A DNA stretch of 64,000 bases from Deltaproteobacteria bacterium (GTDB lineage: Bacteria > Desulfobacterota > Desulfuromonadia > Geobacterales > Geobacteraceae): positions 1-64,000 of the forward strand of contig JAJZUC010000007.1 in the NCBI GenBank assembly GCA_021847245.1. Reading direction: 5' to 3'. Every line of letters begins with the position of its first letter. Position 1 is the stretch's first letter. Below are positions 1 to 64,000 of the stretch, piece by piece. The translations under genes were made by a program, and so were the position numbers. The notes beneath the pieces are model-generated. The model was not told where the DNA came from. It was given only the letters and a program-made list of their open reading frames with translations, and did no database searches.

Positions 1-2
1 TC

Positions 3-434
3 TACCCCCCCATCGCTTTTAGCGACGGCAAGAAGACCGTCACTCTCAAGGTAGACCTCGGCGAAAGTGGTGCCGCCCCGAATTTTGCCCTTCGTGGAGC
101 GAGTCTCAAATCTCTCGGTAAAGATGGCAGCAAATGGGTGGTCGTGGTACTTCCCGAGGCCCGCCGTACCGACGCGGTGCTCATCATCGTCGCCGGAGAG
201 CGGATGATTGAGTATCCCCTGACGGTTGCCCCTCCGGTTGATGTAAATATCGACAAGGGAGACGCTATGACCGAAAAGGACTTCAATCTGTTCCTGAAGG
301 AAAAGGGGACTGACAAGGCTCCCCGCTTCGACCTGAATGGCGATGGCAAACGCGATTATGTCGATGACTTCATTTTCACTGCCAACTACCTGGTTGGAAA
401 AGGTGCAAGTAAAGAAAAGGCCAGGAAAAAATAG
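3..434 (+). CDS. 3' end of a protein with a C-terminal dockerin/EF-hand-like segment (partial)
   Basis: Only the last 143 codons are visible; the start lies left of the window and the frame is open from base 3. The visible part begins with a short beta-rich stretch (SDGKKTVTLKVDLG and AVLIIVAGERMIEYPLTVAPP). It ends with FDLNGDGKRDYVDDFIFTANYL, which matches the calcium-binding loop plus helix of type I dockerin or EF-hand repeats (D-x-N-x-D-G at the loop). Such segments usually occur in secreted or surface proteins, so an extracytoplasmic location is inferred. The rest of the protein cannot be judged. A terminator follows 26 bases downstream, so this is the last gene of its transcript. Confidence 0.6.
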   Translation, partial: YPPIAFSDGKKTVTLKVDLGESGAAPNFALRGASLKSLGKDGSKWVVVVLPEARRTDAVLIIVAGERMIEYPLTVAPPVDVNIDKGDAMTEKDFNLFLKEKGTDKAPRFDLNGDGKRDYVDDFIFTANYLVGKGASKEKARKK

Positions 435-460
435 CTTGCTTCTCTCGCTGTTACTAAAGA

Positions 461-488
461 AAGGCCCGTCGATAATCCGGCGGGCTTT
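461..488 (+). terminator. Rho-independent terminator
   Basis: GCCCGTCG and CGGCGGGC form a GC-rich stem with one G-U pair around a short loop, followed directly by TTTTT. It lies just after the partial dockerin-like gene. Confidence 0.75.
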
Positions 489-634
489 TTCTGTTTTTCA
501 TCATCCGTGAAACTTTACCGAACAAGTGCACAATAGTGGCTGGTCATGCTGGTGACTAGGGGTTGCGCATCTGCAAACGTTCGTGATACTTTCAGTGATC
601 AAACACGACCCAAGCTGCTTTCGGTATTCCGTCC

Positions 635-2572
635 ATGACACCCTTATCGACAGACATCCAGCACGGACATGATATCCCACCCATCGGCGCAAAGAGGGGG
701 GCGGTAATAATCGTTGCCGTGCTGGCCGCGCTGGTTTTCCTCGGCCGGCTCAACTATCTCCTCTTCCATACCCTTACCGAGTTTTTCACGGCCGTGGTCG
801 CCTGCAGCATCTTCGTCGTGGCGTGGAATTGCCGTAGGTTCCAGACGAACGGCTTTCTGTTTTTGCTCGGCTGCATATCGTTGTCGGCGGCAATCGTCGA
901 TCTCTTCCATGCCATGGCGTTCAAGGGGATGGGGGTCTTTGCCGCCGGCGGGGCGCCGCTGGCGACACAACTCTGGATCGCCGGCCGCTATCTGCAGACA
1001 GGGGCTTTTATCGTTGCACCGCTATGTGTGCGCCGTACGATCCCTCCCCGTCTGACGCTTATTTCCAGCATTATCCTCACCTTCATTGTCCTGGCGGTCA
1101 TCTTCGCGGGGGGGATCTTTCCCGAGTGCTACGTGGAGGGGGTAGGTGTCACCCCATTCAAGAAGGCCAGCGAATTTCTCTTTGTTTTTGCTTATCTCGT
1201 AACGCTTGCACTGCTCCACCGGGAACGTTATGCCTTCGATCCCGGCGTGCTGCGGCTGCTCAGGATGTCCATCGTCGCGTTTGCCCTGTGCGAGCTCGCC
1301 TTTTCGTCCTATACCGATGTTTCCGGCTACGCCAACCTGGCAGGGCATCTTCTGAAGATCCTCGGGTACTATTTTCTGTACCGCGGCGTGATCGAGATCG
1401 GGCTGACAAAGCCTTACGACCTTCTGTTTCGGGAACTGAAGCTGAAGGAGGAAGTCATCGTCGCCGAGCGAAACGAGCTGTGGGAGAGCCGGGAGCTGTT
1501 GCGTGAGATTGTGGAGGGTACGTCCGACGCGATCTACGTGAAAGACCTGCATGGGCGTTATCAGCTTATAAACGGCGCAGCGCTGCGCTTTGTCGGAAAG
1601 CCCGTCGAGGCGGTCCTTGGCCGCGACGACACCGTGATCTTTCCGCCTGATGAAGCCCGGGTCGTGATGGAATCGGACCGCAGCGTCATCACTTCCGGCA
1701 GGGCACAGACGCTCAATGAGGTCGTTACAACCGCCGGGGGGAAACAGCGCGCCTTTCTCACTACCAAGGGCCCATTGTTCGATAAAAAAGGTAATGTCAC
1801 CGGTCTCTTTGGCATGGCGCGCGACATTACCGACCTCAAGCGGATCCACGAAGAGATCGAACTTCTCAATACCGATCTTTCAGCGCGCGCTGTCGAACTC
1901 GAAGTCCTGAACAGCGATCTCGAGGCGTTCAACTCTTCGGTTTCCCACGATCTTCGCGGTCCGATCACCAACATCTGCGGCCAGTGCCAGGTGATCCTCG
2001 AACTGTTCCCGGACAAGGCGGATCCACAGGTGCTCGATTTTGTCCGCGGAATCCTCGATGAATCGTGGCGCATGAACGACCTTATCAACACCCTGCTCGA
2101 TTTCTCGCGCCTCGGACGCGTTGAGATGAATTGTGAATCGGTGGAGCTGTCTTCCCTGGCTCTGGAGATCGCTGCTCTTTTGGCGGCGCATTCTCCCGGG
2201 CGGAATGTACGGTTTTCCGCCGATAAGGGACTGGTGGCCACCGGAGACCCGGGGCTGCTCCGGATCGTCATGGAAAACCTGCTCGGCAACGCCTGGAAAT
2301 ATACCGGCAAGACCGCCGACGCATCCATCCGTTTCGGGATGCTGGAGAAGGACGGGCGACGGACGTTTTACGTCAGGGATAACGGCGCCGGTTTCGACAT
2401 GGCGAAGTCGGGCGATCTCTTCGCCCCCTTCAAGCGCCTTCATGTTGCCAGCGAATTCGAGGGGGTCGGCATCGGCCTCGCCACGGTGCACCGGATCATC
2501 ACCCGCCACGGCGGCACAATCTGGGCCGAGGGTGTGGTTGGTCAGGGTGCAACGTTCTACTTCACGCTGTGA
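635..2572 (+). CDS. membrane sensor histidine kinase, MASE3-PAS-HisKA-HATPase
   Basis: This 645-residue protein starts with about 250 hydrophobic residues forming several membrane helices. Their sequence (RLNYLLFHTLTEFFTAVVACSIFVVAW, DLFHAMAFKGMGVF in pieces) resembles the MASE3 membrane sensor domain. A PAS domain follows at about 285-405 (EGTSDAIYVKDLHGRYQLINGA). Next comes a HisKA helix with the phospho-acceptor His438 in SVSHDLRGP, then a HATPase with the N box ENLLGNAWKYT and the G boxes DNGAGF and GVGIGLA. It should autophosphorylate on an unknown membrane or quinone-related signal and pass phosphate to a response regulator. No regulator gene is adjacent, so it is an orphan kinase. The first ATG of the frame was used; the ribosome binding site is weak, so the start may be slightly off. 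Confidence 0.88.
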   Translation: MTPLSTDIQHGHDIPPIGAKRGAVIIVAVLAALVFLGRLNYLLFHTLTEFFTAVVACSIFVVAWNCRRFQTNGFLFLLGCISLSAAIVDLFHAMAFKGMGVFAAGGAPLATQLWIAGRYLQTGAFIVAPLCVRRTIPPRLTLISSIILTFIVLAVIFAGGIFPECYVEGVGVTPFKKASEFLFVFAYLVTLALLHRERYAFDPGVLRLLRMSIVAFALCELAFSSYTDVSGYANLAGHLLKILGYYFLYRGVIEIGLTKPYDLLFRELKLKEEVIVAERNELWESRELLREIVEGTSDAIYVKDLHGRYQLINGAALRFVGKPVEAVLGRDDTVIFPPDEARVVMESDRSVITSGRAQTLNEVVTTAGGKQRAFLTTKGPLFDKKGNVTGLFGMARDITDLKRIHEEIELLNTDLSARAVELEVLNSDLEAFNSSVSHDLRGPITNICGQCQVILELFPDKADPQVLDFVRGILDESWRMNDLINTLLDFSRLGRVEMNCESVELSSLALEIAALLAAHSPGRNVRFSADKGLVATGDPGLLRIVMENLLGNAWKYTGKTADASIRFGMLEKDGRRTFYVRDNGAGFDMAKSGDLFAPFKRLHVASEFEGVGIGLATVHRIITRHGGTIWAEGVVGQGATFYFTL

Positions 2573-2619
2573 ATTTCTGTGTCTGCCCCGTAGTTCGGCC
2601 TTTCTCGAAGTGAGGTGTC

Positions 2620-4404
2620 ATGTCTCCCCGGATCAGGATCCTTCCCGAAAACCTGACAAACAAGATCGCGGCCGGCGAGGTAGTGGAGCGACCGGCGTCG
2701 GTGGTGAAAGAGCTTGTAGAGAACGCCCTTGATGCCGGCTGCAGCGAGATTATCGTGGAGATCGAAGCCGGGGGGCGTGGGCTCATCCGCGTCACCGACG
2801 ACGGAATCGGCATGTCCCGCGACGACGCCCTGCTTGCGATCGAGCGACACGCCACGAGCAAGATCGCTACCGATGACGATCTCTTCGCCCTTTCCACCCT
2901 CGGTTTCCGCGGTGAAGCGCTTCCTTCCATCGCGTCCGTTTCCCGCTTCACCCTCGCAAGCCGCGAGCGCGGGGCCATCGAGGGGGCGGAAATCTACGCC
3001 GAGGGGGGACGGATCAAGGAGGTAAAGGCATGCGGCATGGCCGAGGGAACAATGGTCACGGTGCGCAACCTTTTCTTCAATACGCCGGCGCGGCTTAAAT
3101 TCATGAAAAGTGCCGAAACCGAGGCAGGTCACGTGGGGGACTTCCTGACGCGGCTCGCCGTCTCCCGACCGGAGGTCCGTTTCACTTATCTCAACGATGG
3201 ACGAACCGTATTCCGGGCACTCTCCGGCACCCTGGCAGAGCGGGTCGCGACGCTTCTGGGGCGCTCGTTGGCGAGCGCTCTGTATCCGCTCGAACTTGCT
3301 GCCGAAGGGATCGCGGTCCGGGGACTTGTGGCAAGTCCCGATACCAGCCGCTCTGCGGCTTCGCATCTTTATACCTACATCAACGGCCGTTTCATCCGTG
3401 ATCGGGTGGTGCAGCATGCCGTAATGCAGGCGTATCGCAACTTCCTCGAACGGGGACGGTATCCGGTGGTTGTCCTCTTCATTGAGGTGCCGCCGGGCGA
3501 GGTGGACGTGAACGTCCATCCCACCAAGCACGAGGTCCGTTTCCGGCACCAGAGCATTGTCCATGACGTGATCGAAGGGGCCGTGTCCGAGGCGTTGCGT
3601 CCCACGCCATGGCTTCGCCAGAGGCAGACGACCGCAGCCGCGGCTCCACCCCCTCGGCGCGAGAGCGCTCCGGCTGCCGAGCGGGTGGCCGAGGTGCGAG
3701 AACTCCTCGTCTCCTATCGGCCGGCACCGGCCCCTTCCCGACCGCTCTTCTCTCCGCCACTCCAGGAGGCATCACCTTTGCCGGCTGTGGAGGAAAAACC
3801 GAAACCTCCGGCGGAGCTCGGCTATTTCTCGTCCCTCTCGGTCATCGGCCAGTACAACGCTTCCTATATCCTCTGCCAGGACGGAGCCGACCTGGTCATC
3901 ATCGACCAGCATGCGGCCCATGAGCGGGTTGCCTTCGAGCGGCTAAAGGCACGTTACCGTGCCGGGGGAGTAGAAGGACAGGGGCTCCTCTTTCCCGAGA
4001 CTCTGGAGCTCTCCCACCGGGAGGCTGCCGTGGCGCGGGAGCGTCGGGACGAACTTCACCGCATCGGCTTTGAGCTGGAGGACTTCGGCGGCACCACGTG
4101 GGTCGTCAAGGGGGTGCCGAGGCTTTTGGCGGGTCGGGACTGCCTGAGGATCCTGCGGGATACCCTTGAGGAGTTCCAGTCGATCGGCACGAGCAGAACC
4201 GTGGCCGACGTGGTGGAGGAGCTTCTGACCCGCATCGCGTGTCACAGCGTGGTCCGTGGCGAGCACCCCCTGACGGCACGGGAGATCGATGCCCTGTTCA
4301 CCCAGATGGATTCCACCGACTTCTCCACGAACTGTCCCCACGGCAGGCCGGTTCTCCAGCGGCTCTCCCTTGCCGATGTGGAGCGGATGTTCAAGCGGAC
4401 GTGA
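2620..4404 (+). CDS. mutL: DNA mismatch repair protein MutL
   Basis: This 594-residue GHKL ATPase couples mismatch recognition by MutS to strand incision. The N-terminal ATPase motifs are all visible: VKELVENALDAG, DDGIGMSRDD and GFRGEALPSI. A Pro/Ala-rich linker (about residues 330-400) separates it from the C-terminal dimerisation domain. The C-terminal domain carries DQHAAHERVAFE, which fits DQHA-x2-E-x4-E, the metal-dependent nicking endonuclease motif of MutL proteins in organisms without MutH. The stop overlaps the miaA start (TGATG), so the two are co-translated. The gene order mutL-miaA-hfq is common in proteobacteria. Confidence 0.97.
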   Translation: MSPRIRILPENLTNKIAAGEVVERPASVVKELVENALDAGCSEIIVEIEAGGRGLIRVTDDGIGMSRDDALLAIERHATSKIATDDDLFALSTLGFRGEALPSIASVSRFTLASRERGAIEGAEIYAEGGRIKEVKACGMAEGTMVTVRNLFFNTPARLKFMKSAETEAGHVGDFLTRLAVSRPEVRFTYLNDGRTVFRALSGTLAERVATLLGRSLASALYPLELAAEGIAVRGLVASPDTSRSAASHLYTYINGRFIRDRVVQHAVMQAYRNFLERGRYPVVVLFIEVPPGEVDVNVHPTKHEVRFRHQSIVHDVIEGAVSEALRPTPWLRQRQTTAAAAPPPRRESAPAAERVAEVRELLVSYRPAPAPSRPLFSPPLQEASPLPAVEEKPKPPAELGYFSSLSVIGQYNASYILCQDGADLVIIDQHAAHERVAFERLKARYRAGGVEGQGLLFPETLELSHREAAVARERRDELHRIGFELEDFGGTTWVVKGVPRLLAGRDCLRILRDTLEEFQSIGTSRTVADVVEELLTRIACHSVVRGEHPLTAREIDALFTQMDSTDFSTNCPHGRPVLQRLSLADVERMFKRT

Positions 4405-5345
4405 TGGGCGGAGGAGTGGAGAGCGGGGAACGGATAGAGCTGGTCATCATCCAGGGCCCGACGGCGTCGGGAAAATCCGAACTGGCGGTGCGTCTTGCGG
4501 AACGTTTCGGCGGCGAGATCGTCAATGCAGACTCCATGCAGGTCTACCGCAGGATGAACATTGGCACCGCCAAGCCTTCCGCGGAGCTCCGCGGGCGGGT
4601 GCCGCACCATCTCCTCGACATCGTCGATCCCGATGAACCGTTTTCGGCGGCGGATTTCCGCGTCCGTGCCTCACGCATCATCGCCGATATCCATGCCCGT
4701 GGGGGGAAAGCGTTTCTGGTGGGAGGGACCGGCCTCTACATCAAGGCCCTTACCCGGGGGCTGGTCGATTCGCCGGGAGGTGACGAGGCCCTGCGGCGGG
4801 AGCTGGAGGAGCAGGCGGTGCGTGAAGGGCTCTCGGCGCTGCACCGACGCTTGGCCGAGGTCGACCCGGTTGCCGCAGCCAGGCTCCATCCCAACGATCG
4901 GATCCGGATTGTCAGGGCCCTGGAGGTATATCTGCTGACCGGCCGTACCCTGACCTCGTGGCACGAAGGGCACGGTTTCCCGGAACAGCCGTATCGCTGC
5001 CTCAATCTCGGCATTGCGGTGGAGCGCTCGACGCTTTTCCGGCGTGTGGAGCAACGGGTGGAGCGGATGATCGAGGAGGGGCTGGTGACGGAAGTTAAGG
5101 GGCTCCTGGCTGCCGGGTATGCTCCGTCGCTAAAGCCCATGTCCGCCATCGGCTACAAAGAGATCTGCGCGTATCTGGCCGGGGAGTGCACCCTCGACGA
5201 GGCCGTTAGCCTCATCAAACGCAACACCAGGCAGTATGCGAAACGGCAGATGACCTGGTTCGGAAAGGATCCCGAAATAATCTGGGTTGAATATCCCGCC
5301 AAGTTTGATAGTATCTGTAGCATTGCGATGGAATTTTATAATTAG
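4404..5345 (+). CDS. miaA: tRNA dimethylallyltransferase MiaA
   Basis: MiaA transfers a dimethylallyl group to N6 of A37 in tRNAs that read codons beginning with U. The P-loop GPTASGKSEL lies near residue 18. The tRNA-binding signature NADSMQVYRRMNIGTAKP and the loop GGTGLYIKAL follow in the family order. The length is 313 residues, typical for MiaA. The frame stays open upstream inside mutL, but the ATG at 4404, overlapping the mutL stop, gives a normal N-terminus. hfq follows 12 bases later, so the three genes probably form one transcript. Confidence 0.96.
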   Translation: MGGGVESGERIELVIIQGPTASGKSELAVRLAERFGGEIVNADSMQVYRRMNIGTAKPSAELRGRVPHHLLDIVDPDEPFSAADFRVRASRIIADIHARGGKAFLVGGTGLYIKALTRGLVDSPGGDEALRRELEEQAVREGLSALHRRLAEVDPVAAARLHPNDRIRIVRALEVYLLTGRTLTSWHEGHGFPEQPYRCLNLGIAVERSTLFRRVEQRVERMIEEGLVTEVKGLLAAGYAPSLKPMSAIGYKEICAYLAGECTLDEAVSLIKRNTRQYAKRQMTWFGKDPEIIWVEYPAKFDSICSIAMEFYN

Positions 5346-5357
5346 AAGGAGCGGCTC

Positions 5358-5582
5358 ATGGCTAAAGCACCGTTCAATATCCAGGACCAGTATCTGAACC
5401 AGTCGCGCAAGGAGCGGGTAAGGGTGGCCGTCAAATTGATGTCCGGCGAGAAGCTCGAAGGATACATCAAGTCTTTCGACAATTTTTCGGTGTTGATGGA
5501 GATTCAGGGCGATATCCTGATCTACAAGCATGCAATTGCTTCGATCACCTCCGTCGACGGCAGTTTCAAGCTGCACCAGTAA
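5358..5582 (+). CDS. hfq: RNA chaperone Hfq
   Basis: This 74-residue Sm-like protein should form a hexameric ring that pairs small RNAs with mRNAs. Sm1 contains the family signature NIQDQYLNQSRKERVRVAV and LMSGEKLEGYIKSFDNFSV. Sm2 has IYKHAIASI. The AGAAGGAG ribosome binding site lies 7-8 bases before the ATG. The protein lacks the long acidic or flexible C-terminal tail of the enterobacterial form. It follows miaA closely and is followed by a 10-bp inverted repeat. Confidence 0.97.
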   Translation: MAKAPFNIQDQYLNQSRKERVRVAVKLMSGEKLEGYIKSFDNFSVLMEIQGDILIYKHAIASITSVDGSFKLHQ

Positions 5583-5609
5583 CAGGAAGCATTCCCCTTG
5601 GCCCATGCC

Positions 5610-5643
5610 GGGCGCCCCTGTGTCCTTGAGACGAGGGGCGCCC
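5610..5643 (+). terminator. hairpin after hfq
   Basis: GGGCGCCCCT and AGGGGCGCCC form a perfect 10-bp stem around a 14-base loop. No U-tract follows, so it may stabilise the hfq mRNA end or stop transcription only weakly. Confidence 0.4.
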
Positions 5644-5668
5644 GTCCGTCTTCCCCGGTTGTGTTCCC

Positions 5669-6748
5669 TTGATAGACAACCTCAAAGCTAAATTTCCGTT
5701 GCTGGTGCTGGCGGCACTGGGTCTCGCGGCTCTCTACACGGCCTGTGCACTGAGCTCGATCTTCATGCCGGTGCTCCTGGCGCTCATCCTTGCTTACGTT
5801 CTGAATCCGCTGGTGCTTCTTCTGCAGCGCTGGCGGGTCCCCCGGGTGCTGGCAGTAGCCGCTGTCCTCGCAGGTATCGCGCTGGCCGGCATCGGTGCGC
5901 TCTTCTTCTTTGCCGCCGCCATCCAGCGGGAACTTGCCAGCGTCCAGATCAATCTCCCCCAGTATGCCGGACGGCTCTACGACCTGATTCCCCAAAACGT
6001 GAAGGTTTTTCTGGAGATCGAGACCCAGGAGAAACTCTTCTGGCAGATCAACCGGGCCGTCGAGGCCCTGAAGGGGGCATCCTTCGATGTGGCGCGCGGG
6101 GCGTTCGTCGTGCTCCAGCGCGCCTTTTCCTCGACGCTTTCCTTTTTCCTGACCGTTGCCGGGTACCTGATCACCCCCGTCTATCTCTACTATTTCCTGG
6201 CCGATCTCTCCCGCTTCAGGGAGGATGTCATGGAGCTTGTCCCGCAACGGTACCGGGGGAAGGTTGCAGCCATGGGGGGGGAGATCGACGATGTCCTCTC
6301 CGCCTTCGTGCGGGGGCAATTGTCCGTCTGCGCCATTCTTGCCATCCTGTACAGCATCGGTCTGTCCCTTGTCGGCGTCGACCTGGCGGTGGTGATCGGG
6401 AGCGTCTCCGGGATACTGTTCATCATCCCCTATGTCGGTACCGTCTTCGGGATCGTGGTATCCATGGTAATGGCGTTTCTGAAGTTCCACGACGCCCTTC
6501 ACCCCCTGCTGTGCCTCGGATGGTTCGGTCTCGTTCAGGCCCTGGAGGGGGCGGTGATCACTCCGGCCGTGGTCGGCACCAAGGTGGGGCTCCATCCGGT
6601 TGTCGCCATCCTCGCCCTGTTCATCGGAGGACAGTGGTTCGGCATCTTCGGGATGCTCCTGGCCGTACCCGTGGCGGCGGTCCTCAAGGTCTTCCTCCGC
6701 GCGCTCCACGCGTGGTATCTTTCGTCGCCGTACTACGGGGGGGCCTGA
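5669..6748 (+). CDS. AI-2E family transporter (PerM-type permease)
   Basis: This 359-residue inner-membrane protein has about eight predicted hydrophobic segments in the order usual for the AI-2E/PerM family: two at the N-terminus, a soluble region around residues 95-160, then five or six toward the C-terminus. The late motif FIIPYVGTVFGI and the terminal GGQWFGIFGMLLAVPVAAVLKV are family hallmarks. Members export small metabolites or act in Na+/H+ exchange; the substrate here is unknown. The start is a TTG with no clear ribosome binding site, chosen because it is the first start codon of the frame and gives a normal N-terminus. The TGA overlaps the ATG of the next gene. Confidence 0.88.
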   Translation: MIDNLKAKFPLLVLAALGLAALYTACALSSIFMPVLLALILAYVLNPLVLLLQRWRVPRVLAVAAVLAGIALAGIGALFFFAAAIQRELASVQINLPQYAGRLYDLIPQNVKVFLEIETQEKLFWQINRAVEALKGASFDVARGAFVVLQRAFSSTLSFFLTVAGYLITPVYLYYFLADLSRFREDVMELVPQRYRGKVAAMGGEIDDVLSAFVRGQLSVCAILAILYSIGLSLVGVDLAVVIGSVSGILFIIPYVGTVFGIVVSMVMAFLKFHDALHPLLCLGWFGLVQALEGAVITPAVVGTKVGLHPVVAILALFIGGQWFGIFGMLLAVPVAAVLKVFLRALHAWYLSSPYYGGA

Positions 6749-8055
6749 TGCAGGGATTGCTCATCGACCATGTCGTTGCAGGGAGCATTGCCGAGGAGCT
6801 GGAGCTGGAGCCGGGAGACCGGCTTGTGGCGGTGAACGGCCAGCGTCTCCGGGACGTCATCGACTATAACTACCATGCATCGGAAGAAGAGCTGGTCCTT
6901 GAAGTTCTCAAGGCCTCGGGCGAGATATGGGAGTTGGAAGTGGAGCGGGACCCGGATGAGCCCCTCGGTCTCGTCTTTGCTCCGCCCGAGCCCGCGCACT
7001 GCGGCAACAAGTGTGTCTTCTGTTTCGTGCACCAGCTCCCCAAGGGATTGCGAAGACCTCTTTACGTAAAGGATGAGGATTACCGCCTCTCGTTCCTCTA
7101 CGGCAATTACGTGACCCTCTCCAACATCGGTCGTGACGACATCGCCCGGATTGTCGAGCAGCGTCTCTCTCCCCTCTATGTGTCGGTCCACGCGACGAAT
7201 GCCGTCCTGCGGGAGAAACTCCTCGGCAGGAAGGGGCTCATGCCGATCATCGAGATCATGGCCGAGCTCGCCCGTGCCCGCATAACAATGCATGCCCAGG
7301 TGGTGCTCTGTCCCGGCCTGAACGACGGCGACGAGCTCCGGCGGACCGTCACCGACCTTGCCTCGCTGTATCCGTGGGTGGCATCCCTCGCCATTGTCCC
7401 GGTCGGCCTCACGGCGCACCGCAAGGGGCTTCCCCCCCTGAAGCCGGTGACTGCGTCGTACGCGCGGGAGTTCGTACGGACCTGGCAGCAGGAGGCAGAT
7501 CGTCTTTGCCGGGAGCTTGGCGAGCCGTTTCTTTTCCTGGCCGATGAATTCTTCATCAAGGCGGGCGAGCCGTTTCCTCCCCTCGAATCGTACGGCGAGT
7601 TGCCGCAGATCGAAAACGGAGTGGGGATGATCCCCCTCTTTCTCGATCAGGCGGAGCGTGTCGCGCGCAGGGCGCGAAGGATGCGGCCGCGTACCGTCAC
7701 TCTGGTGACCGGCGAATCTCCTTACCGCTTTCTGGCCGACTTTCTCCAGCGCCTGGAGACAAAGACCGGTGTTCGCCTCGTTCCGGTCGCGGTACCGAAC
7801 AGGCTTTTTGGCGAAGCGGTAACCGTAACCGGCCTCGTTGCCGGAAAGGATATTATTGAGGCGCTCAAGGGGCGGGAGCTGGGAGACGCGGTTTTCGTTC
7901 CGGATGTTATGCTGAAGGAGGGAGAAGGGGTCTTTCTGGACGATGTGAACCTGGAGCAGCTTCGGGAGTCGCTCGGCACGAAGGTGGAGGTTGTGGAGGC
8001 GACGCCGCAAGGTATCTATGATGCGCTGCGTGCCGTCAGGCCCCGCCGCGCATAA
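6748..8055 (+). CDS. PDZ-radical SAM protein of the DUF512 family
   Basis: This 435-residue protein has an N-terminal PDZ-like domain (residues 1-70, GSIAEELELEPGDRLVAVNG). An iron-sulfur radical SAM motif follows, CGNKCVFCFVHQLP (Cx3Cx2C), near residue 88, then a DUF512 C-terminal domain. The order PDZ-radical SAM-DUF512 defines a conserved family of unknown reaction. It is presumed to bind a 4Fe-4S cluster and S-adenosylmethionine in the cytoplasm. The start ATG overlaps the permease stop (TGATG). A longer upstream frame inside the permease is rejected because it would add unrelated sequence. A strong terminator follows. Confidence 0.9.
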   Translation: MQGLLIDHVVAGSIAEELELEPGDRLVAVNGQRLRDVIDYNYHASEEELVLEVLKASGEIWELEVERDPDEPLGLVFAPPEPAHCGNKCVFCFVHQLPKGLRRPLYVKDEDYRLSFLYGNYVTLSNIGRDDIARIVEQRLSPLYVSVHATNAVLREKLLGRKGLMPIIEIMAELARARITMHAQVVLCPGLNDGDELRRTVTDLASLYPWVASLAIVPVGLTAHRKGLPPLKPVTASYAREFVRTWQQEADRLCRELGEPFLFLADEFFIKAGEPFPPLESYGELPQIENGVGMIPLFLDQAERVARRARRMRPRTVTLVTGESPYRFLADFLQRLETKTGVRLVPVAVPNRLFGEAVTVTGLVAGKDIIEALKGRELGDAVFVPDVMLKEGEGVFLDDVNLEQLRESLGTKVEVVEATPQGIYDALRAVRPRRA

Positions 8056-8085
8056 CTGCTTCAGAGGATTCTGGCAGGAGACGAA

Positions 8086-8115
8086 AAAAGGCGGGGTGAG
8101 CTTACCCCGCCTTTT
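8086..8115. terminator. bidirectional Rho-independent terminator
   Basis: AAAAGGCGGGGT and ACCCCGCCTTTT form a perfect stem around a 6-base loop, with A-rich and T-rich flanks. It can end both the rightward radical SAM transcript and the leftward cytochrome transcript. Confidence 0.88.
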
Positions 8116-8138
8116 CTATTGATTCGAACCAGATCACG

Positions 8139-9161
8139 TCACATCTTGTGACACTTGACGCAGTCGTCCTTGACGCTGAATGCATCCTTGCCGTTGTGGC
8201 AGGCGCCGCAGGACTTCCCTGTCTCCATCTCGGCCATGGTGGCAGGCGTCGAGCCTTTCTTGTACTTGAATATCCTCGTGTGGCAGTCGACACACTTGAA
8301 CATCCCGAGATGGAACTCGTGGCTGAACGCTGCCTCGCCCATGGAGGTCTTCCAGGTGATGATTCCCGGCTTCAGGTTCGGGTGGCACTTGGAGCAATCG
8401 CCGGTGGAAGCGAAGGCCTCTTTGCCGTTGTGGCAGGCGCCGCACGACTTTCCTTTTGCCATGTCGGCCATGGTGAAGTGCCTGGCCCCGGCCCTGTACT
8501 GGAACAGCTTAGTGTGGCAATCGGCGCATTTGAACATGCTGAGGTGGATATCGTGGCTGAAGAGCGCTTCGGCAACCCCCTTCGGCTTGAAGGATATGGT
8601 TTTGGGCGGCGTCATACCCTGGTGGCACTTGCCGCAGCTGCCGGTGACGGTGAACGCCTTCTTGCCGTCATGGCAGACACCGCATGACTTGCCTTTTTCC
8701 ATCTGGGCCATGGTGACGTGGCCGGCACCGGTTATCGCCTTGTTGTTGTGGCAGGTGCGGCATTTGTTCCCCAGTTTTGTCAGATGGATTTCGTGCCTGA
8801 AGACCGCTTCACCCGCACCTTTCGTCCGGTAGACCACCGGACGGGGCTTCCCCTTGTGGCAGCGGCCGCATTCGGCTTCGTCGGCAACGCTGAACGCCTT
8901 GTACCCTGTGTGGCACGCCCCGCAGGACTTACCCTTTTCCATCTCGGCCATGGTGTAATGCTTCCGGGACCTCAGATTGAAAAGGGCGTTATGACAAATA
9001 CGGCAGTTGTTGTTATACTTGGCCAGGTGAAAGTCGTGGCTGAAAATGACCGGTTCGGCGTTTTTGAGCTTGAAAGAGATGTCCTTGGTCTCCTTGGCCA
9101 TCGCGGGGAGGGCGGCGAACATCAGGACAAGGGTAATGAGAGTGGCAAAACGGTACTTCAT
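8139..9161 (-). CDS. periplasmic dodecaheme cytochrome, four fused c7 domains
   Basis: This 340-residue protein has a cleavable signal peptide (cut probably after LPAMA). It then contains twelve CXXCH heme sites in four similar units of about 80 residues, three hemes per unit. Each unit has the pattern SHDxHL (distal His), CxxCH, MxxMxKGKSCGxCH and CxKCH. The Met residues before the middle CG(A/V)CH fit the His-Met-ligated heme known from the c7 polymers of Geobacter. The closest known counterpart is the 12-heme c7 nanowire-like cytochrome next to the same mutL-hfq cluster in G. sulfurreducens. Its role is probably periplasmic electron storage and transfer toward the outer membrane. It has its own promoter and a strong ribosome binding site (CAGGAG). 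Confidence 0.95.
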   Translation of the reverse strand: MKYRFATLITLVLMFAALPAMAKETKDISFKLKNAEPVIFSHDFHLAKYNNNCRICHNALFNLRSRKHYTMAEMEKGKSCGACHTGYKAFSVADEAECGRCHKGKPRPVVYRTKGAGEAVFRHEIHLTKLGNKCRTCHNNKAITGAGHVTMAQMEKGKSCGVCHDGKKAFTVTGSCGKCHQGMTPPKTISFKPKGVAEALFSHDIHLSMFKCADCHTKLFQYRAGARHFTMADMAKGKSCGACHNGKEAFASTGDCSKCHPNLKPGIITWKTSMGEAAFSHEFHLGMFKCVDCHTRIFKYKKGSTPATMAEMETGKSCGACHNGKDAFSVKDDCVKCHKM

Positions 9162-9201
9162 GATTCACTCCTGATATGTCAATTAGCATTTTAACCGCTG
9201 T

Positions 9202-9230
9202 ACTATACACACCGTGCCGGTCATCGTCAA
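9202..9230 (-). promoter_or_regulatory. sigma-70 promoter of the dodecaheme cytochrome gene
   Basis: On the minus strand TTGACG (9230-9225) and TATAGT (9207-9202) are separated by 17 bases and lie about 40 bases upstream of the ATG. Confidence 0.7.
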
Positions 9231-9305
9231 CGTAATTGTTTTCATTATATTGACGGCCGGGTAACCCTCGGATGGCGGACAATCAACGGTTTGAGGAGTT
9301 CATCT

Positions 9306-9839
9306 ATGCTGCGGGAATTCAGAAGAGTGCTTGCCGTGCTGGGGGTGACAATCCTCTGGGCGCAGATCTCTCACGGGGCTACATACCAGTGGGTTGATGA
9401 GAAGGGGGTCGTCAATTTTACCGATGACCCGGACAAGATCCCTCCCAAGTACCTCAAGAAAGCGCGCAAAATTACCGAGTTGTCGCCGTCCGCCCCATCG
9501 GGCCCATCGCAGCAGGAGAGGGGGTCGGAACCTCCCCCCCCTCAACCGGCACCCACCCTGATCGGGGGGAAGGACGAGCAGGCATGGCGCGCCCGGTTCT
9601 CCTCGCTCCGCGCAGAGATAAAGGCGCTTCGGGAGGGGCTTCCGGCGAAGGAGGAAGAGCTGGTTCAGCTGCGGCGCAAGCGGGTTATCTTTAAGGGAGC
9701 CCCGGAGAGGGTGGCGTACTACGCCAAAAAGGAGGAGATCGAGAAGGACGAGGCACGTATCAAGGAACTTGAAGCCGAGCTGGCGGCCCTTGACCAGGAG
9801 GCTTCCAGAGCGGGCGTTCCCCTCGAATGGCGAAAGTAG
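9306..9839 (+). CDS. DUF4124 domain-containing secreted protein
   Basis: This 177-residue protein has an N-terminal signal sequence (about 25 residues ending near SHG-ATY). A DUF4124 domain follows (YQWVDEKGVVNFTDDPDKIP), a short beta-rich module common in exported proteobacterial proteins of unknown function. The middle is Pro-rich. The last 80 residues are charged and helical (KALREGLPAKEEELVQLRRK and similar), probably a coiled coil. The ATG at 9306 is preceded by GAGGAGT at good spacing; the TTG upstream lacks this. It stands alone, divergent from the dodecaheme cytochrome. Confidence 0.8.
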   Translation: MLREFRRVLAVLGVTILWAQISHGATYQWVDEKGVVNFTDDPDKIPPKYLKKARKITELSPSAPSGPSQQERGSEPPPPQPAPTLIGGKDEQAWRARFSSLRAEIKALREGLPAKEEELVQLRRKRVIFKGAPERVAYYAKKEEIEKDEARIKELEAELAALDQEASRAGVPLEWRK

Positions 9840-9879
9840 GTTGCGTGTAATTTCGCTTCGTTACGCCAAGAACGGCACC

Positions 9880-9905
9880 TTCCGGCGCCGTTTTGATTTT
9901 CAGCC
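9880..9905 (+). terminator. weak terminator after the DUF4124 gene
   Basis: ACGGC and GCCGT form a short GC stem with inner pairing, followed by TTTTGATTTT. It sits between convergent genes. Confidence 0.4.
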
Positions 9906-9914
9906 TCTCTGTCG

Positions 9915-10604
9915 CTACCAGAATCGCCATTTCCCTGTCTGTAAAACGTAAATGCCGAGTGCAAGGTTGGTTGCCGCGTGGGCCACTATGCACTGGGCTA
10001 TGCTTTTAGTTCGGTAGAGCAGGAGGTTGTAGAGAACCCCTCCGGCAATTCCGGCGAAAACGTAGTGATGTTCGAGGCCGAACAGGATGACGGTTGCGAC
10101 GAAGGATGACCAGCTGAAAAATCCGATGGGCACCTGCTCGAAATTTCCGTCGACGATGTACCGGATAAAAAAGGATCTCCAGAAAAGTTCCTCCATGATA
10201 GGGACGACAAGGACCGCTCCGCCGAGACGAACCAGTATCATCGTTGTCCGCAGCGCCCCATCGCCGAAAAGGGAGGGGTCGAATCCCCTGGGGGGGGTGC
10301 TCGTGCCAAGCACCCAATCCATGTTGATCCAGAGGATAAATACCACGATGCCCACCAGGAGCGAAGCCGTCAGTTGCGAAAGTCGGCGAAGGTCGTTGCT
10401 GCGCAGTTCGCCGTAAGAGCGCCGGGAATAGAGAAGAGTTGCGATGACGGCGGCTATCTTGACCGGATAAATGAAGAGAAGGGTTCTGTCGCCCACTGGG
10501 ACGACGCCGTGTTCGCCGGCATAGCGCAGCAGTTCCTCCACGGCTATGAACGCCATATACGTGGCAAAGGGGACGATTCGCGCGGCGGCGTTCCTGGTTA
10601 ACAC
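9915..10604 (-). CDS. CPBP-type (CAAX protease-related) membrane protein
   Basis: This 229-residue integral membrane protein has about seven hydrophobic segments. The glutamate-based active-site motif of the CPBP/Abi family is present: MEELFWRSFF near residue 140, followed by FGLEHHYVFAGIAGG and HAATNLALG. These supply the conserved Glu, His and His/Asn of intramembrane glutamic proteases. The size and spacing resemble CAAX prenyl protease-related proteins that occur with exopolysaccharide or exosortase systems, but no such genes are adjacent. The GTG at 10604 is preferred because AGAGG lies 8 bases upstream; a longer frame reaching 10727 would add a non-hydrophobic tail. The substrate is unknown. 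Confidence 0.75.
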   Translation of the reverse strand: MLTRNAAARIVPFATYMAFIAVEELLRYAGEHGVVPVGDRTLLFIYPVKIAAVIATLLYSRRSYGELRSNDLRRLSQLTASLLVGIVVFILWINMDWVLGTSTPPRGFDPSLFGDGALRTTMILVRLGGAVLVVPIMEELFWRSFFIRYIVDGNFEQVPIGFFSWSSFVATVILFGLEHHYVFAGIAGGVLYNLLLYRTKSIAQCIVAHAATNLALGIYVLQTGKWRFW

Positions 10605-10720
10605 GGATTGACCTCTGTTGGTGGTGCCCTGCTGATGCCAGGATTTACTATAAAGGCAATTGCCGACTTTGCAAACGCTGCGCAACACGCGAAGTGCGTG
10701 GGTGTTGAAAAGGAGAACCC

Positions 10721-12172
10721 ATGACAACCGGTACCCAGGCCGACCTGAACATCCGCCCCGAGCCCGACCGCGAGATGACCGACATCGCCGCCTACGTGGC
10801 CGACTGCGTCATCGAGAACGGGGAGGCGTACGATACCGCCCGCCTGGTCCTCATGGATTCCCTCGGCTGTGCGATGCTGGCGCTTCGCTACTCCGAGTGC
10901 GCCAAGCTCCTCGGCCCGGTGGTTCCGGGGACGGTCGTCCCCCTGGGCGCCCGGGTCCCGGGGACCCGCTTCGAGCTCGATCCGGTGAAGGCCGCCTTCG
11001 ACATCGGGATCCTCATCCGCTGGCTCGACTACAACGACACCTGGCTCGCCGCCGAGTGGGGACACCCTTCCGACAACCTGGGGGGGATCCTTGCCGTGGC
11101 CGATCACCTGAGCCGTCGCCGGAGCGCCGCGGGAAAGCCTCCCCTCGTGATGCGCGATGTCCTGACCGCCATGATCAAGGCCCACGAGATCCAGGGGGTG
11201 ATGGCCCTCGAAAACTCCTTCAACCGGGTGGGGCTCGATCATGTGGTCCTCGTGAAGCTCGCCACGGCGGCGGTGGTGACCGCCATGCTGGGGGGCGGCA
11301 GGGAGGAGATCACCAGTGCCGTCTCCCAGGTCTGGGTCGACGGCCAGAGCCTGCGCACCTACCGCCACGCCCCCAACACCGGACCCCGCAAGTCGTGGGC
11401 CGCCGGGGACGCCACGAGCCGCGGGGTGAGGCTGGCGATGCTGACCATGGCCGGCGAGCCGGGTTATCCCGGCGCCCTCAGCGCGAAGAACTGGGGATTC
11501 TATGACGCCTCCTTCCGGGGGGAACGCTTCGGCTTCCAGCGCCCCTACGGCTCCTACGTCATGGAGAACGTCCTCTTCAAGATCGCCTTCCCGGCCGAGT
11601 TCCACGCCCAGACCGCCGTGGAGTGCGCCCTCCAGCTCCACGACCGGGTGCGGGGACGGCTCGACGACATCGAGCGGATCGTCCTTACCACCCAGGAGTC
11701 AGCGGTCCGGATCATCAGCAAGAGCGGTCCCCTCTACAACCCGGCGGACCGGGACCACTGTCTCCAGTACATGGTGGCGGCGGCCCTCGTCTTCGGCACC
11801 CTTACGGCGGATCACTACGAGGCCGCCGCGGCCGCCAACCCCCGCATCGACATGCTGCGGGAGCGGATGGAGGTGGTGGAGGACGCACGTTACAGCCGCG
11901 ACTACCTCGACCCGGAGAAGCGCTCCATCGCCAACGCCGTCCAGATATTCTTCAAGAGCGGCAACCATACCGAGAAGGTGGAGATCGAATACCCGCTGGG
12001 GCACCGTCGCCGGCGTTCGGAGGGGGTGCCGCTTCTGGTGCGGAAATTCCGCGCAAATCTCGCGTCGCACCTGCCGGCGGCCCGCTGCCGGGCCATCGCC
12101 GATCTCTGCCTCGACCCGCAGCGGCTCGATGCGACCCCGGTGCACGAATTCGTGGAGCTTTTCCTCATCTGA
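10721..12172 (+). CDS. prpD: MmgE/PrpD family protein, probable 2-methylcitrate dehydratase
   Basis: This 483-residue protein matches PrpD throughout. The N-terminal helical domain has [20 protein letters not shown]. The lid and substrate region has [24 protein letters not shown], and the C-terminal domain has [19 protein letters not shown]. PrpD dehydrates 2-methylcitrate to 2-methyl-cis-aconitate in propionate oxidation. The methylcitrate synthase and lyase genes are not adjacent, and MmgE/PrpD proteins also act on other hydroxy acids, so the substrate is inferred. The ribosome binding site is GGAGAA, 7 bases before the ATG. ettA follows 83 bases later, possibly in the same transcript. Confidence 0.88.
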
Positions 12173-12255
12173 AGTGATTTTCACTGCGCAGTTGACAGTT
12201 CAGCGCGTGAAAGGTTAAAAAAGACCGATTTCACCTCAGGAGGTTGCGCCACGCG

Positions 12256-13935
<1,680 letters not shown>

Positions 13936-13956
13936 CGCCGGCGTTATGCATCATGA

Positions 13957-13994
13957 AACGACAAAGGGCGACTTTTCAGTCGCCCTTTGTCGTT
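13957..13994 (+). terminator. Rho-independent terminator after ettA
   Basis: A perfect 17-bp stem (13957-13973 with 13978-13994, loop TTTC) ends in CGTTTT. It probably also serves the leftward small gene on the other side. Confidence 0.9.
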
Positions 13995-14016
13995 TTGAAG
14001 AGGTGGTGGTTTGGAT

Positions 14017-14220
14017 TCAGAAGCAGGAGACGTATGCCGTATGGCGGGGGTCGGAAAGAGGAACCGTGCGCTGTTTTCTGTCACTCTGGCGGTTCACGGT
14101 CTCGATCCAGTCACCGGAATTCAGAAACGATTTGATCTGGCCATCCTTGATGAGTTGGCCGAGATTGGATTCCCGCGCCACGGTAACGGTATCATCGATC
14201 AAGCGTACGAGTACAACCAT
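14017..14220 (-). CDS. small conserved Geobacter-type protein, function unknown
   Basis: This 67-residue protein begins MVVLVRLIDDTVTVARESN and continues LGQLIKDGQIKSFLNSGDWI. The pattern xLGxLIxxGxIxxFxxSxxW recalls a family of very small Desulfuromonadales proteins, but no function is known to me. A near-perfect ribosome binding site (AAAGGAGGA) lies 6-7 bases before the ATG. A good promoter lies about 130 bases upstream on the same strand, so it is probably a real gene with a long leader. The last 20 residues are hydrophilic and may be less conserved. Confidence 0.7.
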   Translation of the reverse strand: MVVLVRLIDDTVTVARESNLGQLIKDGQIKSFLNSGDWIETVNRQSDRKQRTVPLSDPRHTAYVSCF

Positions 14221-14347
14221 GTCCCTTCCTCCTTTGCTGTACCGGGTTTCATCGGGGCGGCCATCCCGGGCCGTCCGTTCCAGCGACGCATCGTGCGCTT
14301 GGGGTCTTCACCTCCGTTCCATGGCCGGATCGAGTAAACACGTATAA

Positions 14348-14376
14348 TGTATACATAAAAAGTTTCCGGCTGTAAA
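14348..14376 (-). promoter_or_regulatory. promoter for the small leftward gene
   Basis: On the minus strand TTTACA (14376-14371) and TATACA (14353-14348) are 17 bases apart. The resulting leader is about 120 bases. It does not show the GEMM-I riboswitch consensus. Confidence 0.5.
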
Positions 14377-14386
14377 TAAAAAAGAA

Positions 14387-14400
14387 TTAGCCATGGCTAA
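14387..14400. promoter_or_regulatory. 14-bp palindrome between divergent promoters, possible operator
   Basis: TTAGCCATGGCTAA is a perfect palindrome. It lies just upstream of the -35 element of the leftward small gene and about 80 bases upstream of the rightward promoter of the respiratory operon. Binding of a dimeric regulator is inferred only from symmetry and position. Confidence 0.35.
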
Positions 14401-14478
14401 TCCCCCGGGTGAGACGTGACAGGCGCGACGATGCTTCTCCCGCTGTGCTCTGTCCGCTCGTCGGACGCCGCTGCCGGT

Positions 14479-14506
14479 TTGACACGCCCTAAATGCCAAC
14501 TATTAT
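14479..14506 (+). promoter_or_regulatory. sigma-70 promoter of the alternative complex III-like operon
   Basis: TTGACA (14479-14484) and TATTAT (14501-14506) are 16 bases apart. Transcription would start near 14513, so the inverted-repeat element at 14561-14758 would lie inside the 5' leader. Confidence 0.65.
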
Positions 14507-14560
14507 TGTTAGCAATGGAAGGGGCGCTGTCCCGACCGCCATATCCCGGTTTCTCTTCTG

Positions 14561-14758
14561 CCTGAATCCGTGAGCCCGGAAAGCCCGCCGGAGCGAATCT
14601 GCCCTGTTTCGCAGCCGAACCGGCGAATGGAGGGTCCGCGGCCGATCTTGTTTGAACCCGCCAGGGTGAGTTGATCGGCCGAGAGCGGAATGAGCCCTGG
14701 AGAGGCAGAAACAGGGCACTCTGAGCGGAGGCGGACTTACCGGGCTCACGAATTCAGG
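14561..14758 (+). repeat. MITE-like inverted-repeat element, copy 1
   Basis: The ends are inverted copies of one another: CCTGAATCCGTGAGCCCGG at 14561 and CCGGGCTCACGAATTCAGG ending at 14758. A second inner arm pairs TGCCCTGTTTC (14600-14610) with GAAACAGGGCA (14708-14718). The core contains GGGTGAGTTGATCGGCCG. A second copy, reversed, lies at 20696-20880. The element holds no convincing reading frame. Its right end reaches to within 15 bases of the first gene of the operon. It could be a small non-autonomous transposable element or a structured RNA leader. Confidence 0.75.
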
Positions 14759-14772
14759 TTCTGGTGAACGGC

Positions 14773-15288
14773 ATGAAGAAATCGCGGTTTTTTGCCGGGC
14801 TGGCCGTTGCAGTGGGCGCAATCATCGCCGGGCTGGCGCTGATGTATGCTCTGCCGCTCGATTTCCGGGACCGTGCCCCGCTCCAGCCCATCGCCTTCAG
14901 CCATAAGCAGCATGCCGGCGATAACCGCATCCAGTGCCTCTTCTGTCACCGGTACGCCCTGAAGTCTCCTGTGGCCGGCATTCCGGCCGTGGCGGATTGC
15001 CGGGCCTGCCATCTGTTCATCTCTCCCAACGCGCCAGAAATCAGGAAACTGACGGGATACTGGGAAAGACGGGAACCGATTCCGTGGGTCAGGGTCTACA
15101 GTGTGCCGGATTTCGTCTACTTCCCCCACATGATGCACCTGCGGGCCGGACTGGTCTGCACCACCTGCCACGGCGAAGTGGCCGCCATGGAACGGATCAC
15201 CCGTTCCGTCAGCCTGAAGATGGGGTGGTGCCTGAACTGTCATCGGCAGCACCGGGCCAGCATCGACTGCTGGACGTGCCACATATAG
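14773..15288 (+). CDS. pentaheme cytochrome c subunit, ActA-like
   Basis: This 171-residue protein has one N-terminal membrane helix (FFAGLAVAVGAIIAGLALMY) that anchors it facing the periplasm. Five CXXCH sites follow (CLFCH, CRACH, CTTCH, CLNCH, CWTCH), with His residues such as FSHKQH and FPHMMH as distal ligands. Heme number, order and neighbours match ActA, the pentaheme subunit of alternative complex III. That complex oxidises menaquinol and passes electrons to periplasmic cytochromes. The first gene of a six-gene operon. ATG 14773 gives a typical MKKS start; a GTG at 14764, closer to AGG from the repeat element, is also possible. Confidence 0.85.
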   Translation: MKKSRFFAGLAVAVGAIIAGLALMYALPLDFRDRAPLQPIAFSHKQHAGDNRIQCLFCHRYALKSPVAGIPAVADCRACHLFISPNAPEIRKLTGYWERREPIPWVRVYSVPDFVYFPHMMHLRAGLVCTTCHGEVAAMERITRSVSLKMGWCLNCHRQHRASIDCWTCHI

Positions 15289-15299
15289 ACGGAGCCGTC

Positions 15300-17495
15300 A
15301 TGAAACGGAGAACCTTTCTGCAGCTCGGAGGGATGACAGCCGCCGGTGCCTGGCTTTCGGGATGCCGCTCGGCAAACGAAAGGCTCATCCCATACCTGGT
15401 CTCGCCCGACGAGGGGGTGACCCCCGGCAGGGCGGAATATTACGCCAGCGCCTGCCGGTTCTGTCCGGCCGGCTGCGGCATCCTGGTCCGGGTATCGGAG
15501 GGGCGGGCGAAGAAAATCGAGGGAAACCCCGCGCACCCGGTCAACAGGGGAAAGCTCTGCGCCAGGGGGCAGGCCATTTTGCAGGAGCTCTACCATCCCG
15601 ACCGGGTGCCGCAGCCGCTCAAGCGTACCGGCCCCCGCGGTTCGGGAAAGTTCACGCCGATTTCCTGGGGAGAGGGGCTTTCCCTGCTCGCGGGCCGGCT
15701 CAGTGCCCTGCAGCGGGAGCGGAGCACCGAGCGTCTGGCCCTGATGACCACGCAGCTGCGGGGCACCCTGGCGGAGCTGGCGGACCGCTTCGTGGCCGCC
15801 TTCGGCTCCCCCCATCACATCCGCTTCGATCTCCTGGCCCCCGATTGGCTGCGCGCGGCCAACCGGCGGAGTTTCGGCCAGGCGAGCCTTCCCTGGTACG
15901 ACATCGCCGAGACCCGCTACCTTCTGAGCTTCGGCGCCGATTTCCTGGAATACCACCTGTCGCCGGTCCATTACGGCTTCGCCTTCGGCCGGATGCGGCA
16001 GGGGAGGGACACGGTCCGTGGCCATTTCACTTACGTCGGCGGCCGCATGTCGCTGACCGCCGCCTCGGCGGATCGCTGGATGCCGGTCCGGCCCGGAAGC
16101 GAGGGAGCGCTGGCCCTCGGGATGGCGCGCCTGATCCTCACCGAATCTCTGTACGACGCGGCTTCCATGGCGGCAAGCGGACTCTGGCCGGAGCGGCTGG
16201 CGGCCGGGCTTGAGGCTTATGATCTTCCGCAGGTGGCGCAACTCACCGGCTTGCCTCAGCAGGTCATCGCCGAGGTCGCCCGGGAGTTCGCCACGACCCC
16301 TCCGTCGCTCGCCATGGCCGGCGAGATGGTCGCCTTCCAGGATAACGGTCCGGAAGCGGTGCGCGCCGTCCAGCTGCTGAACGTGCTGGCGGGAAACCTG
16401 AACCGGCCGGGGGGAGTCTTCCCCGGCGGTTCGGTTGCCGGACCCGAGAACTCTTTCGCCGATCTCCTTGCTTTCGTGGAGAGAATGCGGGGCGACCGGA
16501 TCGGGGTGGCCCTGATCCATGGTGATCCGCTCCACACCATTCCCCCAGTCACCGGTTTTCCCGAGGCGCTGGCAAGGGTTCCGTTCGTGGTGAGCTTCTC
16601 GCCGCTTCTCGACGATACCGCCCTGCAGGCGGACCTTATTCTCCCCGATCACGCCGCACTGGAGAGCTGGGGGGACGTGATTCCGCCTGTCGCTCCCCGC
16701 GGGACGGTGATCGGGCTCATGCAGCCGGTGGTGACGCCGCTCCACGACACGCGCCAGTTCCCCGAGGTGCTGATGGCGACCGCCAGGGAGCTGGGTGGCG
16801 GGATGGCCGCGGCATTTCCCCAGCAGTCGTACCTGGAGATGTTGAAGGAGGCGATGAAGAAGGAGGTTCACCCCGCGGGGGGGATCGACTTCGAGACGGT
16901 ATGGGTCGATCTCCTCAGGCAGGGGGGGCTTTTCAAGACAGAGGGGAAAGGCGGAAAGGGGTATCGCTGGACGGCCGAGGCGCCCGTCCCCGCCCCGGCG
17001 GAGCCCCGCTTTGCCGGCGATGACAAGCGGTTTCCGCTCCATCTGCAGATCTATCCGTCAACCGCCTTTTACGACGGCAGGGGAGCCCCGCTTCCCTGGC
17101 TGCAGCAGCTTCCCGACCCGATGACCACCGTGGTCTGGGACAGTTGGGTGGAGATAAATCCCGCGACCGCCGCCGGGCTCGGGATCGGGTTCGGCGACCT
17201 GGTGGAGGTGACTTCCCCCCGAGGCTCGCTCCACCTCCCCGCGGTGCTCTATCCCGGCATCCGCCCCGACATGGTGGCGATCCCGATGGGGCAGGGGCAC
17301 CGGGGAATGGGGCGCTATGCGGAGGGGAGGGGGGTCAACCCCCTGGCACTATTGGCTTTGGCAGACAACGGAACCGGACCGCTGCCGGCCTGGAATGCCA
17401 CCCGGGTGCGGGTAGCCAGGATATCGAAAGAAGGTAATCTGGTGACGGCCGGCAATCCGGAGGGGAGCTACCGGGGCGAGTTGATCGAGATCTGA
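15300..17495 (+). CDS. molybdopterin-oxidoreductase-fold subunit, ActB N-terminal half
   Basis: This 731-residue protein begins with a Tat-type signal (KRRTFLQLGG) and a lipobox-like LSGC, so it is probably exported folded and lipid-anchored. Near residue 55 it has CRFCPAGCG and then CARG, giving the Cx2Cx3C...C pattern for a 4Fe-4S cluster. The rest follows the molybdopterin oxidoreductase fold. The usual Cys/Ser/Sec molybdenum ligand is not visible, and WYDIAETRYLLSFGADFLE is typical of the cofactor-poor B1 half of ActB in alternative complex III. In many relatives B1 and the Fe-S B2 half are fused; here they are separate genes 26 bases apart. Its role is inferred to be a structural and electron-transfer scaffold. 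Confidence 0.85.
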   Translation: MKRRTFLQLGGMTAAGAWLSGCRSANERLIPYLVSPDEGVTPGRAEYYASACRFCPAGCGILVRVSEGRAKKIEGNPAHPVNRGKLCARGQAILQELYHPDRVPQPLKRTGPRGSGKFTPISWGEGLSLLAGRLSALQRERSTERLALMTTQLRGTLAELADRFVAAFGSPHHIRFDLLAPDWLRAANRRSFGQASLPWYDIAETRYLLSFGADFLEYHLSPVHYGFAFGRMRQGRDTVRGHFTYVGGRMSLTAASADRWMPVRPGSEGALALGMARLILTESLYDAASMAASGLWPERLAAGLEAYDLPQVAQLTGLPQQVIAEVAREFATTPPSLAMAGEMVAFQDNGPEAVRAVQLLNVLAGNLNRPGGVFPGGSVAGPENSFADLLAFVERMRGDRIGVALIHGDPLHTIPPVTGFPEALARVPFVVSFSPLLDDTALQADLILPDHAALESWGDVIPPVAPRGTVIGLMQPVVTPLHDTRQFPEVLMATARELGGGMAAAFPQQSYLEMLKEAMKKEVHPAGGIDFETVWVDLLRQGGLFKTEGKGGKGYRWTAEAPVPAPAEPRFAGDDKRFPLHLQIYPSTAFYDGRGAPLPWLQQLPDPMTTVVWDSWVEINPATAAGLGIGFGDLVEVTSPRGSLHLPAVLYPGIRPDMVAIPMGQGHRGMGRYAEGRGVNPLALLALADNGTGPLPAWNATRVRVARISKEGNLVTAGNPEGSYRGELIEI

Positions 17496-17521
17496 CCTGA
17501 AGCCCGGAGGAGCCTGGACCC

Positions 17522-18235
17522 ATGGAAAAACAGACGAGCCCATACCGCTGGGGGATGGTGGTCGACCTCGACCGCTGCACCGGTTGCGGCGCCTGCGTGG
17601 TCGCCTGCCAGGCGGAGAACAACGTGGCCATCTGCGGCAAGAAGGAGATCGCCGAGGGGCGCAACATGCACTGGCTGCGGATCGAGCGTTTCTGGGTGGG
17701 AGAGTACCCCAACGTCCGGGCACGCTTTCTTCCCGTCCTCTGCCAGCACTGCCGGGACGCCCCGTGCGAGCCGGTCTGCCCGGTCTACGCCAGCTACCAC
17801 AACCCCGACGGCCTGAACGGCCAGGTCTACAACCGCTGCGTCGGCACCCGCTATTGCGGCAACAACTGTCCCTACGCCGTGCGGGTCTTCAACTTCTACA
17901 GCCACCAGTGGCCGAAACCGCTCGATAACCAGCTGAGTCCCGACATCACCGTGCGCCCCCGCGGGGTGATGGAAAAATGCACCTTCTGCGTCCAGCGGAT
18001 CCGCCGGGCCAAGGAAGATGCCAGTGGGGAAGGGCGACTGGTCCGCGACGGTGAGGTGCAGCCGGCCTGCGCCCAGACTTGCCCGGCCGAGGCGCTGGTC
18101 TTCGGCAACCTCGCCGACCCCCGCAGCCGGGTGGCGCGCCTGGTCCGCAGCCCCAGGCGCTTCCGCCTGCTGGAGCACCTCGGTACCCACCCGTCGGTCT
18201 ATTACCTGAAGGGAGGAGGACGCGAGCATGTCTGA
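17522..18235 (+). CDS. multi-cluster ferredoxin-type Fe-S subunit, ActB C-terminal half (B2)
   Basis: This 237-residue protein carries the four cysteine groups of NrfC/PsrB-type electron-transfer subunits. They are CTGCGACVVACQAEN, CQHCRDAPCEPVCP, CVGTRYCGNNCPYAV, and CTFCVQRI with CAQTCPAEAL. Three or four iron-sulfur clusters are expected. It would sit next to the NrfD-like subunit and lead electrons from menaquinol to the hemes. No signal peptide is seen, so it is probably exported together with the Tat-dependent partner. GCCCGGAGGAGCC supplies the ribosome binding site. The end overlaps the next gene by 8 bases. Confidence 0.9.
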   Translation: MEKQTSPYRWGMVVDLDRCTGCGACVVACQAENNVAICGKKEIAEGRNMHWLRIERFWVGEYPNVRARFLPVLCQHCRDAPCEPVCPVYASYHNPDGLNGQVYNRCVGTRYCGNNCPYAVRVFNFYSHQWPKPLDNQLSPDITVRPRGVMEKCTFCVQRIRRAKEDASGEGRLVRDGEVQPACAQTCPAEALVFGNLADPRSRVARLVRSPRRFRLLEHLGTHPSVYYLKGGGREHV

Positions 18236-19610
18236 ACCAACGCTTTCGGCCGCCAAGAGCGCTGTCCGGATGAACGACGCGATGCTCTCCTCGCTGCGCC
18301 CCCCGACCCTGCGCTGGTATCTGCTCGCCTTTTTCCTGGGGGGGGTGGTGGCCTGGGGACTCTACGCCTTCGGTTACATGGTGTCGACCGACATGAGCTG
18401 CACCGGCCTGGACCGCCCGGTCATGTGGGGGGTCTATATCGTAAACTTCGTCTTCTGGATCGGCCTGTCCCATTCGGGGACCATGGTCTCGGCCATTCTG
18501 CGCCTCTCCCGCGCCAACTGGCGCCGGCCGATCCTGCGGGCCGCCGAGGCGATGACCGTCTTCACCGTTACCATCGGGGGGCTCTTTCCGCTCATCCATC
18601 TGGGGCGCAACTGGGTCTTCTTCTATCTCATTCCCTATCCCAACCAGCGGGGGCTGTGGCCCAACTTCCGCTCGGCGCTGTTGTGGGACGCCACGGCGAT
18701 CTTCACCTACATCATCGGCAGCTCCCTCTTTCTCTACCTCGGGATGCTCCCCGATCTCGCCGTGGCCCGGGACCGTTGCGCGGGGTGGCGCCGCACCCTT
18801 TACGGGGCGCTGGCCATGGGGTGGCGGGGAACGGCGCGGGAATGGCTGATCTTTCAAAAGGCCTCCACCCTGATGGCGGCCCTGATCATCCCGGTGGCCG
18901 TCTCGGTCCACTCCATCGTCGCCTGGGACTTCGCCGTCACCGTGGTCCCCGGCTGGCACAGCACCATCTTTCCCCCCTACTTCGTGATCGGCGCCATCCT
19001 CTCCGGGGTGGCCGCCGTCATCACCCTGATGGCCATCATCCGGAAGGCTTTCCACCTGGAGGAATTTCTGACCCCCCTCCACTTCGACAACATGGGAAAG
19101 CTTCTCCTGGTCATCGCCCTTCTCTGGTCCTACGCCTATTTTGTCGAGGTGCAGACCACCTGGTATGCCCATGAGCCGATCGAGTGGGAGGTCTTCAGTT
19201 TCATGGCCGGCAGGTACACGCCGGCGCTAGTTTTGATGCTCGTCGGCAACTCGCTCCTGCCGCTTACGCTCCTCTGCTTCAGACGGATCAGGCGCTCTGT
19301 CGGCGCGATGCTGGTGATCTCCCTCCTGGTGAACGTCGCCATGTTCATCGAGCGCTACCTGATCATCGTCCCTTCGCTCTCCCACAAGAACATGCCGTTC
19401 GTCTGGGGGACCTACTCGCCGTCCTGGGTGGAACTCTCCGTCACCGCGGGGGCCTTTGCCGGCTTCGCCCTGATGTATACCTTCTTTGCCAAGTGCTTCC
19501 CGATGGTGGCGCTGACCGACGTGCGGGAACTGGAAGCGCGAAAGGTCCTTGTCCCGTTCGCCCGCGCCGAGCTGCCGTCCATCGCGGGGAAGGAGGGGGG
19601 AGATGATTGA
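18228..19610 (+). CDS. NrfD/ActC-type quinol-binding membrane subunit
   Basis: This 460-residue integral membrane protein has about ten hydrophobic helices. Family features include VYIVNFVFWIGLSHSGTMVSAIL, the long middle helices, and HSIVAWDFAV near residue 225, which corresponds to the conserved His/Asp region of the quinol pocket. It belongs to the NrfD/PsrC family and matches ActC, which binds menaquinol and may couple oxidation to proton transfer. It overlaps the Fe-S gene upstream and the DUF3341 gene downstream, showing tight co-expression. Confidence 0.9.
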   Translation: MSEPTLSAAKSAVRMNDAMLSSLRPPTLRWYLLAFFLGGVVAWGLYAFGYMVSTDMSCTGLDRPVMWGVYIVNFVFWIGLSHSGTMVSAILRLSRANWRRPILRAAEAMTVFTVTIGGLFPLIHLGRNWVFFYLIPYPNQRGLWPNFRSALLWDATAIFTYIIGSSLFLYLGMLPDLAVARDRCAGWRRTLYGALAMGWRGTAREWLIFQKASTLMAALIIPVAVSVHSIVAWDFAVTVVPGWHSTIFPPYFVIGAILSGVAAVITLMAIIRKAFHLEEFLTPLHFDNMGKLLLVIALLWSYAYFVEVQTTWYAHEPIEWEVFSFMAGRYTPALVLMLVGNSLLPLTLLCFRRIRRSVGAMLVISLLVNVAMFIERYLIIVPSLSHKNMPFVWGTYSPSWVELSVTAGAFAGFALMYTFFAKCFPMVALTDVRELEARKVLVPFARAELPSIAGKEGGDD

Positions 19611-20190
19611 GACCCTGGGGATCTTCCCGGATTTCGAGAGCGCGGGGAGGGCGGTGGAGCGTCTGGTGAGGGAGGGCTTCGCCGAGGCGCAGATAACCTC
19701 CCTGACCTCCGTTTCCTATCCAGACGGCGCGCTTGTGAAGACCGGCCGGCGCTCATGGTTTCGCTGGCTGACCCTAGGCTGCTTCATCGCCGGCGCCGCC
19801 GCCGGCTTCGCCCTTGCCGCCGGCACCGCCTGGCTCTACCCGGTGCAGACGGGCGAAAAGCCGATCATCGCCTATTACCCGACCGGTATCGTCACCTACG
19901 AGCTTGCCATGCTCTTCGCCCTTGCCGGCACCATCGTCGGGATGTTCCTGGAGATGGGGCTTCCCGCCTGGAGAAAACGTCCCTATGATCCCGCCATCGC
20001 CGAGGGGTGCATCGGCATCAGCGTCACCATCCACCCGGGGGGAGAGGCGGTGGTCTGCGGGCGCGAGGCGGAGACCGGCGCGTGTGTCGGCGGCGTGGTT
20101 TCCCTTTCCGCGGGGGAACAGAAAAGCCGGGCGGAGGAGATCATGAGGGAAGCGGGGGCCCTGCGGATCGTGGCGGAGGAGCCGTCATGA
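19603..20190 (+). CDS. DUF3341 membrane subunit, ActD-like
   Basis: This 195-residue protein has two membrane helices (about residues 55-80 and 100-125) flanked by a small alpha/beta domain starting GIFPDFESAGRAVERLVREGF. This is the DUF3341 pattern of ActD, which packs against NrfD-like subunits in alternative complex III. It overlaps the genes on both sides by 4-8 bases. The ATG at 19603, preceded by GGAGGGGGGAG, is clearly better than the longer frame inside the NrfD gene. Confidence 0.85.
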   Translation: MIETLGIFPDFESAGRAVERLVREGFAEAQITSLTSVSYPDGALVKTGRRSWFRWLTLGCFIAGAAAGFALAAGTAWLYPVQTGEKPIIAYYPTGIVTYELAMLFALAGTIVGMFLEMGLPAWRKRPYDPAIAEGCIGISVTIHPGGEAVVCGREAETGACVGGVVSLSAGEQKSRAEEIMREAGALRIVAEEPS

Positions 20191-20642
20191 AGAAAGCTGC
20201 GAAACTGGCCGTCGTGGCCGCTGCGCCCATCCTGCTGGCGGCCCTCTGGATGGACGAGCAACCCTCCTACAAGCCCTACCGGCCGCCGGTCCTCTCTCCC
20301 CCTGCCGGGAGCGTGCCGGTTTCCGGGAAAGAGGTTATTCCGCAGGGGGGGGAGCTGAAAAACCCCCTCCTCCCGACCGCCGCATCCCTGGCGGAGGGAA
20401 AAACGCTCTTCGAGATCAATTGCGCCATGTGTCACGGCATGACTTCGGCCGAGCGCGGCCCCGTGGGGCGAAAGCTCACTCCCCCCCCTCCCGGTCTCGA
20501 CCGCGAGATGGTGCGGGGGATGAGCGACGGCGCCATCTTCAGGGCCGTCACCTTCGGTTTCGGGCGCATGCCCCCGTTCCGGGAGAAGCTCACGCCCCAG
20601 GAGCGCTGGAACCTGGTCAATTTCCTGCGCACCCGCCAATGA
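20187..20642 (+). CDS. monoheme cytochrome c subunit, ActE-like
   Basis: This 151-residue protein has an N-terminal membrane anchor or signal (KLAVVAAAPILLAALWM), a Pro-rich linker, and one heme site CAMCH near residue 85. The probable axial Met lies in FGRMPPF. It fits ActE, the class I cytochrome that delivers electrons from alternative complex III to soluble carriers. The ATG overlaps the previous stop (ATGA). It is the last gene of the operon; no ActF gene follows. A short GGCCGG/CCGGCC hairpin at 20646-20664 follows the stop. Confidence 0.85.
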   Translation: MKKAAKLAVVAAAPILLAALWMDEQPSYKPYRPPVLSPPAGSVPVSGKEVIPQGGELKNPLLPTAASLAEGKTLFEINCAMCHGMTSAERGPVGRKLTPPPPGLDREMVRGMSDGAIFRAVTFGFGRMPPFREKLTPQERWNLVNFLRTRQ

Positions 20643-20695
20643 GAAGGCCGGCTTATGGCCGGCCCGATCTTCCATCCTTCCCCGTGCATCCATGG

Positions 20696-20880
20696 GGCCG
20701 GGGAGTCCGCCTCCGCTCAGAGTACCCTGTTTCTGCCGATCCAGGGGTCATTTCGCTGCGGCCGATCAACTCACCCTTACGGGTTCGGACAGGATCGGCC
20801 GCTGACGCTCCATTCGCCCGGATCGGCGACGAAACAGGGCACATTCGCTCCGTCGGACCCCCCGGCCTCACGGATGCTGG
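20696..20880 (-). repeat. MITE-like inverted-repeat element, copy 2 (inverted relative to copy 1)
   Basis: Read on the minus strand from 20880, this segment aligns with copy 1 over nearly its whole length. Shared blocks include ATCCGTGAG, GGAGCGAAT, CCCTGTTTCG, GGCGAATGGAG, GGGTGAGTTGATCGGCCG, CAGAAACAGGG and CTCTGAGCGGAGGCGGA. It lies between the convergent ends of two respiratory operons. Its 20868-20880 end overlaps the last codons and stop of the leftward cytochrome gene. The terminal repeat at the 20696 end is more diverged than in copy 1. Confidence 0.75.
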
Positions 20881-21713
20881 CTTCTGTCGATTTCCTCCCG
20901 ATAGCTTCTGTAAATCAACAGGGAAAGGATGCCGCAGCCGACCAGCAGCACGACCATTGCTCCCCCCCAGAGCTTGCGGCGGTTCAGCTTCGCCTCGACC
21001 TCCGCGATCCGGCCGCTGATCTTGCCCAGTTCCGTCTGGAACCCGGCGGTCTGGCTGCGGACCTTTTCCACGTCCACACTGTGGAAGAGGCGGTGAAAGC
21101 GATTGCGCAGGGCGAAGAGCTCTCCTTCCATCTCCCTGGTGGCGATGCCGATGTGGCGCAGGGAGAGAAGCTGCCGTTCCAGTTCGGTGATCCTGCGGTC
21201 GGTCTCAAGTACCGCCGACTTGATTTCCCCCGCACGGCCGTAGTCGTGGCAGCGGCTGCAATCCTTCGGATTGATCAGGTCGGGGCTCGCGTTCAGCACC
21301 GCGTGGTTGCCGTGGCAGGTTACGCACTGCGGCCCCCCCTTCCCGAGCGCCCGGCCGTGGGCGCTGGCGAGATAGTCTTCCTGGACCCCCACATGGCAGC
21401 GGCCGCAGAAACCGGGAATCGCCCTTTCATTGGGAACGCCGAGGAAACCGCGTTCCGGGCTCATCGCCATGGCCACGTCGGTGGGATCGCCGCCGTGGCA
21501 GTTGTGGCACGAGATTCCGTTGGCCGCATGGATGCTTGTTTGCCATTCCCTGACCGGTGCGCCGAGGCGGCCGGGCTGCGAGCCGTGGCACTGGATGCAG
21601 ACCGTCTCCGCCGTCTGGGCCGCTGCCGGGTCGACCCTGGCGATCAGGGTAACGAGGAAGAAGATGAGCTGCAGGTAACGGTAGGTACGTTGTGCTGCGC
21701 CTGTTCCCGTCAT
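20868..21713 (-). CDS. pentaheme cytochrome c subunit of a Rieske/cytochrome b complex
   Basis: This 281-residue protein has a signal sequence (YLQLIFFLVTLIARVDPAAA). Five CXXCH sites follow in the first 165 residues (CIQCH, CHNCH, CGRCH, CVTCH, CSRCH). A long coiled-coil region then runs to about residue 245 (ETDRRITELERQLLSLRHIG and similar), and one C-terminal membrane helix (LWGGAMVVLLVGCGILSLLI) ends in a short cytoplasmic tail. Its ATG overlaps the cytochrome b stop. With the Rieske and cytochrome b genes it forms a quinol:cytochrome c oxidoreductase; the arrangement resembles the Geobacter CbcSTU type. The last codons coincide with the end of the repeat element. Confidence 0.88.
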   Translation of the reverse strand: MTGTGAAQRTYRYLQLIFFLVTLIARVDPAAAQTAETVCIQCHGSQPGRLGAPVREWQTSIHAANGISCHNCHGGDPTDVAMAMSPERGFLGVPNERAIPGFCGRCHVGVQEDYLASAHGRALGKGGPQCVTCHGNHAVLNASPDLINPKDCSRCHDYGRAGEIKSAVLETDRRITELERQLLSLRHIGIATREMEGELFALRNRFHRLFHSVDVEKVRSQTAGFQTELGKISGRIAEVEAKLNRRKLWGGAMVVLLVGCGILSLLIYRSYREEIDRSQHP

Positions 21714-22810
21714 GAGTAGTGTCCCCACACGGAAAGGGCGATGAAGAGCGCGATTCCAAAAAAGTAGACGGAGACGAACAGGGGACGCCGGGCCGGCCGC
21801 CGCTCCGGCGAGCGGTCGAGAAACGGCAGCAGCAGGAGGAGGATCAGCGCGATCCCCTGCACGGCGAGCCCCAGGAACTCGTTCGGAAAGATCTTCAGCG
21901 TCTGGTAGGCCCAGAGAAAATACCACTCAGGCTTGATCCCGCGGGGGGTGGTGAAAGGGTCGGCCGGTTCGAAGGAAGCCGGCGGGAAGAAGAGCCCCGG
22001 CGCGAAGAAGACCACCGCGAGGAGCAGGGCGAGGAAGAAGGCGATCGTTGCCCCATCCTTTGCCACGTAGTGGGGGAAAAAGGGGATCCCGTCGGGATGC
22101 TCTTCGTGGTGGAAGGTGACCGGCGGTTCCGCAGGGTGCCACTCCGGCCCGAAGGGGGGGCGGGAGATCCCCACCCGGCGCACGCAGAAGAGATGAATCA
22201 GAACCAGCAGGCCGAAGATCAGCGGAAAGCCCATGACGTGCAGGGCGAAGAACCGTCCCAGGGTCGGCTGGCCGACCATGGCGCCCCCCCGCAGGAAGCG
22301 GAGCACGACATCGCCGACCAGCGGGATCTCCCCGGAGCTGCTCGTCGCCACCGTGGTTGCCCAGAACGAAAGCTGGCTCCAGGGGAGGAGATACCCGGTG
22401 AGGCACATCCCCAGCGACAGCAGCAGCAACAGGAACCCCGCCACCCACGTCAGCTCGCGGGGGGCCTTGTAGCTTCCCATGAAAAGCACCGAGAGCATGT
22501 GCATGAGCAGCGCCAGGATGATGATGTTGGCCCCCACCGCGTGAACGGTGCGGATCAGCCAGCCGTAAGGCACCTCGTTCATGATCCGCTGGATGCTGCG
22601 AAAGGCTTCGTCGGCAGTGGGATTGTAGTAGACGAGGAGCAGGATGCCGGTGGCGAACTGGAGGGCGAACAGGGTGAAGAGCACCGCACCGAGGGTGTAC
22701 CAGGCGTTGATGTTTCTGGGGAGCAGATATCTGGTGAGGTTCTGCTCAAGGATATCGCGTATGCCGAGCCGTAAGTCGAGATAGTCGCCGATTTTCCTCC
22801 CCAGACCCAT
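21710..22810 (-). CDS. cytochrome b, fused b6 plus subunit IV type
   Basis: This 366-residue protein has about eight membrane helices. The b-heme ligands are visible as TVHAVGANIIILALLMH and LHVMGFPLIFGLLVLIH; the 14 residues between the two His residues of the second helix match cytochrome b6. The quinol site has PEWYFLWAY (PEWY motif) in the subunit IV-like C-terminal half. The fusion of both parts in one chain resembles bc1-type cytochrome b. It oxidises menaquinol and passes one electron to the Rieske protein. AGGAGG precedes the ATG, 10 bases after the Rieske stop. Confidence 0.93.
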   Translation of the reverse strand: MGLGRKIGDYLDLRLGIRDILEQNLTRYLLPRNINAWYTLGAVLFTLFALQFATGILLLVYYNPTADEAFRSIQRIMNEVPYGWLIRTVHAVGANIIILALLMHMLSVLFMGSYKAPRELTWVAGFLLLLLSLGMCLTGYLLPWSQLSFWATTVATSSSGEIPLVGDVVLRFLRGGAMVGQPTLGRFFALHVMGFPLIFGLLVLIHLFCVRRVGISRPPFGPEWHPAEPPVTFHHEEHPDGIPFFPHYVAKDGATIAFFLALLLAVVFFAPGLFFPPASFEPADPFTTPRGIKPEWYFLWAYQTLKIFPNEFLGLAVQGIALILLLLLPFLDRSPERRPARRPLFVSVYFFGIALFIALSVWGHYS

Positions 22811-22819
22811 GTCGTCCTC

Positions 22820-23239
22820 CTATCCGATCAGCAGATTTTCGCCCGAAATGGCGACGGGAATGCTCGGCAGGGGCCTGGGCGGAGGACCGCTCAGGACCTT
22901 GCCGTCGCTGGAGAAGCGCCCGGCGTGGCAGGGGCAGAGAAACTCCCCTTTCTCGGAGACCCATTTGACGATGCAGCCAAGGTGGGTGCAGATGGCGGAA
23001 AGTGCGATGAAGACGCCGGGGCTCCTCTGGAGCACCACCGCCGGATGCCCCTGAAACTGGAAGAAATGGGCCTGGCCGACTCCTACCTGGGCACGGGGTA
23101 TGGTTATCCGTCCACCCCTCTCGTCCGAACGCGACGGAGCAAGGTATTTGAACACCGGATACGTCGCGATGCCGACGGCCGCGGCTCCCAGGGAGCCAAG
23201 GAGGCTGACGAGGAATTTTCTTCTGCTGCTTCTCTGCAT
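22820..23239 (-). CDS. Rieske iron-sulfur protein
   Basis: This 139-residue protein has a Tat-like N-terminus (SSRRKFLVSLLG) that stays as a membrane anchor. The two 2Fe-2S binding boxes are CTHLGC (near residue 85) and CPCHAGRFSSDGKVLSGPP. It accepts electrons from quinol at the cytochrome b site and moves them to the c-type heme subunit. It is the first gene of a three-gene leftward operon with a good promoter and a GGAGG ribosome binding site. The protein is short, close to the minimal Rieske size. Confidence 0.95.
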   Translation of the reverse strand: MQRSSRRKFLVSLLGSLGAAAVGIATYPVFKYLAPSRSDERGGRITIPRAQVGVGQAHFFQFQGHPAVVLQRSPGVFIALSAICTHLGCIVKWVSEKGEFLCPCHAGRFSSDGKVLSGPPPRPLPSIPVAISGENLLIG

Positions 23240-23269
23240 GGAACCTCCGGGAGAGGGGTGTCGGCATCA

Positions 23270-23297
23270 AGTATAGACGCTGGTGGAGACATTTCAA
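23270..23297 (-). promoter_or_regulatory. promoter of the Rieske/cytochrome b operon
   Basis: On the minus strand TTGAAA (23297-23292) and TATACT (23275-23270) are 16 bases apart, about 30 bases upstream of the Rieske start. Confidence 0.6.
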
Positions 23298-23405
23298 TCT
23301 TTCCGAACGCCGGCCGTTTCGTGAGAAGCGCCCCAGATTTCGCTTGATTTGGCAGGCTGTTTACAATAATCTCTATTCGATTCCAACCCTTACAGGAGGC
23401 TGTGC

Positions 23406-24350
23406 ATGCCGTATTCCGAACCGGGCAAGACAAAGTTCCAGATCGACCTCCGTCGCCATCTGCGCAACCAGGATATCTGCGACAACCTCATCCACCTGAT
23501 CTGCGAGATCGCCGAGGCGAGCAAGTACGTGATCAACGCGGTGCGCACCGGCGATCTCGGCGTGGCGGGGACCTCAAACCTCTACGGTGAGGAGCAGCTC
23601 GCCCTCGACGTGCTGTCGGACCGGATCATCAAGAAGCGGCTCATCCACTCGGGCGTCGTCTGCAACATCGCCTCCGAGGAGATGGACGAGATCTTCCAGG
23701 CCCAGGCCGATGCCGATGGCCTTTACTCTGTGGCCTACGATCCCCTCGACGGCTCGTCGCTCGTCGACGTGAACCTGGCGGTGGGGACCATCGTCTCGAT
23801 CTATGAGGGATGCAACCTGCTCCAGAAGGGGCGCAACCAGGTGGCGGCCATGTACATCCTCTACGGTCCCCGGGTCTCCCTCGTGTATTCCGTCGGGAAG
23901 GGGGTCCACGAGTTCACCATGAACCACCTGATGGAGTACACCTTGAGCCGCGAGAACGTAACCATGAAGCTGGACGGCGACATCTACGCCCCCGGCGGCC
24001 TGCGCAACAAGTACCCCGAGGGGACCGAGAAGTTCGTCCGCTATCTCGAAAACAAGGGGTCGAAGCTGCGGTATTCCGGCGGTTTCGTCCCGGACATCAA
24101 CCAGGTGCTCATGAAGGGGAAAGGCATTTTCATGTACCCGGCCCTGAACGGGTCGCCCAACGGGAAACTGCGCGTCCTCTTCGAACTGAATGCAATGGCG
24201 TATCTGATCGAGAATGCCGGCGGTGCCGCCACCGACGGCAGGAATCCGATCCTTGACATCGAGCCGCAGTCGCTCGATCAGCGCGCCCCGATCTTCATCG
24301 GCTGCAAGAACGACGTCCACAAGGCGATGGAGTTCGTCAACGGGAACTGA
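23406..24350 (+). CDS. fbp: fructose-1,6-bisphosphatase, class I
   Basis: This 314-residue enzyme hydrolyses fructose-1,6-bisphosphate in gluconeogenesis, needed by an organism that grows on acetate. The metal-binding motif of class I enzymes is visible as YDPLDGSSLVDVN near residue 115, preceded by SEEMD. The substrate region has YSGGFVPDINQVLMKGKGIF, and the late DIEPQSLDQRAPIFIG closes the fold. The ribosome binding site is AGGAGG, 7 bases before the ATG. A small acidic protein gene follows 38 bases downstream and may be co-transcribed. Confidence 0.93.
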   Translation: MPYSEPGKTKFQIDLRRHLRNQDICDNLIHLICEIAEASKYVINAVRTGDLGVAGTSNLYGEEQLALDVLSDRIIKKRLIHSGVVCNIASEEMDEIFQAQADADGLYSVAYDPLDGSSLVDVNLAVGTIVSIYEGCNLLQKGRNQVAAMYILYGPRVSLVYSVGKGVHEFTMNHLMEYTLSRENVTMKLDGDIYAPGGLRNKYPEGTEKFVRYLENKGSKLRYSGGFVPDINQVLMKGKGIFMYPALNGSPNGKLRVLFELNAMAYLIENAGGAATDGRNPILDIEPQSLDQRAPIFIGCKNDVHKAMEFVNGN

Positions 24351-24388
24351 TCCCGTCGACCATTTAAACAGACCCGAACGAGGTTTTC

Positions 24389-24658
24389 ATGGAAGAGAAC
24401 GGAAAACAGCAGAGGCTCTGCACGGAAATTCAATTGTTCGACCTTTGCGAGGGGGCTTCGGATACCTGCTGCCACCGTGATGGCCGCTACTGCACCAAGG
24501 GGGACCTGGTCGCAAAATTTGAAGCCATTGCCGACGACGACCTCCGTTCCCCCGAGCAGTATCTCGCCGATGAGCTCGACGATGCGGAAGGGGCCGACGA
24601 CATGGGGTACGACGAGGCCTTCGGCGTCGACGAATACGGCGAGGAGGAAGAGGAATAG
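24389..24658 (+). CDS. small acidic Cys-containing protein, function unknown
   Basis: This 89-residue protein has five cysteines within its first 36 residues (LCTEIQLFDLCEG, DTCCHRDGRYCTKG), which could hold a metal. The C-terminal half is very acidic and ends in EEEEE. No known domain is recognised. GAGG lies upstream of the ATG, and a terminator follows right after the stop, so the gene is probably real and may be the last gene of the fbp transcript. Metal binding is inferred from the cysteine spacing only. Confidence 0.7.
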   Translation: MEENGKQQRLCTEIQLFDLCEGASDTCCHRDGRYCTKGDLVAKFEAIADDDLRSPEQYLADELDDAEGADDMGYDEAFGVDEYGEEEEE

Positions 24659-24688
24659 CGCGGCACCGAAGTAGCCGCAATGAAAGAT

Positions 24689-24717
24689 AAGGGGCTGTCC
24701 GATTTGGACGGCCCCTT
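24689..24717. terminator. Rho-independent terminator between convergent genes
   Basis: AAGGGGCTGTCC and GGACGGCCCCTT form a 12-bp stem with one G-U pair and loop GATTT; T-rich sequence follows (TTTCCGTTTTC). Confidence 0.8.
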
Positions 24718-24770
24718 TCCGTTTTCTTGGAAAGTTGTTATAAGCCCCTACGGGCAGGCGGTGCGGGGAG

Positions 24771-25823
24771 TTAACCTCCTGTGAAGCGGTATTTGCCCGC
24801 CTCTTCCCACCGGGAGCGGGGGATGGTGAGAAAGACCTGGACGATGTCGGGGTCGAACTGGGTGCCGCTGCACCGCTTGACCTCCTCGATCACCGCTTCG
24901 AAGGGAAGCGCTCTGCGATAAGGGCGGTCGGAGGTCATGGCGTCGAGGGTGTCGACGAGGGCGAAAATCCGGGAACCGAGGGGGATGTCGTTTCCCGCCA
25001 CCCTGTTTGGATAGCCGGTACCGTCGTACCGCTCGTGATGGGCGTAGACCATCTCTGCCGGCCCCCTGAGGAATCTGATCCCCGAGAGGATATCGTAGCC
25101 GAGCCGCGGATGTCGCCTCATCTCGATCCACTCGGCGTCATCGAGCCGTGCCGGCTTGAGAAGGATGTTGTCCGAAATGCCGATCTTGCCGATGTCGTGG
25201 AGAAGCGCCCCCCGCGCCATGACCCCGAGCTCCGGCTCGCCGATACCCATCATTTCCGCCAGCAGCATCGTGTAGCTCATCACCCGCTCCGAGTGGGAGC
25301 CGGTCTCCTTTTCCCGTGCGTCGAGGGCCCTGACGAGGGCGGTCAGGGTATGGTCGTAGGTCTGGTGGAGCTCTTCCATCGCCATCCGGATCTGGCCGGT
25401 CTGCTCCTCGACCCTCCGTTCCAGGTTCGCCTGATACTCCCGGTTTTCGATGCGCAGCCGCTGTTTTTCGAGGGAATTGCGGATGGTGAGAAGGACCCGC
25501 TCGATATCAAACGGTTTGAGGATGTAGTCGTCGGCCCCCAGATGGATACAGCGCATGGCGGTTTCCATGTCGCTGATGGCGGATACCATGATTACCACGG
25601 TGTCGCTGCTCAGCGACTTGATTTCCTTGAGGACGTCAACGCCGGAGCTGCCCGGCATCATGATGTCGAGGAGCACCAGGTCCACCCGGTGCGCGTTGAG
25701 GATGCCCCGTGCCTCATCGGGGCCGCCGGCCTGGAAGCAGCGATACCCTTCGCGGGAGAGGGCGGTAACGAGAAGTTCCCGGATCATCTCCTCGTCGTCG
25801 ACAGTCAGGATCGTTGTCTGCAC
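24771..25823 (-). CDS. response regulator with HD-GYP phosphodiesterase domain
   Basis: This 350-residue protein has an N-terminal receiver domain (residues 1-120; acceptor Asp in VDLVLLDIMMPG; Lys in LKPFD). A coiled linker follows, then an HD-GYP domain (about 160-345). The HD motif is in HDIGKIGISDNILLKPARL, and the GYP motif appears as HHERYDGTGYPNRVAG. HD-GYP enzymes hydrolyse cyclic di-GMP; some Geobacter members act on cyclic AMP-GMP, so the nucleotide is not certain. It is followed upstream by a hybrid kinase gene 36 bases away on the same strand, a plausible partner. Confidence 0.9.
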   Translation of the reverse strand: MQTTILTVDDEEMIRELLVTALSREGYRCFQAGGPDEARGILNAHRVDLVLLDIMMPGSSGVDVLKEIKSLSSDTVVIMVSAISDMETAMRCIHLGADDYILKPFDIERVLLTIRNSLEKQRLRIENREYQANLERRVEEQTGQIRMAMEELHQTYDHTLTALVRALDAREKETGSHSERVMSYTMLLAEMMGIGEPELGVMARGALLHDIGKIGISDNILLKPARLDDAEWIEMRRHPRLGYDILSGIRFLRGPAEMVYAHHERYDGTGYPNRVAGNDIPLGSRIFALVDTLDAMTSDRPYRRALPFEAVIEEVKRCSGTQFDPDIVQVFLTIPRSRWEEAGKYRFTGG

Positions 25824-25859
25824 GTGGTCTCCTCCCTGGAGTTATCGGATTGATTGAGG

Positions 25860-27968
<2,109 letters not shown>

Positions 27969-28172
27969 CGTGGTGCTCCGTTGGGGCGGACGCGAAGCTT
28001 GGGGCCTCTCCATGGGGAGCCGGACCGGAAGCACGCCGCATAATCGATTTTGTTCTCTTTTCTATTCATCGGCATTCCCACGGGTAAGTTGAGTGGGAAT
28101 TATCGCGGCCGGGAAAACCGGAGAGCGGATCTTTGCAGGTCAGGAGGACGAAGGGGGTGAGCACGGAAATCT

Positions 28173-29477
28173 TCAGGGTTGGTGAAAGGAGATGTCGCCC
28201 CTGCATCCCTCTGCGGTGACGCAGCTCTTGGTCGATTTGTCGTGGTACATCCGCTTGTCAGCCAGCCTGAGAGTTTCTTCGAGCCGATCTCCCTTCACGG
28301 CAGTTGCGGCTCCCAGTGACATGCTCAACGCCGCTTCAACGTTCGATTCGTTGTAGGACTTCAGCCTGGCGGCCAGCCGGTGCAGTGCCTCATCCACCGC
28401 CACCGTGTCGGCGCTCGGAAGCAGAACGGCGAATTCGTCGCCGCCGATGCGGGCGACCACGTCTTCGGCCCGGAAAGCCCCCTTGAGGAGCAGGGCGGCC
28501 CTGATGATCAACTCGTCGCCCGCGGCGTGACCGAGGGTGTCGTTGACATTCTTGAGCCGGTCGACGTCCGCGACGACAATGCTGACCGGGAACTGGCGCC
28601 CTTGTTCGAGCCGCTCCATTTCCTCCTTGAAGTAGGCACGATTGTAGAGACCGGTCAGGGCATCGTGGGTGCTCATGTAGCGAAGTTTCTCCTCGGTCTG
28701 TTTCCGTTCGGTAATGTCGAGGATGGTGCCGACGAGCCCGCCGAGGGAGTTGTCGACATTGTTGAAGGTGGCCTTGTAGAAGATCACGTCGTGGATGGCT
28801 CCGTCGGCGAACGAAATGGAGCTTTCGTAAATCTGGGTGCCGCGGTGACGAAAGAGCTCGCGGTCCGACTCCTCGAAACGCTCGGCGAGGGAGCGGGGGA
28901 CGATGTCGAAGATGGTCTTCCCCACGATCTGGCTCTGGACAAGTCCGGAAAAGTTCTCGAACGCCCTGTTGCAGCCGAGAAACACCCCGTCGGGGTTCGC
29001 GAAGAAGATCGGGTTGGGGATCGAGTCGATGAGCGCCTGCCTGAAATGGAGCTGCTCGTGGAGGTCGTGCTCGGCCCGGCGGCGCTCTGCGCGAATGGCG
29101 GCCTCCCGCAGTTCACGCCGGATGGCGGGGATCAGCCGGGCCTGGTCCCCCTTCATGATGTAATCGTGCGCTCCCCCCTTCATGGCCCGCACGGCTTCGA
29201 GCTCGCCGATCTTCCCTGATACGATGATGAACGGAAGGTCCTTTTCCTGCTCCTGCAGGATCTTCAGGGCGGCCAGCGCGTCGAACTGGGGCATGAAGTA
29301 GTCGGAGAGGACGATGTCCCATTGCCGGGTGAGGAGGGCGGCTCTGAAGGTGTCGGCGGTGTCGACCCGTTCGTTGCTCAAGTCGAATTCCTGCTTGAGT
29401 GCCCGAACAAGGAGGAAACAGTCGTCTTCCGAGTCTTCGATTATGAGCACGCGAAGTTGCTGGCTCAACGCTGTCAC
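28173..29477 (-). CDS. REC-PAS-GGDEF response regulator, canonical diguanylate cyclase type
   Basis: This 434-residue protein has a receiver domain (VLIIEDSEDD, acceptor Asp in DIVLSDYFMPQF), a PAS domain (about 140-260; DSIPNPIFFANPDGVFLG) and a C-terminal GGDEF domain. The active site reads RIGGDEF. The nucleotide-binding segment GHAAGDELI has the Asp found in ordinary cyclic di-GMP synthases, unlike the Ser of the other GGDEF protein in this window. The start is uncertain: a GTG at 29477 begins right before the receiver strand; ATG codons further upstream (29522, 29540) lack a clear ribosome binding site. It is divergent from the next gene. Confidence 0.85.
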   Translation of the reverse strand: MTALSQQLRVLIIEDSEDDCFLLVRALKQEFDLSNERVDTADTFRAALLTRQWDIVLSDYFMPQFDALAALKILQEQEKDLPFIIVSGKIGELEAVRAMKGGAHDYIMKGDQARLIPAIRRELREAAIRAERRRAEHDLHEQLHFRQALIDSIPNPIFFANPDGVFLGCNRAFENFSGLVQSQIVGKTIFDIVPRSLAERFEESDRELFRHRGTQIYESSISFADGAIHDVIFYKATFNNVDNSLGGLVGTILDITERKQTEEKLRYMSTHDALTGLYNRAYFKEEMERLEQGRQFPVSIVVADVDRLKNVNDTLGHAAGDELIIRAALLLKGAFRAEDVVARIGGDEFAVLLPSADTVAVDEALHRLAARLKSYNESNVEAALSMSLGAATAVKGDRLEETLRLADKRMYHDKSTKSCVTAEGCRGDISFHQP

Positions 29478-29602
29478 CGTGTCCCGGGAATCAAAACCGT
29501 CAAATCCTATCCAATATAGCATCCAAATGCCGATTGGCAAATGGAAGAGAGCTATGGTATATACGATCCACCAGATTTAGATGGGTTACGGGGGACGTGC
29601 GA

Positions 29603-30784
29603 ATGGGTGCTCTTTTCGGTGGGCTTCGCTGGTTTGCGGTGACGGTTCTGCTCCTTATGGGCATTTCGCTTTCAGCCGTTGCGCCGGTCGCGGCGGCGGG
29701 GGAACCCTCCACCGTGACGCAGGGCGAGCTGGCGGTGAGGCTTGTCACGGAACTGGGGCTGGAGAAGGGGCTTCCGGAAAAGCCGCAGCCGGCGGATTAC
29801 CTGGCGGTCCTTGGCGGGAGGCGTCATTACCGCTTCGAGGCCGAGGATGTCTACGATGCCGAAGGGGACAGTGTCTCCGTCAAGAACTACCCACTCTGCG
29901 GACCCTTTACCGGCAAGGGGTGGGTCTGCGGACTCGCCGTTTCCACCACGGTCAGGTTCGCGGTGTTTCTCCCCCGCGCCGGGGAGTACCGGCTGAAGGT
30001 GAGTTCCCGCGGGGACGGCCAGCTCTGGCGGGCAGGGGGAGAGGAATTTCGGGTCAGCACCGGCGGAGCGCTTCGGGAGGCGGTGGCTGGCAGCGTATCG
30101 CTGAAGGCGGGTCCCCAGGTCATTTCGGTCCAGCTTCCTCCCGAGGGGGGGGTGGACTGGATCGCGCTTGAGGCGGATGATCTCCCCGCGCTGGAGCCGC
30201 TGGAGGGCTGGCGTTTCGAGGCCCCCTTGACCTGGGGGACGATGGCCGAGGTGCTCGCCCCGCTCCTCGGGCTCGAACAGAAGATGCCGGTCGACAAGGC
30301 CGGGAGTCCGCATCCCGTTGCCGTCCATGCCGCGGCGAATCTTCCCGACGGTGTGACCACTACCACCGCCACCTTCCTCGGCCCCTTCACCCCGCCGAAG
30401 TGGGTCCGGGCCGGATCAGGGGGGGCGGTCATCGAGGTGCCGCTGGTGATCGAGGCGGCCGGAATGTACGAACTCCGGGTGCGACTGTTGGGGGATCCGG
30501 TCGTCATCGACTTCGACGGTAGGCGGTCCGAGCGTCCCGGAAAACCGTTTCTCGTCTGGCACAACCTCGGCATCATGCGTCTTCGGGAAGGTCGGCACCT
30601 GCTAACGCTCACCCTTCCTCCCCTCGGCGGAGCCGACGTGGTCGAGATCCTGAAGCATAAATCTTCTCCCGCCGACTACCTTGAGATCATCGGGTTGAAA
30701 GGTACGCCGCAGGCCACGGTAACGCGCGCCGCGTACGAAGAGGCCCTGAAAGTGGTGCTGAGCCGGTTTCGCGTTGCCAAATAG
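29603..30784 (+). CDS. secreted protein with duplicated beta-sandwich-like module, function unknown
   Basis: This 393-residue protein has a clear signal peptide (ending near APVAAA-GEP). Two related halves follow. Each has a helical segment (T-x-GE-x-A-x2-L ending in LGLE), a strand pair around GPFT-x-KGW / GPFTPPKW, then AGEYRLKV / AGMYELRV, and finally QLPPEGGVDWIALE / TLPPLGGADVVEIL. This points to a tandem duplication of an extracytoplasmic carbohydrate-binding-like fold, though no family is recognised. The ATG at 29603 follows GGGGGA. comEC starts 12 bases after the stop, so the two may be co-transcribed. The role is unknown. Confidence 0.75.
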   Translation: MGALFGGLRWFAVTVLLLMGISLSAVAPVAAAGEPSTVTQGELAVRLVTELGLEKGLPEKPQPADYLAVLGGRRHYRFEAEDVYDAEGDSVSVKNYPLCGPFTGKGWVCGLAVSTTVRFAVFLPRAGEYRLKVSSRGDGQLWRAGGEEFRVSTGGALREAVAGSVSLKAGPQVISVQLPPEGGVDWIALEADDLPALEPLEGWRFEAPLTWGTMAEVLAPLLGLEQKMPVDKAGSPHPVAVHAAANLPDGVTTTTATFLGPFTPPKWVRAGSGGAVIEVPLVIEAAGMYELRVRLLGDPVVIDFDGRRSERPGKPFLVWHNLGIMRLREGRHLLTLTLPPLGGADVVEILKHKSSPADYLEIIGLKGTPQATVTRAAYEEALKVVLSRFRVAK

Positions 30785-30795
30785 GGAGCCGGAGG

Positions 30796-33186
30796 GTGTT
30801 CCGAAACCCTCTGCTGCTCCCCCTGGGGGGGATGATCGCGGGGCTCTGCGCCGCGCACCATCTGGCCTTCGAACTTCCCGCTGTGGTTGTCTGGCTTGCT
30901 CTGGCCGGTGCCGGTGCGGCGTTTTTCCTCCACAACCGTCTCCCCTTCACCCTTCTCCTTGCCTTTTTTTTCTTCGCCTGGGGCACCGTTGCCCTGAAAC
31001 CGTTCCTCACTCCCGATCTCCCCGCTGAACACGTCATCAACCGCCTCTCCCAAGAACCCGTCATTGTCGAAGGGGTCATCGACAGCCGTCCCGAAGGGGC
31101 CGCCGGAGGGGAGCGAATATTCCTGCAGACAGAGCGGGTCGTCACGGGCGAGGCGTCCCTCGCCGCATCGGGGCGGCTCCTTCTCTACGTAAAGGAGGGG
31201 AGGGGGACATACTGCACCGGCGACCGGGTCAGGTTTTCAGCGCGGCTTCGTCGTCCCGAGAATTATGGCCTCCCGGGCGAATTCGACTATCGTCGCCATC
31301 TGGCATATCGGGACGTCTTCGTCACCGCCTCTCTCCCCCAGGCAGACCGGATCGTCCTGATGCGCGAAGGGGTGGACTTTCCGGTCCGGCGATGGTTCGA
31401 CCTCCTTGCCGCCAGGCTGGGAACCTTCATCAGCGAGCGATTCCCCGGCGAGGGAGGGGTTCTGCGGGCGCTTCTCATCGGCGACCGGGGTCTGGTGCCG
31501 GACGACGTGGCGGATGCCTACACGCGGGCGGGGGTGAATCACATCCTCTCCATTTCCGGCTTCCATGTCGGCGTGATCGGGATCGTCCTCTACCAGCTGT
31601 TGTTCCGGCTTCTGGCCCTCTCCGAATATTGCTCCCTGCGCTGGAATCTCCGCCGGCTCGCCCTCGTGGCGACCCTGCCGCCGGTTGTCTTCTATCTCTT
31701 CCTGAGCGGCGCCGCCCCGGCCACGGTCCGCTCGGTCGTCATGCTTGCCGCCTTTACCATGGCCCTGGTCCTGGAACGGGAGATCGATCCCCTCAATACC
31801 CTGGTCCTGGCGGCGTTTTCCCTCCTCGCCTGCTATCCGCAGGACCTCTTCGACCTCTCGTTTCAGCTCTCCTTCCTGGCCCTCTGGGGGCTTGTGGTTC
31901 TCCCGCCACTGATGATGCGGCCGCTGCGGGCCATCGAGAATAGAGTCGCCACCAAGCTCCTCCTCTTTCTTGCCGCGTCGGTGGCGGCAACTGCCGTCAC
32001 GCTGCTGCCGGTGGCGCAAACATTCCACCGGGTGTCGCTCGCCGGGATCCTCACCAATTTTCTCATCGTGCCGCTTCTCGGATACGGCGCCGTCATTGCC
32101 GGCTTTGCCGCTCTGCCGCTGATCCTGCTTTTCCCCGGCGCCGCCGAGGCCCCCCTGTGGCTTGCGGCGATGCTGGTGCGGGTGTCCGACGTCATCATAA
32201 CAACCCTGGCACGGATTCCTCCCCTGCCGCTCAGGAGCGTCTCCGCCCGGGAGATGCTCGTTTTCTATCTCGGTTTGACCGCCATGACTGTCATGGCGGA
32301 CGAGCGGGCGCGGAAGGTGGTCGGCGGTATTGCGGTGGCGGTTCTGCTTCTCTTCCATCTGCCGGCGGACGCCCGCGGCAATGGCACGCTCTCGGTCACG
32401 TTCCTGAGTCTCGGGCAGGGGGAATCGACCCTGGTCACCTTCCCCAACGGCAGGCGGATGCTTGTGGATGGAGGGGGGAGCCTCTACGACGGGGGGATGG
32501 ATGTGGGGGAGCGGCTCCTGGTTCCCGCACTCTGGAACCTGGGGGTCGACCGGATCGATTACGTCGTCATGACCCACCCCCACCCGGATCACATGAAGGG
32601 GCTCATCGCCGTCGCGGCGTCGTTGCCGATCGGTGAGTTCTGGGAAAGCGGGGAGGGGGGCGGCGGGGCCGACTATGGCCGGCTCAGGTGGCTCCTTGCG
32701 GACCGGGGAGTTGCAATCCGCCGGGTCGATGCCTCGTCTGCACCCCTTGCCGTCGGCGGCGTCAAGGTTGAACCGTTGTGGCCCGCCCCCAAGGGGGAGG
32801 GGGAGAAAGATGCCAACGAGGGATCGCTGGTAATGCGCCTTGCCTACGGTGCAACGGGGGTGCTTCTGACGGGCGACATCGGCGAGGAGACGGAGGAGCG
32901 CCTCCTGGCCGATCCGGCACGGCTTCGGTGCACCGTACTCAAGGTCCCCCACCACGGAAGCCGGCATTCCTCGTCCAAGGGGTTTCTCGATGCCTCCGCT
33001 CCCCGCGTGGCGCTGATATCGGCCGGAAAGCACAACAGCTTCGGCCTCCCCGCGGAGCAGACCCTCCAGCGTCTGGCGCAGCGGCGCATCGCCGTCTACC
33101 GCACCGACCGCGACGGGACCATCGAGGTGGCGAGCGACGGGCGGAGCGAGACGGTCCGCACCTTCGTACAGGGGCATTTCCGTTGA
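30796..33186 (+). CDS. comEC: ComEC/Rec2 DNA-uptake channel protein
   Basis: This 796-residue protein has N-terminal membrane helices, a DUF4131-type periplasmic domain (about 60-200), a Competence domain with many helices (about 215-500; NHILSISGFHVGVIGIV), and a C-terminal metallo-beta-lactamase domain. The last has the metal motif MTHPHPDHMKGL and later VLKVPHHGSRHSS. ComEC moves single-stranded DNA through the inner membrane during transformation. The GTG start is preceded by GGGAGCCGGAGG. The full-length gene suggests the organism may take up DNA, but other competence genes are not in this window. The promoter of the next gene overlaps its stop codon. Confidence 0.92.
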   Translation: MFRNPLLLPLGGMIAGLCAAHHLAFELPAVVVWLALAGAGAAFFLHNRLPFTLLLAFFFFAWGTVALKPFLTPDLPAEHVINRLSQEPVIVEGVIDSRPEGAAGGERIFLQTERVVTGEASLAASGRLLLYVKEGRGTYCTGDRVRFSARLRRPENYGLPGEFDYRRHLAYRDVFVTASLPQADRIVLMREGVDFPVRRWFDLLAARLGTFISERFPGEGGVLRALLIGDRGLVPDDVADAYTRAGVNHILSISGFHVGVIGIVLYQLLFRLLALSEYCSLRWNLRRLALVATLPPVVFYLFLSGAAPATVRSVVMLAAFTMALVLEREIDPLNTLVLAAFSLLACYPQDLFDLSFQLSFLALWGLVVLPPLMMRPLRAIENRVATKLLLFLAASVAATAVTLLPVAQTFHRVSLAGILTNFLIVPLLGYGAVIAGFAALPLILLFPGAAEAPLWLAAMLVRVSDVIITTLARIPPLPLRSVSAREMLVFYLGLTAMTVMADERARKVVGGIAVAVLLLFHLPADARGNGTLSVTFLSLGQGESTLVTFPNGRRMLVDGGGSLYDGGMDVGERLLVPALWNLGVDRIDYVVMTHPHPDHMKGLIAVAASLPIGEFWESGEGGGGADYGRLRWLLADRGVAIRRVDASSAPLAVGGVKVEPLWPAPKGEGEKDANEGSLVMRLAYGATGVLLTGDIGEETEERLLADPARLRCTVLKVPHHGSRHSSSKGFLDASAPRVALISAGKHNSFGLPAEQTLQRLAQRRIAVYRTDRDGTIEVASDGRSETVRTFVQGHFR

Positions 33187-33211
33187 CAAATACCGGCGAT
33201 TATCTGATAGT
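33183..33211 (+). promoter_or_regulatory. promoter of the Hypr-type GGDEF gene
   Basis: TTGACA (33183-33188) and GATAGT (33206-33211) are 17 bases apart; the -35 element overlaps the comEC stop codon. Confidence 0.6.
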
Positions 33212-33265
33212 CTAAGAACTCGTGCGGAAGCAGTTCCGCCCACCACCCGTCAGGAGTCACTCCCC

Positions 33266-34645
33266 ATGGAACGGATCCTCGTCGTCGAAGATGACCGGTT
33301 TTTTCGACAGATGTATGCCGATCTCCTCATGGAGGAAGGGTACGAGGTCAATACCGTCGCCTCCGGCGACGAAGCGTTTGAGCTGCTTGAAAAAAACGAT
33401 TACCAGCTTGTAATCACCGACCTCGTCATGCCGGGGATGAGCGGGATCGAGGTGCTTTCCCGGGTAAAGCGGCAGACCCCCACGGTCGACGTCATCCTCG
33501 TAACGGGCCATGCCAATCTGGAATCAGCCATCCTGGCCCTCAAGAACGGAGCGCGGGACTACATCCTCAAGCCGTTCAATCACGAGGAGTTCAAGCATAC
33601 CGTAGCACTCTGCTTCGAGCAGCGACGCCTGATCAACGAGAACTTCGAGCTGCGCGAGCTGCTCAACCTTTTCCAGGCGGGGCAGAACATCGCAAACTGT
33701 CTCGACCTGGAGCGGATTTCCGGCGTTGTGGTGGACGCCTTGATCCGGGAGATCGGCGGGTGTCGCGCCATCGGCCTCTTTCCCGGGAAAAACGGCCTGC
33801 TGGAGCTGAAGGAGAATCGGGGATTCTCCGCCGGGGAAGCGGAACGGATCGCCGGGATCCTCCTGCCCCGTTGCGACGAGCTGCCCGATGACGGCAACGG
33901 GATCAAGCGGCTCGACTCCATGCTGTTTTCGGATGAAGAGATCCTGAGAGGGGCGGAGCTGACCGACGGCGTCCTGCTCTTCATCTGCTCTAAAACGTTC
34001 ATTCAGGGGGCCGTGGCGCTTTTCAACGAGCCGGGTCGCCCGTTGCCGGCCGGTTTCGGCAAGAAAAGCGTCCATTTTCTCCTGGAGCAGTCGTCGCTCG
34101 CCATCGACAACGCGGCCCGTTACGCCAACGCCCGGGACATGCTCTACATCGACGAACTGACTGGGCTCTTCAATTACCGCTACCTCGACATTTCCCTCGA
34201 CCGGGAACTGAAGCGGGCCGACCGGTTCGGGACCACGGTCTCGATGATCTTCATCGACCTGGATCATTTCAAGAAGGTCAACGACAGCCACGGTCACCTG
34301 ATGGGGAGCAAGGTACTGAACGAAGTGGGGCACCTGCTCAAGAAATCGGTGCGTGAGGTCGATATCGTCATCCGTTATGGCGGTGACGAGTTCACGGTCA
34401 TTCTCGTCGAGACCGCCGAGAAAGGGGCGGCGACCGTTGCCGAAAGGGTCCGCCGTTCCATCGAGGGGCACACCTTCCTTGCCGATGCCGGCCTTGATGT
34501 GCGGCTCACCGCCAGCCTCGGTTACGCCTGCTATCCCGTGGATACCCAGTCCAAGCTTGAGCTTCTGGAACTGGCCGACCAGGCCATGTACCTGGGAAAG
34601 GAACAGGGAAAGAACTGTGTTTTCCGGGCGACATCCATCCGTTAG
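33266..34645 (+). CDS. gacA: REC-GAF-GGDEF protein of the Hypr type, probable cyclic AMP-GMP synthase
   Basis: This 459-residue protein has a receiver domain (acceptor Asp in LVITDLVMPGMSG), a GAF-like middle domain (about 130-285) and a GGDEF domain with active site RYGGDEF. In the base-recognition segment NDSHGHLMGSKVL, residue 348 is Ser where ordinary diguanylate cyclases have Asp (GHxxGD). This Asp-to-Ser change is the mark of Hypr enzymes, which make 3',3'-cyclic AMP-GMP. The same protein lies just before hisS and acnB in G. sulfurreducens, where its cyclic AMP-GMP controls electron transfer to metal particles through GEMM-I riboswitches. The symbol follows that enzyme; activity here is inferred. 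AGGAG lies upstream of the ATG. Confidence 0.88.
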   Translation: MERILVVEDDRFFRQMYADLLMEEGYEVNTVASGDEAFELLEKNDYQLVITDLVMPGMSGIEVLSRVKRQTPTVDVILVTGHANLESAILALKNGARDYILKPFNHEEFKHTVALCFEQRRLINENFELRELLNLFQAGQNIANCLDLERISGVVVDALIREIGGCRAIGLFPGKNGLLELKENRGFSAGEAERIAGILLPRCDELPDDGNGIKRLDSMLFSDEEILRGAELTDGVLLFICSKTFIQGAVALFNEPGRPLPAGFGKKSVHFLLEQSSLAIDNAARYANARDMLYIDELTGLFNYRYLDISLDRELKRADRFGTTVSMIFIDLDHFKKVNDSHGHLMGSKVLNEVGHLLKKSVREVDIVIRYGGDEFTVILVETAEKGAATVAERVRRSIEGHTFLADAGLDVRLTASLGYACYPVDTQSKLELLELADQAMYLGKEQGKNCVFRATSIR

Positions 34646-34687
34646 CCCGAATATCTGTCACTATGCAATGGAGGAGCAGGCAAGTAT

Positions 34688-35941
34688 ATGATCACCGGCA
34701 TCAAGGGGTTTAACGATATTCTTCCCGGCGAGGTTGAAACCTGGCAGCACATCGAGGCTGCGGCGCGCCGCGTCTTCGGCTGCTACGGATTTTCCGAGAT
34801 TCGCATCCCGATCCTCGAAAAAACCGAGCTCTTCTGCCGCTCCATCGGTGATACCACCGACATTGTGGAGAAGGAGATGTACTCCTTCGTCGACAAGGGT
34901 GAGAACGCCGTCACCATGCGCCCGGAGGGGACGGCGAGCGTCATGCGGGCCTACATCGAGCACAAGCTCTACGCCCAGGATCCCGTGGCGAAGCTCTACT
35001 ACCTGGGCCCCATGTTCCGCTACGAACGCCCCCAGAAGGGACGCTACCGCCAGTTTCACCAGATCGGCGCCGAGGTGACCGGCGTCACCGATCCGAAGGT
35101 CGATGCCCAGGTTCTCACCATGCTCTGCCACTTCTTCGCCGAACTGGGCCTCACGGAGCCGACGCTCCAGATCAACTCCCTCGGCTGTCCCGACTGCCGC
35201 CCCGCCTATCGCGAGGCCCTGAAGGGCTTTCTGCGGGAGCGGCTCGACCGTCTCTGCGACGACTGCAAGCGGCGGTACGAGACCAATCCCCTCCGGGCGC
35301 TGGACTGCAAGTCGGCCCACTGCAAGGAGGCGACGGCCGATGCCCCGGCCATGCTCGACCACCTCTGCCCCGCGTGCAACGGCCACTTCGCCGCCACCCG
35401 CCGCCATCTGGAGCGGGTGGGGACACCCTATGCGATCAACACCCGGATGGTGAGGGGGCTCGATTACTACACCCGCACCACCTTCGAGCTGGTCACGGGA
35501 CTCCTCGGCGCCCAGAGCGCCGTTGCCGCAGGAGGACGCTACGATGGCCTCATCGCCGATCTCGGCGGTCCCGGCATCCCCGGCATCGGCTTTGCCATGG
35601 GGGTGGAGCGCGTGGCGCTGCTTCTGAAGGAGCAGACCTTCGCCCGGCGCCCGGACCTCTTCGTTGCAGCGCTGGGCGAAGGGGCCCAGGACGAGGCGTT
35701 TCTTCTCATGAGCTCCCTTCAGCGCCTCGGCTTTACCGTCGAGATGGACTACGAAGGGAAGAGCCTCAAAAGCCAGATGCGGCGCGCCGACAAGCTCAAT
35801 GCCCGCTTCACCCTGATCATCGGCGGCGATGAGCTGCTCCGGGGGAGTGCCGTCCTCAAGAACATGGATGCCGGAAGCCAGGGGGACGTTGCGCTGAAGC
35901 CCGAGACAATAGCCTCCCACCTCCGTATCGACAAGCCGTAA
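34688..35941 (+). CDS. hisS: histidyl-tRNA synthetase
   Basis: This 417-residue class II synthetase charges tRNA-His. Motif 1 lies near residue 40. Motif 2 appears as YYLGPMFRYERPQKGRYRQF. The histidine-specific loops read RGLDYYTRTTFELV and GGRYDGLIADLGG, and motif 3 is GIGFAMGVERV. The C-terminal anticodon-binding domain starts near residue 325. The start region AGTATATGATC is shared with two other genes of this window. It is followed by a strong terminator, so it ends the transcript that began at the GGDEF gene or before it. Confidence 0.97.
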   Translation: MITGIKGFNDILPGEVETWQHIEAAARRVFGCYGFSEIRIPILEKTELFCRSIGDTTDIVEKEMYSFVDKGENAVTMRPEGTASVMRAYIEHKLYAQDPVAKLYYLGPMFRYERPQKGRYRQFHQIGAEVTGVTDPKVDAQVLTMLCHFFAELGLTEPTLQINSLGCPDCRPAYREALKGFLRERLDRLCDDCKRRYETNPLRALDCKSAHCKEATADAPAMLDHLCPACNGHFAATRRHLERVGTPYAINTRMVRGLDYYTRTTFELVTGLLGAQSAVAAGGRYDGLIADLGGPGIPGIGFAMGVERVALLLKEQTFARRPDLFVAALGEGAQDEAFLLMSSLQRLGFTVEMDYEGKSLKSQMRRADKLNARFTLIIGGDELLRGSAVLKNMDAGSQGDVALKPETIASHLRIDKP

Positions 35942-35949
35942 TCCCTGCC

Positions 35950-35980
35950 GGGGCGGGTCTTTCCCGCCCCGTTCCTTTTC
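35950..35980 (+). terminator. Rho-independent terminator after hisS
   Basis: GGGGCGGG and CCCGCCCC form an 8-bp stem with loop TCTTT, followed by GTTCCTTTTC. Confidence 0.75.
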
Positions 35981-36031
35981 GCCTTTCCCTTGCCGCCATC
36001 TTTCCCGCTTTCCTGAAATCCACTTAAGCAA

Positions 36032-36060
36032 TTGACATTCGCCCGCGGAAATTGTATACA
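36032..36060 (+). promoter_or_regulatory. strong sigma-70 promoter of acnB
   Basis: TTGACA (36032-36037) and TATACA (36055-36060) are exactly 17 bases apart, about 90 bases before the ATG. Confidence 0.75.
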
Positions 36061-36147
36061 GTATCCATTTTCCGTTAGCTCAACATAGTGTCAACACCCC
36101 GTAATAACGATCAAATCAAGCAGCAAATCCACAGGAGGATACGTACC

Positions 36148-38691
36148 ATGATCGAAGCCTATCTCGCCCACGAAGCCGAGCGCAAGGCCCAGGGAATCCC
36201 GGCGCTGCCGCTCAACCCCGAGCAGGCCGCCGACCTCTGCAACCTGCTGGAGAATCCCCCCGCCGGGAAAGAGGAGTTTCTGCTCCATCTGCTGAAAGAG
36301 CGCGTCTCCCCCGGCGTCGACCCCGCCGCCAAGGTCAAGGCCGCTTTCCTGGCCGAAATCGTCAAGGGGAGCAAGAAATCGCCGCTGGTGTCGAAGGTGG
36401 ACGCCATCCGCATCCTCGGCACCATGATGGGTGGCTACAACGTGGCTCCGCTGGTGGAGTCCCTCAAGGACGCCGAACTGGCCGACGAGGCCGCCAGGGC
36501 CCTCTCCGGCATGACCCTGGTCTACGACGGCTTCGATCAGGTGGTGGAGCTTTCCAAGTCCAACGCCGCCGCCAAGAAGGTGCTGGAATCGTGGGCCAAT
36601 GCCGAGTGGTTCACCTCCAAGCCCGGCGTTCCCGAGACCATCAAGGTCAAGGTCTTCAAGGTGGAAGGGGAGATCAACACCGACGACTTCTCTCCGGCCG
36701 GCGACGCCTGGAGCCGCCCCGACATCCCGCTCCACGCCCTAGCCATGGGGAAGACCCGTTTCCCGAACCGCCTCAAGGACATCGCCGAGTGGCGTGCTGC
36801 CGGCAACCAGGTCGCCTTTGTCGGGGATGTTGTCGGAACCGGCTCCTCCAGAAAGAGCGCCTGCAACTCGGTCCTCTGGCACATCGGCCAGGAGATTCCG
36901 GCCGTCCCCAACAAGAAGACCGCCGGCGTCATCATCGGCGGCGTCATCGCCCCGATCTTCTTCAACACCGCCCAGGATTCCGGAGCGCTCCCCATCAAGG
37001 CCGACGTCACGAAGATGAACGATGGCGACGTGATCACCATCAACACCAAAAAGGGTGAGATCGCCAACGAGAAGGGTGAGGTCATCTCCACCTTCAAGCT
37101 CTCCCCCAACACCATCGCCGACGAGTTCCGCGCCGGCGGCCGCATCCCCCTCATCATCGGCCGCGCCGTCACCGAGAAGGCCCGCAAGGCTCTAGGCCTC
37201 GGTGACACCGACGTCTTCACCAAACCGGTGAACCCGCAACCGAAGCCGGGTCAGGGGTACTCGCTGGCCCAGAAGATGGTCGGCAAGGCCTGCGGCGTGG
37301 CCGGCGTGCTGCCCGGCACCGCCTGCGAGCCGAAGATGACCACCGTCGGTTCCCAGGACACCACCGGCCCCATGACCGCCGACGAGCTGAAGGAACTCGC
37401 CTGCCTCAAGTTCCTCTCGCCGATGTTCATGCAGTCGTTCTGCCACACCGCCGCCTATCCGAAGCCGGCCGACGTGAAGATGCACAAGACCCTTCCCGGC
37501 TTCATCATCGAGCGCGGCGGGGTACCCTTGAAGCCGGGCGACGGCGTCATCCACTCCTGGCTGAACCGTCTGCTGCTGCCCGACACCGTCGGGACCGGCG
37601 GCGACTCCCACACCCGCTTCCCGATCGGGATCAGCTTCCCGGCCGGCTCGGGCCTCGTGGCTTTTGCCGGCGCCATGGGTTTCATGCCGCTCGACATGCC
37701 GGAATCGGTCCTGGTCCGCTTCAAGGGTAAGCTCAACCCGGGCATTACGCTGCGCGACGCTGTCAACGCCATCCCCTACTGGGCCATCAAGCAGGGGAAA
37801 CTGACCGTCCCCAAGAAGAACAAGATCAACATCTTCAACGGCCGCATCCTGGAGATGGAAGGGCTTCCCGACCTCAGCGTCGAGCAGGCCTTCGAGCTGA
37901 CCGACGCCGCTGCCGAGCGTTCCGCCGCTGCCGGCTGCATCCAGCTCTCCAGGGAGTCTGTCGCCACGTACCTCCGCTCCAACGTGGCCCTCATGAAGAA
38001 GATGATCGCCGACGGCTACCAGGACGCCCAGACCCTCCAGAACCGCATCGATGCGGTGAACGAGTGGCTGAAGAACCCGCAGCTCCTCGAAGCCGACAAG
38101 AATGCGCAAGAGACCGGCGCCTATGCCGATGTGATCGAGATCGACCTCGCCGAGATTACCGAGCCGATCCTCGCCTGCCCGAACGACCCGGACGACGTGA
38201 AGCTCCTCTCCGAGGTGGCCGGCACCCCGATCCAGGACGTGTTCCTCGGTTCCTGCATGACCAACATCGGCCACTTCCGCGCCGCCGCCGAGATCTGGCG
38301 CGGTCAGAAGTTCAACCAGAACGTCCGTACCTGGATCTGCCCGCCGACCCGCATGGATCAGGCCCAGCTCAAGGACGAGGCGCTCTTCTCCATCTACAGC
38401 GCCGTGGGCGCCCGGATCGAGATCGCCGGCTGCTCCCTCTGCATGGGGAACCAGGCCCGCGTGCCCGACAAGTCCAATGTCTTCTCCACCTCCACCCGCA
38501 ACTTCGACGACCGGATGGGAGACGGTGCCCAGGTCTTCCTCGGCTCCGCCGAGATCGGCGCGGTCATTTCCAACATCGGCAAGATCCCGACCCCGGCCGA
38601 GTACCTGGCGGTCTACAAGGAGAAGATCGAACCGAAGAAGGATGCGGTGTACAAGTATCTGCAGTTCGACGAGATGCCGGAGTACAAGTAG
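36148..38691 (+). CDS. acnB: aconitate hydratase B
   Basis: This 847-residue 4Fe-4S enzyme converts citrate to isocitrate in the TCA cycle, the main acetate-oxidising route of Geobacter. The N-terminal HEAT-like domain (1-160) and swivel domain ([19 protein letters not shown]) are in the order of AcnB. The cluster ligands lie in [10 protein letters not shown] and CSLCMGNQ, and the substrate region has [14 protein letters not shown]. The ATG at 36148 matches the AcnB N-terminus ([13 protein letters not shown]) and follows AGGAGG by 9 bases; the frame is open 20 codons further upstream but without such a site. It has its own strong promoter and terminator. Confidence 0.97.
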
Positions 38692-38752
38692 TCACGGCGC
38701 GATTTTGATGCCTGAACGCCTGAAGCCGTAAGGCGGAAAGCGTGAAATGAGG

Positions 38753-38786
38753 ACCCCCGTTCGGGCTTGCCCGGGCGGGGGTTTTT
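38753..38786 (+). terminator. Rho-independent terminator after acnB
   Basis: ACCCCCGTTCGGGC and GCCCGGGCGGGGGT pair over 14 bp with two G-U pairs, followed by TTTTTG. Confidence 0.85.
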
Positions 38787-38871
38787 GCTTTGCACCTGCA
38801 GGAGGAATCGAGTATTCTTAAATTGCTTTCAGCAGCACAGCGGCAAATTATCTTGAGAGGGAGTGACACCG

Positions 38872-39963
38872 ATGCATGATGTTGTGATTGTTGGTGGCGG
38901 ACCAGCTGGGGTTGCGGCCGCCTATCTCTGCCACCGCAGCGGGCTTTCCTACATTCTGCTGGAGCAGGGGAAGACGGTTTTCCAGGGAATAGCCAATACC
39001 TACCCGGAAGGGAAGAACGTTTACCCCTCGAAGCCCAAGGAGAGCCCGGAACCTTTCCTGGTCGAGGAACTCCGTCCCCCCGACAAGCCGGTTGCGGTCG
39101 AGAAGTATGTCCAGTATGTGCAGCATTTCGTCCAGCATGAGAACCTGAACGTTAAGACCGAGGTCTCCTTCGAGGATTTGAAGGAAGGGCGCGACCATCT
39201 CACTGTCCTGACATCGCAGGGGGCATTCAAGGGGCGCAAGGTCATTCTCGCCTTCGGCAGCAGCATCCCCCGGGAGCTGTCCGTTTACGGCGACGCCAAG
39301 ATGGTGGCAAAGTCCCTTGACGACCCGAAAAAGTTCGTGGGGGCCCGCACCCTCGTCATCGGGGGAGGGAACACGGCGGCAGACGTCATCATTTCGATCC
39401 TCAAGGCGAAGCGGGAGGCCAATGATGCCGAGTCGGTCTACTGGGCCCACGTGGCCCAGAAGTTCGACGTCAACAAGGAGACGGCCCAGCGGCTCGGCGA
39501 AGAGATACTGCTGGGCGGGAATATCAGGCTGCTGCCGGGCGCCGTTCCCCGGATCGGCGAGGTGGACGAGGAAGGGGTGGATCGTCTGGTGATGCGGATA
39601 AATGAATTCAGGCAGCCCGACGGAATCGAGATCTACCACGCCATGAGTTTCCCGATGAAGAACGTGATCGCCTGCATCGGTTCCCAGGGTCCCCTGCCCA
39701 TCTTCGACAAGATCGGCGTCCAGACCATTGCCTGCGCCGAGGGGGTCTGCACGGTGGCCAAGGAAGGGGATCGGCTCATCCTTCTCACTGCCGAATACGA
39801 ATCGACCCGCAAGGGGGTGTACGTCATCGGCGGCGCCATATCCCCCTCCTACATGAAGATCAGTGCCGGCAGCATCCAGGAGGAAAAGCACCCGAACCTG
39901 ATCTACACCGCCATAAACGATGCGCACCACGTGGTCGAGGCCATCAAGCGCAAGTTCTCCTGA
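38872..39963 (+). CDS. FAD/NAD(P)-dependent oxidoreductase, YpdA/thioredoxin reductase-like
   Basis: This 363-residue protein has an FAD-binding Rossmann motif at its very N-terminus (VVIVGGGPAGVAAAYL). A second nucleotide-binding motif (TLVIGGGNTAADVIISIL) lies near residue 160, and a terminal FAD contact (KGVYVIGGAISP) near 325. The layout is that of thioredoxin reductase-fold flavoproteins, but the redox CxxC of true thioredoxin reductase is absent, as in YpdA-like disulfide reductases. The electron acceptor is unknown. The ATG at 38872 begins right at the first strand and follows GAGGGAG; a GTG three codons earlier is a possible alternative. It is a single-gene unit between two terminators. 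Confidence 0.82.
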   Translation: MHDVVIVGGGPAGVAAAYLCHRSGLSYILLEQGKTVFQGIANTYPEGKNVYPSKPKESPEPFLVEELRPPDKPVAVEKYVQYVQHFVQHENLNVKTEVSFEDLKEGRDHLTVLTSQGAFKGRKVILAFGSSIPRELSVYGDAKMVAKSLDDPKKFVGARTLVIGGGNTAADVIISILKAKREANDAESVYWAHVAQKFDVNKETAQRLGEEILLGGNIRLLPGAVPRIGEVDEEGVDRLVMRINEFRQPDGIEIYHAMSFPMKNVIACIGSQGPLPIFDKIGVQTIACAEGVCTVAKEGDRLILLTAEYESTRKGVYVIGGAISPSYMKISAGSIQEEKHPNLIYTAINDAHHVVEAIKRKFS

Positions 39964-39987
39964 AGCTGTTCAGAATCCTTTGCCGGC

Positions 39988-40024
39988 AAGCCGCATGCCC
40001 GAAATCGGGAGTGCGGCTTTTTTG
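39988..40024 (+). terminator. Rho-independent terminator after the flavoprotein gene
   Basis: AAGCCGCATGCCCG and CGGGAGTGCGGCTT pair with a small internal mismatch, followed by TTTTTTG. Confidence 0.8.
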
Positions 40025-40038
40025 TGTCTGGCCGTTAA

Positions 40039-40698
40039 TCAGAAATAGGTCACCTCCAGCAGCGGCGCCAGCACTCCCCGGTTCGCGCCGGTGGTGTCGG
40101 AAATTTCGATAAGCCCTGGGGAAACGGGTCCCAGATCCTCCAGTATCCTCACCTGTAAGTTGCTAAGGGCAAGCCGTTGCGCTTCCACCATAAGCGGCGT
40201 CACGTCTACCGATACGTGTCTGCCGACATCGGCTTGGGAAATCGGCGGAACGATGGTGGTGAAGTCCAGAGGGGGCTGGAGCGTACGGTCGAAATCGGTT
40301 GCCAGCAAGGTCGGGGGCTGAAACGATACGAGTTCGATCCGGATCGGGATGGAGCCGTTGATTGGCTGGATGCTGTTTATGAAAATGTCGAGAAATGCCT
40401 ATGCAATGACGGCATTGGCCGGGACCCCGGCGGGGCCCCCGAGGGGAAAGTCGAGGAATGCCCGGGATTCCGTGAGTGACACGGGGTCTATGCCGGCGAA
40501 GACACTTTGCACGGTTGCGGACATTCCCTGGGTTATCGTGAAGGACGTAGGAGAGGTCTGTTCGATATCGCCGTCGAAGGCCGGATCGCTGAGGATCTGG
40601 GAGACGGAAGTCGGCGGCGGGCTGCTGCCGCCATTGCCACACCCCGTCAGGGAGATGACGATCCAGACCATCATTGCCGCAAGAAGCGCTCTCTTCAT
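40039..40698 (-). pseudogene. lipoprotein gene interrupted by one in-frame TAG
   Basis: Reading on the minus strand from the ATG at 40698, a lipoprotein signal is seen (MVWIVISLTGCGNGG, lipobox LTGC). It is followed by about 80 residues ending GVPANAVIA and then a TAG at 40401-40399. The same frame continues without any shift as AFLDIFINSIQPINGS and runs 119 codons to a TGA at 40039, ending GVLAPLLEVTYF. The combined 219-codon frame looks like one surface protein with a DNRLRE-like beta domain (RAFLDFPL, then VSVDVTPLM). The single nonsense codon is the only defect I see. It may be a recent pseudogene, a sequencing error, or be suppressed. AGGAGGGAA precedes the start. Confidence 0.75.
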
Positions 40699-40913
40699 GG
40701 TTCCCTCCTCTTCGGTGCGATCGCCGTTCCCTCCGGCACCGCGTCCAGCCGTTACCCCCGTTTTGTCTCTATTGGATCAGCGCAGTAAGTTAAGTATACA
40801 CAAATTTGTACAGCAGGCGAAAATGCCCGACACAGTTGACTGTGAGGTGGGCTGTAACCGTTCGCAACGGTGATATACTTGAAGTCATTGACTACGTCAC
40901 AGGGAGGCCGACG

Positions 40914-41363
40914 ATGCTTAAGAACACGTTCAGAACCTTGGTGCAGGCCCAGGCGGAGACAATCTGGGGGCTTCTGGCGGAGGGGATGGAGCACCCGGGG
41001 AAGTATCGCCAGGGTGTTGAGGAAGCGAAGATCGTGGAACGGTTTGATGACGGGGTACTGAGGGAGTTGCGGTACCGGGGCAAGCTCTTCCGTGAGCGGC
41101 TCGTCGCCGACCGGAAGGGGCATGAACTCCGTTGCGAGCTCGTCGAGCATCCCCTCTTCACCGGCTCGATGGTCGCGAAGCTTGCCCAGACTTCGGTCCA
41201 GAACCCGATGGCCCCGGTCTATCTGGAATATATAATCGACTTCGAACGGCGCTCGTTCCAGCTGGAGGGGGTTCTCCAGGCCGAGGAGGAACTGGCCGCC
41301 GACATCCGGGGAGAGATGGCGTTCCTGAAGGGAAAGGCGGAGGAGCTGGAAAAGAGGGGCTGA
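40914..41363 (+). CDS. SRPBCC (AtaL-like) protein, function unknown
   Basis: This 149-residue protein has the alternating strand and helix pattern of the START/SRPBCC ligand-binding fold: TLVQAQAETIWGLLAEGMEHP at the start, four or five strands in the middle (LRELRYRGKLFRERLV, LEYIIDFERRSFQLEG) and a long C-terminal helix. It resembles AtaL/DUF1857-type proteins whose ligands are unknown. The ATG at 40914 follows GGGAGG by 7 bases; the frame is open further upstream but without a ribosome binding site. It converges on the PP2C gene. Confidence 0.6.
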   Translation: MLKNTFRTLVQAQAETIWGLLAEGMEHPGKYRQGVEEAKIVERFDDGVLRELRYRGKLFRERLVADRKGHELRCELVEHPLFTGSMVAKLAQTSVQNPMAPVYLEYIIDFERRSFQLEGVLQAEEELAADIRGEMAFLKGKAEELEKRG

Positions 41364-41392
41364 AGCCCCTGACATTTGGAACTGGCGCCGTT

Positions 41393-42181
41393 TCAACCTG
41401 AAACCGGCAGCAGGAGTGGTTCTCGGGGAGAGTGACGCGATTCCGGAGCGATGAGGATCACCGAGACGTTGTCGTGGCCGCCCCGGTCGTTCGTTTCGGC
41501 CACGAGACGGTCGGCGACCCCCTGGAGCCCGTCCCGCCAATGGCTTGCGATATGCGCGATGATGTCGTCAGGCACCATGCCGGTGAGGCCGTCGCTGCAC
41601 ATGAGGAGGATGCTATCCTCTCCCACCTCCAGGCGTTGAAGCTCCGGGATGAGCTCGTCGGAGAGCCCCACGGCCTGGGTGAGGATATGGCGGGCGTTGG
41701 GGGGGATTTCCGCGGGAGGGATCCCCTGCCGTGCGAGGACCGACGCGAGGTTGTCGTCTTCGGTTACCTGGAGAAGCTCCCCGCGGCTGAAGATGTAGAC
41801 CCGGCTGTCTCCGACGTGGCAGAGCCAGGCCGAATCTCTCCGCAGATAGACGATGTCGAGGGTGGTCCCCAGACCTTCCAGGTCCGGTTCCTCGATCCCG
41901 CGCCGGGCCACGGCCGAATGGGCGGCGGCGAGGGCTTCGGCCAGGAGGAAGGAGACCCCGTCGTCTCCGGTTTCGCCGGCACGCGCCGCCAGGAACTCGT
42001 GGGCCGAGCCGACCGCAAGGGCGCTCGCCACATCTCCTCCCGGATGCCCACCCATGCCGTCGGCCAGGAGAAATATTCCCCTCTCATCGTCTGCAAGGAT
42101 GAAGTCCTCGTTACGGCGGCGTACCTTCCCGATGTCGCTCTTCGATGCCGATTTCACGTCTCCGCGCTCCTTGCATCCCAT
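41393..42181 (-). CDS. PP2C-type Ser/Thr protein phosphatase
   Basis: This 262-residue protein contains the PP2C motifs in order: SDIGKVRRRNEDF near the N-terminus, FLLADGMGGHPGGDVAS, CHVGDSRVYIF, MCSDGLTGMV and RGGHDNVSVIL. The Asp residues of these motifs bind two metal ions and remove phosphate from Ser/Thr. Bacterial members often oppose Hanks-type kinases or act in partner-switching pathways, but neither type of gene is adjacent. The ATG at 42181 is the first start codon of the frame. It is divergent from the ferritin-like gene. Confidence 0.9.
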   Translation of the reverse strand: MGCKERGDVKSASKSDIGKVRRRNEDFILADDERGIFLLADGMGGHPGGDVASALAVGSAHEFLAARAGETGDDGVSFLLAEALAAAHSAVARRGIEEPDLEGLGTTLDIVYLRRDSAWLCHVGDSRVYIFSRGELLQVTEDDNLASVLARQGIPPAEIPPNARHILTQAVGLSDELIPELQRLEVGEDSILLMCSDGLTGMVPDDIIAHIASHWRDGLQGVADRLVAETNDRGGHDNVSVILIAPESRHSPREPLLLPVSG

Positions 42182-42293
42182 TTTACACCCCGGCGTCTCC
42201 CCGGCCGCAGTTCGGCCCGGAAACTCCCATTTGTGCTATACTTTTAGTATAAGAGATGGAAACGCGGAATTCCAGGGAAGGGAGGGAGAAGGT

Positions 42294-42779
42294 ATGAATA
42301 TCTTCGACTGTGCGCTGAAAATGGAACGGGATGCAAAGGTCCATTACGAAGAACTGGCCAAGGCGGCGCCGGTGCCGGAGCTTAGAAATCTGTTCGGCAT
42401 GCTCGCGGCGGCGGAAACGGAGCATTATGACTCGCTGATGAAGATGAAGGAAGATCCTTCTGCGGCCGGGGCGGAATTCAAGGCTCTGAAAGAAGCAGCA
42501 TGCGCCTTTCGCCCCCTGCTCGACAAGCGGGACGTGATCGCGGGAATGAAGGGGGATGAGGACGGTTACCAGCACGTCGTCAAAGAGGAGGAGGATAGCG
42601 TCAGGCTCTACGAAGATCTTCTCGCGAAGGCCGAAGACGAGAGAACGCGGAATCTCCTGCGGGCGTTGATCGAGGAGGAGAAGCGTCATCTGAGCATCAT
42701 CGAGAACATCTATTCATTTATCGAAGAGCCCCATACTTATCTGGCATGGGGCGAGTTCAGCAACCTGAAGGAATACTGA
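42294..42779 (+). CDS. ferritin-like/rubrerythrin-type diiron protein
   Basis: This 161-residue protein is a helical bundle with carboxylate and His residues at diiron positions: ALKMERDAKVHYEELAK, AAAETEHYDSLMKM, KEEEDSVRLYEDLL and EEEKRHLSIIENIY. This is the ferritin-like fold of rubrerythrins without the rubredoxin domain. It may detoxify peroxide or handle iron in the cytoplasm. The ATG at 42294 follows GGAGGGAGAAGG; the longer frame upstream overlaps the divergent phosphatase gene and is rejected. A strong terminator follows. Confidence 0.82.
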   Translation: MNIFDCALKMERDAKVHYEELAKAAPVPELRNLFGMLAAAETEHYDSLMKMKEDPSAAGAEFKALKEAACAFRPLLDKRDVIAGMKGDEDGYQHVVKEEEDSVRLYEDLLAKAEDERTRNLLRALIEEEKRHLSIIENIYSFIEEPHTYLAWGEFSNLKEY

Positions 42780-42803
42780 CTCCGACTGCTGTCGGGGGAG
42801 CCG

Positions 42804-42833
42804 GCCTGTCCGCCTGAGCGGGCAGGCTTTTTT
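42804..42833 (+). terminator. Rho-independent terminator after the ferritin-like gene
   Basis: GCCTGTCCGC and GCGGGCAGGC form a 10-bp stem (one G-U pair) with loop CTGA, followed by six T. Confidence 0.9.
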
Positions 42834-42904
42834 CTTGCGGCATGGTTGGCAATCCCGCTATAGTTAAGCGGTTAATCAGGTTAATCACTTCCCGGAGCAA
42901 CGGC

Positions 42905-43561
42905 GTGCCCATGCCTGCAGAACTCATCATCTTCGACCTCGACGGAACGTTGATCGATTCCCTTGCCGACCTGACCGACGCCACGAACTGCATGCTCGCT
43001 TCCTGCGGCAGAGCGCCGCTCTCGGAAGCCGAGGTGCGCCTGCTCGTGGGTCAGGGGGCGCGCCGGCTCGTGGAGCGGGCGCTGCCGGGGGCACCCCCGG
43101 GTGAAATCGAGCGGGGGCTCGAACTCTTCATCGCCTACAATCACGCTCATATTGCCGATAAGACGCGGCTCTACCCCGGCGTCCGCGAGATTCTCGACAC
43201 GCTTTCTTTCCGCGGCAGACGGCTTGCCGTCATCTCCAACAAGAATGTCTCCCTCTGCCGGGAGGTCCTGGCGATTCTCGGTGTGGTGCAGCTGTTCGGG
43301 GAGGTGCTGGGAGCCGACTCGCTCCCCTTTCGCAAGCCTTCTCCCGAGCCGGTCCTGAAGCTGCTGGCAGATTTCGGCGTCGGACCGGAGCGGACGGTGA
43401 TGGTCGGCGACAGCATCAACGACATCGCGGCAGGACGGGGGGCCGGTGTCGTCACGGTCGGCTGCACGTGGGGGTATGGAGAGCCATCCGAGCTGGCCGG
43501 GGCCGATTACCGGGTGGACAGCTTTGCCGAGCTGCTGAATATCGGCGTCATCGCCGGATAA
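42905..43561 (+). CDS. gph: HAD hydrolase, phosphoglycolate phosphatase-like
   Basis: This 218-residue protein has the HAD motifs: I in IIFDLDGTLIDS, II in LAVISNKN, the conserved Lys in FRKPSPEPVLKLL, and IV in VMVGDSINDIAAGRGAG. A helical cap lies between I and II. The layout and length match phosphoglycolate phosphatase, but closely related HAD enzymes act on other sugar phosphates, so the substrate is inferred. GTG 42905 lies 7 bases after GGAG; the ATG at 42911 is an alternative. The aldehyde oxidoreductase gene follows after 12 bases. Confidence 0.8.
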   Translation: MPMPAELIIFDLDGTLIDSLADLTDATNCMLASCGRAPLSEAEVRLLVGQGARRLVERALPGAPPGEIERGLELFIAYNHAHIADKTRLYPGVREILDTLSFRGRRLAVISNKNVSLCREVLAILGVVQLFGEVLGADSLPFRKPSPEPVLKLLADFGVGPERTVMVGDSINDIAAGRGAGVVTVGCTWGYGEPSELAGADYRVDSFAELLNIGVIAG

Positions 43562-43573
43562 GAAGGTAAGTAT

Positions 43574-45331
43574 ATGATGTCAAGCGTGAAGGCTTTGGGA
43601 TGGAGGGAAACCGTTCTCCGCGTCGACTTGTCCGCACGGAAATCCTGGCGTGAGCCGATACCCCGGGACCTCCTCCACGCCTACCTGGGGGGGCGGGGGC
43701 TCGGGGTCCGGTTCATGCGGGATCATTTCCGGCTCGATCCCTTCGATGCGGAGATCCCCCTCATCTTCGCCGTCGGCCCCCTCTGCGGAACACCGGCTCC
43801 CACCGCGGCACGTCTTACGGTGGTCACCCGTTCGCCGCTTACCGGCACCATCTACGACTGTTCGGCCGGCGGTCGCTTTGCCTGGCGGCTGAAGGGTGCG
43901 GGGCTCGATGCCGTGGTGATCACGGGGAGGAGTACGGTCCCGGTCGCGCTGGTCATCTCTCCCGCTGGGGCCGAAATCGTCGAGGTGCCGCAGCTCTGGG
44001 GACGAACGGTGCCCGATACGGTCTCGGCCCTTTCCGGACGCGGCAGCGTGGCTGCCATCGGACTCGCCGGCGAAAATCGGGTCCTCTTCGCCAACATCAT
44101 GATGGGGGAGGGGAATTCGGTCGGTCGCGGCGGGCTCGGTGCGGTGATGGGGGCCAAGAACCTCAAGGCGGTCGTCGCCAGCGGCGACCGGCAGACGGGG
44201 ATCGCCGACCCCGGTCGCTTCGACGTTGCGCGCCAGGACGTGATGCGGCTCTTCAGGGCCTCGCCCGTCATCTTCGGCGAACTCGGCATCTCCGAATACG
44301 GCACCCCGGCGCTGGTGGATCTCATGCGCCAGCGGCGGATGGCCCCCACCGAGAACTTCCGCCGGACGGTCTTCGAGGAGTCGGGAAACTACTCCGGCCC
44401 CGCCATCCGGCGCGATTACCGCGCCCGCAAGGACGGCTGCTACGGCTGTCCCATCCAGTGCAAGAAGAGCACTCCCGAGGGTGAGCCCCTCCCGGAGTAC
44501 GAAACGGTCTCCCACTTCGGGGCGTTGAACGGCATCTCCTCTCTTGCCTCCATCGTCAGGTCCAATACCCTCTGCAACGAGCTCGGTCTGGATACCATTT
44601 CGGCTGCCGCCACCCTCTCTGCCTGGGGGGAGGCACGGGGAAGGTTTTCCGACGCAGACGAAGTGCCGGGGCTTCTGCGTGACACGGCAATGCGCGTCGG
44701 GGAGGGGGAGCTGCTGGCCCTCGGTTCGCGCCGGGTGGCGGAACACCTGGGGCGCCCCGGGCTGTCGATGAGCGTCAAGGGGCTGGAGCTTCCCGCCTAC
44801 GACCCCCGCGGAGCCTACGGCATGGCGCTTGCCTACTGCACGAGCAACCGGGGAGGGTGCCACCTGAGGGCCTATCCCATTTCCCACGAAATCCTGAGAA
44901 AGCCGATCGCCACCGACCGCTTCTCCTTCTCCGGCAAGGCGCGCATCATCGCCATCGCCGAGGATACCAACGCCGCCGTCGACTCGCTGGTGGCCTGCAA
45001 GTTCTCCTTCTTCGGCGCGACTCTGGAGGAGTATGCGGAGCTTCTTTCGGCGGCCACCGGCACCGACTACTCCCCCCAGTCGCTGAAGGAGATCGGGAGG
45101 CGGATTTTTCTCACGGAGCGGTTCTATAACTGCGAGAACGGGTTCGGTGCCGCCGACGACCAGCTGCCGGAGCGGTTTTTCTCCGAGCCCGGCTCAAGCG
45201 GGGAGGGGATCGCGATTCCCCCCATCGACCGGGGGCGGTTTGCCGAGGAGCTGCAGAAGTATTACCGTGTCCGGGGGCTCACCCCGGAAGGGACGTTCGA
45301 CGATCCGGACTTCCTGCTGAAGCAACCGTAA
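43574..45331 (+). CDS. aldehyde:ferredoxin oxidoreductase family protein (tungsten-pterin)
   Basis: This 585-residue enzyme shows the AOR fold: an N-terminal domain with LGGRGLGVRFM, the pterin-contact region GEGNSVGRGGLGAVMGAKNLKA, and a 4Fe-4S cluster site CYGCPIQC near residue 288 with a fourth Cys near residue 475 (LVACKF). AOR enzymes oxidise aldehydes to acids or reduce activated acids using a bis-pterin tungsten cofactor. The substrate is unknown. It lies between a phosphatase-like gene and a class II aldolase gene, which suggests that aldehyde-producing carbohydrate chemistry is coupled to it. The start shares GGTAAGTATATG with the aldolase gene. Confidence 0.9.
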   Translation: MMSSVKALGWRETVLRVDLSARKSWREPIPRDLLHAYLGGRGLGVRFMRDHFRLDPFDAEIPLIFAVGPLCGTPAPTAARLTVVTRSPLTGTIYDCSAGGRFAWRLKGAGLDAVVITGRSTVPVALVISPAGAEIVEVPQLWGRTVPDTVSALSGRGSVAAIGLAGENRVLFANIMMGEGNSVGRGGLGAVMGAKNLKAVVASGDRQTGIADPGRFDVARQDVMRLFRASPVIFGELGISEYGTPALVDLMRQRRMAPTENFRRTVFEESGNYSGPAIRRDYRARKDGCYGCPIQCKKSTPEGEPLPEYETVSHFGALNGISSLASIVRSNTLCNELGLDTISAAATLSAWGEARGRFSDADEVPGLLRDTAMRVGEGELLALGSRRVAEHLGRPGLSMSVKGLELPAYDPRGAYGMALAYCTSNRGGCHLRAYPISHEILRKPIATDRFSFSGKARIIAIAEDTNAAVDSLVACKFSFFGATLEEYAELLSAATGTDYSPQSLKEIGRRIFLTERFYNCENGFGAADDQLPERFFSEPGSSGEGIAIPPIDRGRFAEELQKYYRVRGLTPEGTFDDPDFLLKQP

Positions 45332-45384
45332 GCAGCAGCTTTGCCGCGCCGGATCGAATCGTAAGGCGGTAACCAGGTAAGTAT

Positions 45385-46557
45385 ATGCTCGACCAGATCG
45401 CTGAATACACCCACAAGCTTGTCGCCGACCGCGCCGCACTCCCGGGGGAGATCGCCTTCGCGGCCCAGGACGACACCATCGTCGCCGCCGGCAACCCGGA
45501 GCTGGCAAAGCTTGCCGGAGAGCTCCTCTCCCGGCTCTCCTGCCTCGGGATGGCGGCGGCGCGCCCTTCGCTCCCCTTTGCCGACTTCCTCGTGGCCCGG
45601 GCGCCCCGGGAAGAGTCGCACATTGTTCCCCGCGACACCGAGACCCGCACCTTTCTCCACGACATCCCGTTTGTCCGGCGCGAAGCGCTGGAAGCCGAGC
45701 TGGCGGAAGCCATCGCCAGGCTTCTCGGCAACCGCAAAGGGGTCATCGTCGAGGGGGTGGGGATCGTCGCCAGCGGGGCGCTGACGGTGGAACAGGCGTA
45801 CATCAACTGGTCGTCGGTCTTCCACTCCGCCTTCGTCAAGTATCTGCAGGACGTCCTTCACGACGGTTTCCTCCTCCCGGGAGAGGCGGAGGCCTTTGAC
45901 GCCTTCAGGAGTGGGTGGCTCCGCCCCCTCACTGCCGAGGGGCTGGTCTTTCGCGACGGTCCCCTTGCCGACCCGGCGGAGATCCTGGCGGAGATCGCCG
46001 CCGTAGGCCGCTATACGGTCGAGCGGGGGCTGGTGGATTCGTTTTTCGGCAACATCTCCTGCAAGTCCGGCGGGGTCATCTACATCTCCCAGACCGCCGC
46101 GAGCCTCGATGCCCTTGACGGCTGCATCGACCCGGTGCCGACGGACAATTCGTCAACCTTCGGCATCACCGCCTCGAGCGAGCTGCTGGCGCACCGCCGG
46201 ATCTATGAGCATTCAGGCGCTGCCGCCATCCTGCACGGCCATCCCAAATTCGCCGTGGTGATGAGTATGGAATGTACCGAGCGAAATTGCCCAATCACCG
46301 ACTGCTGGAAGGAATGCGACCGGGTCCGCTTTCTGGGCGATACGCCGGTGGTGGCGGGAGAGATCGGGGCGGGAGGGCTTGCGAAACGGGTTCCGCCGGT
46401 GATTGCGGGGCCGCGCAAGGCGGTGGTTTACGGGCACGGGGTCTTCACGGTCGGGGCGCGCGGTTTTGGCGACGCCTTCCGGGCGATGGTCGAGGTCGAG
46501 AACTGGTGCCGTGATGCCTATTTCAGGGCGCTGGAAGGGAAGCTGGCGAAGGGGTGA
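45385..46557 (+). CDS. class II aldolase/adducin family protein with duplicated domain
   Basis: This 390-residue protein is about twice the usual length. The C-terminal half (about 190-390) is a complete class II aldolase domain: DSFFGNISCKSGGVIYIS, the metal-binding LHGHPKFAVVMS and VVYGHGVFTVG. The N-terminal half looks like a decayed copy, with GVIVEGVGIVASGALTVEQAY in the place of the second His motif and no visible zinc ligands. The reaction may be aldol cleavage of a phosphorylated sugar, giving an aldehyde for the AOR neighbour; this is inferred from position. The ribosome binding site region is CCAGGTAAGTATATG. Confidence 0.78.
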   Translation: MLDQIAEYTHKLVADRAALPGEIAFAAQDDTIVAAGNPELAKLAGELLSRLSCLGMAAARPSLPFADFLVARAPREESHIVPRDTETRTFLHDIPFVRREALEAELAEAIARLLGNRKGVIVEGVGIVASGALTVEQAYINWSSVFHSAFVKYLQDVLHDGFLLPGEAEAFDAFRSGWLRPLTAEGLVFRDGPLADPAEILAEIAAVGRYTVERGLVDSFFGNISCKSGGVIYISQTAASLDALDGCIDPVPTDNSSTFGITASSELLAHRRIYEHSGAAAILHGHPKFAVVMSMECTERNCPITDCWKECDRVRFLGDTPVVAGEIGAGGLAKRVPPVIAGPRKAVVYGHGVFTVGARGFGDAFRAMVEVENWCRDAYFRALEGKLAKG

Positions 46558-46564
46558 CGGCCGG

Positions 46565-47743
46565 TTAGTGCCCGTCCTGGGAAAAGATTTTGGGGATGGT
46601 GATGTGGAAGGTGGTTCCCTCCGGCTCCCTGCTGGTAAAGGAGACCTTCCCCTTGAGGTACCGTTCTCCGAACAGCCGCACGCTGTAGGTTCCAATGCCG
46701 CGCCCGGTGCTCCCCTTTGTGCTGAACGAGCGCTGGAATACCTGCAGTTGGACTTCCTGAGGCATCACTCCCGGGTTGTGGACCGCGAAGGTGATCGTGT
46801 CGCCGTCGTCCGTGCTCGACAGGGTAATCGTTTCGCCCCGGCCTGACGCCTCCATGGCGTTCTTGACCAGGTTGCCGAGAATCCGGCGAAGGATTGCCGC
46901 ATCACTCTCTATCAGGGACGGAGCTATCGTCCCGAGGATGAGGTTGCGTCCCTCAGCGATGTCGTGACTGGCATACAGGGCGTGAATCTCCCGTATCAGG
47001 CCGGGCACGTCGACAATACCCATTTCAGGAATGAATTCACCCCTTTCCGCCGCCAGAAGTTTCCGTTGGTGGTTTATCTCGTCGATGAGACGGTTCGAGA
47101 GGTGAACCATCCATTCCTTGTACTGCCGCTCCTTTTCTGGCGACAGCTCGGCGTTCTCGACCAGCATGGAGGCGATGCCGTGGATTCCCCCCGCGGTATT
47201 GATCACATCGTGGAAAAAAACCCGTTCAAGGATGCTGCGGCGTTTCTGGTCGCTGATGTCGCGCAGGATGCAGACTGTCAGGGAAATGCCGTCGACCGTG
47301 GCCGGGGCGGCGGTCACCTCGAGGTCGAGGGAGCTCCCGCCGTCGCGCGCCAGGGAGAGGTGGCACTCATGGCAGCTCCGGACTTTGTGTTCCTGGCTTT
47401 CGAGGATCGAAAGGAGGGTGCCGCAGACCGAGCAGTTGCTGGAAGTGCCGCAGCCGTCCGTACCGGCGGTCGAGAAGATGCAGCCCAAGGCTTCGCCGGA
47501 GCGCGCGGCGAGGATCTGCTCGATGCTGAAGCCGAACGCATCCAGCAGGCGGGTATTGGCCGACACCACCTGGCGTTCGCGGTTAAGAACCAGCACGTAG
47601 TCCGGCAGTGCGTCGATCAGGGACTGCAAGGTTGCGTCCGAGAGGATGCGCCGGCGAGTTGCGGAGACTTCCTCCATGCTGGCACGGCGCGGTGACGCGT
47701 AGTACGTTTTCGGTGTTTCGGGAGAGGTTACACTCATTGTCAT
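46565..47743 (-). CDS. PAS histidine kinase with cysteine-rich insertion
   Basis: This 392-residue soluble protein has a PAS domain (about 35-165) followed by a HisKA-like helix and a HATPase. The phospho-acceptor region reads ERVFFHDVINTAGGIHG. The HATPase has the N box LGNLVKNAMEAS and the G2 box GRGIGTYSVRL. Inside the PAS domain lie six cysteines (ALGCIF, DGCGTSSNCSVCGT, SCHECHL), an arrangement seen in a subset of bacterial PAS kinases; metal or Fe-S redox sensing is a reasonable guess but is not shown. CHECH fits the heme c pattern by chance only, since no signal peptide is present. It converges on the aldolase gene with 7 bases between stops. Confidence 0.82.
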   Translation of the reverse strand: MTMSVTSPETPKTYYASPRRASMEEVSATRRRILSDATLQSLIDALPDYVLVLNRERQVVSANTRLLDAFGFSIEQILAARSGEALGCIFSTAGTDGCGTSSNCSVCGTLLSILESQEHKVRSCHECHLSLARDGGSSLDLEVTAAPATVDGISLTVCILRDISDQKRRSILERVFFHDVINTAGGIHGIASMLVENAELSPEKERQYKEWMVHLSNRLIDEINHQRKLLAAERGEFIPEMGIVDVPGLIREIHALYASHDIAEGRNLILGTIAPSLIESDAAILRRILGNLVKNAMEASGRGETITLSSTDDGDTITFAVHNPGVMPQEVQLQVFQRSFSTKGSTGRGIGTYSVRLFGERYLKGKVSFTSREPEGTTFHITIPKIFSQDGH

Positions 47744-47941
47744 TGTCTCGCCGGCTGCCAGCGCTGGATGCCCGTTTCTCTTAAATCTATCGGCTAATCA
47801 CGGCTCAGTCAATCCTGTTAATATGCCGCCTGAACAATTTGCGGAAGCGGCGACAATGGGATGTGGAAAAAGGGTGTGTCGGCAAATTGACTAAAAGGGG
47901 GCTTTTTTGTAAATTTTATTCTGCCGGGTGTCATTTTTTCC

Positions 47942-47969
47942 TAAAGATATTTCCGGCTCATGACGATAT
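47942..47969 (+). promoter_or_regulatory. candidate sigma-28 promoter of flgM
   Basis: TAAAGATA (47942-47949) and GACGATAT (47962-47969) are 12 bases apart; the sigma-28 consensus is TAAAGTTT-N11-GCCGATAA. It lies about 35 bases before the flgM start. Confidence 0.5.
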
Positions 47970-48005
47970 AGTGTATAAAAGAAAAAAGGACGGAGGCTCA
48001 ACGGC

Positions 48006-48320
48006 ATGAGCGCCATGAAAATCGATGAAAATCTTCCCGTAACTACGGTAAGCACGGTCAAGGGTGAAGCCGCTTCGGAGTTGTCGGAGATGCGCAGGCT
48101 CGGTCCCGGCACCGGCAAAGGGGAAGGGGATACCGTCGAGCTCTCCCGGAGCGCCGAACGCCTGGCGAAGGCGAGCAGGGCCTTGCAGAACATCCCCGAC
48201 ATTCGCGCGGACCGCGTGGAGGAGCTGAAAGCGCGCCTCTCGTCGGGAGAGTACAGTGTAAAGGCCAGCGACGTGGCCGAGAAGATGCTGATGCAGCTGA
48301 AAAGAGGGGGGGCGGCTTAA
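48006..48320 (+). CDS. flgM: anti-sigma-28 factor FlgM
   Basis: This 104-residue protein matches FlgM: a flexible N-terminal half and a C-terminal sigma-binding part, RADRVEELKARLSSGEYSVKASDVAEKML. FlgM holds sigma-28 (FliA) inactive until the flagellar hook is complete and FlgM is exported. The ATG at 48006 is followed by a second ATG; GGAGG lies upstream. A candidate sigma-28 promoter precedes it, which would give the usual feedback. No other flagellar genes are in the window. A small terminator follows. Confidence 0.9.
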   Translation: MSAMKIDENLPVTTVSTVKGEAASELSEMRRLGPGTGKGEGDTVELSRSAERLAKASRALQNIPDIRADRVEELKARLSSGEYSVKASDVAEKMLMQLKRGGAA

Positions 48321-48350
48321 GTTCCCGCCATCCTTCGGTCGTGACAATGG

Positions 48351-48374
48351 GAGCCCGCCTCGTGCGGGCTTTCT
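48351..48374 (+). terminator. terminator after flgM
   Basis: AGCCCGC and GCGGGCT form a 7-bp stem with loop CTCGT, followed by TTCTTG. Confidence 0.6.
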
Positions 48375-48392
48375 TGTGGAGTAATTTTTCCC

Positions 48393-49703
48393 GTGAAGTG
48401 CATGGAGTCAGCCATAGGGACGTTGCTTGCCGGCCAGGGACTGCGTCTGGTTCGCGAGCTGTCGCTTGCCTTCGGCGTTAAGGCGTACGTAGTGGGGGGG
48501 TGTCTCCGCGACCTCCTTCTCGGCAGGAAAGGCAACGACGTTGATATTGCGCTGGCGGGCGCGTGGCGTGAGCTCCCCTCCATGTTCGCCGAGCGATCGG
48601 GCGGAACCTTCTTCTGGCTCGACGAAGAACGCGGCCATTCGCGGGTTGTTATCCGCAACGCCGCGCAGCATGCAACCGTCGACTTCGCTCCCCTCCGGGG
48701 GGAAAGTATCGCCGAGGATCTGGCCCTTCGCGATTTCACCATCAACGCCCTGGCCGTTCCCCTCACGGAGGAGGATCGTCTCATTGACCCCTTTGGCGGG
48801 CTTGAGGATATCCGCCAAAAGCTTATCAGAACGTCTGCCCCGACAGCCTTTCGCGACGACCCCCTTCGTCTGGTGCGCGCCTTCCGTTTCGCCACGGTGC
48901 TTGGTTTCCGGATCGAAGAGGCTACCCTGTCGCTTGTCCCCGGGCATGCTCCGCTCTTGTCACAGATTGCCGGCGAGCGCATCCGGGATGAGTTCTTCCA
49001 GATCCTCCAGGCCCCGGACGCTGCCGGCTCGATGAGGAAGATGGCGGAAACCGGCCTTCTTCCCCGGATACTGCCGCATCGGGCCGGAGAGGAGACGTTC
49101 GCTGCCGTTGCGCAGGTCGAGAAGCTCTGTGAAGCCCCGGAGACCCTGACTGGTGAACACCGTTGTGATCACCTCGTGGCACGCCTTCAGGAAGAGATGC
49201 AGTCCGGTATCACGGTTAGTGTGCTACTGAAACTCGCGGCGTTTCTGTTTCCTAGCGGTATTTCGCACCACGAAGCCGGCAAACGGCTGAAGCTCGGAAA
49301 TGCGGCACAAAAACTTCTCGGCGCCTATTGCCGTATTGGGTCGCCGGCGCTCAGGGGCCGGCGGCACGAACTCTCTCCCGGCGCGATGTACCGCTTTTTC
49401 AATGGCCACGAACCTGCCGGCATCGAGTTGCCGCTCCTTGGGCTTGCCCTCAGGCTCACCGCAAAGAACGAAAGCCGTGAACTCACCGAATACTATCTCA
49501 CGACGTATCTGCCCCGGACCCGCGAACTCATCCTTTCCGGCGACGACATCATGGCGCTCCTCGGCATCCCCCAGGGGCAACTTGTTGGCAAAGCAGTGAG
49601 CCTCCTCCGCGAGGCCCAGGCGACCGGACTCGTCCAAACCCATGATGAAGCGGCGGCATACCTGAGGAAAAAACTGTTGACAACCGACGAGCCGTTGCGC
49701 TAA
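48393..49703 (+). CDS. CCA-adding / poly(A) polymerase-type nucleotidyltransferase
   Basis: This 436-residue class II nucleotidyltransferase has the catalytic motif GGCLRDLLLGRKGNDVDIAL near the N-terminus (DxD). The motif LALRDFTINALAV follows, then the neck motif DDPLRLVRAFRFATVLGF. The C-terminal helical region shows HD-like traces only. It either adds or repairs CCA at tRNA 3' ends or polyadenylates RNA; in Geobacter-type bacteria these activities are split among several paralogues, so I leave the exact role open. The GTG at 48393 has GGAG 11 bases upstream; the ATG at 48402 is an alternative. A tRNA gene follows 18 bases later. Confidence 0.85.
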   Translation: MKCMESAIGTLLAGQGLRLVRELSLAFGVKAYVVGGCLRDLLLGRKGNDVDIALAGAWRELPSMFAERSGGTFFWLDEERGHSRVVIRNAAQHATVDFAPLRGESIAEDLALRDFTINALAVPLTEEDRLIDPFGGLEDIRQKLIRTSAPTAFRDDPLRLVRAFRFATVLGFRIEEATLSLVPGHAPLLSQIAGERIRDEFFQILQAPDAAGSMRKMAETGLLPRILPHRAGEETFAAVAQVEKLCEAPETLTGEHRCDHLVARLQEEMQSGITVSVLLKLAAFLFPSGISHHEAGKRLKLGNAAQKLLGAYCRIGSPALRGRRHELSPGAMYRFFNGHEPAGIELPLLGLALRLTAKNESRELTEYYLTTYLPRTRELILSGDDIMALLGIPQGQLVGKAVSLLREAQATGLVQTHDEAAAYLRKKLLTTDEPLR

Positions 49704-49721
49704 AAATTGAGTCTCATTTGA

Positions 49722-49796
<75 letters not shown>

Positions 49797-49804
49797 TAAA
49801 AATC

Positions 49805-49839
49805 AAGGACTTAGCCGACAGGGTTAAGTCCTTTTTTCT
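49805..49839 (+). terminator. Rho-independent terminator after tRNA-Gly
   Basis: AAGGACTTA and TAAGTCCTT form a 9-bp stem with an 11-base loop, followed by TTTTCTT. Confidence 0.8.
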
Positions 49840-49854
49840 TACCTTGGTGACTAT

Positions 49855-49878
49855 TGCATCCGTTTTTGCATCCGTTTG
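49855..49878. repeat. 12-bp tandem direct repeat next to the tRNA, possible relic of an attachment region
   Basis: TGCATCCGTTTT is followed at once by TGCATCCGTTTG. The 49797-50008 stretch has no convincing gene; it holds the tRNA terminator, this repeat and then AT-richer sequence. No integrase gene is visible in the window. Confidence 0.4.
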
Positions 49879-50008
49879 GAGCAAGAAACTTCCAGAAAAA
49901 AGGTGTGCCATCCTGAATAAATTTGAAACCCTGAATCCCCCCAGAGAATTGCCTAGAATTCAAAACTCTCACGCTTGAACGGCCCTGTTCATCGAGTAGA
50001 CGATTGAA

Positions 50009-50037
50009 TTGACAAACATGGTCTATTCGGTTAAAAT
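50009..50037 (+). promoter_or_regulatory. sigma-70 promoter ahead of the fluoride riboswitch
   Basis: TTGACA (50009-50014) and TAAAAT (50032-50037) are 17 bases apart. Transcription would begin near 50044, a few bases before the aptamer. Confidence 0.8.
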
Positions 50038-50051
50038 TCATATCAAATTTT

Positions 50052-50106
50052 ACGGCGATGGAGTTCGCCACTAACCGCTTCTTCAAGAAGCTAATGACTC
50101 CTACCT
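50052..50106 (+). promoter_or_regulatory. fluoride riboswitch aptamer (crcB motif)
   Basis: The sequence has every block of the crcB RNA motif. A first hairpin GGCG-ATGGAGTT-CGCC (50054-50069) is followed by the joining ACTAACC, a second hairpin GCTTC-TTCAA-GAAGC (50077-50091) and TAATGACTCCTACC. The loop GGAGT (50060-50064) can pair with ACTCC (50097-50101) as the pseudoknot that closes the fluoride and Mg2+ site. It lies between a strong promoter and an intrinsic terminator, upstream of the antiporter gene. Fluoride binding should favour the pseudoknot and let transcription continue. Recognition is by consensus; no covariance search was run. Confidence 0.92.
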
Positions 50107-50135
50107 TGCAATGCGAGGTAGGAGTTTTTGTTTTT
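50097..50135 (+). terminator. riboswitch expression platform, intrinsic terminator
   Basis: ACTCCTACCT (50097-50106) and AGGTAGGAGT (50116-50125) form a perfect 10-bp stem, extendable at the loop, followed by TTTTGTTTTT. Its left arm uses the same ACTCC that the aptamer needs for the pseudoknot, so the two structures exclude each other. The antiporter ribosome binding site (GGAGG) lies after the T-tract. Confidence 0.92.
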
Positions 50136-50146
50136 GGAGGTTCCAC

Positions 50147-51316
50147 ATGCAAGAAGTCTGGGGACAGGCGGCGTTGTGGCTTGGATTGGCGCTGATTGCA
50201 ACGCTCATCTCGATCTGGTTGCGAGTCGCGACAGCGTTATCGGAAATAATAGTAGGCACCGTGGCGCAGCTGGTTATTGGCGCCTTGATCGGCTCAACCC
50301 TGGGGGCTGATCAGCCGTGGATCAAGTTTCTATCGGGTACCGGCGCTATTGTCCTTACCTTCCTTGCGGGCACGGAGCTTGATCCAACTGTTTTTCGCGC
50401 CAAATGGAAAGAGGCCGTTGCCATTGGCTTCATATCTTTTTTAGCCCCATTCCTTGGCTGTACAGCCATCGGCTATTATCTGCTGGATTGGACGCCGAAA
50501 GCCAGTTGGCTGGCCGGCGTGGCCATGTCAACAACGTCTGTGGCCGTTGTCTATGCGGTCATGCTTGAACTTGGTCTGAACCGTACGGATTTCGGCAAGG
50601 CAGTACTGGCGGCATGTTTCGTTACCGATTTGGGGACAGTTATCGCCTTGGGGGCGATTTTTGCTCCATTTACCATGCGAACCGCTACATTCGTTGGGGT
50701 GGCGCTCCCCTTTTTCTTAATCCTCCCGTATTTAACCCCCTGGTTCTTCAAGCGCTATGGCGGCAGGCCGTCTGAACTGGAAACAAAATATCTTCTCCTG
50801 ATCCTGTTCGGTCTTGGTTCGTTGGCCGTTTGGGCCGAGAGTGAAGCTGTGTTGCCCGCCTATTTGGTAGGAATGGTCCTTGCGGGAACCGTGGGGAAAG
50901 ACCATCAACTCATCCGTCGATTGCGAACCCTTACCTTCGGCCTGCTCACTCCGTTCTATTTCATCAGGGCCGGCTCCTACGTCTCCATTCCGGCTCTGCT
51001 AAGTGCGCCGATTCCGCTGCTGGCAATGTTTTTAGGCAAGATGATTACCAAAATCGTTGGCGTCTACCCTGCCACCAAAGCTTACAAGTACGCGCAGAAG
51101 GAAGGGATCTACACGACGCTGCTTATGTCCACCGGTTTGACGTTCGGTTCCATCTCGGCATTGTTCGGTCTCAGCCATGGGGTCATTGACCAGACCCAGT
51201 ATTCCGTGATGATTGCGGCTGTCATCGCCAGTGCGGTTGTGCCGACCATCATTGCCAACGCTTTTTTCATCCCCAGGTACCTGCTCCCAAAGCGTGAATC
51301 GGAACCGACTGAATAG
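50147..51316 (+). CDS. cation:proton antiporter (CPA2-type), fluoride-riboswitch controlled
   Basis: This 389-residue membrane protein has about 12 hydrophobic helices. Features of CPA2-type Na+/H+ exchangers are visible: FLAGTELDPTVFRAKWKEA early, the core CFVTDLGTVIALG with the ion-binding Asp, and FYFIRAGSYVSI late. Antiporters of this kind are a known class downstream of fluoride riboswitches and are thought to relieve fluoride or the proton load brought in by HF; the transported ion is inferred. The ATG at 50147 follows GGAGG. It is the first gene behind the riboswitch; uspA follows 32 bases later. Confidence 0.9.
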   Translation: MQEVWGQAALWLGLALIATLISIWLRVATALSEIIVGTVAQLVIGALIGSTLGADQPWIKFLSGTGAIVLTFLAGTELDPTVFRAKWKEAVAIGFISFLAPFLGCTAIGYYLLDWTPKASWLAGVAMSTTSVAVVYAVMLELGLNRTDFGKAVLAACFVTDLGTVIALGAIFAPFTMRTATFVGVALPFFLILPYLTPWFFKRYGGRPSELETKYLLLILFGLGSLAVWAESEAVLPAYLVGMVLAGTVGKDHQLIRRLRTLTFGLLTPFYFIRAGSYVSIPALLSAPIPLLAMFLGKMITKIVGVYPATKAYKYAQKEGIYTTLLMSTGLTFGSISALFGLSHGVIDQTQYSVMIAAVIASAVVPTIIANAFFIPRYLLPKRESEPTE

Positions 51317-51348
51317 AATGAAGACTACACCTGGTAAAGGGAGGCACT

Positions 51349-51780
51349 ATGTTGCCAACAAAAAAATTGCTCGTGGCATTCGACGGTTCACCCAGTTCTT
51401 ACAAGGCCTTTGACTTCGCCCTGGATTTATCAACCGCCTGTCAAGGGACAACTCATGAGATTTTCCTGGTGGCAGTGGTCCAACCGCCTGAGCCTGCTGA
51501 CATTGTGGAAATGGATGCGGTCATAGAGGCCGGAACGGAACACTATGAAAAGCTCTTTGGTGAGTTGAGAGAAAAAGCCAAGTCAAGTTCCGTTACCCTT
51601 ACCACGGAAATACTAATCGGACATCCTGCCGACCAAATTGTCCATTTTGCAGCTGAAAAGGAGTGCGACATGGTGCTCATGGGGCAGCGGGGCAAATCGA
51701 GAGTTGAACAATGGCTATTGGGCTCTGTTTCGAAACGAGTGGCTTCCTATTCCCACTGCTCAGTCGTAATTGTAAAATAA
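51349..51780 (+). CDS. universal stress protein UspA family
   Basis: This 143-residue single-domain protein has the UspA fold, starting KKLLVAFDGSPSSYKAFDFA. The ATP-binding motif GQRGKSRVEQWLLGSVS (G-x2-G-x9-GS) is followed by the closing strand HCSVVIVK. UspA proteins protect cells under stress; some bind ATP. UspA genes are among the known companions of fluoride riboswitches. GGGAGG lies 5-6 bases before the ATG. It sits between the antiporter and the PAP2 phosphatase on the same strand. Confidence 0.9.
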   Translation: MLPTKKLLVAFDGSPSSYKAFDFALDLSTACQGTTHEIFLVAVVQPPEPADIVEMDAVIEAGTEHYEKLFGELREKAKSSSVTLTTEILIGHPADQIVHFAAEKECDMVLMGQRGKSRVEQWLLGSVSKRVASYSHCSVVIVK

Positions 51781-51849
51781 GATCCCAAACACCGTACTTG
51801 CCGGGCTTGAATGCGCCTGAGTACTTGAATGTGCAATGAAAGGATTTAT

Positions 51850-52656
51850 ATGCGCCATCTAGCCGCCATTGTCTGCTCACTAATTATTTGCGTCACTTCA
51901 TCTTATGCAGATGACAATATCTTCAACAGCTCACAGGCCCTCAAAACAGAGGTGATTCGTCTGGGTGATGAAGCCTTGGAGGTTGTGAAAACCCCACTTG
52001 ACACGCAAGGGTATGGCCTGCTCGGCACTTTGGCTGTAACCGGTGCGGTTGGTCTCACGTACATCTTCGATGATGATATCCGCAACAAGCTGCAAGCGAA
52101 CAAGAGCAAGGGGGTAGACAAGGCAACCGATGCCGGCAACCTGCTCGGTGATCCTTTTATTCATATCGGTATAGCCGCTGCCGTTTACGGCGGCGGAATT
52201 CTCGCGGATTCACCACGCTGGAAAGAAACCGGTGAGATGCTTGGTGAGGCCATAATATTGGCTGATGCGACAACTTTTGTTCTGAAGGAATCAATCGGCA
52301 GAGCGCGGCCTTTTGTCAGCGGTGACAAGGGTAGTTTTCGGCCGGGGCAATTCAAATCGGACTACGATTCCCTCCCATCCATGCACACTTCCAGCTCCTT
52401 TGCTATGGCTTCGGTACTGGCTTCGACGTCCGAGAGCATGACGACCAAAGCTCTTTATTACACAGCCGCTACTTTCGTGGGATTTTCACGCATCTACCAG
52501 GATAAACACTGGGCAAGCGATGTGATTTTGAGTGCCGCCATCGGAGAACTATGCGGCAGAGTGGTTACCAATCAGCATGCCGTGAAAAGTAGGGTTGCGA
52601 TTGCCCCTATGGTATCCGGCAATTCGGCGGGATTGGCGCTGCTTGGAAGATGGTGA
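51850..52656 (+). CDS. periplasmic PAP2-family phosphatase
   Basis: This 268-residue protein has a signal peptide ([16 protein letters not shown]) and the three PAP2 motifs: [19 protein letters not shown] (in place of PSGH) and [13 protein letters not shown]. These give the acid-phosphatase active site with Arg, His and Asp. It may act on lipid phosphates or on soluble phosphate esters in the periplasm. It has only weak hydrophobic helices, so it may be soluble or peripheral. The ATG at 51850 follows AAAGGA; the upstream ATG-like starts lack this. It is part of the same-strand fluoride block. Confidence 0.85.
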
Positions 52657-52727
52657 GGAAAAAGATTGTCGAATATGAACAGAGCAGGCCATTGGTGTCT
52701 ACTGTAACGCTATTTTCTGGAGGAACC

Positions 52728-54386
52728 ATGCGCAGTGATCTTATTAAAAAGGGTCTTGAACGAACACCGCACCGGGCATTGATAAAAGGGACCGGTGTGC
52801 CCGACAGTGCAATGAATAAGCCGTTTATCGGCGTGGCTACCAGCTTCACCGACCTGATTCCCGGCCATGTGGGGATGCGTGATCTTGAAAGATTCATTGA
52901 GAAGGGGGTTCATTCCGGTGGTGGTTACGCCTTCTTTTTCGGCATTCCCGGCATCTGCGACGGCATCGCCATGGGGCATAAAGGAATGCATTATTCCCTG
53001 GCCAGCCGCGAACTGATTGCCGACATGGTGGAATCGGTGGCGGAGGCGCATCGGTTGGATGGTCTAGTGCTGTTAACCAACTGCGACAAAATCACGCCCG
53101 GTATGCTGATGGCTGCGGCCCGGCTCGATATCCCCTGCATTGTGGTCACTGCCGGCCCGATGCTTGCCGGTCGAGGTGCGTCAGGACGACGCTATTCCTT
53201 CGTCACTGACACCTTTGAGGCCATGGCCCGTTACAAGGCAGGTGTGATCGACGATCAGCAGTTGAAAGTCTGCGAAGACAATGCCTGTCCGGGTATGGGT
53301 TCATGTCAGGGGCTGTTTACCGCTAACACAATGGCGATTCTCACCGAAGCTTTGGGCATGAGTCTGCCCCGTTGCGGTACCGCCCTTGCCGTATCGGCTC
53401 TGAAGCGCAGGATTGCCTTTGCTTCGGGAGAAAAGATTGTCGATCTGGTGAAAAACAACGTGACACCACGTCAAATCATGACCCGCGCAGCTTTTGAGAA
53501 CGCGATTCGGGTCGATCTGGCTCTCGGTGGTTCCAGTAATACGGTTCTCCATCTCCTGTCCATCGCCCGTGATGCAGGGGTGGAACTCCCTCTTGAGACC
53601 TTCGACCAACTGGCCAAGGAGACCCCGCAGCTTTCTTCGATGAATCCGGCAGGAGAGCATTTCATGGAGGATCTGGATGCAGCCGGCGGGGTGTTTGGCG
53701 TATTCAAGCAACTCGGGGCCAAAATCAAGGACAACCCGACCGTCATGGGACTCTCTTCATTGCAGTTGGCTGCAAGCGTCGAAAATATTGACGAAGGGGT
53801 GATCCGCCCCTTGAGCAACCCGATAAAGCCGGAGGGGGGCATTGCGGTGCTGTTCGGCAATATCGCCCCGCAAGGTGCCGTGGTCAAGCAGTCCGGCGTC
53901 TCGGCAGTCATGATGCAGTTTGAAGGAGTCGCCCGCTGCTTCGATTCCGAAGAGATGGCCATGGCCGCCATTATGGAAGGCCGGATCAAAGCCGGGGACG
54001 TGGTGGTTATTCGCTACGAAGGCCCCAAGGGAGGTCCAGGCATGCGGGAAATGCTCGCTCCCACGTCTGCCATTATGGGGATGGGACTCGGCGATTCTGT
54101 TGCTCTTCTCACAGATGGGCGCTTTTCCGGGGGTACTCATGGCCCCTGCATCGGGCACATCTCTCCTGAAGCCGCCGAAGGCGGGCCAATAGCCTTGATT
54201 GAAGACGGCGACTGCATCCGGTTGGATATTCCCAATCGCAAACTCGATCTGCTGGTGGATGATGCCACTGTGTCTCAGCGGCGGAATGCCTGGACAGCAC
54301 CGGAACCGAAAATCAAGAAGGGGTGGTTGTCCCGTTATGCGAAGCTGGTTACTTCAGCTCATACCGGCGCAATCATGGCTGACTAA
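52728..54386 (+). CDS. ilvD: dihydroxy-acid dehydratase
   Basis: This 552-residue enzyme makes the 2-keto acids of valine, leucine and isoleucine. The Fe-S and Mg2+ site is visible in [11 protein letters not shown] and [16 protein letters not shown]. The conserved [20 protein letters not shown] and [13 protein letters not shown] close the active site. The early segment [12 protein letters not shown] lacks the Cys of the 2Fe-2S-type enzymes and looks like the oxygen-sensitive 4Fe-4S type. The ATG at 52728 follows GGAGG; the longer frame overlaps the phosphatase gene. It requires Mg2+ as well as a cluster. Geobacter normally has its own ilvD elsewhere, so this is probably an extra copy, which I cannot verify. 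Confidence 0.95.
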
Positions 54387-54450
54387 TTCCCTCAACTATA
54401 AGAACGAATATGGCACATCGCCGTATATACACTCAATAAAGGAGTAACTG

Positions 54451-55863
54451 ATGACCCCGAAGCAAGTTTTAGAATTCGCTAAAGAAAACGATGTACAGAT
54501 GGTTGATTTCAAATTCATGGACTTTGTCGGTATCTGGCAGCATTTTTCCGTACCGATGAGCGAGTTCGGTGAGGACACCTTTGAAGAAGGAGTGGGCTTT
54601 GATGGTTCTTCCATTCGTGGCTGGGCCCCCATTCATGCTTCTGACATGATCATTCTCCCCGATCCAACAACCGCCAAAATCGACCCCTTTGTCGTAGTGC
54701 CAACCCTATCGCTGATTTGTAACATCTTTGATCCGATCACCAAGGAAGGCTACAGCCGCGACCCGCGCAATATTGCTCTTAAAGCGGAGTCCTACCTCAA
54801 GTCCACCGGCATTGGCGACACGGCTTTCTTCGGCCCGGAAGCAGAATTCTTCATTTTTGACGATGTGCGTTACGACTCCAGCTCGAATCAGTCGTTTTAT
54901 GCAGTAGATTCTTCTGAGGGCGCCTGGAATACTGGCCGCGAAGAGTTCCCCAACCTTGGCTACAAGCCACGCCACAAGGAAGGCTACTTCCCGGTTTCCC
55001 CGACCGATTCCCAGAACGATCTGCGCAACGAGATGGTCCTGGAACTCCAGAAAGTCGGCATCCGCGTGGAGTGCCAGCACCACGAAGTCGCTACTGGCGG
55101 CCAGGCCGAGATCGATATGCGCTTCTCCTCGCTGGTAGATATGGCTGACCAGTTGCAGTGGTTCAAATACATCATCAAAAACGTGGCAAACCGTAACGGC
55201 AAGACTGTCACCTTTATGCCCAAGCCGCTCTATGGCGATAACGGTTCAGGGATGCACTGCCACCAGTCGATCTGGAAAGACGGGTCCAACCTCTTTGCCG
55301 GCGACAAATACGGCGGACTTTCCCAGATGGCGCTCTGGTATATCGGCGGTATCATCAAGCACGCCAAGGCTCTCTGCGCCTTCACCAACCCGACCACCAA
55401 CTCCTATAAGCGTCTGGTGCCGGGCTTCGAGGCTCCGGTCAACATGGCCTACTCGGCCCGTAACCGTTCGGCCTCTCTGCGCATTCCCATGTTTTCAAGC
55501 AACCCCAAGGCCAAGCGCATTGAGTACCGTACGCCCGATCCCTCCTGTAACGGCTACCTGGCCTTCGCTGCCATGCTGATGGCCGGACTGGACGGCATCG
55601 AGAACAAGATAGATCCGGGCCAGCCGCTGGACAAGGATATCTACGGACTTTCTCCGGAAGAACTCAAGGATATCCCGTCCGCACCGGGCAGCCTGGAAGA
55701 GGCTCTAAAGGCACTCGAAGCGGATCATGACTTCTTGCTCAAGGGTGATGTATTCACTCCTGACGTTATCGAGAAGTGGGTTGAGTACAAAACCGAGGCA
55801 GAAGTCAATCCAGTACGCATGCGACCGGTGCCGCTGGAATTTGAACTGTATTTCGATATTTAA
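54451..55863 (+). CDS. glnA: glutamine synthetase, type I
   Basis: This 470-residue enzyme joins ammonia to glutamate using ATP and Mg2+/Mn2+. Type I signatures are present: [22 protein letters not shown], the metal site [28 protein letters not shown]-like [13 protein letters not shown], and the ATP region [17 protein letters not shown]. Tyr398 in DIYGLSPEE corresponds to the adenylylation site, so it is probably regulated by GlnE-type modification. AAAGGAG precedes the ATG. It sits inside the fluoride block rather than next to nitrogen genes such as glnB, which suggests an extra or relocated copy. An imperfect 14-bp hairpin follows the stop. Confidence 0.95.
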
Positions 55864-55879
55864 TTGCGTATCAGAGATG

Positions 55880-55909
55880 CAGTCAGGCGAGAGCCCTCTC
55901 GTCTGGCTG
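55880..55909 (+). terminator. hairpin between glnA and the SAP-type gene
   Basis: CAGTCAGGCGAGAG and CTCTCGTCTGGCTG pair over 14 bp (two G-U pairs) around a two-base loop that would open in practice. No T-tract follows, so it may lower rather than stop transcription. Confidence 0.4.
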
Positions 55910-55983
55910 TATCTCTCTGACAGGTTGTTCTGCAGATTCCGGCACGGGGATAACCATCGACCAAATGAAGAAGGAGAAACGCC

Positions 55984-56163
55984 ATGAAATCCGAGCAAAT
56001 TAAAGAGATCGCAATTGCTAGGGGAATCAAAGCCGGAAAAATGAAAAAAGGTGAGCTCATCCGGGCTATCCAGTCTGAAGAGGGCAATGTTCCGTGCTTC
56101 GGAACCGGCAAAAGCAACGAATGCGAGCAAACAACCTGCCTGTGGCGGGAAGACTGTGAATAA
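55984..56163 (+). CDS. small SAP-motif protein
   Basis: This 59-residue protein is MKSEQIKEIAIARGIKAGK, then MKKGELIRAIQSEEGNVPCF, ending in GTGKSNECEQTTCLWREDCE. The first 35 residues fit the two-helix SAP motif (IKEIAIARGIKAGKMKKGELIRAI), which binds DNA or RNA or a partner. The tail has four cysteines in the spacing PCF, ECEQTTC, DC, so it may bind a metal. AAGGAG lies 6-7 bases before the ATG. It overlaps the start of the dynamin-like gene by 8 bases, so the two are translationally coupled. Confidence 0.82.
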   Translation: MKSEQIKEIAIARGIKAGKMKKGELIRAIQSEEGNVPCFGTGKSNECEQTTCLWREDCE

Positions 56164-57946
56164 AGACACCGGGATAGGTTCCCAGCAGGCATTTTATAAT
56201 TCGCATACAAAAAGGCTGATTGTCTGCCTGGACGCTCTTGCCGCGATAGAAGGCATTGACGTTGACACCTACCATATGCTGACGGAAAAGCTTGCTTCCC
56301 ACACTTTCAACATCCTTGTCGTCGGTCAATTCAACCGGGGCAAAACCACCCTGATCAATGCCCTCATCGGCGAGGCTATCCTGCCGATGGGAGTGATCCC
56401 GCTTACCTCCGTCGTAACTATACTTTCCTTTAGTGACACCCCGGCCACCAAAGTCTGCTTCCAGGCCGGGCATTGTGTCGAAACTACACCCGAATGCCTC
56501 GGCGACTATGTCACGGAAAAGGGAAACCCTGGCAACGTGAAAGGTGTCCAGGAAGTGGTTGTTTCTTATCCTTCTCCTTGGTTGCGGGATGGGGTGCGCC
56601 TGGTGGATACGCCGGGGATCGGTTCGGTCTACCAGCACAACACTGACGTGGCGTACCGCTACCTGCCAGAGGCCGATGCGGTTATTCTTCTACTCTCGGC
56701 AGACCAGCCGGTGAGCCAGGCGGAATGCGACTTTCTGCGGGATGTGCGCCAGTATGCAGACAGGATATTCTTTCTTCTGAATAAGGCGGACCACCTGACT
56801 GACGATGAGTTGCAGGATGCGCTCTGTTTTGCAAGCACTGCCATCGCCGAAGCCATAGGACAAGAGCCTTTCATTTTACCAGCCTCGGCCAGACTGGCCC
56901 TGGATGGAAAACTTGCCGGTTCACAGGACCTCCTCGACCGGAGCCGTCTTCCATCATTTTTCACAGCGCTCAACAGTTTCTTATTGAAGGATAAATGGGA
57001 GGTGCTGGTCAATTCCGTAACCAGGAATATGCAGCGCCTTATTTCCCAAGCCCGATTAAGCGTCGAAGTGGAACTTAAATCGCTTGCCGCCCCTCTTGAG
57101 GAACTCGACGCCAAAATTCGGGCCTTCGATGTAAAAAAGCGTGAAGTGGAAGTCGCTCGGGATGAATACGGCGTCCTCCTGACAGCTGAAGCGAAGAAGC
57201 TCCAGCTTCAGGTAGAGGAAGAACTTGCTTTCTTCAAAAAGGAGCTGCAACAGCGCATAAGTGCAGCTGTAGAAACCGTTTATAGCGAGAACAGTACGAT
57301 GTCGTCCCGAGCATTGAGCGCGCATCTTGAACAGTATGTGGCCACCGCAGTCAGGAGGGAGTTCGATATCTGGCGTACTGCTGAGGATGAGAAAATGGCT
57401 GGAGAGTTTGAGCGGCTGTGCACCAGATTTTCTGCGAGGATCAACGAAACAGTTGATGAACTCTTCAGGTTTTCCGCTGCGCTATTCGCCATACCTTATG
57501 TATCTGTCAGGGCGGAACCACTACAGAACAGCTTGTCCGATTTCTACTATAAGTTCTGGAGTGAACCGGGAAGCATGAAACTCTTCACCTCTTCACTGCT
57601 CCTTGCCCTCCCGAAGTTTATCGGCGACAGCGTGCTTGTGAAAAAGATGCAGGAGTATGCCGTTGATTGCGTCGAGGTACAGTCAGGTCGGCTACGACAC
57701 GATTTTGCTCAACGTATTGAGAAAGGCGTCAGGTCATTCAATCGAGAGATGATGTCAAAGTTGGAAGTTACGGCCAGTGGTATCGAGTCAGCTATGGCAA
57801 AGGGGGCCGAGCAACGACAGGGAGACGAACATGAGGCTGAAATGAGAAGCTCTGCCATTAGAGCGAGGCTGGGCAAATTGGGTGAAATAAGCAATGAGAT
57901 TGCCCTGACTTCAGGTGAACTTCCTGATCTTAACGGCGTTGCGTAA
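56156..57946 (+). CDS. bacterial dynamin-like GTPase
   Basis: This 596-residue protein has an N-terminal GTPase domain with P-loop VVGQFNRGKTTLINALIG near residue 56, G2/G3 as VIPLTSVVT and VDTPGIGSV, and G4 as LLNKADHL. The remainder is mainly helical with long coiled-coil parts (about 300-420). A moderately hydrophobic segment near 440-530 (SAALFAIPYVSV, SSLLLALPKFIG) could serve as the membrane paddle. Such proteins remodel or protect membranes. The GTG at 56156 overlaps the SAP gene and follows GGGAAG; upstream codons in the same frame lie inside the SAP gene. Its presence in a fluoride block is unexplained; GTPases bind fluoride as metal-fluoride complexes. Confidence 0.85.
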   Translation: MNKDTGIGSQQAFYNSHTKRLIVCLDALAAIEGIDVDTYHMLTEKLASHTFNILVVGQFNRGKTTLINALIGEAILPMGVIPLTSVVTILSFSDTPATKVCFQAGHCVETTPECLGDYVTEKGNPGNVKGVQEVVVSYPSPWLRDGVRLVDTPGIGSVYQHNTDVAYRYLPEADAVILLLSADQPVSQAECDFLRDVRQYADRIFFLLNKADHLTDDELQDALCFASTAIAEAIGQEPFILPASARLALDGKLAGSQDLLDRSRLPSFFTALNSFLLKDKWEVLVNSVTRNMQRLISQARLSVEVELKSLAAPLEELDAKIRAFDVKKREVEVARDEYGVLLTAEAKKLQLQVEEELAFFKKELQQRISAAVETVYSENSTMSSRALSAHLEQYVATAVRREFDIWRTAEDEKMAGEFERLCTRFSARINETVDELFRFSAALFAIPYVSVRAEPLQNSLSDFYYKFWSEPGSMKLFTSSLLLALPKFIGDSVLVKKMQEYAVDCVEVQSGRLRHDFAQRIEKGVRSFNREMMSKLEVTASGIESAMAKGAEQRQGDEHEAEMRSSAIRARLGKLGEISNEIALTSGELPDLNGVA

Positions 57947-58156
57947 CCAGTCGGGTGACATCCCTGATCCCCGTGGCGGCGTGCGCTGGATCTTACCGGA
58001 GAAGGCCATCTATTGGGGGAATGTCCCCTGATGCATTTCTTCCCGAGTATATCAAGAAACGTTGAATGGAGATTCGATGAATATATCAACCATTTTTCAA
58101 CTTGTCGCTCTGTTAAGAGGTTGCCAGCCATGATTTTGAAAATGGGGCTGTAGGCT

Positions 58157-59692
58157 ATGATTTTTCAGAGCATCCTCTTCAAGAACGTCGCTGATCGCGG
58201 TGCAGAGGAGCTACCCCTTGCGCCGGACTTCTTTGGCGACCTCAACCTCGACCAGATCGTGGCCACTGCCACGTCCGGGAGGGAAGAGTATGACCTGAAA
58301 CCCTTCTACTATCTACCCCTTCAAGATGTGGATGCCATCACGTATCGTCACGAAGTAATGCGAGACCTTGAAGATCCCCGCCTGTTCGAACAGATCACGG
58401 CTTTTAGCACACGCATGCGCACCATGCGCGACTGTCTCACCCAAGCGGAGAAGCTCTCCTACGACCGACAAAAGGAACGCTGGTTCCTGGATGCCGTGGA
58501 CGCCTATTGCGATGCCGTGACGTGTCTCGTCCATGATCTCTCTCTTGCACAGTTTACTTCACGCGGATTGTTGGCCTTCAGGGAATTTATAGCCGGGTAT
58601 GCGGCATCCGAGACTTTCTGTTCTTTACTAGAGCAAACAAAAAAGCTCAAGTCAGACCTCGCCTCGATCCGCTACTGCCTGCTAATTGACGGACTCACCG
58701 TCCAGGCCCGCCCATACGTCGACGAGCCCGACTACAGCGCGGAGATTGAGGCGACCTTCGAGAGGTTCAAGCAAGGCACCGTCAGCAGGTACCCGTTCGA
58801 GTTCATCAACGAGCCGGGGATGAACCAGGTTGAGGCCAGGATACTCGACCTGGTGGTCCAGCTTTACCCGGAAACCTTTGCCGCATTGGAGCTTTACTGC
58901 GCACAGCACAAGGATTTTGCGGACGCCATGATCGTCACCTTCGACCGGGAGATCCAATTATATATGGCCTGGCTGGAGCACATCGCTGCCTTCAAGAAGG
59001 CGGAATTGAATTTTTGCTATCCGAGCATCTCGCAAACAACCAAGGAGGTTTACAGCCAACAGGGGTTTGACCTTGCTCTGGCCGCTAAGCTCATCACTGA
59101 ACAGGCCATCCCTGTCTGCAATGACTTTTACCTCACAGAGACGGAGCGGGTCATCGTCGTTACCGGTCCGAACCAAGGCGGGAAAACAACTTTTGCCCGC
59201 ACTTTTGGACAACTGTCTTACCTGGCGAGTCTGGGGTGTCCTGTTCCTGGTGTGGAAGCGAGGTTCTATCTCTTCGACCGGCTATTCACTCACTTCGAGA
59301 GAGAGGAGAGCATCGCCAATCTACGCGGCACACTACAGGACGATCTTGTAAGGATTCATGCCATCCTGGAAGATGCCACGCCGAGGAGCATCGTCATCAT
59401 CAACGAGATCTTCATGTCCACCACTTTTCAGGACGCTTTGCTCCTCAGCAGGAAGATTGCGTCAAGGATCTTGGAACTGGACCTGCTCTGCGTCTGGGTG
59501 ACGTTCATCGATGAGCTGGCATCGTTGGGAGAGAAAACAGTAAGCATGACGAGTATGGTGGTCCCCGCAAATCCGGCGTTGCGAACGTACAAGATTGTCA
59601 GACGGGCGGCGGACGGGCTTGCATATGCCCAGGCCATTGCCGAGAAGTATCGACTTACCTACGACATGACCAGGGAGCGCATCGGATCATGA
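58157..59692 (+). CDS. MutS-like ATPase lacking the mismatch-binding domain (first of a pair)
   Basis: This 511-residue protein has a helical region (about 30-310) like the MutS core and lever, and a C-terminal MutS ATPase domain with Walker A VVTGPNQGGKTTFARTFGQ near residue 337. Walker B is SIVIINEIFMSTTFQDA. The N-terminal mismatch-recognition domain of MutS (with its Phe-x-Glu) is absent, so mismatch repair is unlikely. The last codons overlap the second MutS-like gene (ATGA), suggesting a heterodimer. Related genes occur near fluoride riboswitches. The ATG has only GGGG as a ribosome binding site; two short frames lie in the 210-base gap before it. Confidence 0.82.
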   Translation: MIFQSILFKNVADRGAEELPLAPDFFGDLNLDQIVATATSGREEYDLKPFYYLPLQDVDAITYRHEVMRDLEDPRLFEQITAFSTRMRTMRDCLTQAEKLSYDRQKERWFLDAVDAYCDAVTCLVHDLSLAQFTSRGLLAFREFIAGYAASETFCSLLEQTKKLKSDLASIRYCLLIDGLTVQARPYVDEPDYSAEIEATFERFKQGTVSRYPFEFINEPGMNQVEARILDLVVQLYPETFAALELYCAQHKDFADAMIVTFDREIQLYMAWLEHIAAFKKAELNFCYPSISQTTKEVYSQQGFDLALAAKLITEQAIPVCNDFYLTETERVIVVTGPNQGGKTTFARTFGQLSYLASLGCPVPGVEARFYLFDRLFTHFEREESIANLRGTLQDDLVRIHAILEDATPRSIVIINEIFMSTTFQDALLLSRKIASRILELDLLCVWVTFIDELASLGEKTVSMTSMVVPANPALRTYKIVRRAADGLAYAQAIAEKYRLTYDMTRERIGS

Positions 59693-61248
59693 GAGCTTAT
59701 CTTCTCCACCGGGACCGTGATTTCGACTGGCAAGCGTCGCTGCCGTGGCAGGCGGAGGCGCTCACCAGGGACCTGGAATTGACCACACTGTTTGATGCCA
59801 TGGCTCAAGGCGACAAATTTGTCCGGGACGTGGCCGAAAAGGTGGTCCTGGCGGGTTTTGAAAAGGACCTCGACACCATCAGGTATCGCCAGGATGTTCT
59901 TCGGGAATGCCTGGCCCAGCCCGCCATTGTCCGGGAGCTCTATGCCCTCGCCGTCGAGGCGGTGGAGGCGGCAAGGAAACAGTATATTGGCACGATTCTC
60001 CTCCGCTCCCCGGACTGGGTCTTGCGGGGGGCAATCGAACATCTGGAGACATTCGTCGGATTGATCAGGAAACTGAGAAAATTCACCAATACGTACCGGG
60101 ACAAATTCTCTTCGGAAGGGTGGACATCCTTTTATTCGCGATTGCAGGAGGAACTCTCTGATGAGTATGTGACGGGCATTGAAGAGCACCTGACGCGGTT
60201 AAAATTCGACGGCGGCATGCTGCTCAGCGCCGAATTGGGAAACGGCAACAAAGGAAACCGCTACGTCCTCTACCGACCGCCACTTTTGCGAAACAAGCCT
60301 GGTTTGTGGGAGCGGTTCCTTTCATGGTTAAAGGAGATACTTGCAGAATTGGTACCGTTCTTCAAACAGAAGACACCGGACTATAGCTTTACCCTCGACC
60401 CCCGCGACGAAAGCGGCGCCAGGGCGCTGGCGGAACTGCGCAGCCGGGGGATTGCATTCACTGCCAATGCCCTGGCTCAATCCGCAGACCATGTGCGTGC
60501 CTTTTTCAGAGCGTTGTGGACGGAACTGGCGTTCTACGTCGGTTGCCTGAACCTGCAAGGTCAGCTTGCCGGAAAAGGGGGACCGACCTGTCTTACCTCG
60601 TCGATGGCCATGGATGAGGGTCGCTTGTCCTTTCACGGGTTATACGACGCATGTTTGGCGCTGAAGCTGGGGGGCACCGTGGTAGGCAATGATGCCAATG
60701 CCGACGGGAAGGAACTGGTGATGATCACCGGCGCCAATCAGGGGGGCAAATCGACGTTCCTTCGGAGTGTCGGTCTGGCCCAATTGATGTTGCAGTGCGG
60801 CATGTTCGTCGCGGCCGAATCGTTCCGTTCAAGCGTCTGCGATGCCGTTTTCACCCACTTCAAGCGGGAAGAAGATATCGCCATGAAAAGCGGGAAACTC
60901 GACGAGGAGTTGAGCAGGATGAGCGATATTGTCGATCATGTCACGCCGTATTCCCTGGTCTTGTTTAATGAATCGTTCGCCGCTACGAATGAGCGTGAAG
61001 GTTCGGAAATTGCGCGGCAGATTGTATCCGCATTGGTGGAAAGACGGATCAGGGTGGTGTTTGTGACCCACCTCTTCGAGTTGGCCCGGGGGTTCCACGA
61101 CGGAAACAAGAGGAATATGCTGTTCCTGCGGGCTGAAAGGGAATCAGATGGCAGCCGGACCTTCAGGCTCGCCGGAGGAGAACCGTTGCAGACTAGTTTT
61201 GGCGAAGATTTGTACACTTCTATCTTTGGAGCCTGGGATGGTCATTGA
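59689..61248 (+). CDS. MutS-like ATPase lacking the mismatch-binding domain (second of a pair)
   Basis: This 519-residue protein has the same layout as its neighbour. A helical region runs to about residue 310, then comes the MutS ATPase domain with Walker A ITGANQGGKSTFLRSVGLAQ near residue 348 and Walker B SLVLFNESFAATNEREG, followed by VFVTHLFELARGF. The central part has an extra hydrophobic stretch around residues 205-225 (LWERFLSWLKEILAELVPFF), possibly membrane-associating. Like its partner it lacks the mismatch-recognition and clamp signatures. ATG overlap with the first gene indicates coupled synthesis. Its partner, DNA or other target and relation to fluoride are unknown. Confidence 0.82.
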   Translation: MRAYLLHRDRDFDWQASLPWQAEALTRDLELTTLFDAMAQGDKFVRDVAEKVVLAGFEKDLDTIRYRQDVLRECLAQPAIVRELYALAVEAVEAARKQYIGTILLRSPDWVLRGAIEHLETFVGLIRKLRKFTNTYRDKFSSEGWTSFYSRLQEELSDEYVTGIEEHLTRLKFDGGMLLSAELGNGNKGNRYVLYRPPLLRNKPGLWERFLSWLKEILAELVPFFKQKTPDYSFTLDPRDESGARALAELRSRGIAFTANALAQSADHVRAFFRALWTELAFYVGCLNLQGQLAGKGGPTCLTSSMAMDEGRLSFHGLYDACLALKLGGTVVGNDANADGKELVMITGANQGGKSTFLRSVGLAQLMLQCGMFVAAESFRSSVCDAVFTHFKREEDIAMKSGKLDEELSRMSDIVDHVTPYSLVLFNESFAATNEREGSEIARQIVSALVERRIRVVFVTHLFELARGFHDGNKRNMLFLRAERESDGSRTFRLAGGEPLQTSFGEDLYTSIFGAWDGH

Positions 61249-61305
61249 GTGGTATCGCACAGTAACCGAACATGAGATTTTAACTAAATCTTGAAAGGAA
61301 AAATT

Positions 61306-62592
61306 ATGGCACGGATAGAAAAAATTGAGTCCATGGAAATTCTCGATTCACGTGGCAATCCGACCCTGCGGGTATCAGTCACCACGGAAAGCGGCATTGT
61401 TGGAATCGCTGCAGTCCCTTCCGGTGCGTCCACCGGTGAGCGCGAGGCATGCGAACTGCGCGATGGAGATCCGAAGCGCTTTAAGGGCAAGGGAGTCCTA
61501 AAGGCGTGCGGCAATGTGGAAGGTGAAATCCAGGAAGCACTGCGAGGAATGGATTGTCGCGATCAGAGTGTTATTGATAAGACTATGCTTGAGTTGGACG
61601 GGACCAAAAACAAGGAAAGGCTTGGAGCCAACGCTATTCTCGGCGTTTCCCTTGCCGCTCTGGATGCCGGCGCCCGCTGTTCAGACTTGCCTCTTTATCG
61701 TTATCTGGGGGGAGCAGGTGCCGATCTCCTGCCGGTTCCGATGCTTAACATCCTCAATGGAGGCGCACATGCCGACAACAACGTGGACTTTCAGGAGTAC
61801 ATGCTCGTACCTGCGGGACTTCCTACGTTTGGGGAGGCGATGCGCTGTGCTGCAGAGGTCTACCAGACCCTGAAAGGACTTTTACACAGTAGCGGTCGCT
61901 CCACGGCAATTGGAGATGAGGGTGGATTCGCTCCCAACCTTGCAGATAATGAAGAACCGCTCAAACTGATCATCGAGGCGGTGGAGAAGGCTGGCTACCG
62001 TCCTGGTGAAGAGGTGTTCATCGCCATCGATCTGGCTGCAAGCAATTTTTGCAAAGAAGGTCAATACTTCCTGACGTCTCTCGGTGAGTCTCTCACACCT
62101 TATGACCTGATTGGCTATCTGGAACGGCTCGTCGCTACATATCCAATCATCTGCATAGAAGACGGCCTGGACGAAAATGGCTGGGCCGCCTGGCCGGCTC
62201 TCCATACCAGACTCGGAGGAAAAGTTCAAATCACCGCCGATGATCTGACCGTCACCAATACGGAACTCATTAAGCGTGGCATCAGTGAACACTGTTTCAA
62301 TTCGGTGCTCATCAAATTGAACCAGATCGGCAGTGTCAGCGAAACCCTGGCTGCCATCGAGATGACGCAAAAAGCAGGATTCACCGCCATGATTTCTCAC
62401 CGGAGCGGCGAAACAGAGGATACCATCATCGCCGACCTCTGCGTGGGAAGGCTGACCGGCATGATCAAGACCGGAGCGCCCTGCCGCTCGGAGCGGCTTG
62501 CAAAGTATAACCGACTGCTGCAGATCGAACGGGAACTGGGTAATGCTGCCCGCTATGCCGGGAAAGGTGCGTATTGCAGTATTGGGAGGTAG
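61306..62592 (+). CDS. eno: enolase (probable extra copy in the fluoride block)
   Basis: This 428-residue enzyme converts 2-phosphoglycerate to phosphoenolpyruvate with two Mg2+. The catalytic and metal residues are present in order: SGASTGEREACELRDGD, NGGAHADNNVDFQEYM (His), GDEGGFAPN (Glu), AIDLAASNF (Asp), CIEDGLDENGW (Glu), DDLTVTN (Asp), IKLNQIGSVSET (Lys), ISHRSGETEDT (Arg, Ser) and IKTGAPCRSERLAKYN (Lys). Fluoride with phosphate is a classic tight inhibitor of enolase. The usual GDDL before the third metal ligand reads ADDL. Enolase genes are known behind fluoride riboswitches. AAAGGA precedes the ATG at 61306. Confidence 0.95.
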   Translation: MARIEKIESMEILDSRGNPTLRVSVTTESGIVGIAAVPSGASTGEREACELRDGDPKRFKGKGVLKACGNVEGEIQEALRGMDCRDQSVIDKTMLELDGTKNKERLGANAILGVSLAALDAGARCSDLPLYRYLGGAGADLLPVPMLNILNGGAHADNNVDFQEYMLVPAGLPTFGEAMRCAAEVYQTLKGLLHSSGRSTAIGDEGGFAPNLADNEEPLKLIIEAVEKAGYRPGEEVFIAIDLAASNFCKEGQYFLTSLGESLTPYDLIGYLERLVATYPIICIEDGLDENGWAAWPALHTRLGGKVQITADDLTVTNTELIKRGISEHCFNSVLIKLNQIGSVSETLAAIEMTQKAGFTAMISHRSGETEDTIIADLCVGRLTGMIKTGAPCRSERLAKYNRLLQIERELGNAARYAGKGAYCSIGR

Positions 62593-62626
62593 CGTCTTGA
62601 GAGCCGGAATCCCCAAAGAAAAAGGC

Positions 62627-63811
62627 ATGCAAACAACGATAAAACAGTCCTCTCCGATGAAGTTTGTTTTGATGATCGGCGTACTGAGTTTCTTTGCGGA
62701 TTTTACCTATGAAGGCTCGCGGAGCATTCTCGGACCGTATCTTGCCCTCATGTCGGCCAGTGCCACGGCGGTGGGGATTGTTACCGGCTTTGGCGAACTG
62801 GCCGGTTACAGCCTGCGCCTCGTTTCCGGCCGCCTGGCCGATCTGACTGGCAAGTTTTGGCCGATTACGATCTTTGGTTACGTCATTCAGATGTTTTCGG
62901 TGCCGGCGCTGGCATTGGTGGACAGTTGGCCGGCGGTTGCTTCTCTCATCATCCTTGAACGGATTGGCAAAGCAATCCGCAATCCTCCGCGTGACGCGAT
63001 GCTCTCTCACGCTGCCAAGGAGATCGGTTACGGCTGGGCATTCGGCGTGCACGAATCGCTGGATCAATTCGGCGCTCTGTTCGGTCCGCTGGCTGTGGCT
63101 GCAATTTTGGCTCTGCGTGGTGAATATCGTTTCGCTTTTGCCGCATTGCTTGTGCCCGGTCTCATCTGTCTCAGTCTGCTGCTGGTCGCTCGTCGGCTCT
63201 ACCCTCATCCGGAAGAAATGGAAACGGAACCACCTAATGTGCAGACGAAAGGATTACCGCGCATTTTCTGGGTATACCTGGTGGGGGCGGGCCTGGTGGC
63301 AGCGGGCTTCGCAGATTTCCCGCTCATTGCGTATCATTTCCACAAAACGTCCTCCGTGTCGCAGCACTGGGTGCCGATTGCCTACTCTATTGCCATGGCC
63401 GTGAGTGGCACCGGTTCGCTGGTCTTCGGACGGTGGTTCGACCGGTTCGGGATTTCTCTGCTTATACCGCTGACGCTGCTCTCCGCATTGTTTGCTCCGC
63501 TGGTGTTTCTGGGTGGATTCTGGGCAGCTCTGGCAGGGTCAGCAGTATGGGGACTCGGGATGGGAGTTCACGAGTCGATCATTCCGGCTGCCGTTGCGCC
63601 AATGGTCCCGCCCGAACGGCGTGCTTCGGCCTACGGACTTTTTACCGCTGGCTATGGTCTATTCTGGTTCCTGGGGAGCGCCGCCATCGGCATCATTTAC
63701 GACCTTTCCCTCATGGGCACGATTGCCTTTTGCATAGCGTTGCAGCTCGCGGCCATTCCGGTTTTTCTCGTGGTGCGTCGGCAGTACGGTGTATACAGAA
63801 AAGTCTCATAA
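62627..63811 (+). CDS. MFS transporter
   Basis: This 394-residue protein has twelve predicted membrane helices in two halves. The MFS loop motif SGRLADLTGKFWPIT lies between helices 2 and 3, and VFGRWFDRFGIS marks the second half. The substrate cannot be told from sequence. It follows enolase by 34 bases; the ATG at 62627 has AAAGAAAAAGG upstream, while a TTG at 62597 would add ten residues. In this setting it may export fluoride-related or stress metabolites, which is only a guess from position. The 189 bases from its stop to the window end show no convincing gene. Confidence 0.85.
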   Translation: MQTTIKQSSPMKFVLMIGVLSFFADFTYEGSRSILGPYLALMSASATAVGIVTGFGELAGYSLRLVSGRLADLTGKFWPITIFGYVIQMFSVPALALVDSWPAVASLIILERIGKAIRNPPRDAMLSHAAKEIGYGWAFGVHESLDQFGALFGPLAVAAILALRGEYRFAFAALLVPGLICLSLLLVARRLYPHPEEMETEPPNVQTKGLPRIFWVYLVGAGLVAAGFADFPLIAYHFHKTSSVSQHWVPIAYSIAMAVSGTGSLVFGRWFDRFGISLLIPLTLLSALFAPLVFLGGFWAALAGSAVWGLGMGVHESIIPAAVAPMVPPERRASAYGLFTAGYGLFWFLGSAAIGIIYDLSLMGTIAFCIALQLAAIPVFLVVRRQYGVYRKVS

Positions 63812-64000
63812 AGACCGAAGACACCTGTACCCGACATTCATAGCGCTATTCTAAGGATTATGTGCTGCTGTGGCTGTTCGGACTGAAGCATAAGATCGAG
63901 AATAAGTAATAACTGGAAATACTACCGAGCCGCAGCCGGAATTGAATCGGATGATCTGTGGCAGCGGCAATCGCAGTACTGTCAGTTGGTGCTCATGGAC

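Follow-up and report, generated by a model that had tools for sequence, protein, structure and literature searches.

Fluoride riboswitches have been studied in depth, and the overlap of their pseudoknot with a terminator, the ligand-gated strand displacement that follows from it and the resulting ON logic are published for the class (PMC11077080, PMC13273304). The overlap with terminators and the prediction of an ON switch are as old as the discovery of the motif (PMC2864571). The mechanistic model for family RF01734 is the Bacillus cereus crcB leader. Na+/H+ antiporters are second only to fluoride exporters as a class of riboswitch-linked genes, and enolase is commonly associated (PMC11139923). 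In Enterobacter cloacae FRM, an operon of usp, eno and crcB is induced by fluoride (PMC5533749).

The window, by which we mean the whole 64 kb stretch of DNA analysed, almost certainly contains a genuine transcriptional fluoride riboswitch of this known class and mechanism, which would turn its operon on. The mechanism of the switch brings nothing new, as fluoride-ON anti-termination is already known for the class; the larger value is in the surrounding gene list, an unusually long fluoride-resistance cluster that includes a membrane-remodelling (dynamin-like) enzyme rarely mentioned for fluoride. Aptamer, pseudoknot/terminator overlap, predicted ON logic and folding order are all like those of the Bacillus cereus leader, but the window copy has a GGAGU pseudoknot strand, a 14-bp terminator and A rather than G at 50093, and it drives an antiporter-led operon instead of crcB. 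The features of the switch and its flank are:

49722..49796, + strand: tRNA-Gly(CCC), likely island edge (cmscan; G+C profile)
50009..50037, + strand: sigma-70-type promoter, TTGACA-17-TAAAAT (direct reading and promoter scan)
50045..50110, + strand: fluoride riboswitch aptamer, RF01734 (cmscan, 61.0 bits, full length)
50060..50064, + strand: pseudoknot 5' strand GGAGU (direct reading; pairs with 50097-50101 in 28/28 leaders)
50097..50101, + strand: shared strand ACUCC, which is the 3' side of the pseudoknot or the 5' side of the terminator (pairing with both partners maintained through sequence changes)
50121..50125, + strand: terminator 3' strand GGAGU (direct reading, leader alignment)
50096..50135, + strand: intrinsic terminator, 14-bp stem 50096-50126 and T tract 50125-50135 (terminator scan, folding, leader alignment)
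50136..50149, + strand: GGAGG ribosome binding site 50136-50140 and antiporter ATG 50147 (direct reading)

A cmscan search of the whole window against the 4227 families of Rfam 15 returned two matches above threshold, the tRNA-Gly and RF01734. The latter, at 50045-50110, covers the full model (1-64 of 64) and scores 61.0 bits (E 1.8e-14), where the gathering threshold is 34. A sequence-only reading of this DNA had recognised the crcB motif from its conserved blocks and named a covariance-model search as a check, and this result bears it out. Chance resemblance to the family is ruled out by the E-value together with covariation that exceeds slid and shuffled controls. Upstream, the -35 (TTGACA, 50009-50014) and -10 (TAAAAT, 50032-50037) hexamers are separated by 17 nt, the promoter that the same reading had placed ahead of the leader; the site scores 11/12, is the top promoter-like match within 4.5 kb and predicts a transcription start near 50044-50045, the same point at which the Rfam aptamer begins (50045). 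The terminator, with a 14-pair stem, a 3-nt loop and a T tail, is likewise the best of 4.5 kb, and its hairpin folds with -22.5 kcal/mol compared to -5.2 +/- 2.2 for shuffled sequences; T runs lie at 50125-50129 and 50131-50135. Direct reading also located ACTCC at 50097-50101, GGAGT at 50060-50064 and 50121-50125, and the antiporter ribosome binding site behind the T tract, all as that reading had described them. Its elements stand, but its limits of 50052-50135 were too narrow: the unit opens with the promoter at about 50009 and closes with the start codon at 50149, and Rfam places the beginning of the aptamer at 50045, 7 nt before 50052. The first in-frame ATG that the ORF finder lists, at 50111, falls within the terminator and was not accepted as the start of the antiporter; ATG 50147 has the GGAGG and aligns with homologues.

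We take A50058, U50059, G50060 and U50092 to be A6, U7, G8 and U38 of the Thermotoga petrophila structure, and A50094, U50095, G50096 and U50102 presumably correspond to its A40, U41, G42 and U48 (Ren et al. 2012 numbering). Read with this numbering, the window aptamer has every residue of the Mg2+/F- cluster and of the long-range A-U pairs. The A at 50093, where the family mostly has G, is common to several relatives.

Mutual exclusion of pseudoknot and terminator, proposed earlier by inspection, was examined by aligning 28 leaders, drawn from this genome, from relatives and from other phyla, and scoring them for both structures. Both pairings are conserved with compensatory changes. Every cell of the pseudoknot is paired (100%), and two of its columns carry double changes; P1 and P3 are paired in 97.3% and 95.5% of cells, and the terminator helix in 98.4%, with four pairs changed on both sides. 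Sliding the partners by 1-3 columns lowered pairing to 35-56%, and in the scoring of the terminator, slid controls for the structure as a whole gave 35-52%. Six aptamer pairs show double changes, a number matched by only 3 of 500 shuffles. Betaproteobacterial antiporter leaders have GGCAT as the pseudoknot strand and ATGCC as the shared strand, and in two of them (L083 and L071) all three strands have changed jointly, to GGCAT / ATGCC / GGCAT. In L068 the terminator strand is GGTAT, which preserves pairing through G-U, and in L074 it is GGCTT, with one terminator pair lost. These three-strand changes indicate that the shared strand has retained its complementarity to both partners, and the GGAGU to GGCAU covariation favours the published strand-displacement model outside a crcB context. 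All five RF01734 terminators of the genome re-pair with the pseudoknot strand. When the growing transcript was folded, P1 and P3 were in place at a length of 50 nt and the terminator appeared only at about 74-80 nt, in an energy model that does not cover the pseudoknot itself. Evolutionary evidence thus joins inspection in supporting mutual exclusion. The switch is a clean natural example of pseudoknot/terminator competition.

The same evidence bears on whether the aptamer might be a degenerate relic that does not respond, with a hairpin that acts simply as a terminator or attenuator ahead of the antiporter. In one large assay in vitro, transcriptional switching with E. coli polymerase was seen for only 323 of the 1901 natural variants (17%), so that close agreement with the family in sequence does not ensure activity under those conditions (PMC13273304), and the near-identical leader that Geomobilimonas luticola keeps before a truncated antiporter gene indicates that such leaders can outlast the gene. 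Against these points, the RF01734 match is full length and near the top of the family in the phylum, compensatory changes preserve both pairings, and the downstream gene is intact and 87% identical to a second riboswitch-linked copy on contig C92. We consider a relic very improbable.

Also found in this genome, a 78% complete assembly, were four further RF01734 matches, the five scoring 59.7-61.7 bits. The others lie on C82, the contig of the window, and on C92:

C82:69198: second switch, leads PAP2-HAD-PAP2-CrcB-DUF190-sulfatase
C92:44436: switch, leads a second antiporter (87% identical), Usp and a dynamin-like gene
C92:50369: switch, leads CLC and a DUF190-like gene
C92:53230: switch, leads HAD-CrcB-DUF190-enolase

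These neighbours speak to the ligand. Fluoride binding and response by the window copy would follow from its family membership, and the gene next to it encodes an antiporter with a cation annotation, not a fluoride channel, which leaves room for another anion or a metal as the ligand. But the genome's four other copies head CrcB, CLC or enolase operons or the same antiporter, which together are a fluoride regulon, a copy on a Klebsiella plasmid is accompanied by crcB and eno, and fluoride binding is the definition of RF01734 aptamers. A ligand other than fluoride is therefore extremely improbable, the least credible of the alternatives we considered.

Taking the element as a fluoride switch, RNA polymerase would start near 50045 and the aptamer would be the first to fold, forming P1, P3 and the pseudoknot between GGAGU (50060-50064) and ACUCC (50097-50101). 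With no fluoride, GGAGU at 50121-50125 would capture ACUCC, the 14-bp terminator would precede the U tract, and transcription would end before the antiporter. Fluoride, held by Mg2+, is expected to lock the pseudoknot so that the base of the terminator could not close, and polymerase would then enter the antiporter and Usp genes and probably the entire 13.7-kb run to 63811. The antiporter would probably restore cytoplasmic pH and proton-motive force following HF entry, and the remaining genes would provide stress proteins and spare enzyme copies; enolase is a known fluoride target. We infer the length of the operon, the substrate of the antiporter and the purpose of the spare enzymes. The terminator is very strong, and read-through might be small even with fluoride; weak terminator-like sites within the run, such as 58011-58033, could end the transcript before 63811.

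The run behind the switch comprises eleven open frames that share a strand, end at 63811 and are never more than 210 nt apart; scans found no strong promoter or terminator between its genes up to that point. The genes assigned are:

50147..51316, + strand: CPA2-type cation/proton antiporter, 389 aa, PF00999 (Pfam 1e-36; phmmer; predicted fold)
51349..51780, + strand: universal stress protein, PF00582 (Pfam 9.6e-29)
51850..52656, + strand: PAP2-family phosphatase (Pfam 7.6e-22)
52728..54386, + strand: dihydroxy-acid dehydratase IlvD, the genome's second copy (Pfam; other copy on C4)
54451..55863, + strand: glutamine synthetase GlnA, the genome's second copy (Pfam 4.8e-139; other copy on C100)
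56156..57946, + strand: dynamin-like GTPase, PF00350 (Pfam 4.5e-30)
58157..59692, + strand: MutS-domain-V ATPase 1, PF00488 (Pfam 3.9e-20)
59689..61248, + strand: MutS-domain-V ATPase 2, PF00488, overlapping ATPase 1 by 4 nt (Pfam 8.6e-24)
61306..62592, + strand: enolase, the genome's third copy (Pfam; copies on C67, C92, C82)
62627..63811, + strand: MFS transporter, PF07690 (Pfam 9.8e-25)

The first gene encodes a protein that matches PF00999 at 127 bits against a cut-off of 26.2, and phmmer searches of the PDB retrieved NapA (2e-7) and KefC (3e-7). Its predicted fold (mean pLDDT 74.9) is nearest to NapA, with Z 34.3 and an rmsd of 4.7 over 362 residues, and resembles KefC with Z 25.7, at 16-19% identity in the structural alignments. 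The protein scores 109.5 bits with the NCBIfam CPA2 subfamily TIGR00932, below the curated cut-off of 238.3, so we name it only CPA2-type, a divergent clade. Like NapA and KefC it conserves an aspartate: D161 is invariant in 20 homologues, within a T/N-D motif, as expected for a proton-coupled cation antiporter. T-D or N-D replaces the D-D of NapA, exchange is presumably electroneutral, and in contrast to NapA and KefC the window antiporter is predicted to be fluoride-switched.

RF01734 lies upstream of 17 of 27 close homologues from GTDB genomes (Nitrospirae, Acidobacteria, Betaproteobacteria, Phycisphaerales and others), in the same orientation as the gene and within 372 nt of it in 16 cases. 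Plasmids of Klebsiella, Citrobacter and Enterobacter carry a 69%-identical antiporter, and a Caulobacter plasmid has one of 68% identity; in all three plasmid regions that were examined, a fluoride riboswitch is followed by the antiporter and a universal stress protein. The gene list brings to light an antiporter clade that is fluoride-switched and occurs across several phyla as well as on enterobacterial plasmids, one of which is typed as conjugative. Its spread under fluoride control across phyla, its position right before CrcB and DUF190 genes at several Acidobacterial loci and its score under the TIGR00932 cut-off might suggest that the antiporter is itself a fluoride exporter, a question about the role of the gene and not about the switch. 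The NapA/KefC fold and the invariant D161 in a motif typical of cation/proton antiporters argue against export, as does a review that assigns such antiporters to pH homeostasis (PMC11139923), and we regard the exporter role as unlikely. Our literature search for work joining fluoride with CPA2, or with IlvD or GlnA, found nothing relevant.

Compared to the Enterobacter cloacae FRM operon (PMC5533749), the window cluster is likewise riboswitch-led, includes a universal stress protein and enolase and appears to sit in a mobile island, but it opens with the CPA2 antiporter, adds PAP2, IlvD, GlnA, the dynamin-like GTPase and two MutS-like proteins, and has crcB under a second switch 19 kb away. 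The plasmid module of Klebsiella pneumoniae NZ_CP058867 and Enterobacter ludwigii NZ_CP116349 shares the riboswitch, CPA2 (69% identical), Usp and two adjacent MutS-like genes with the window, and NZ_CP058867 also has crcB and enolase nearby. The stretches of the module that were seen are without IlvD, GlnA and the dynamin-like gene, and unlike the window they carry a P-type ATPase, to which NZ_CP058867 adds a phosphoglycerate mutase. An IlvD homologue likewise follows the antiporter and Usp in the Betaproteobacterial relative L071. The extra copies of IlvD, GlnA and enolase presumably serve as spare enzymes under fluoride stress. Pairs of MutS-domain-V proteins (window 58157-61248; L084:9910-12965) recur in fluoride-switched clusters, including those on enterobacterial plasmids.

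The dynamin-like GTPase lies inside the riboswitch-led run alongside the second copies of IlvD and GlnA, and matches a bacterial dynamin-like protein (4e-19) and IniA (6e-19) in phmmer searches of the PDB. Of 395 genomes from the phylum, 40 contain relatives at E <= 1e-60. At 29 GTPase loci sampled from the same phylum outside the source genome, the GTPase is the first gene after a same-strand RF01734, at 46-401 nt, in 24 (L121-L141, L143, L144 and L146). A second, divergent riboswitch stands back-to-back with the first at eight of these, and where its partner was identified it is crcB (L128, L129, L133) or a CPA2 homologue (L122, L131, L135). The three closest relatives of the window GTPase (L118-L120) have no switch within 1.5 kb, and the link is strong though not universal. 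No literature report of a link between fluoride riboswitches and dynamins was found; one may be contained in the supplements of Baker et al. 2012. We would put roughly even chances on fluoride riboswitches controlling a dedicated dynamin-like GTPase. If they do, membrane remodelling and the replacement of metal-dependent enzymes would be added to the known fluoride response, in which this apparently regular member has no known role.

The cluster lies in a region of distinct composition. Just past the tRNA-Gly (49722-49796), G+C drops from about 0.62 to 0.50-0.56 and stays low until the end of the contig, and the mean of twenty other sampled contigs is 0.61. The stretch from 49722 to the end of the window at 64000, and on to C82:76635, holds two fluoride riboswitches behind the tRNA-Gly and looks like a fluoride-resistance island; a repeat of the tRNA-Gly 3' end, which would mark an integration scar, was not found within the window. 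Pieces collinear with C82 50049-51066, 71652-71912 and 73544-75238 occur in an isolate of the same family, Geomobilimonas luticola, so an assembly join at the G+C break is an unlikely source of the island from 50 kb onward. The Geomobilimonas luticola remnant (L114:811-3868, L066) consists of the same leader and the 5' part of the antiporter gene (together 1.0 kb), then the 3' part of DUF190, then the same two genes as on C82. Its riboswitch is intact, and the truncated antiporter is fused out of frame to what is left of DUF190, the scar of a deletion in the same block. This block sits behind a tRNA-Asn instead of tRNA-Gly (anticodon read from sequence), an arrangement that suggests a mobile block with a later deletion.

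Across the sampled phylum, 158 of 395 genomes have any RF01734 match, and a few reach 5 to 11, among them G349 with 11 and G406 with 7. The 77 relatives of the source genome have none to two each; matches of 23-26 bits in some of them (L016-L019, L023) are under the gathering score and were disregarded. On C92 (L025, C92:40001-60000), three fluoride riboswitches, heading the antiporter, CLC and CrcB/enolase operons, are found inside 9 kb, with an NhaA gene just upstream. An Exo_endo_phos gene adjoining an MFS gene lies directly upstream of a riboswitch at both L024:6434-9106 and L025:8373-10287, the two regions having about 82% DNA identity, and on C82 this pair is preceded by a ChrB_N gene.
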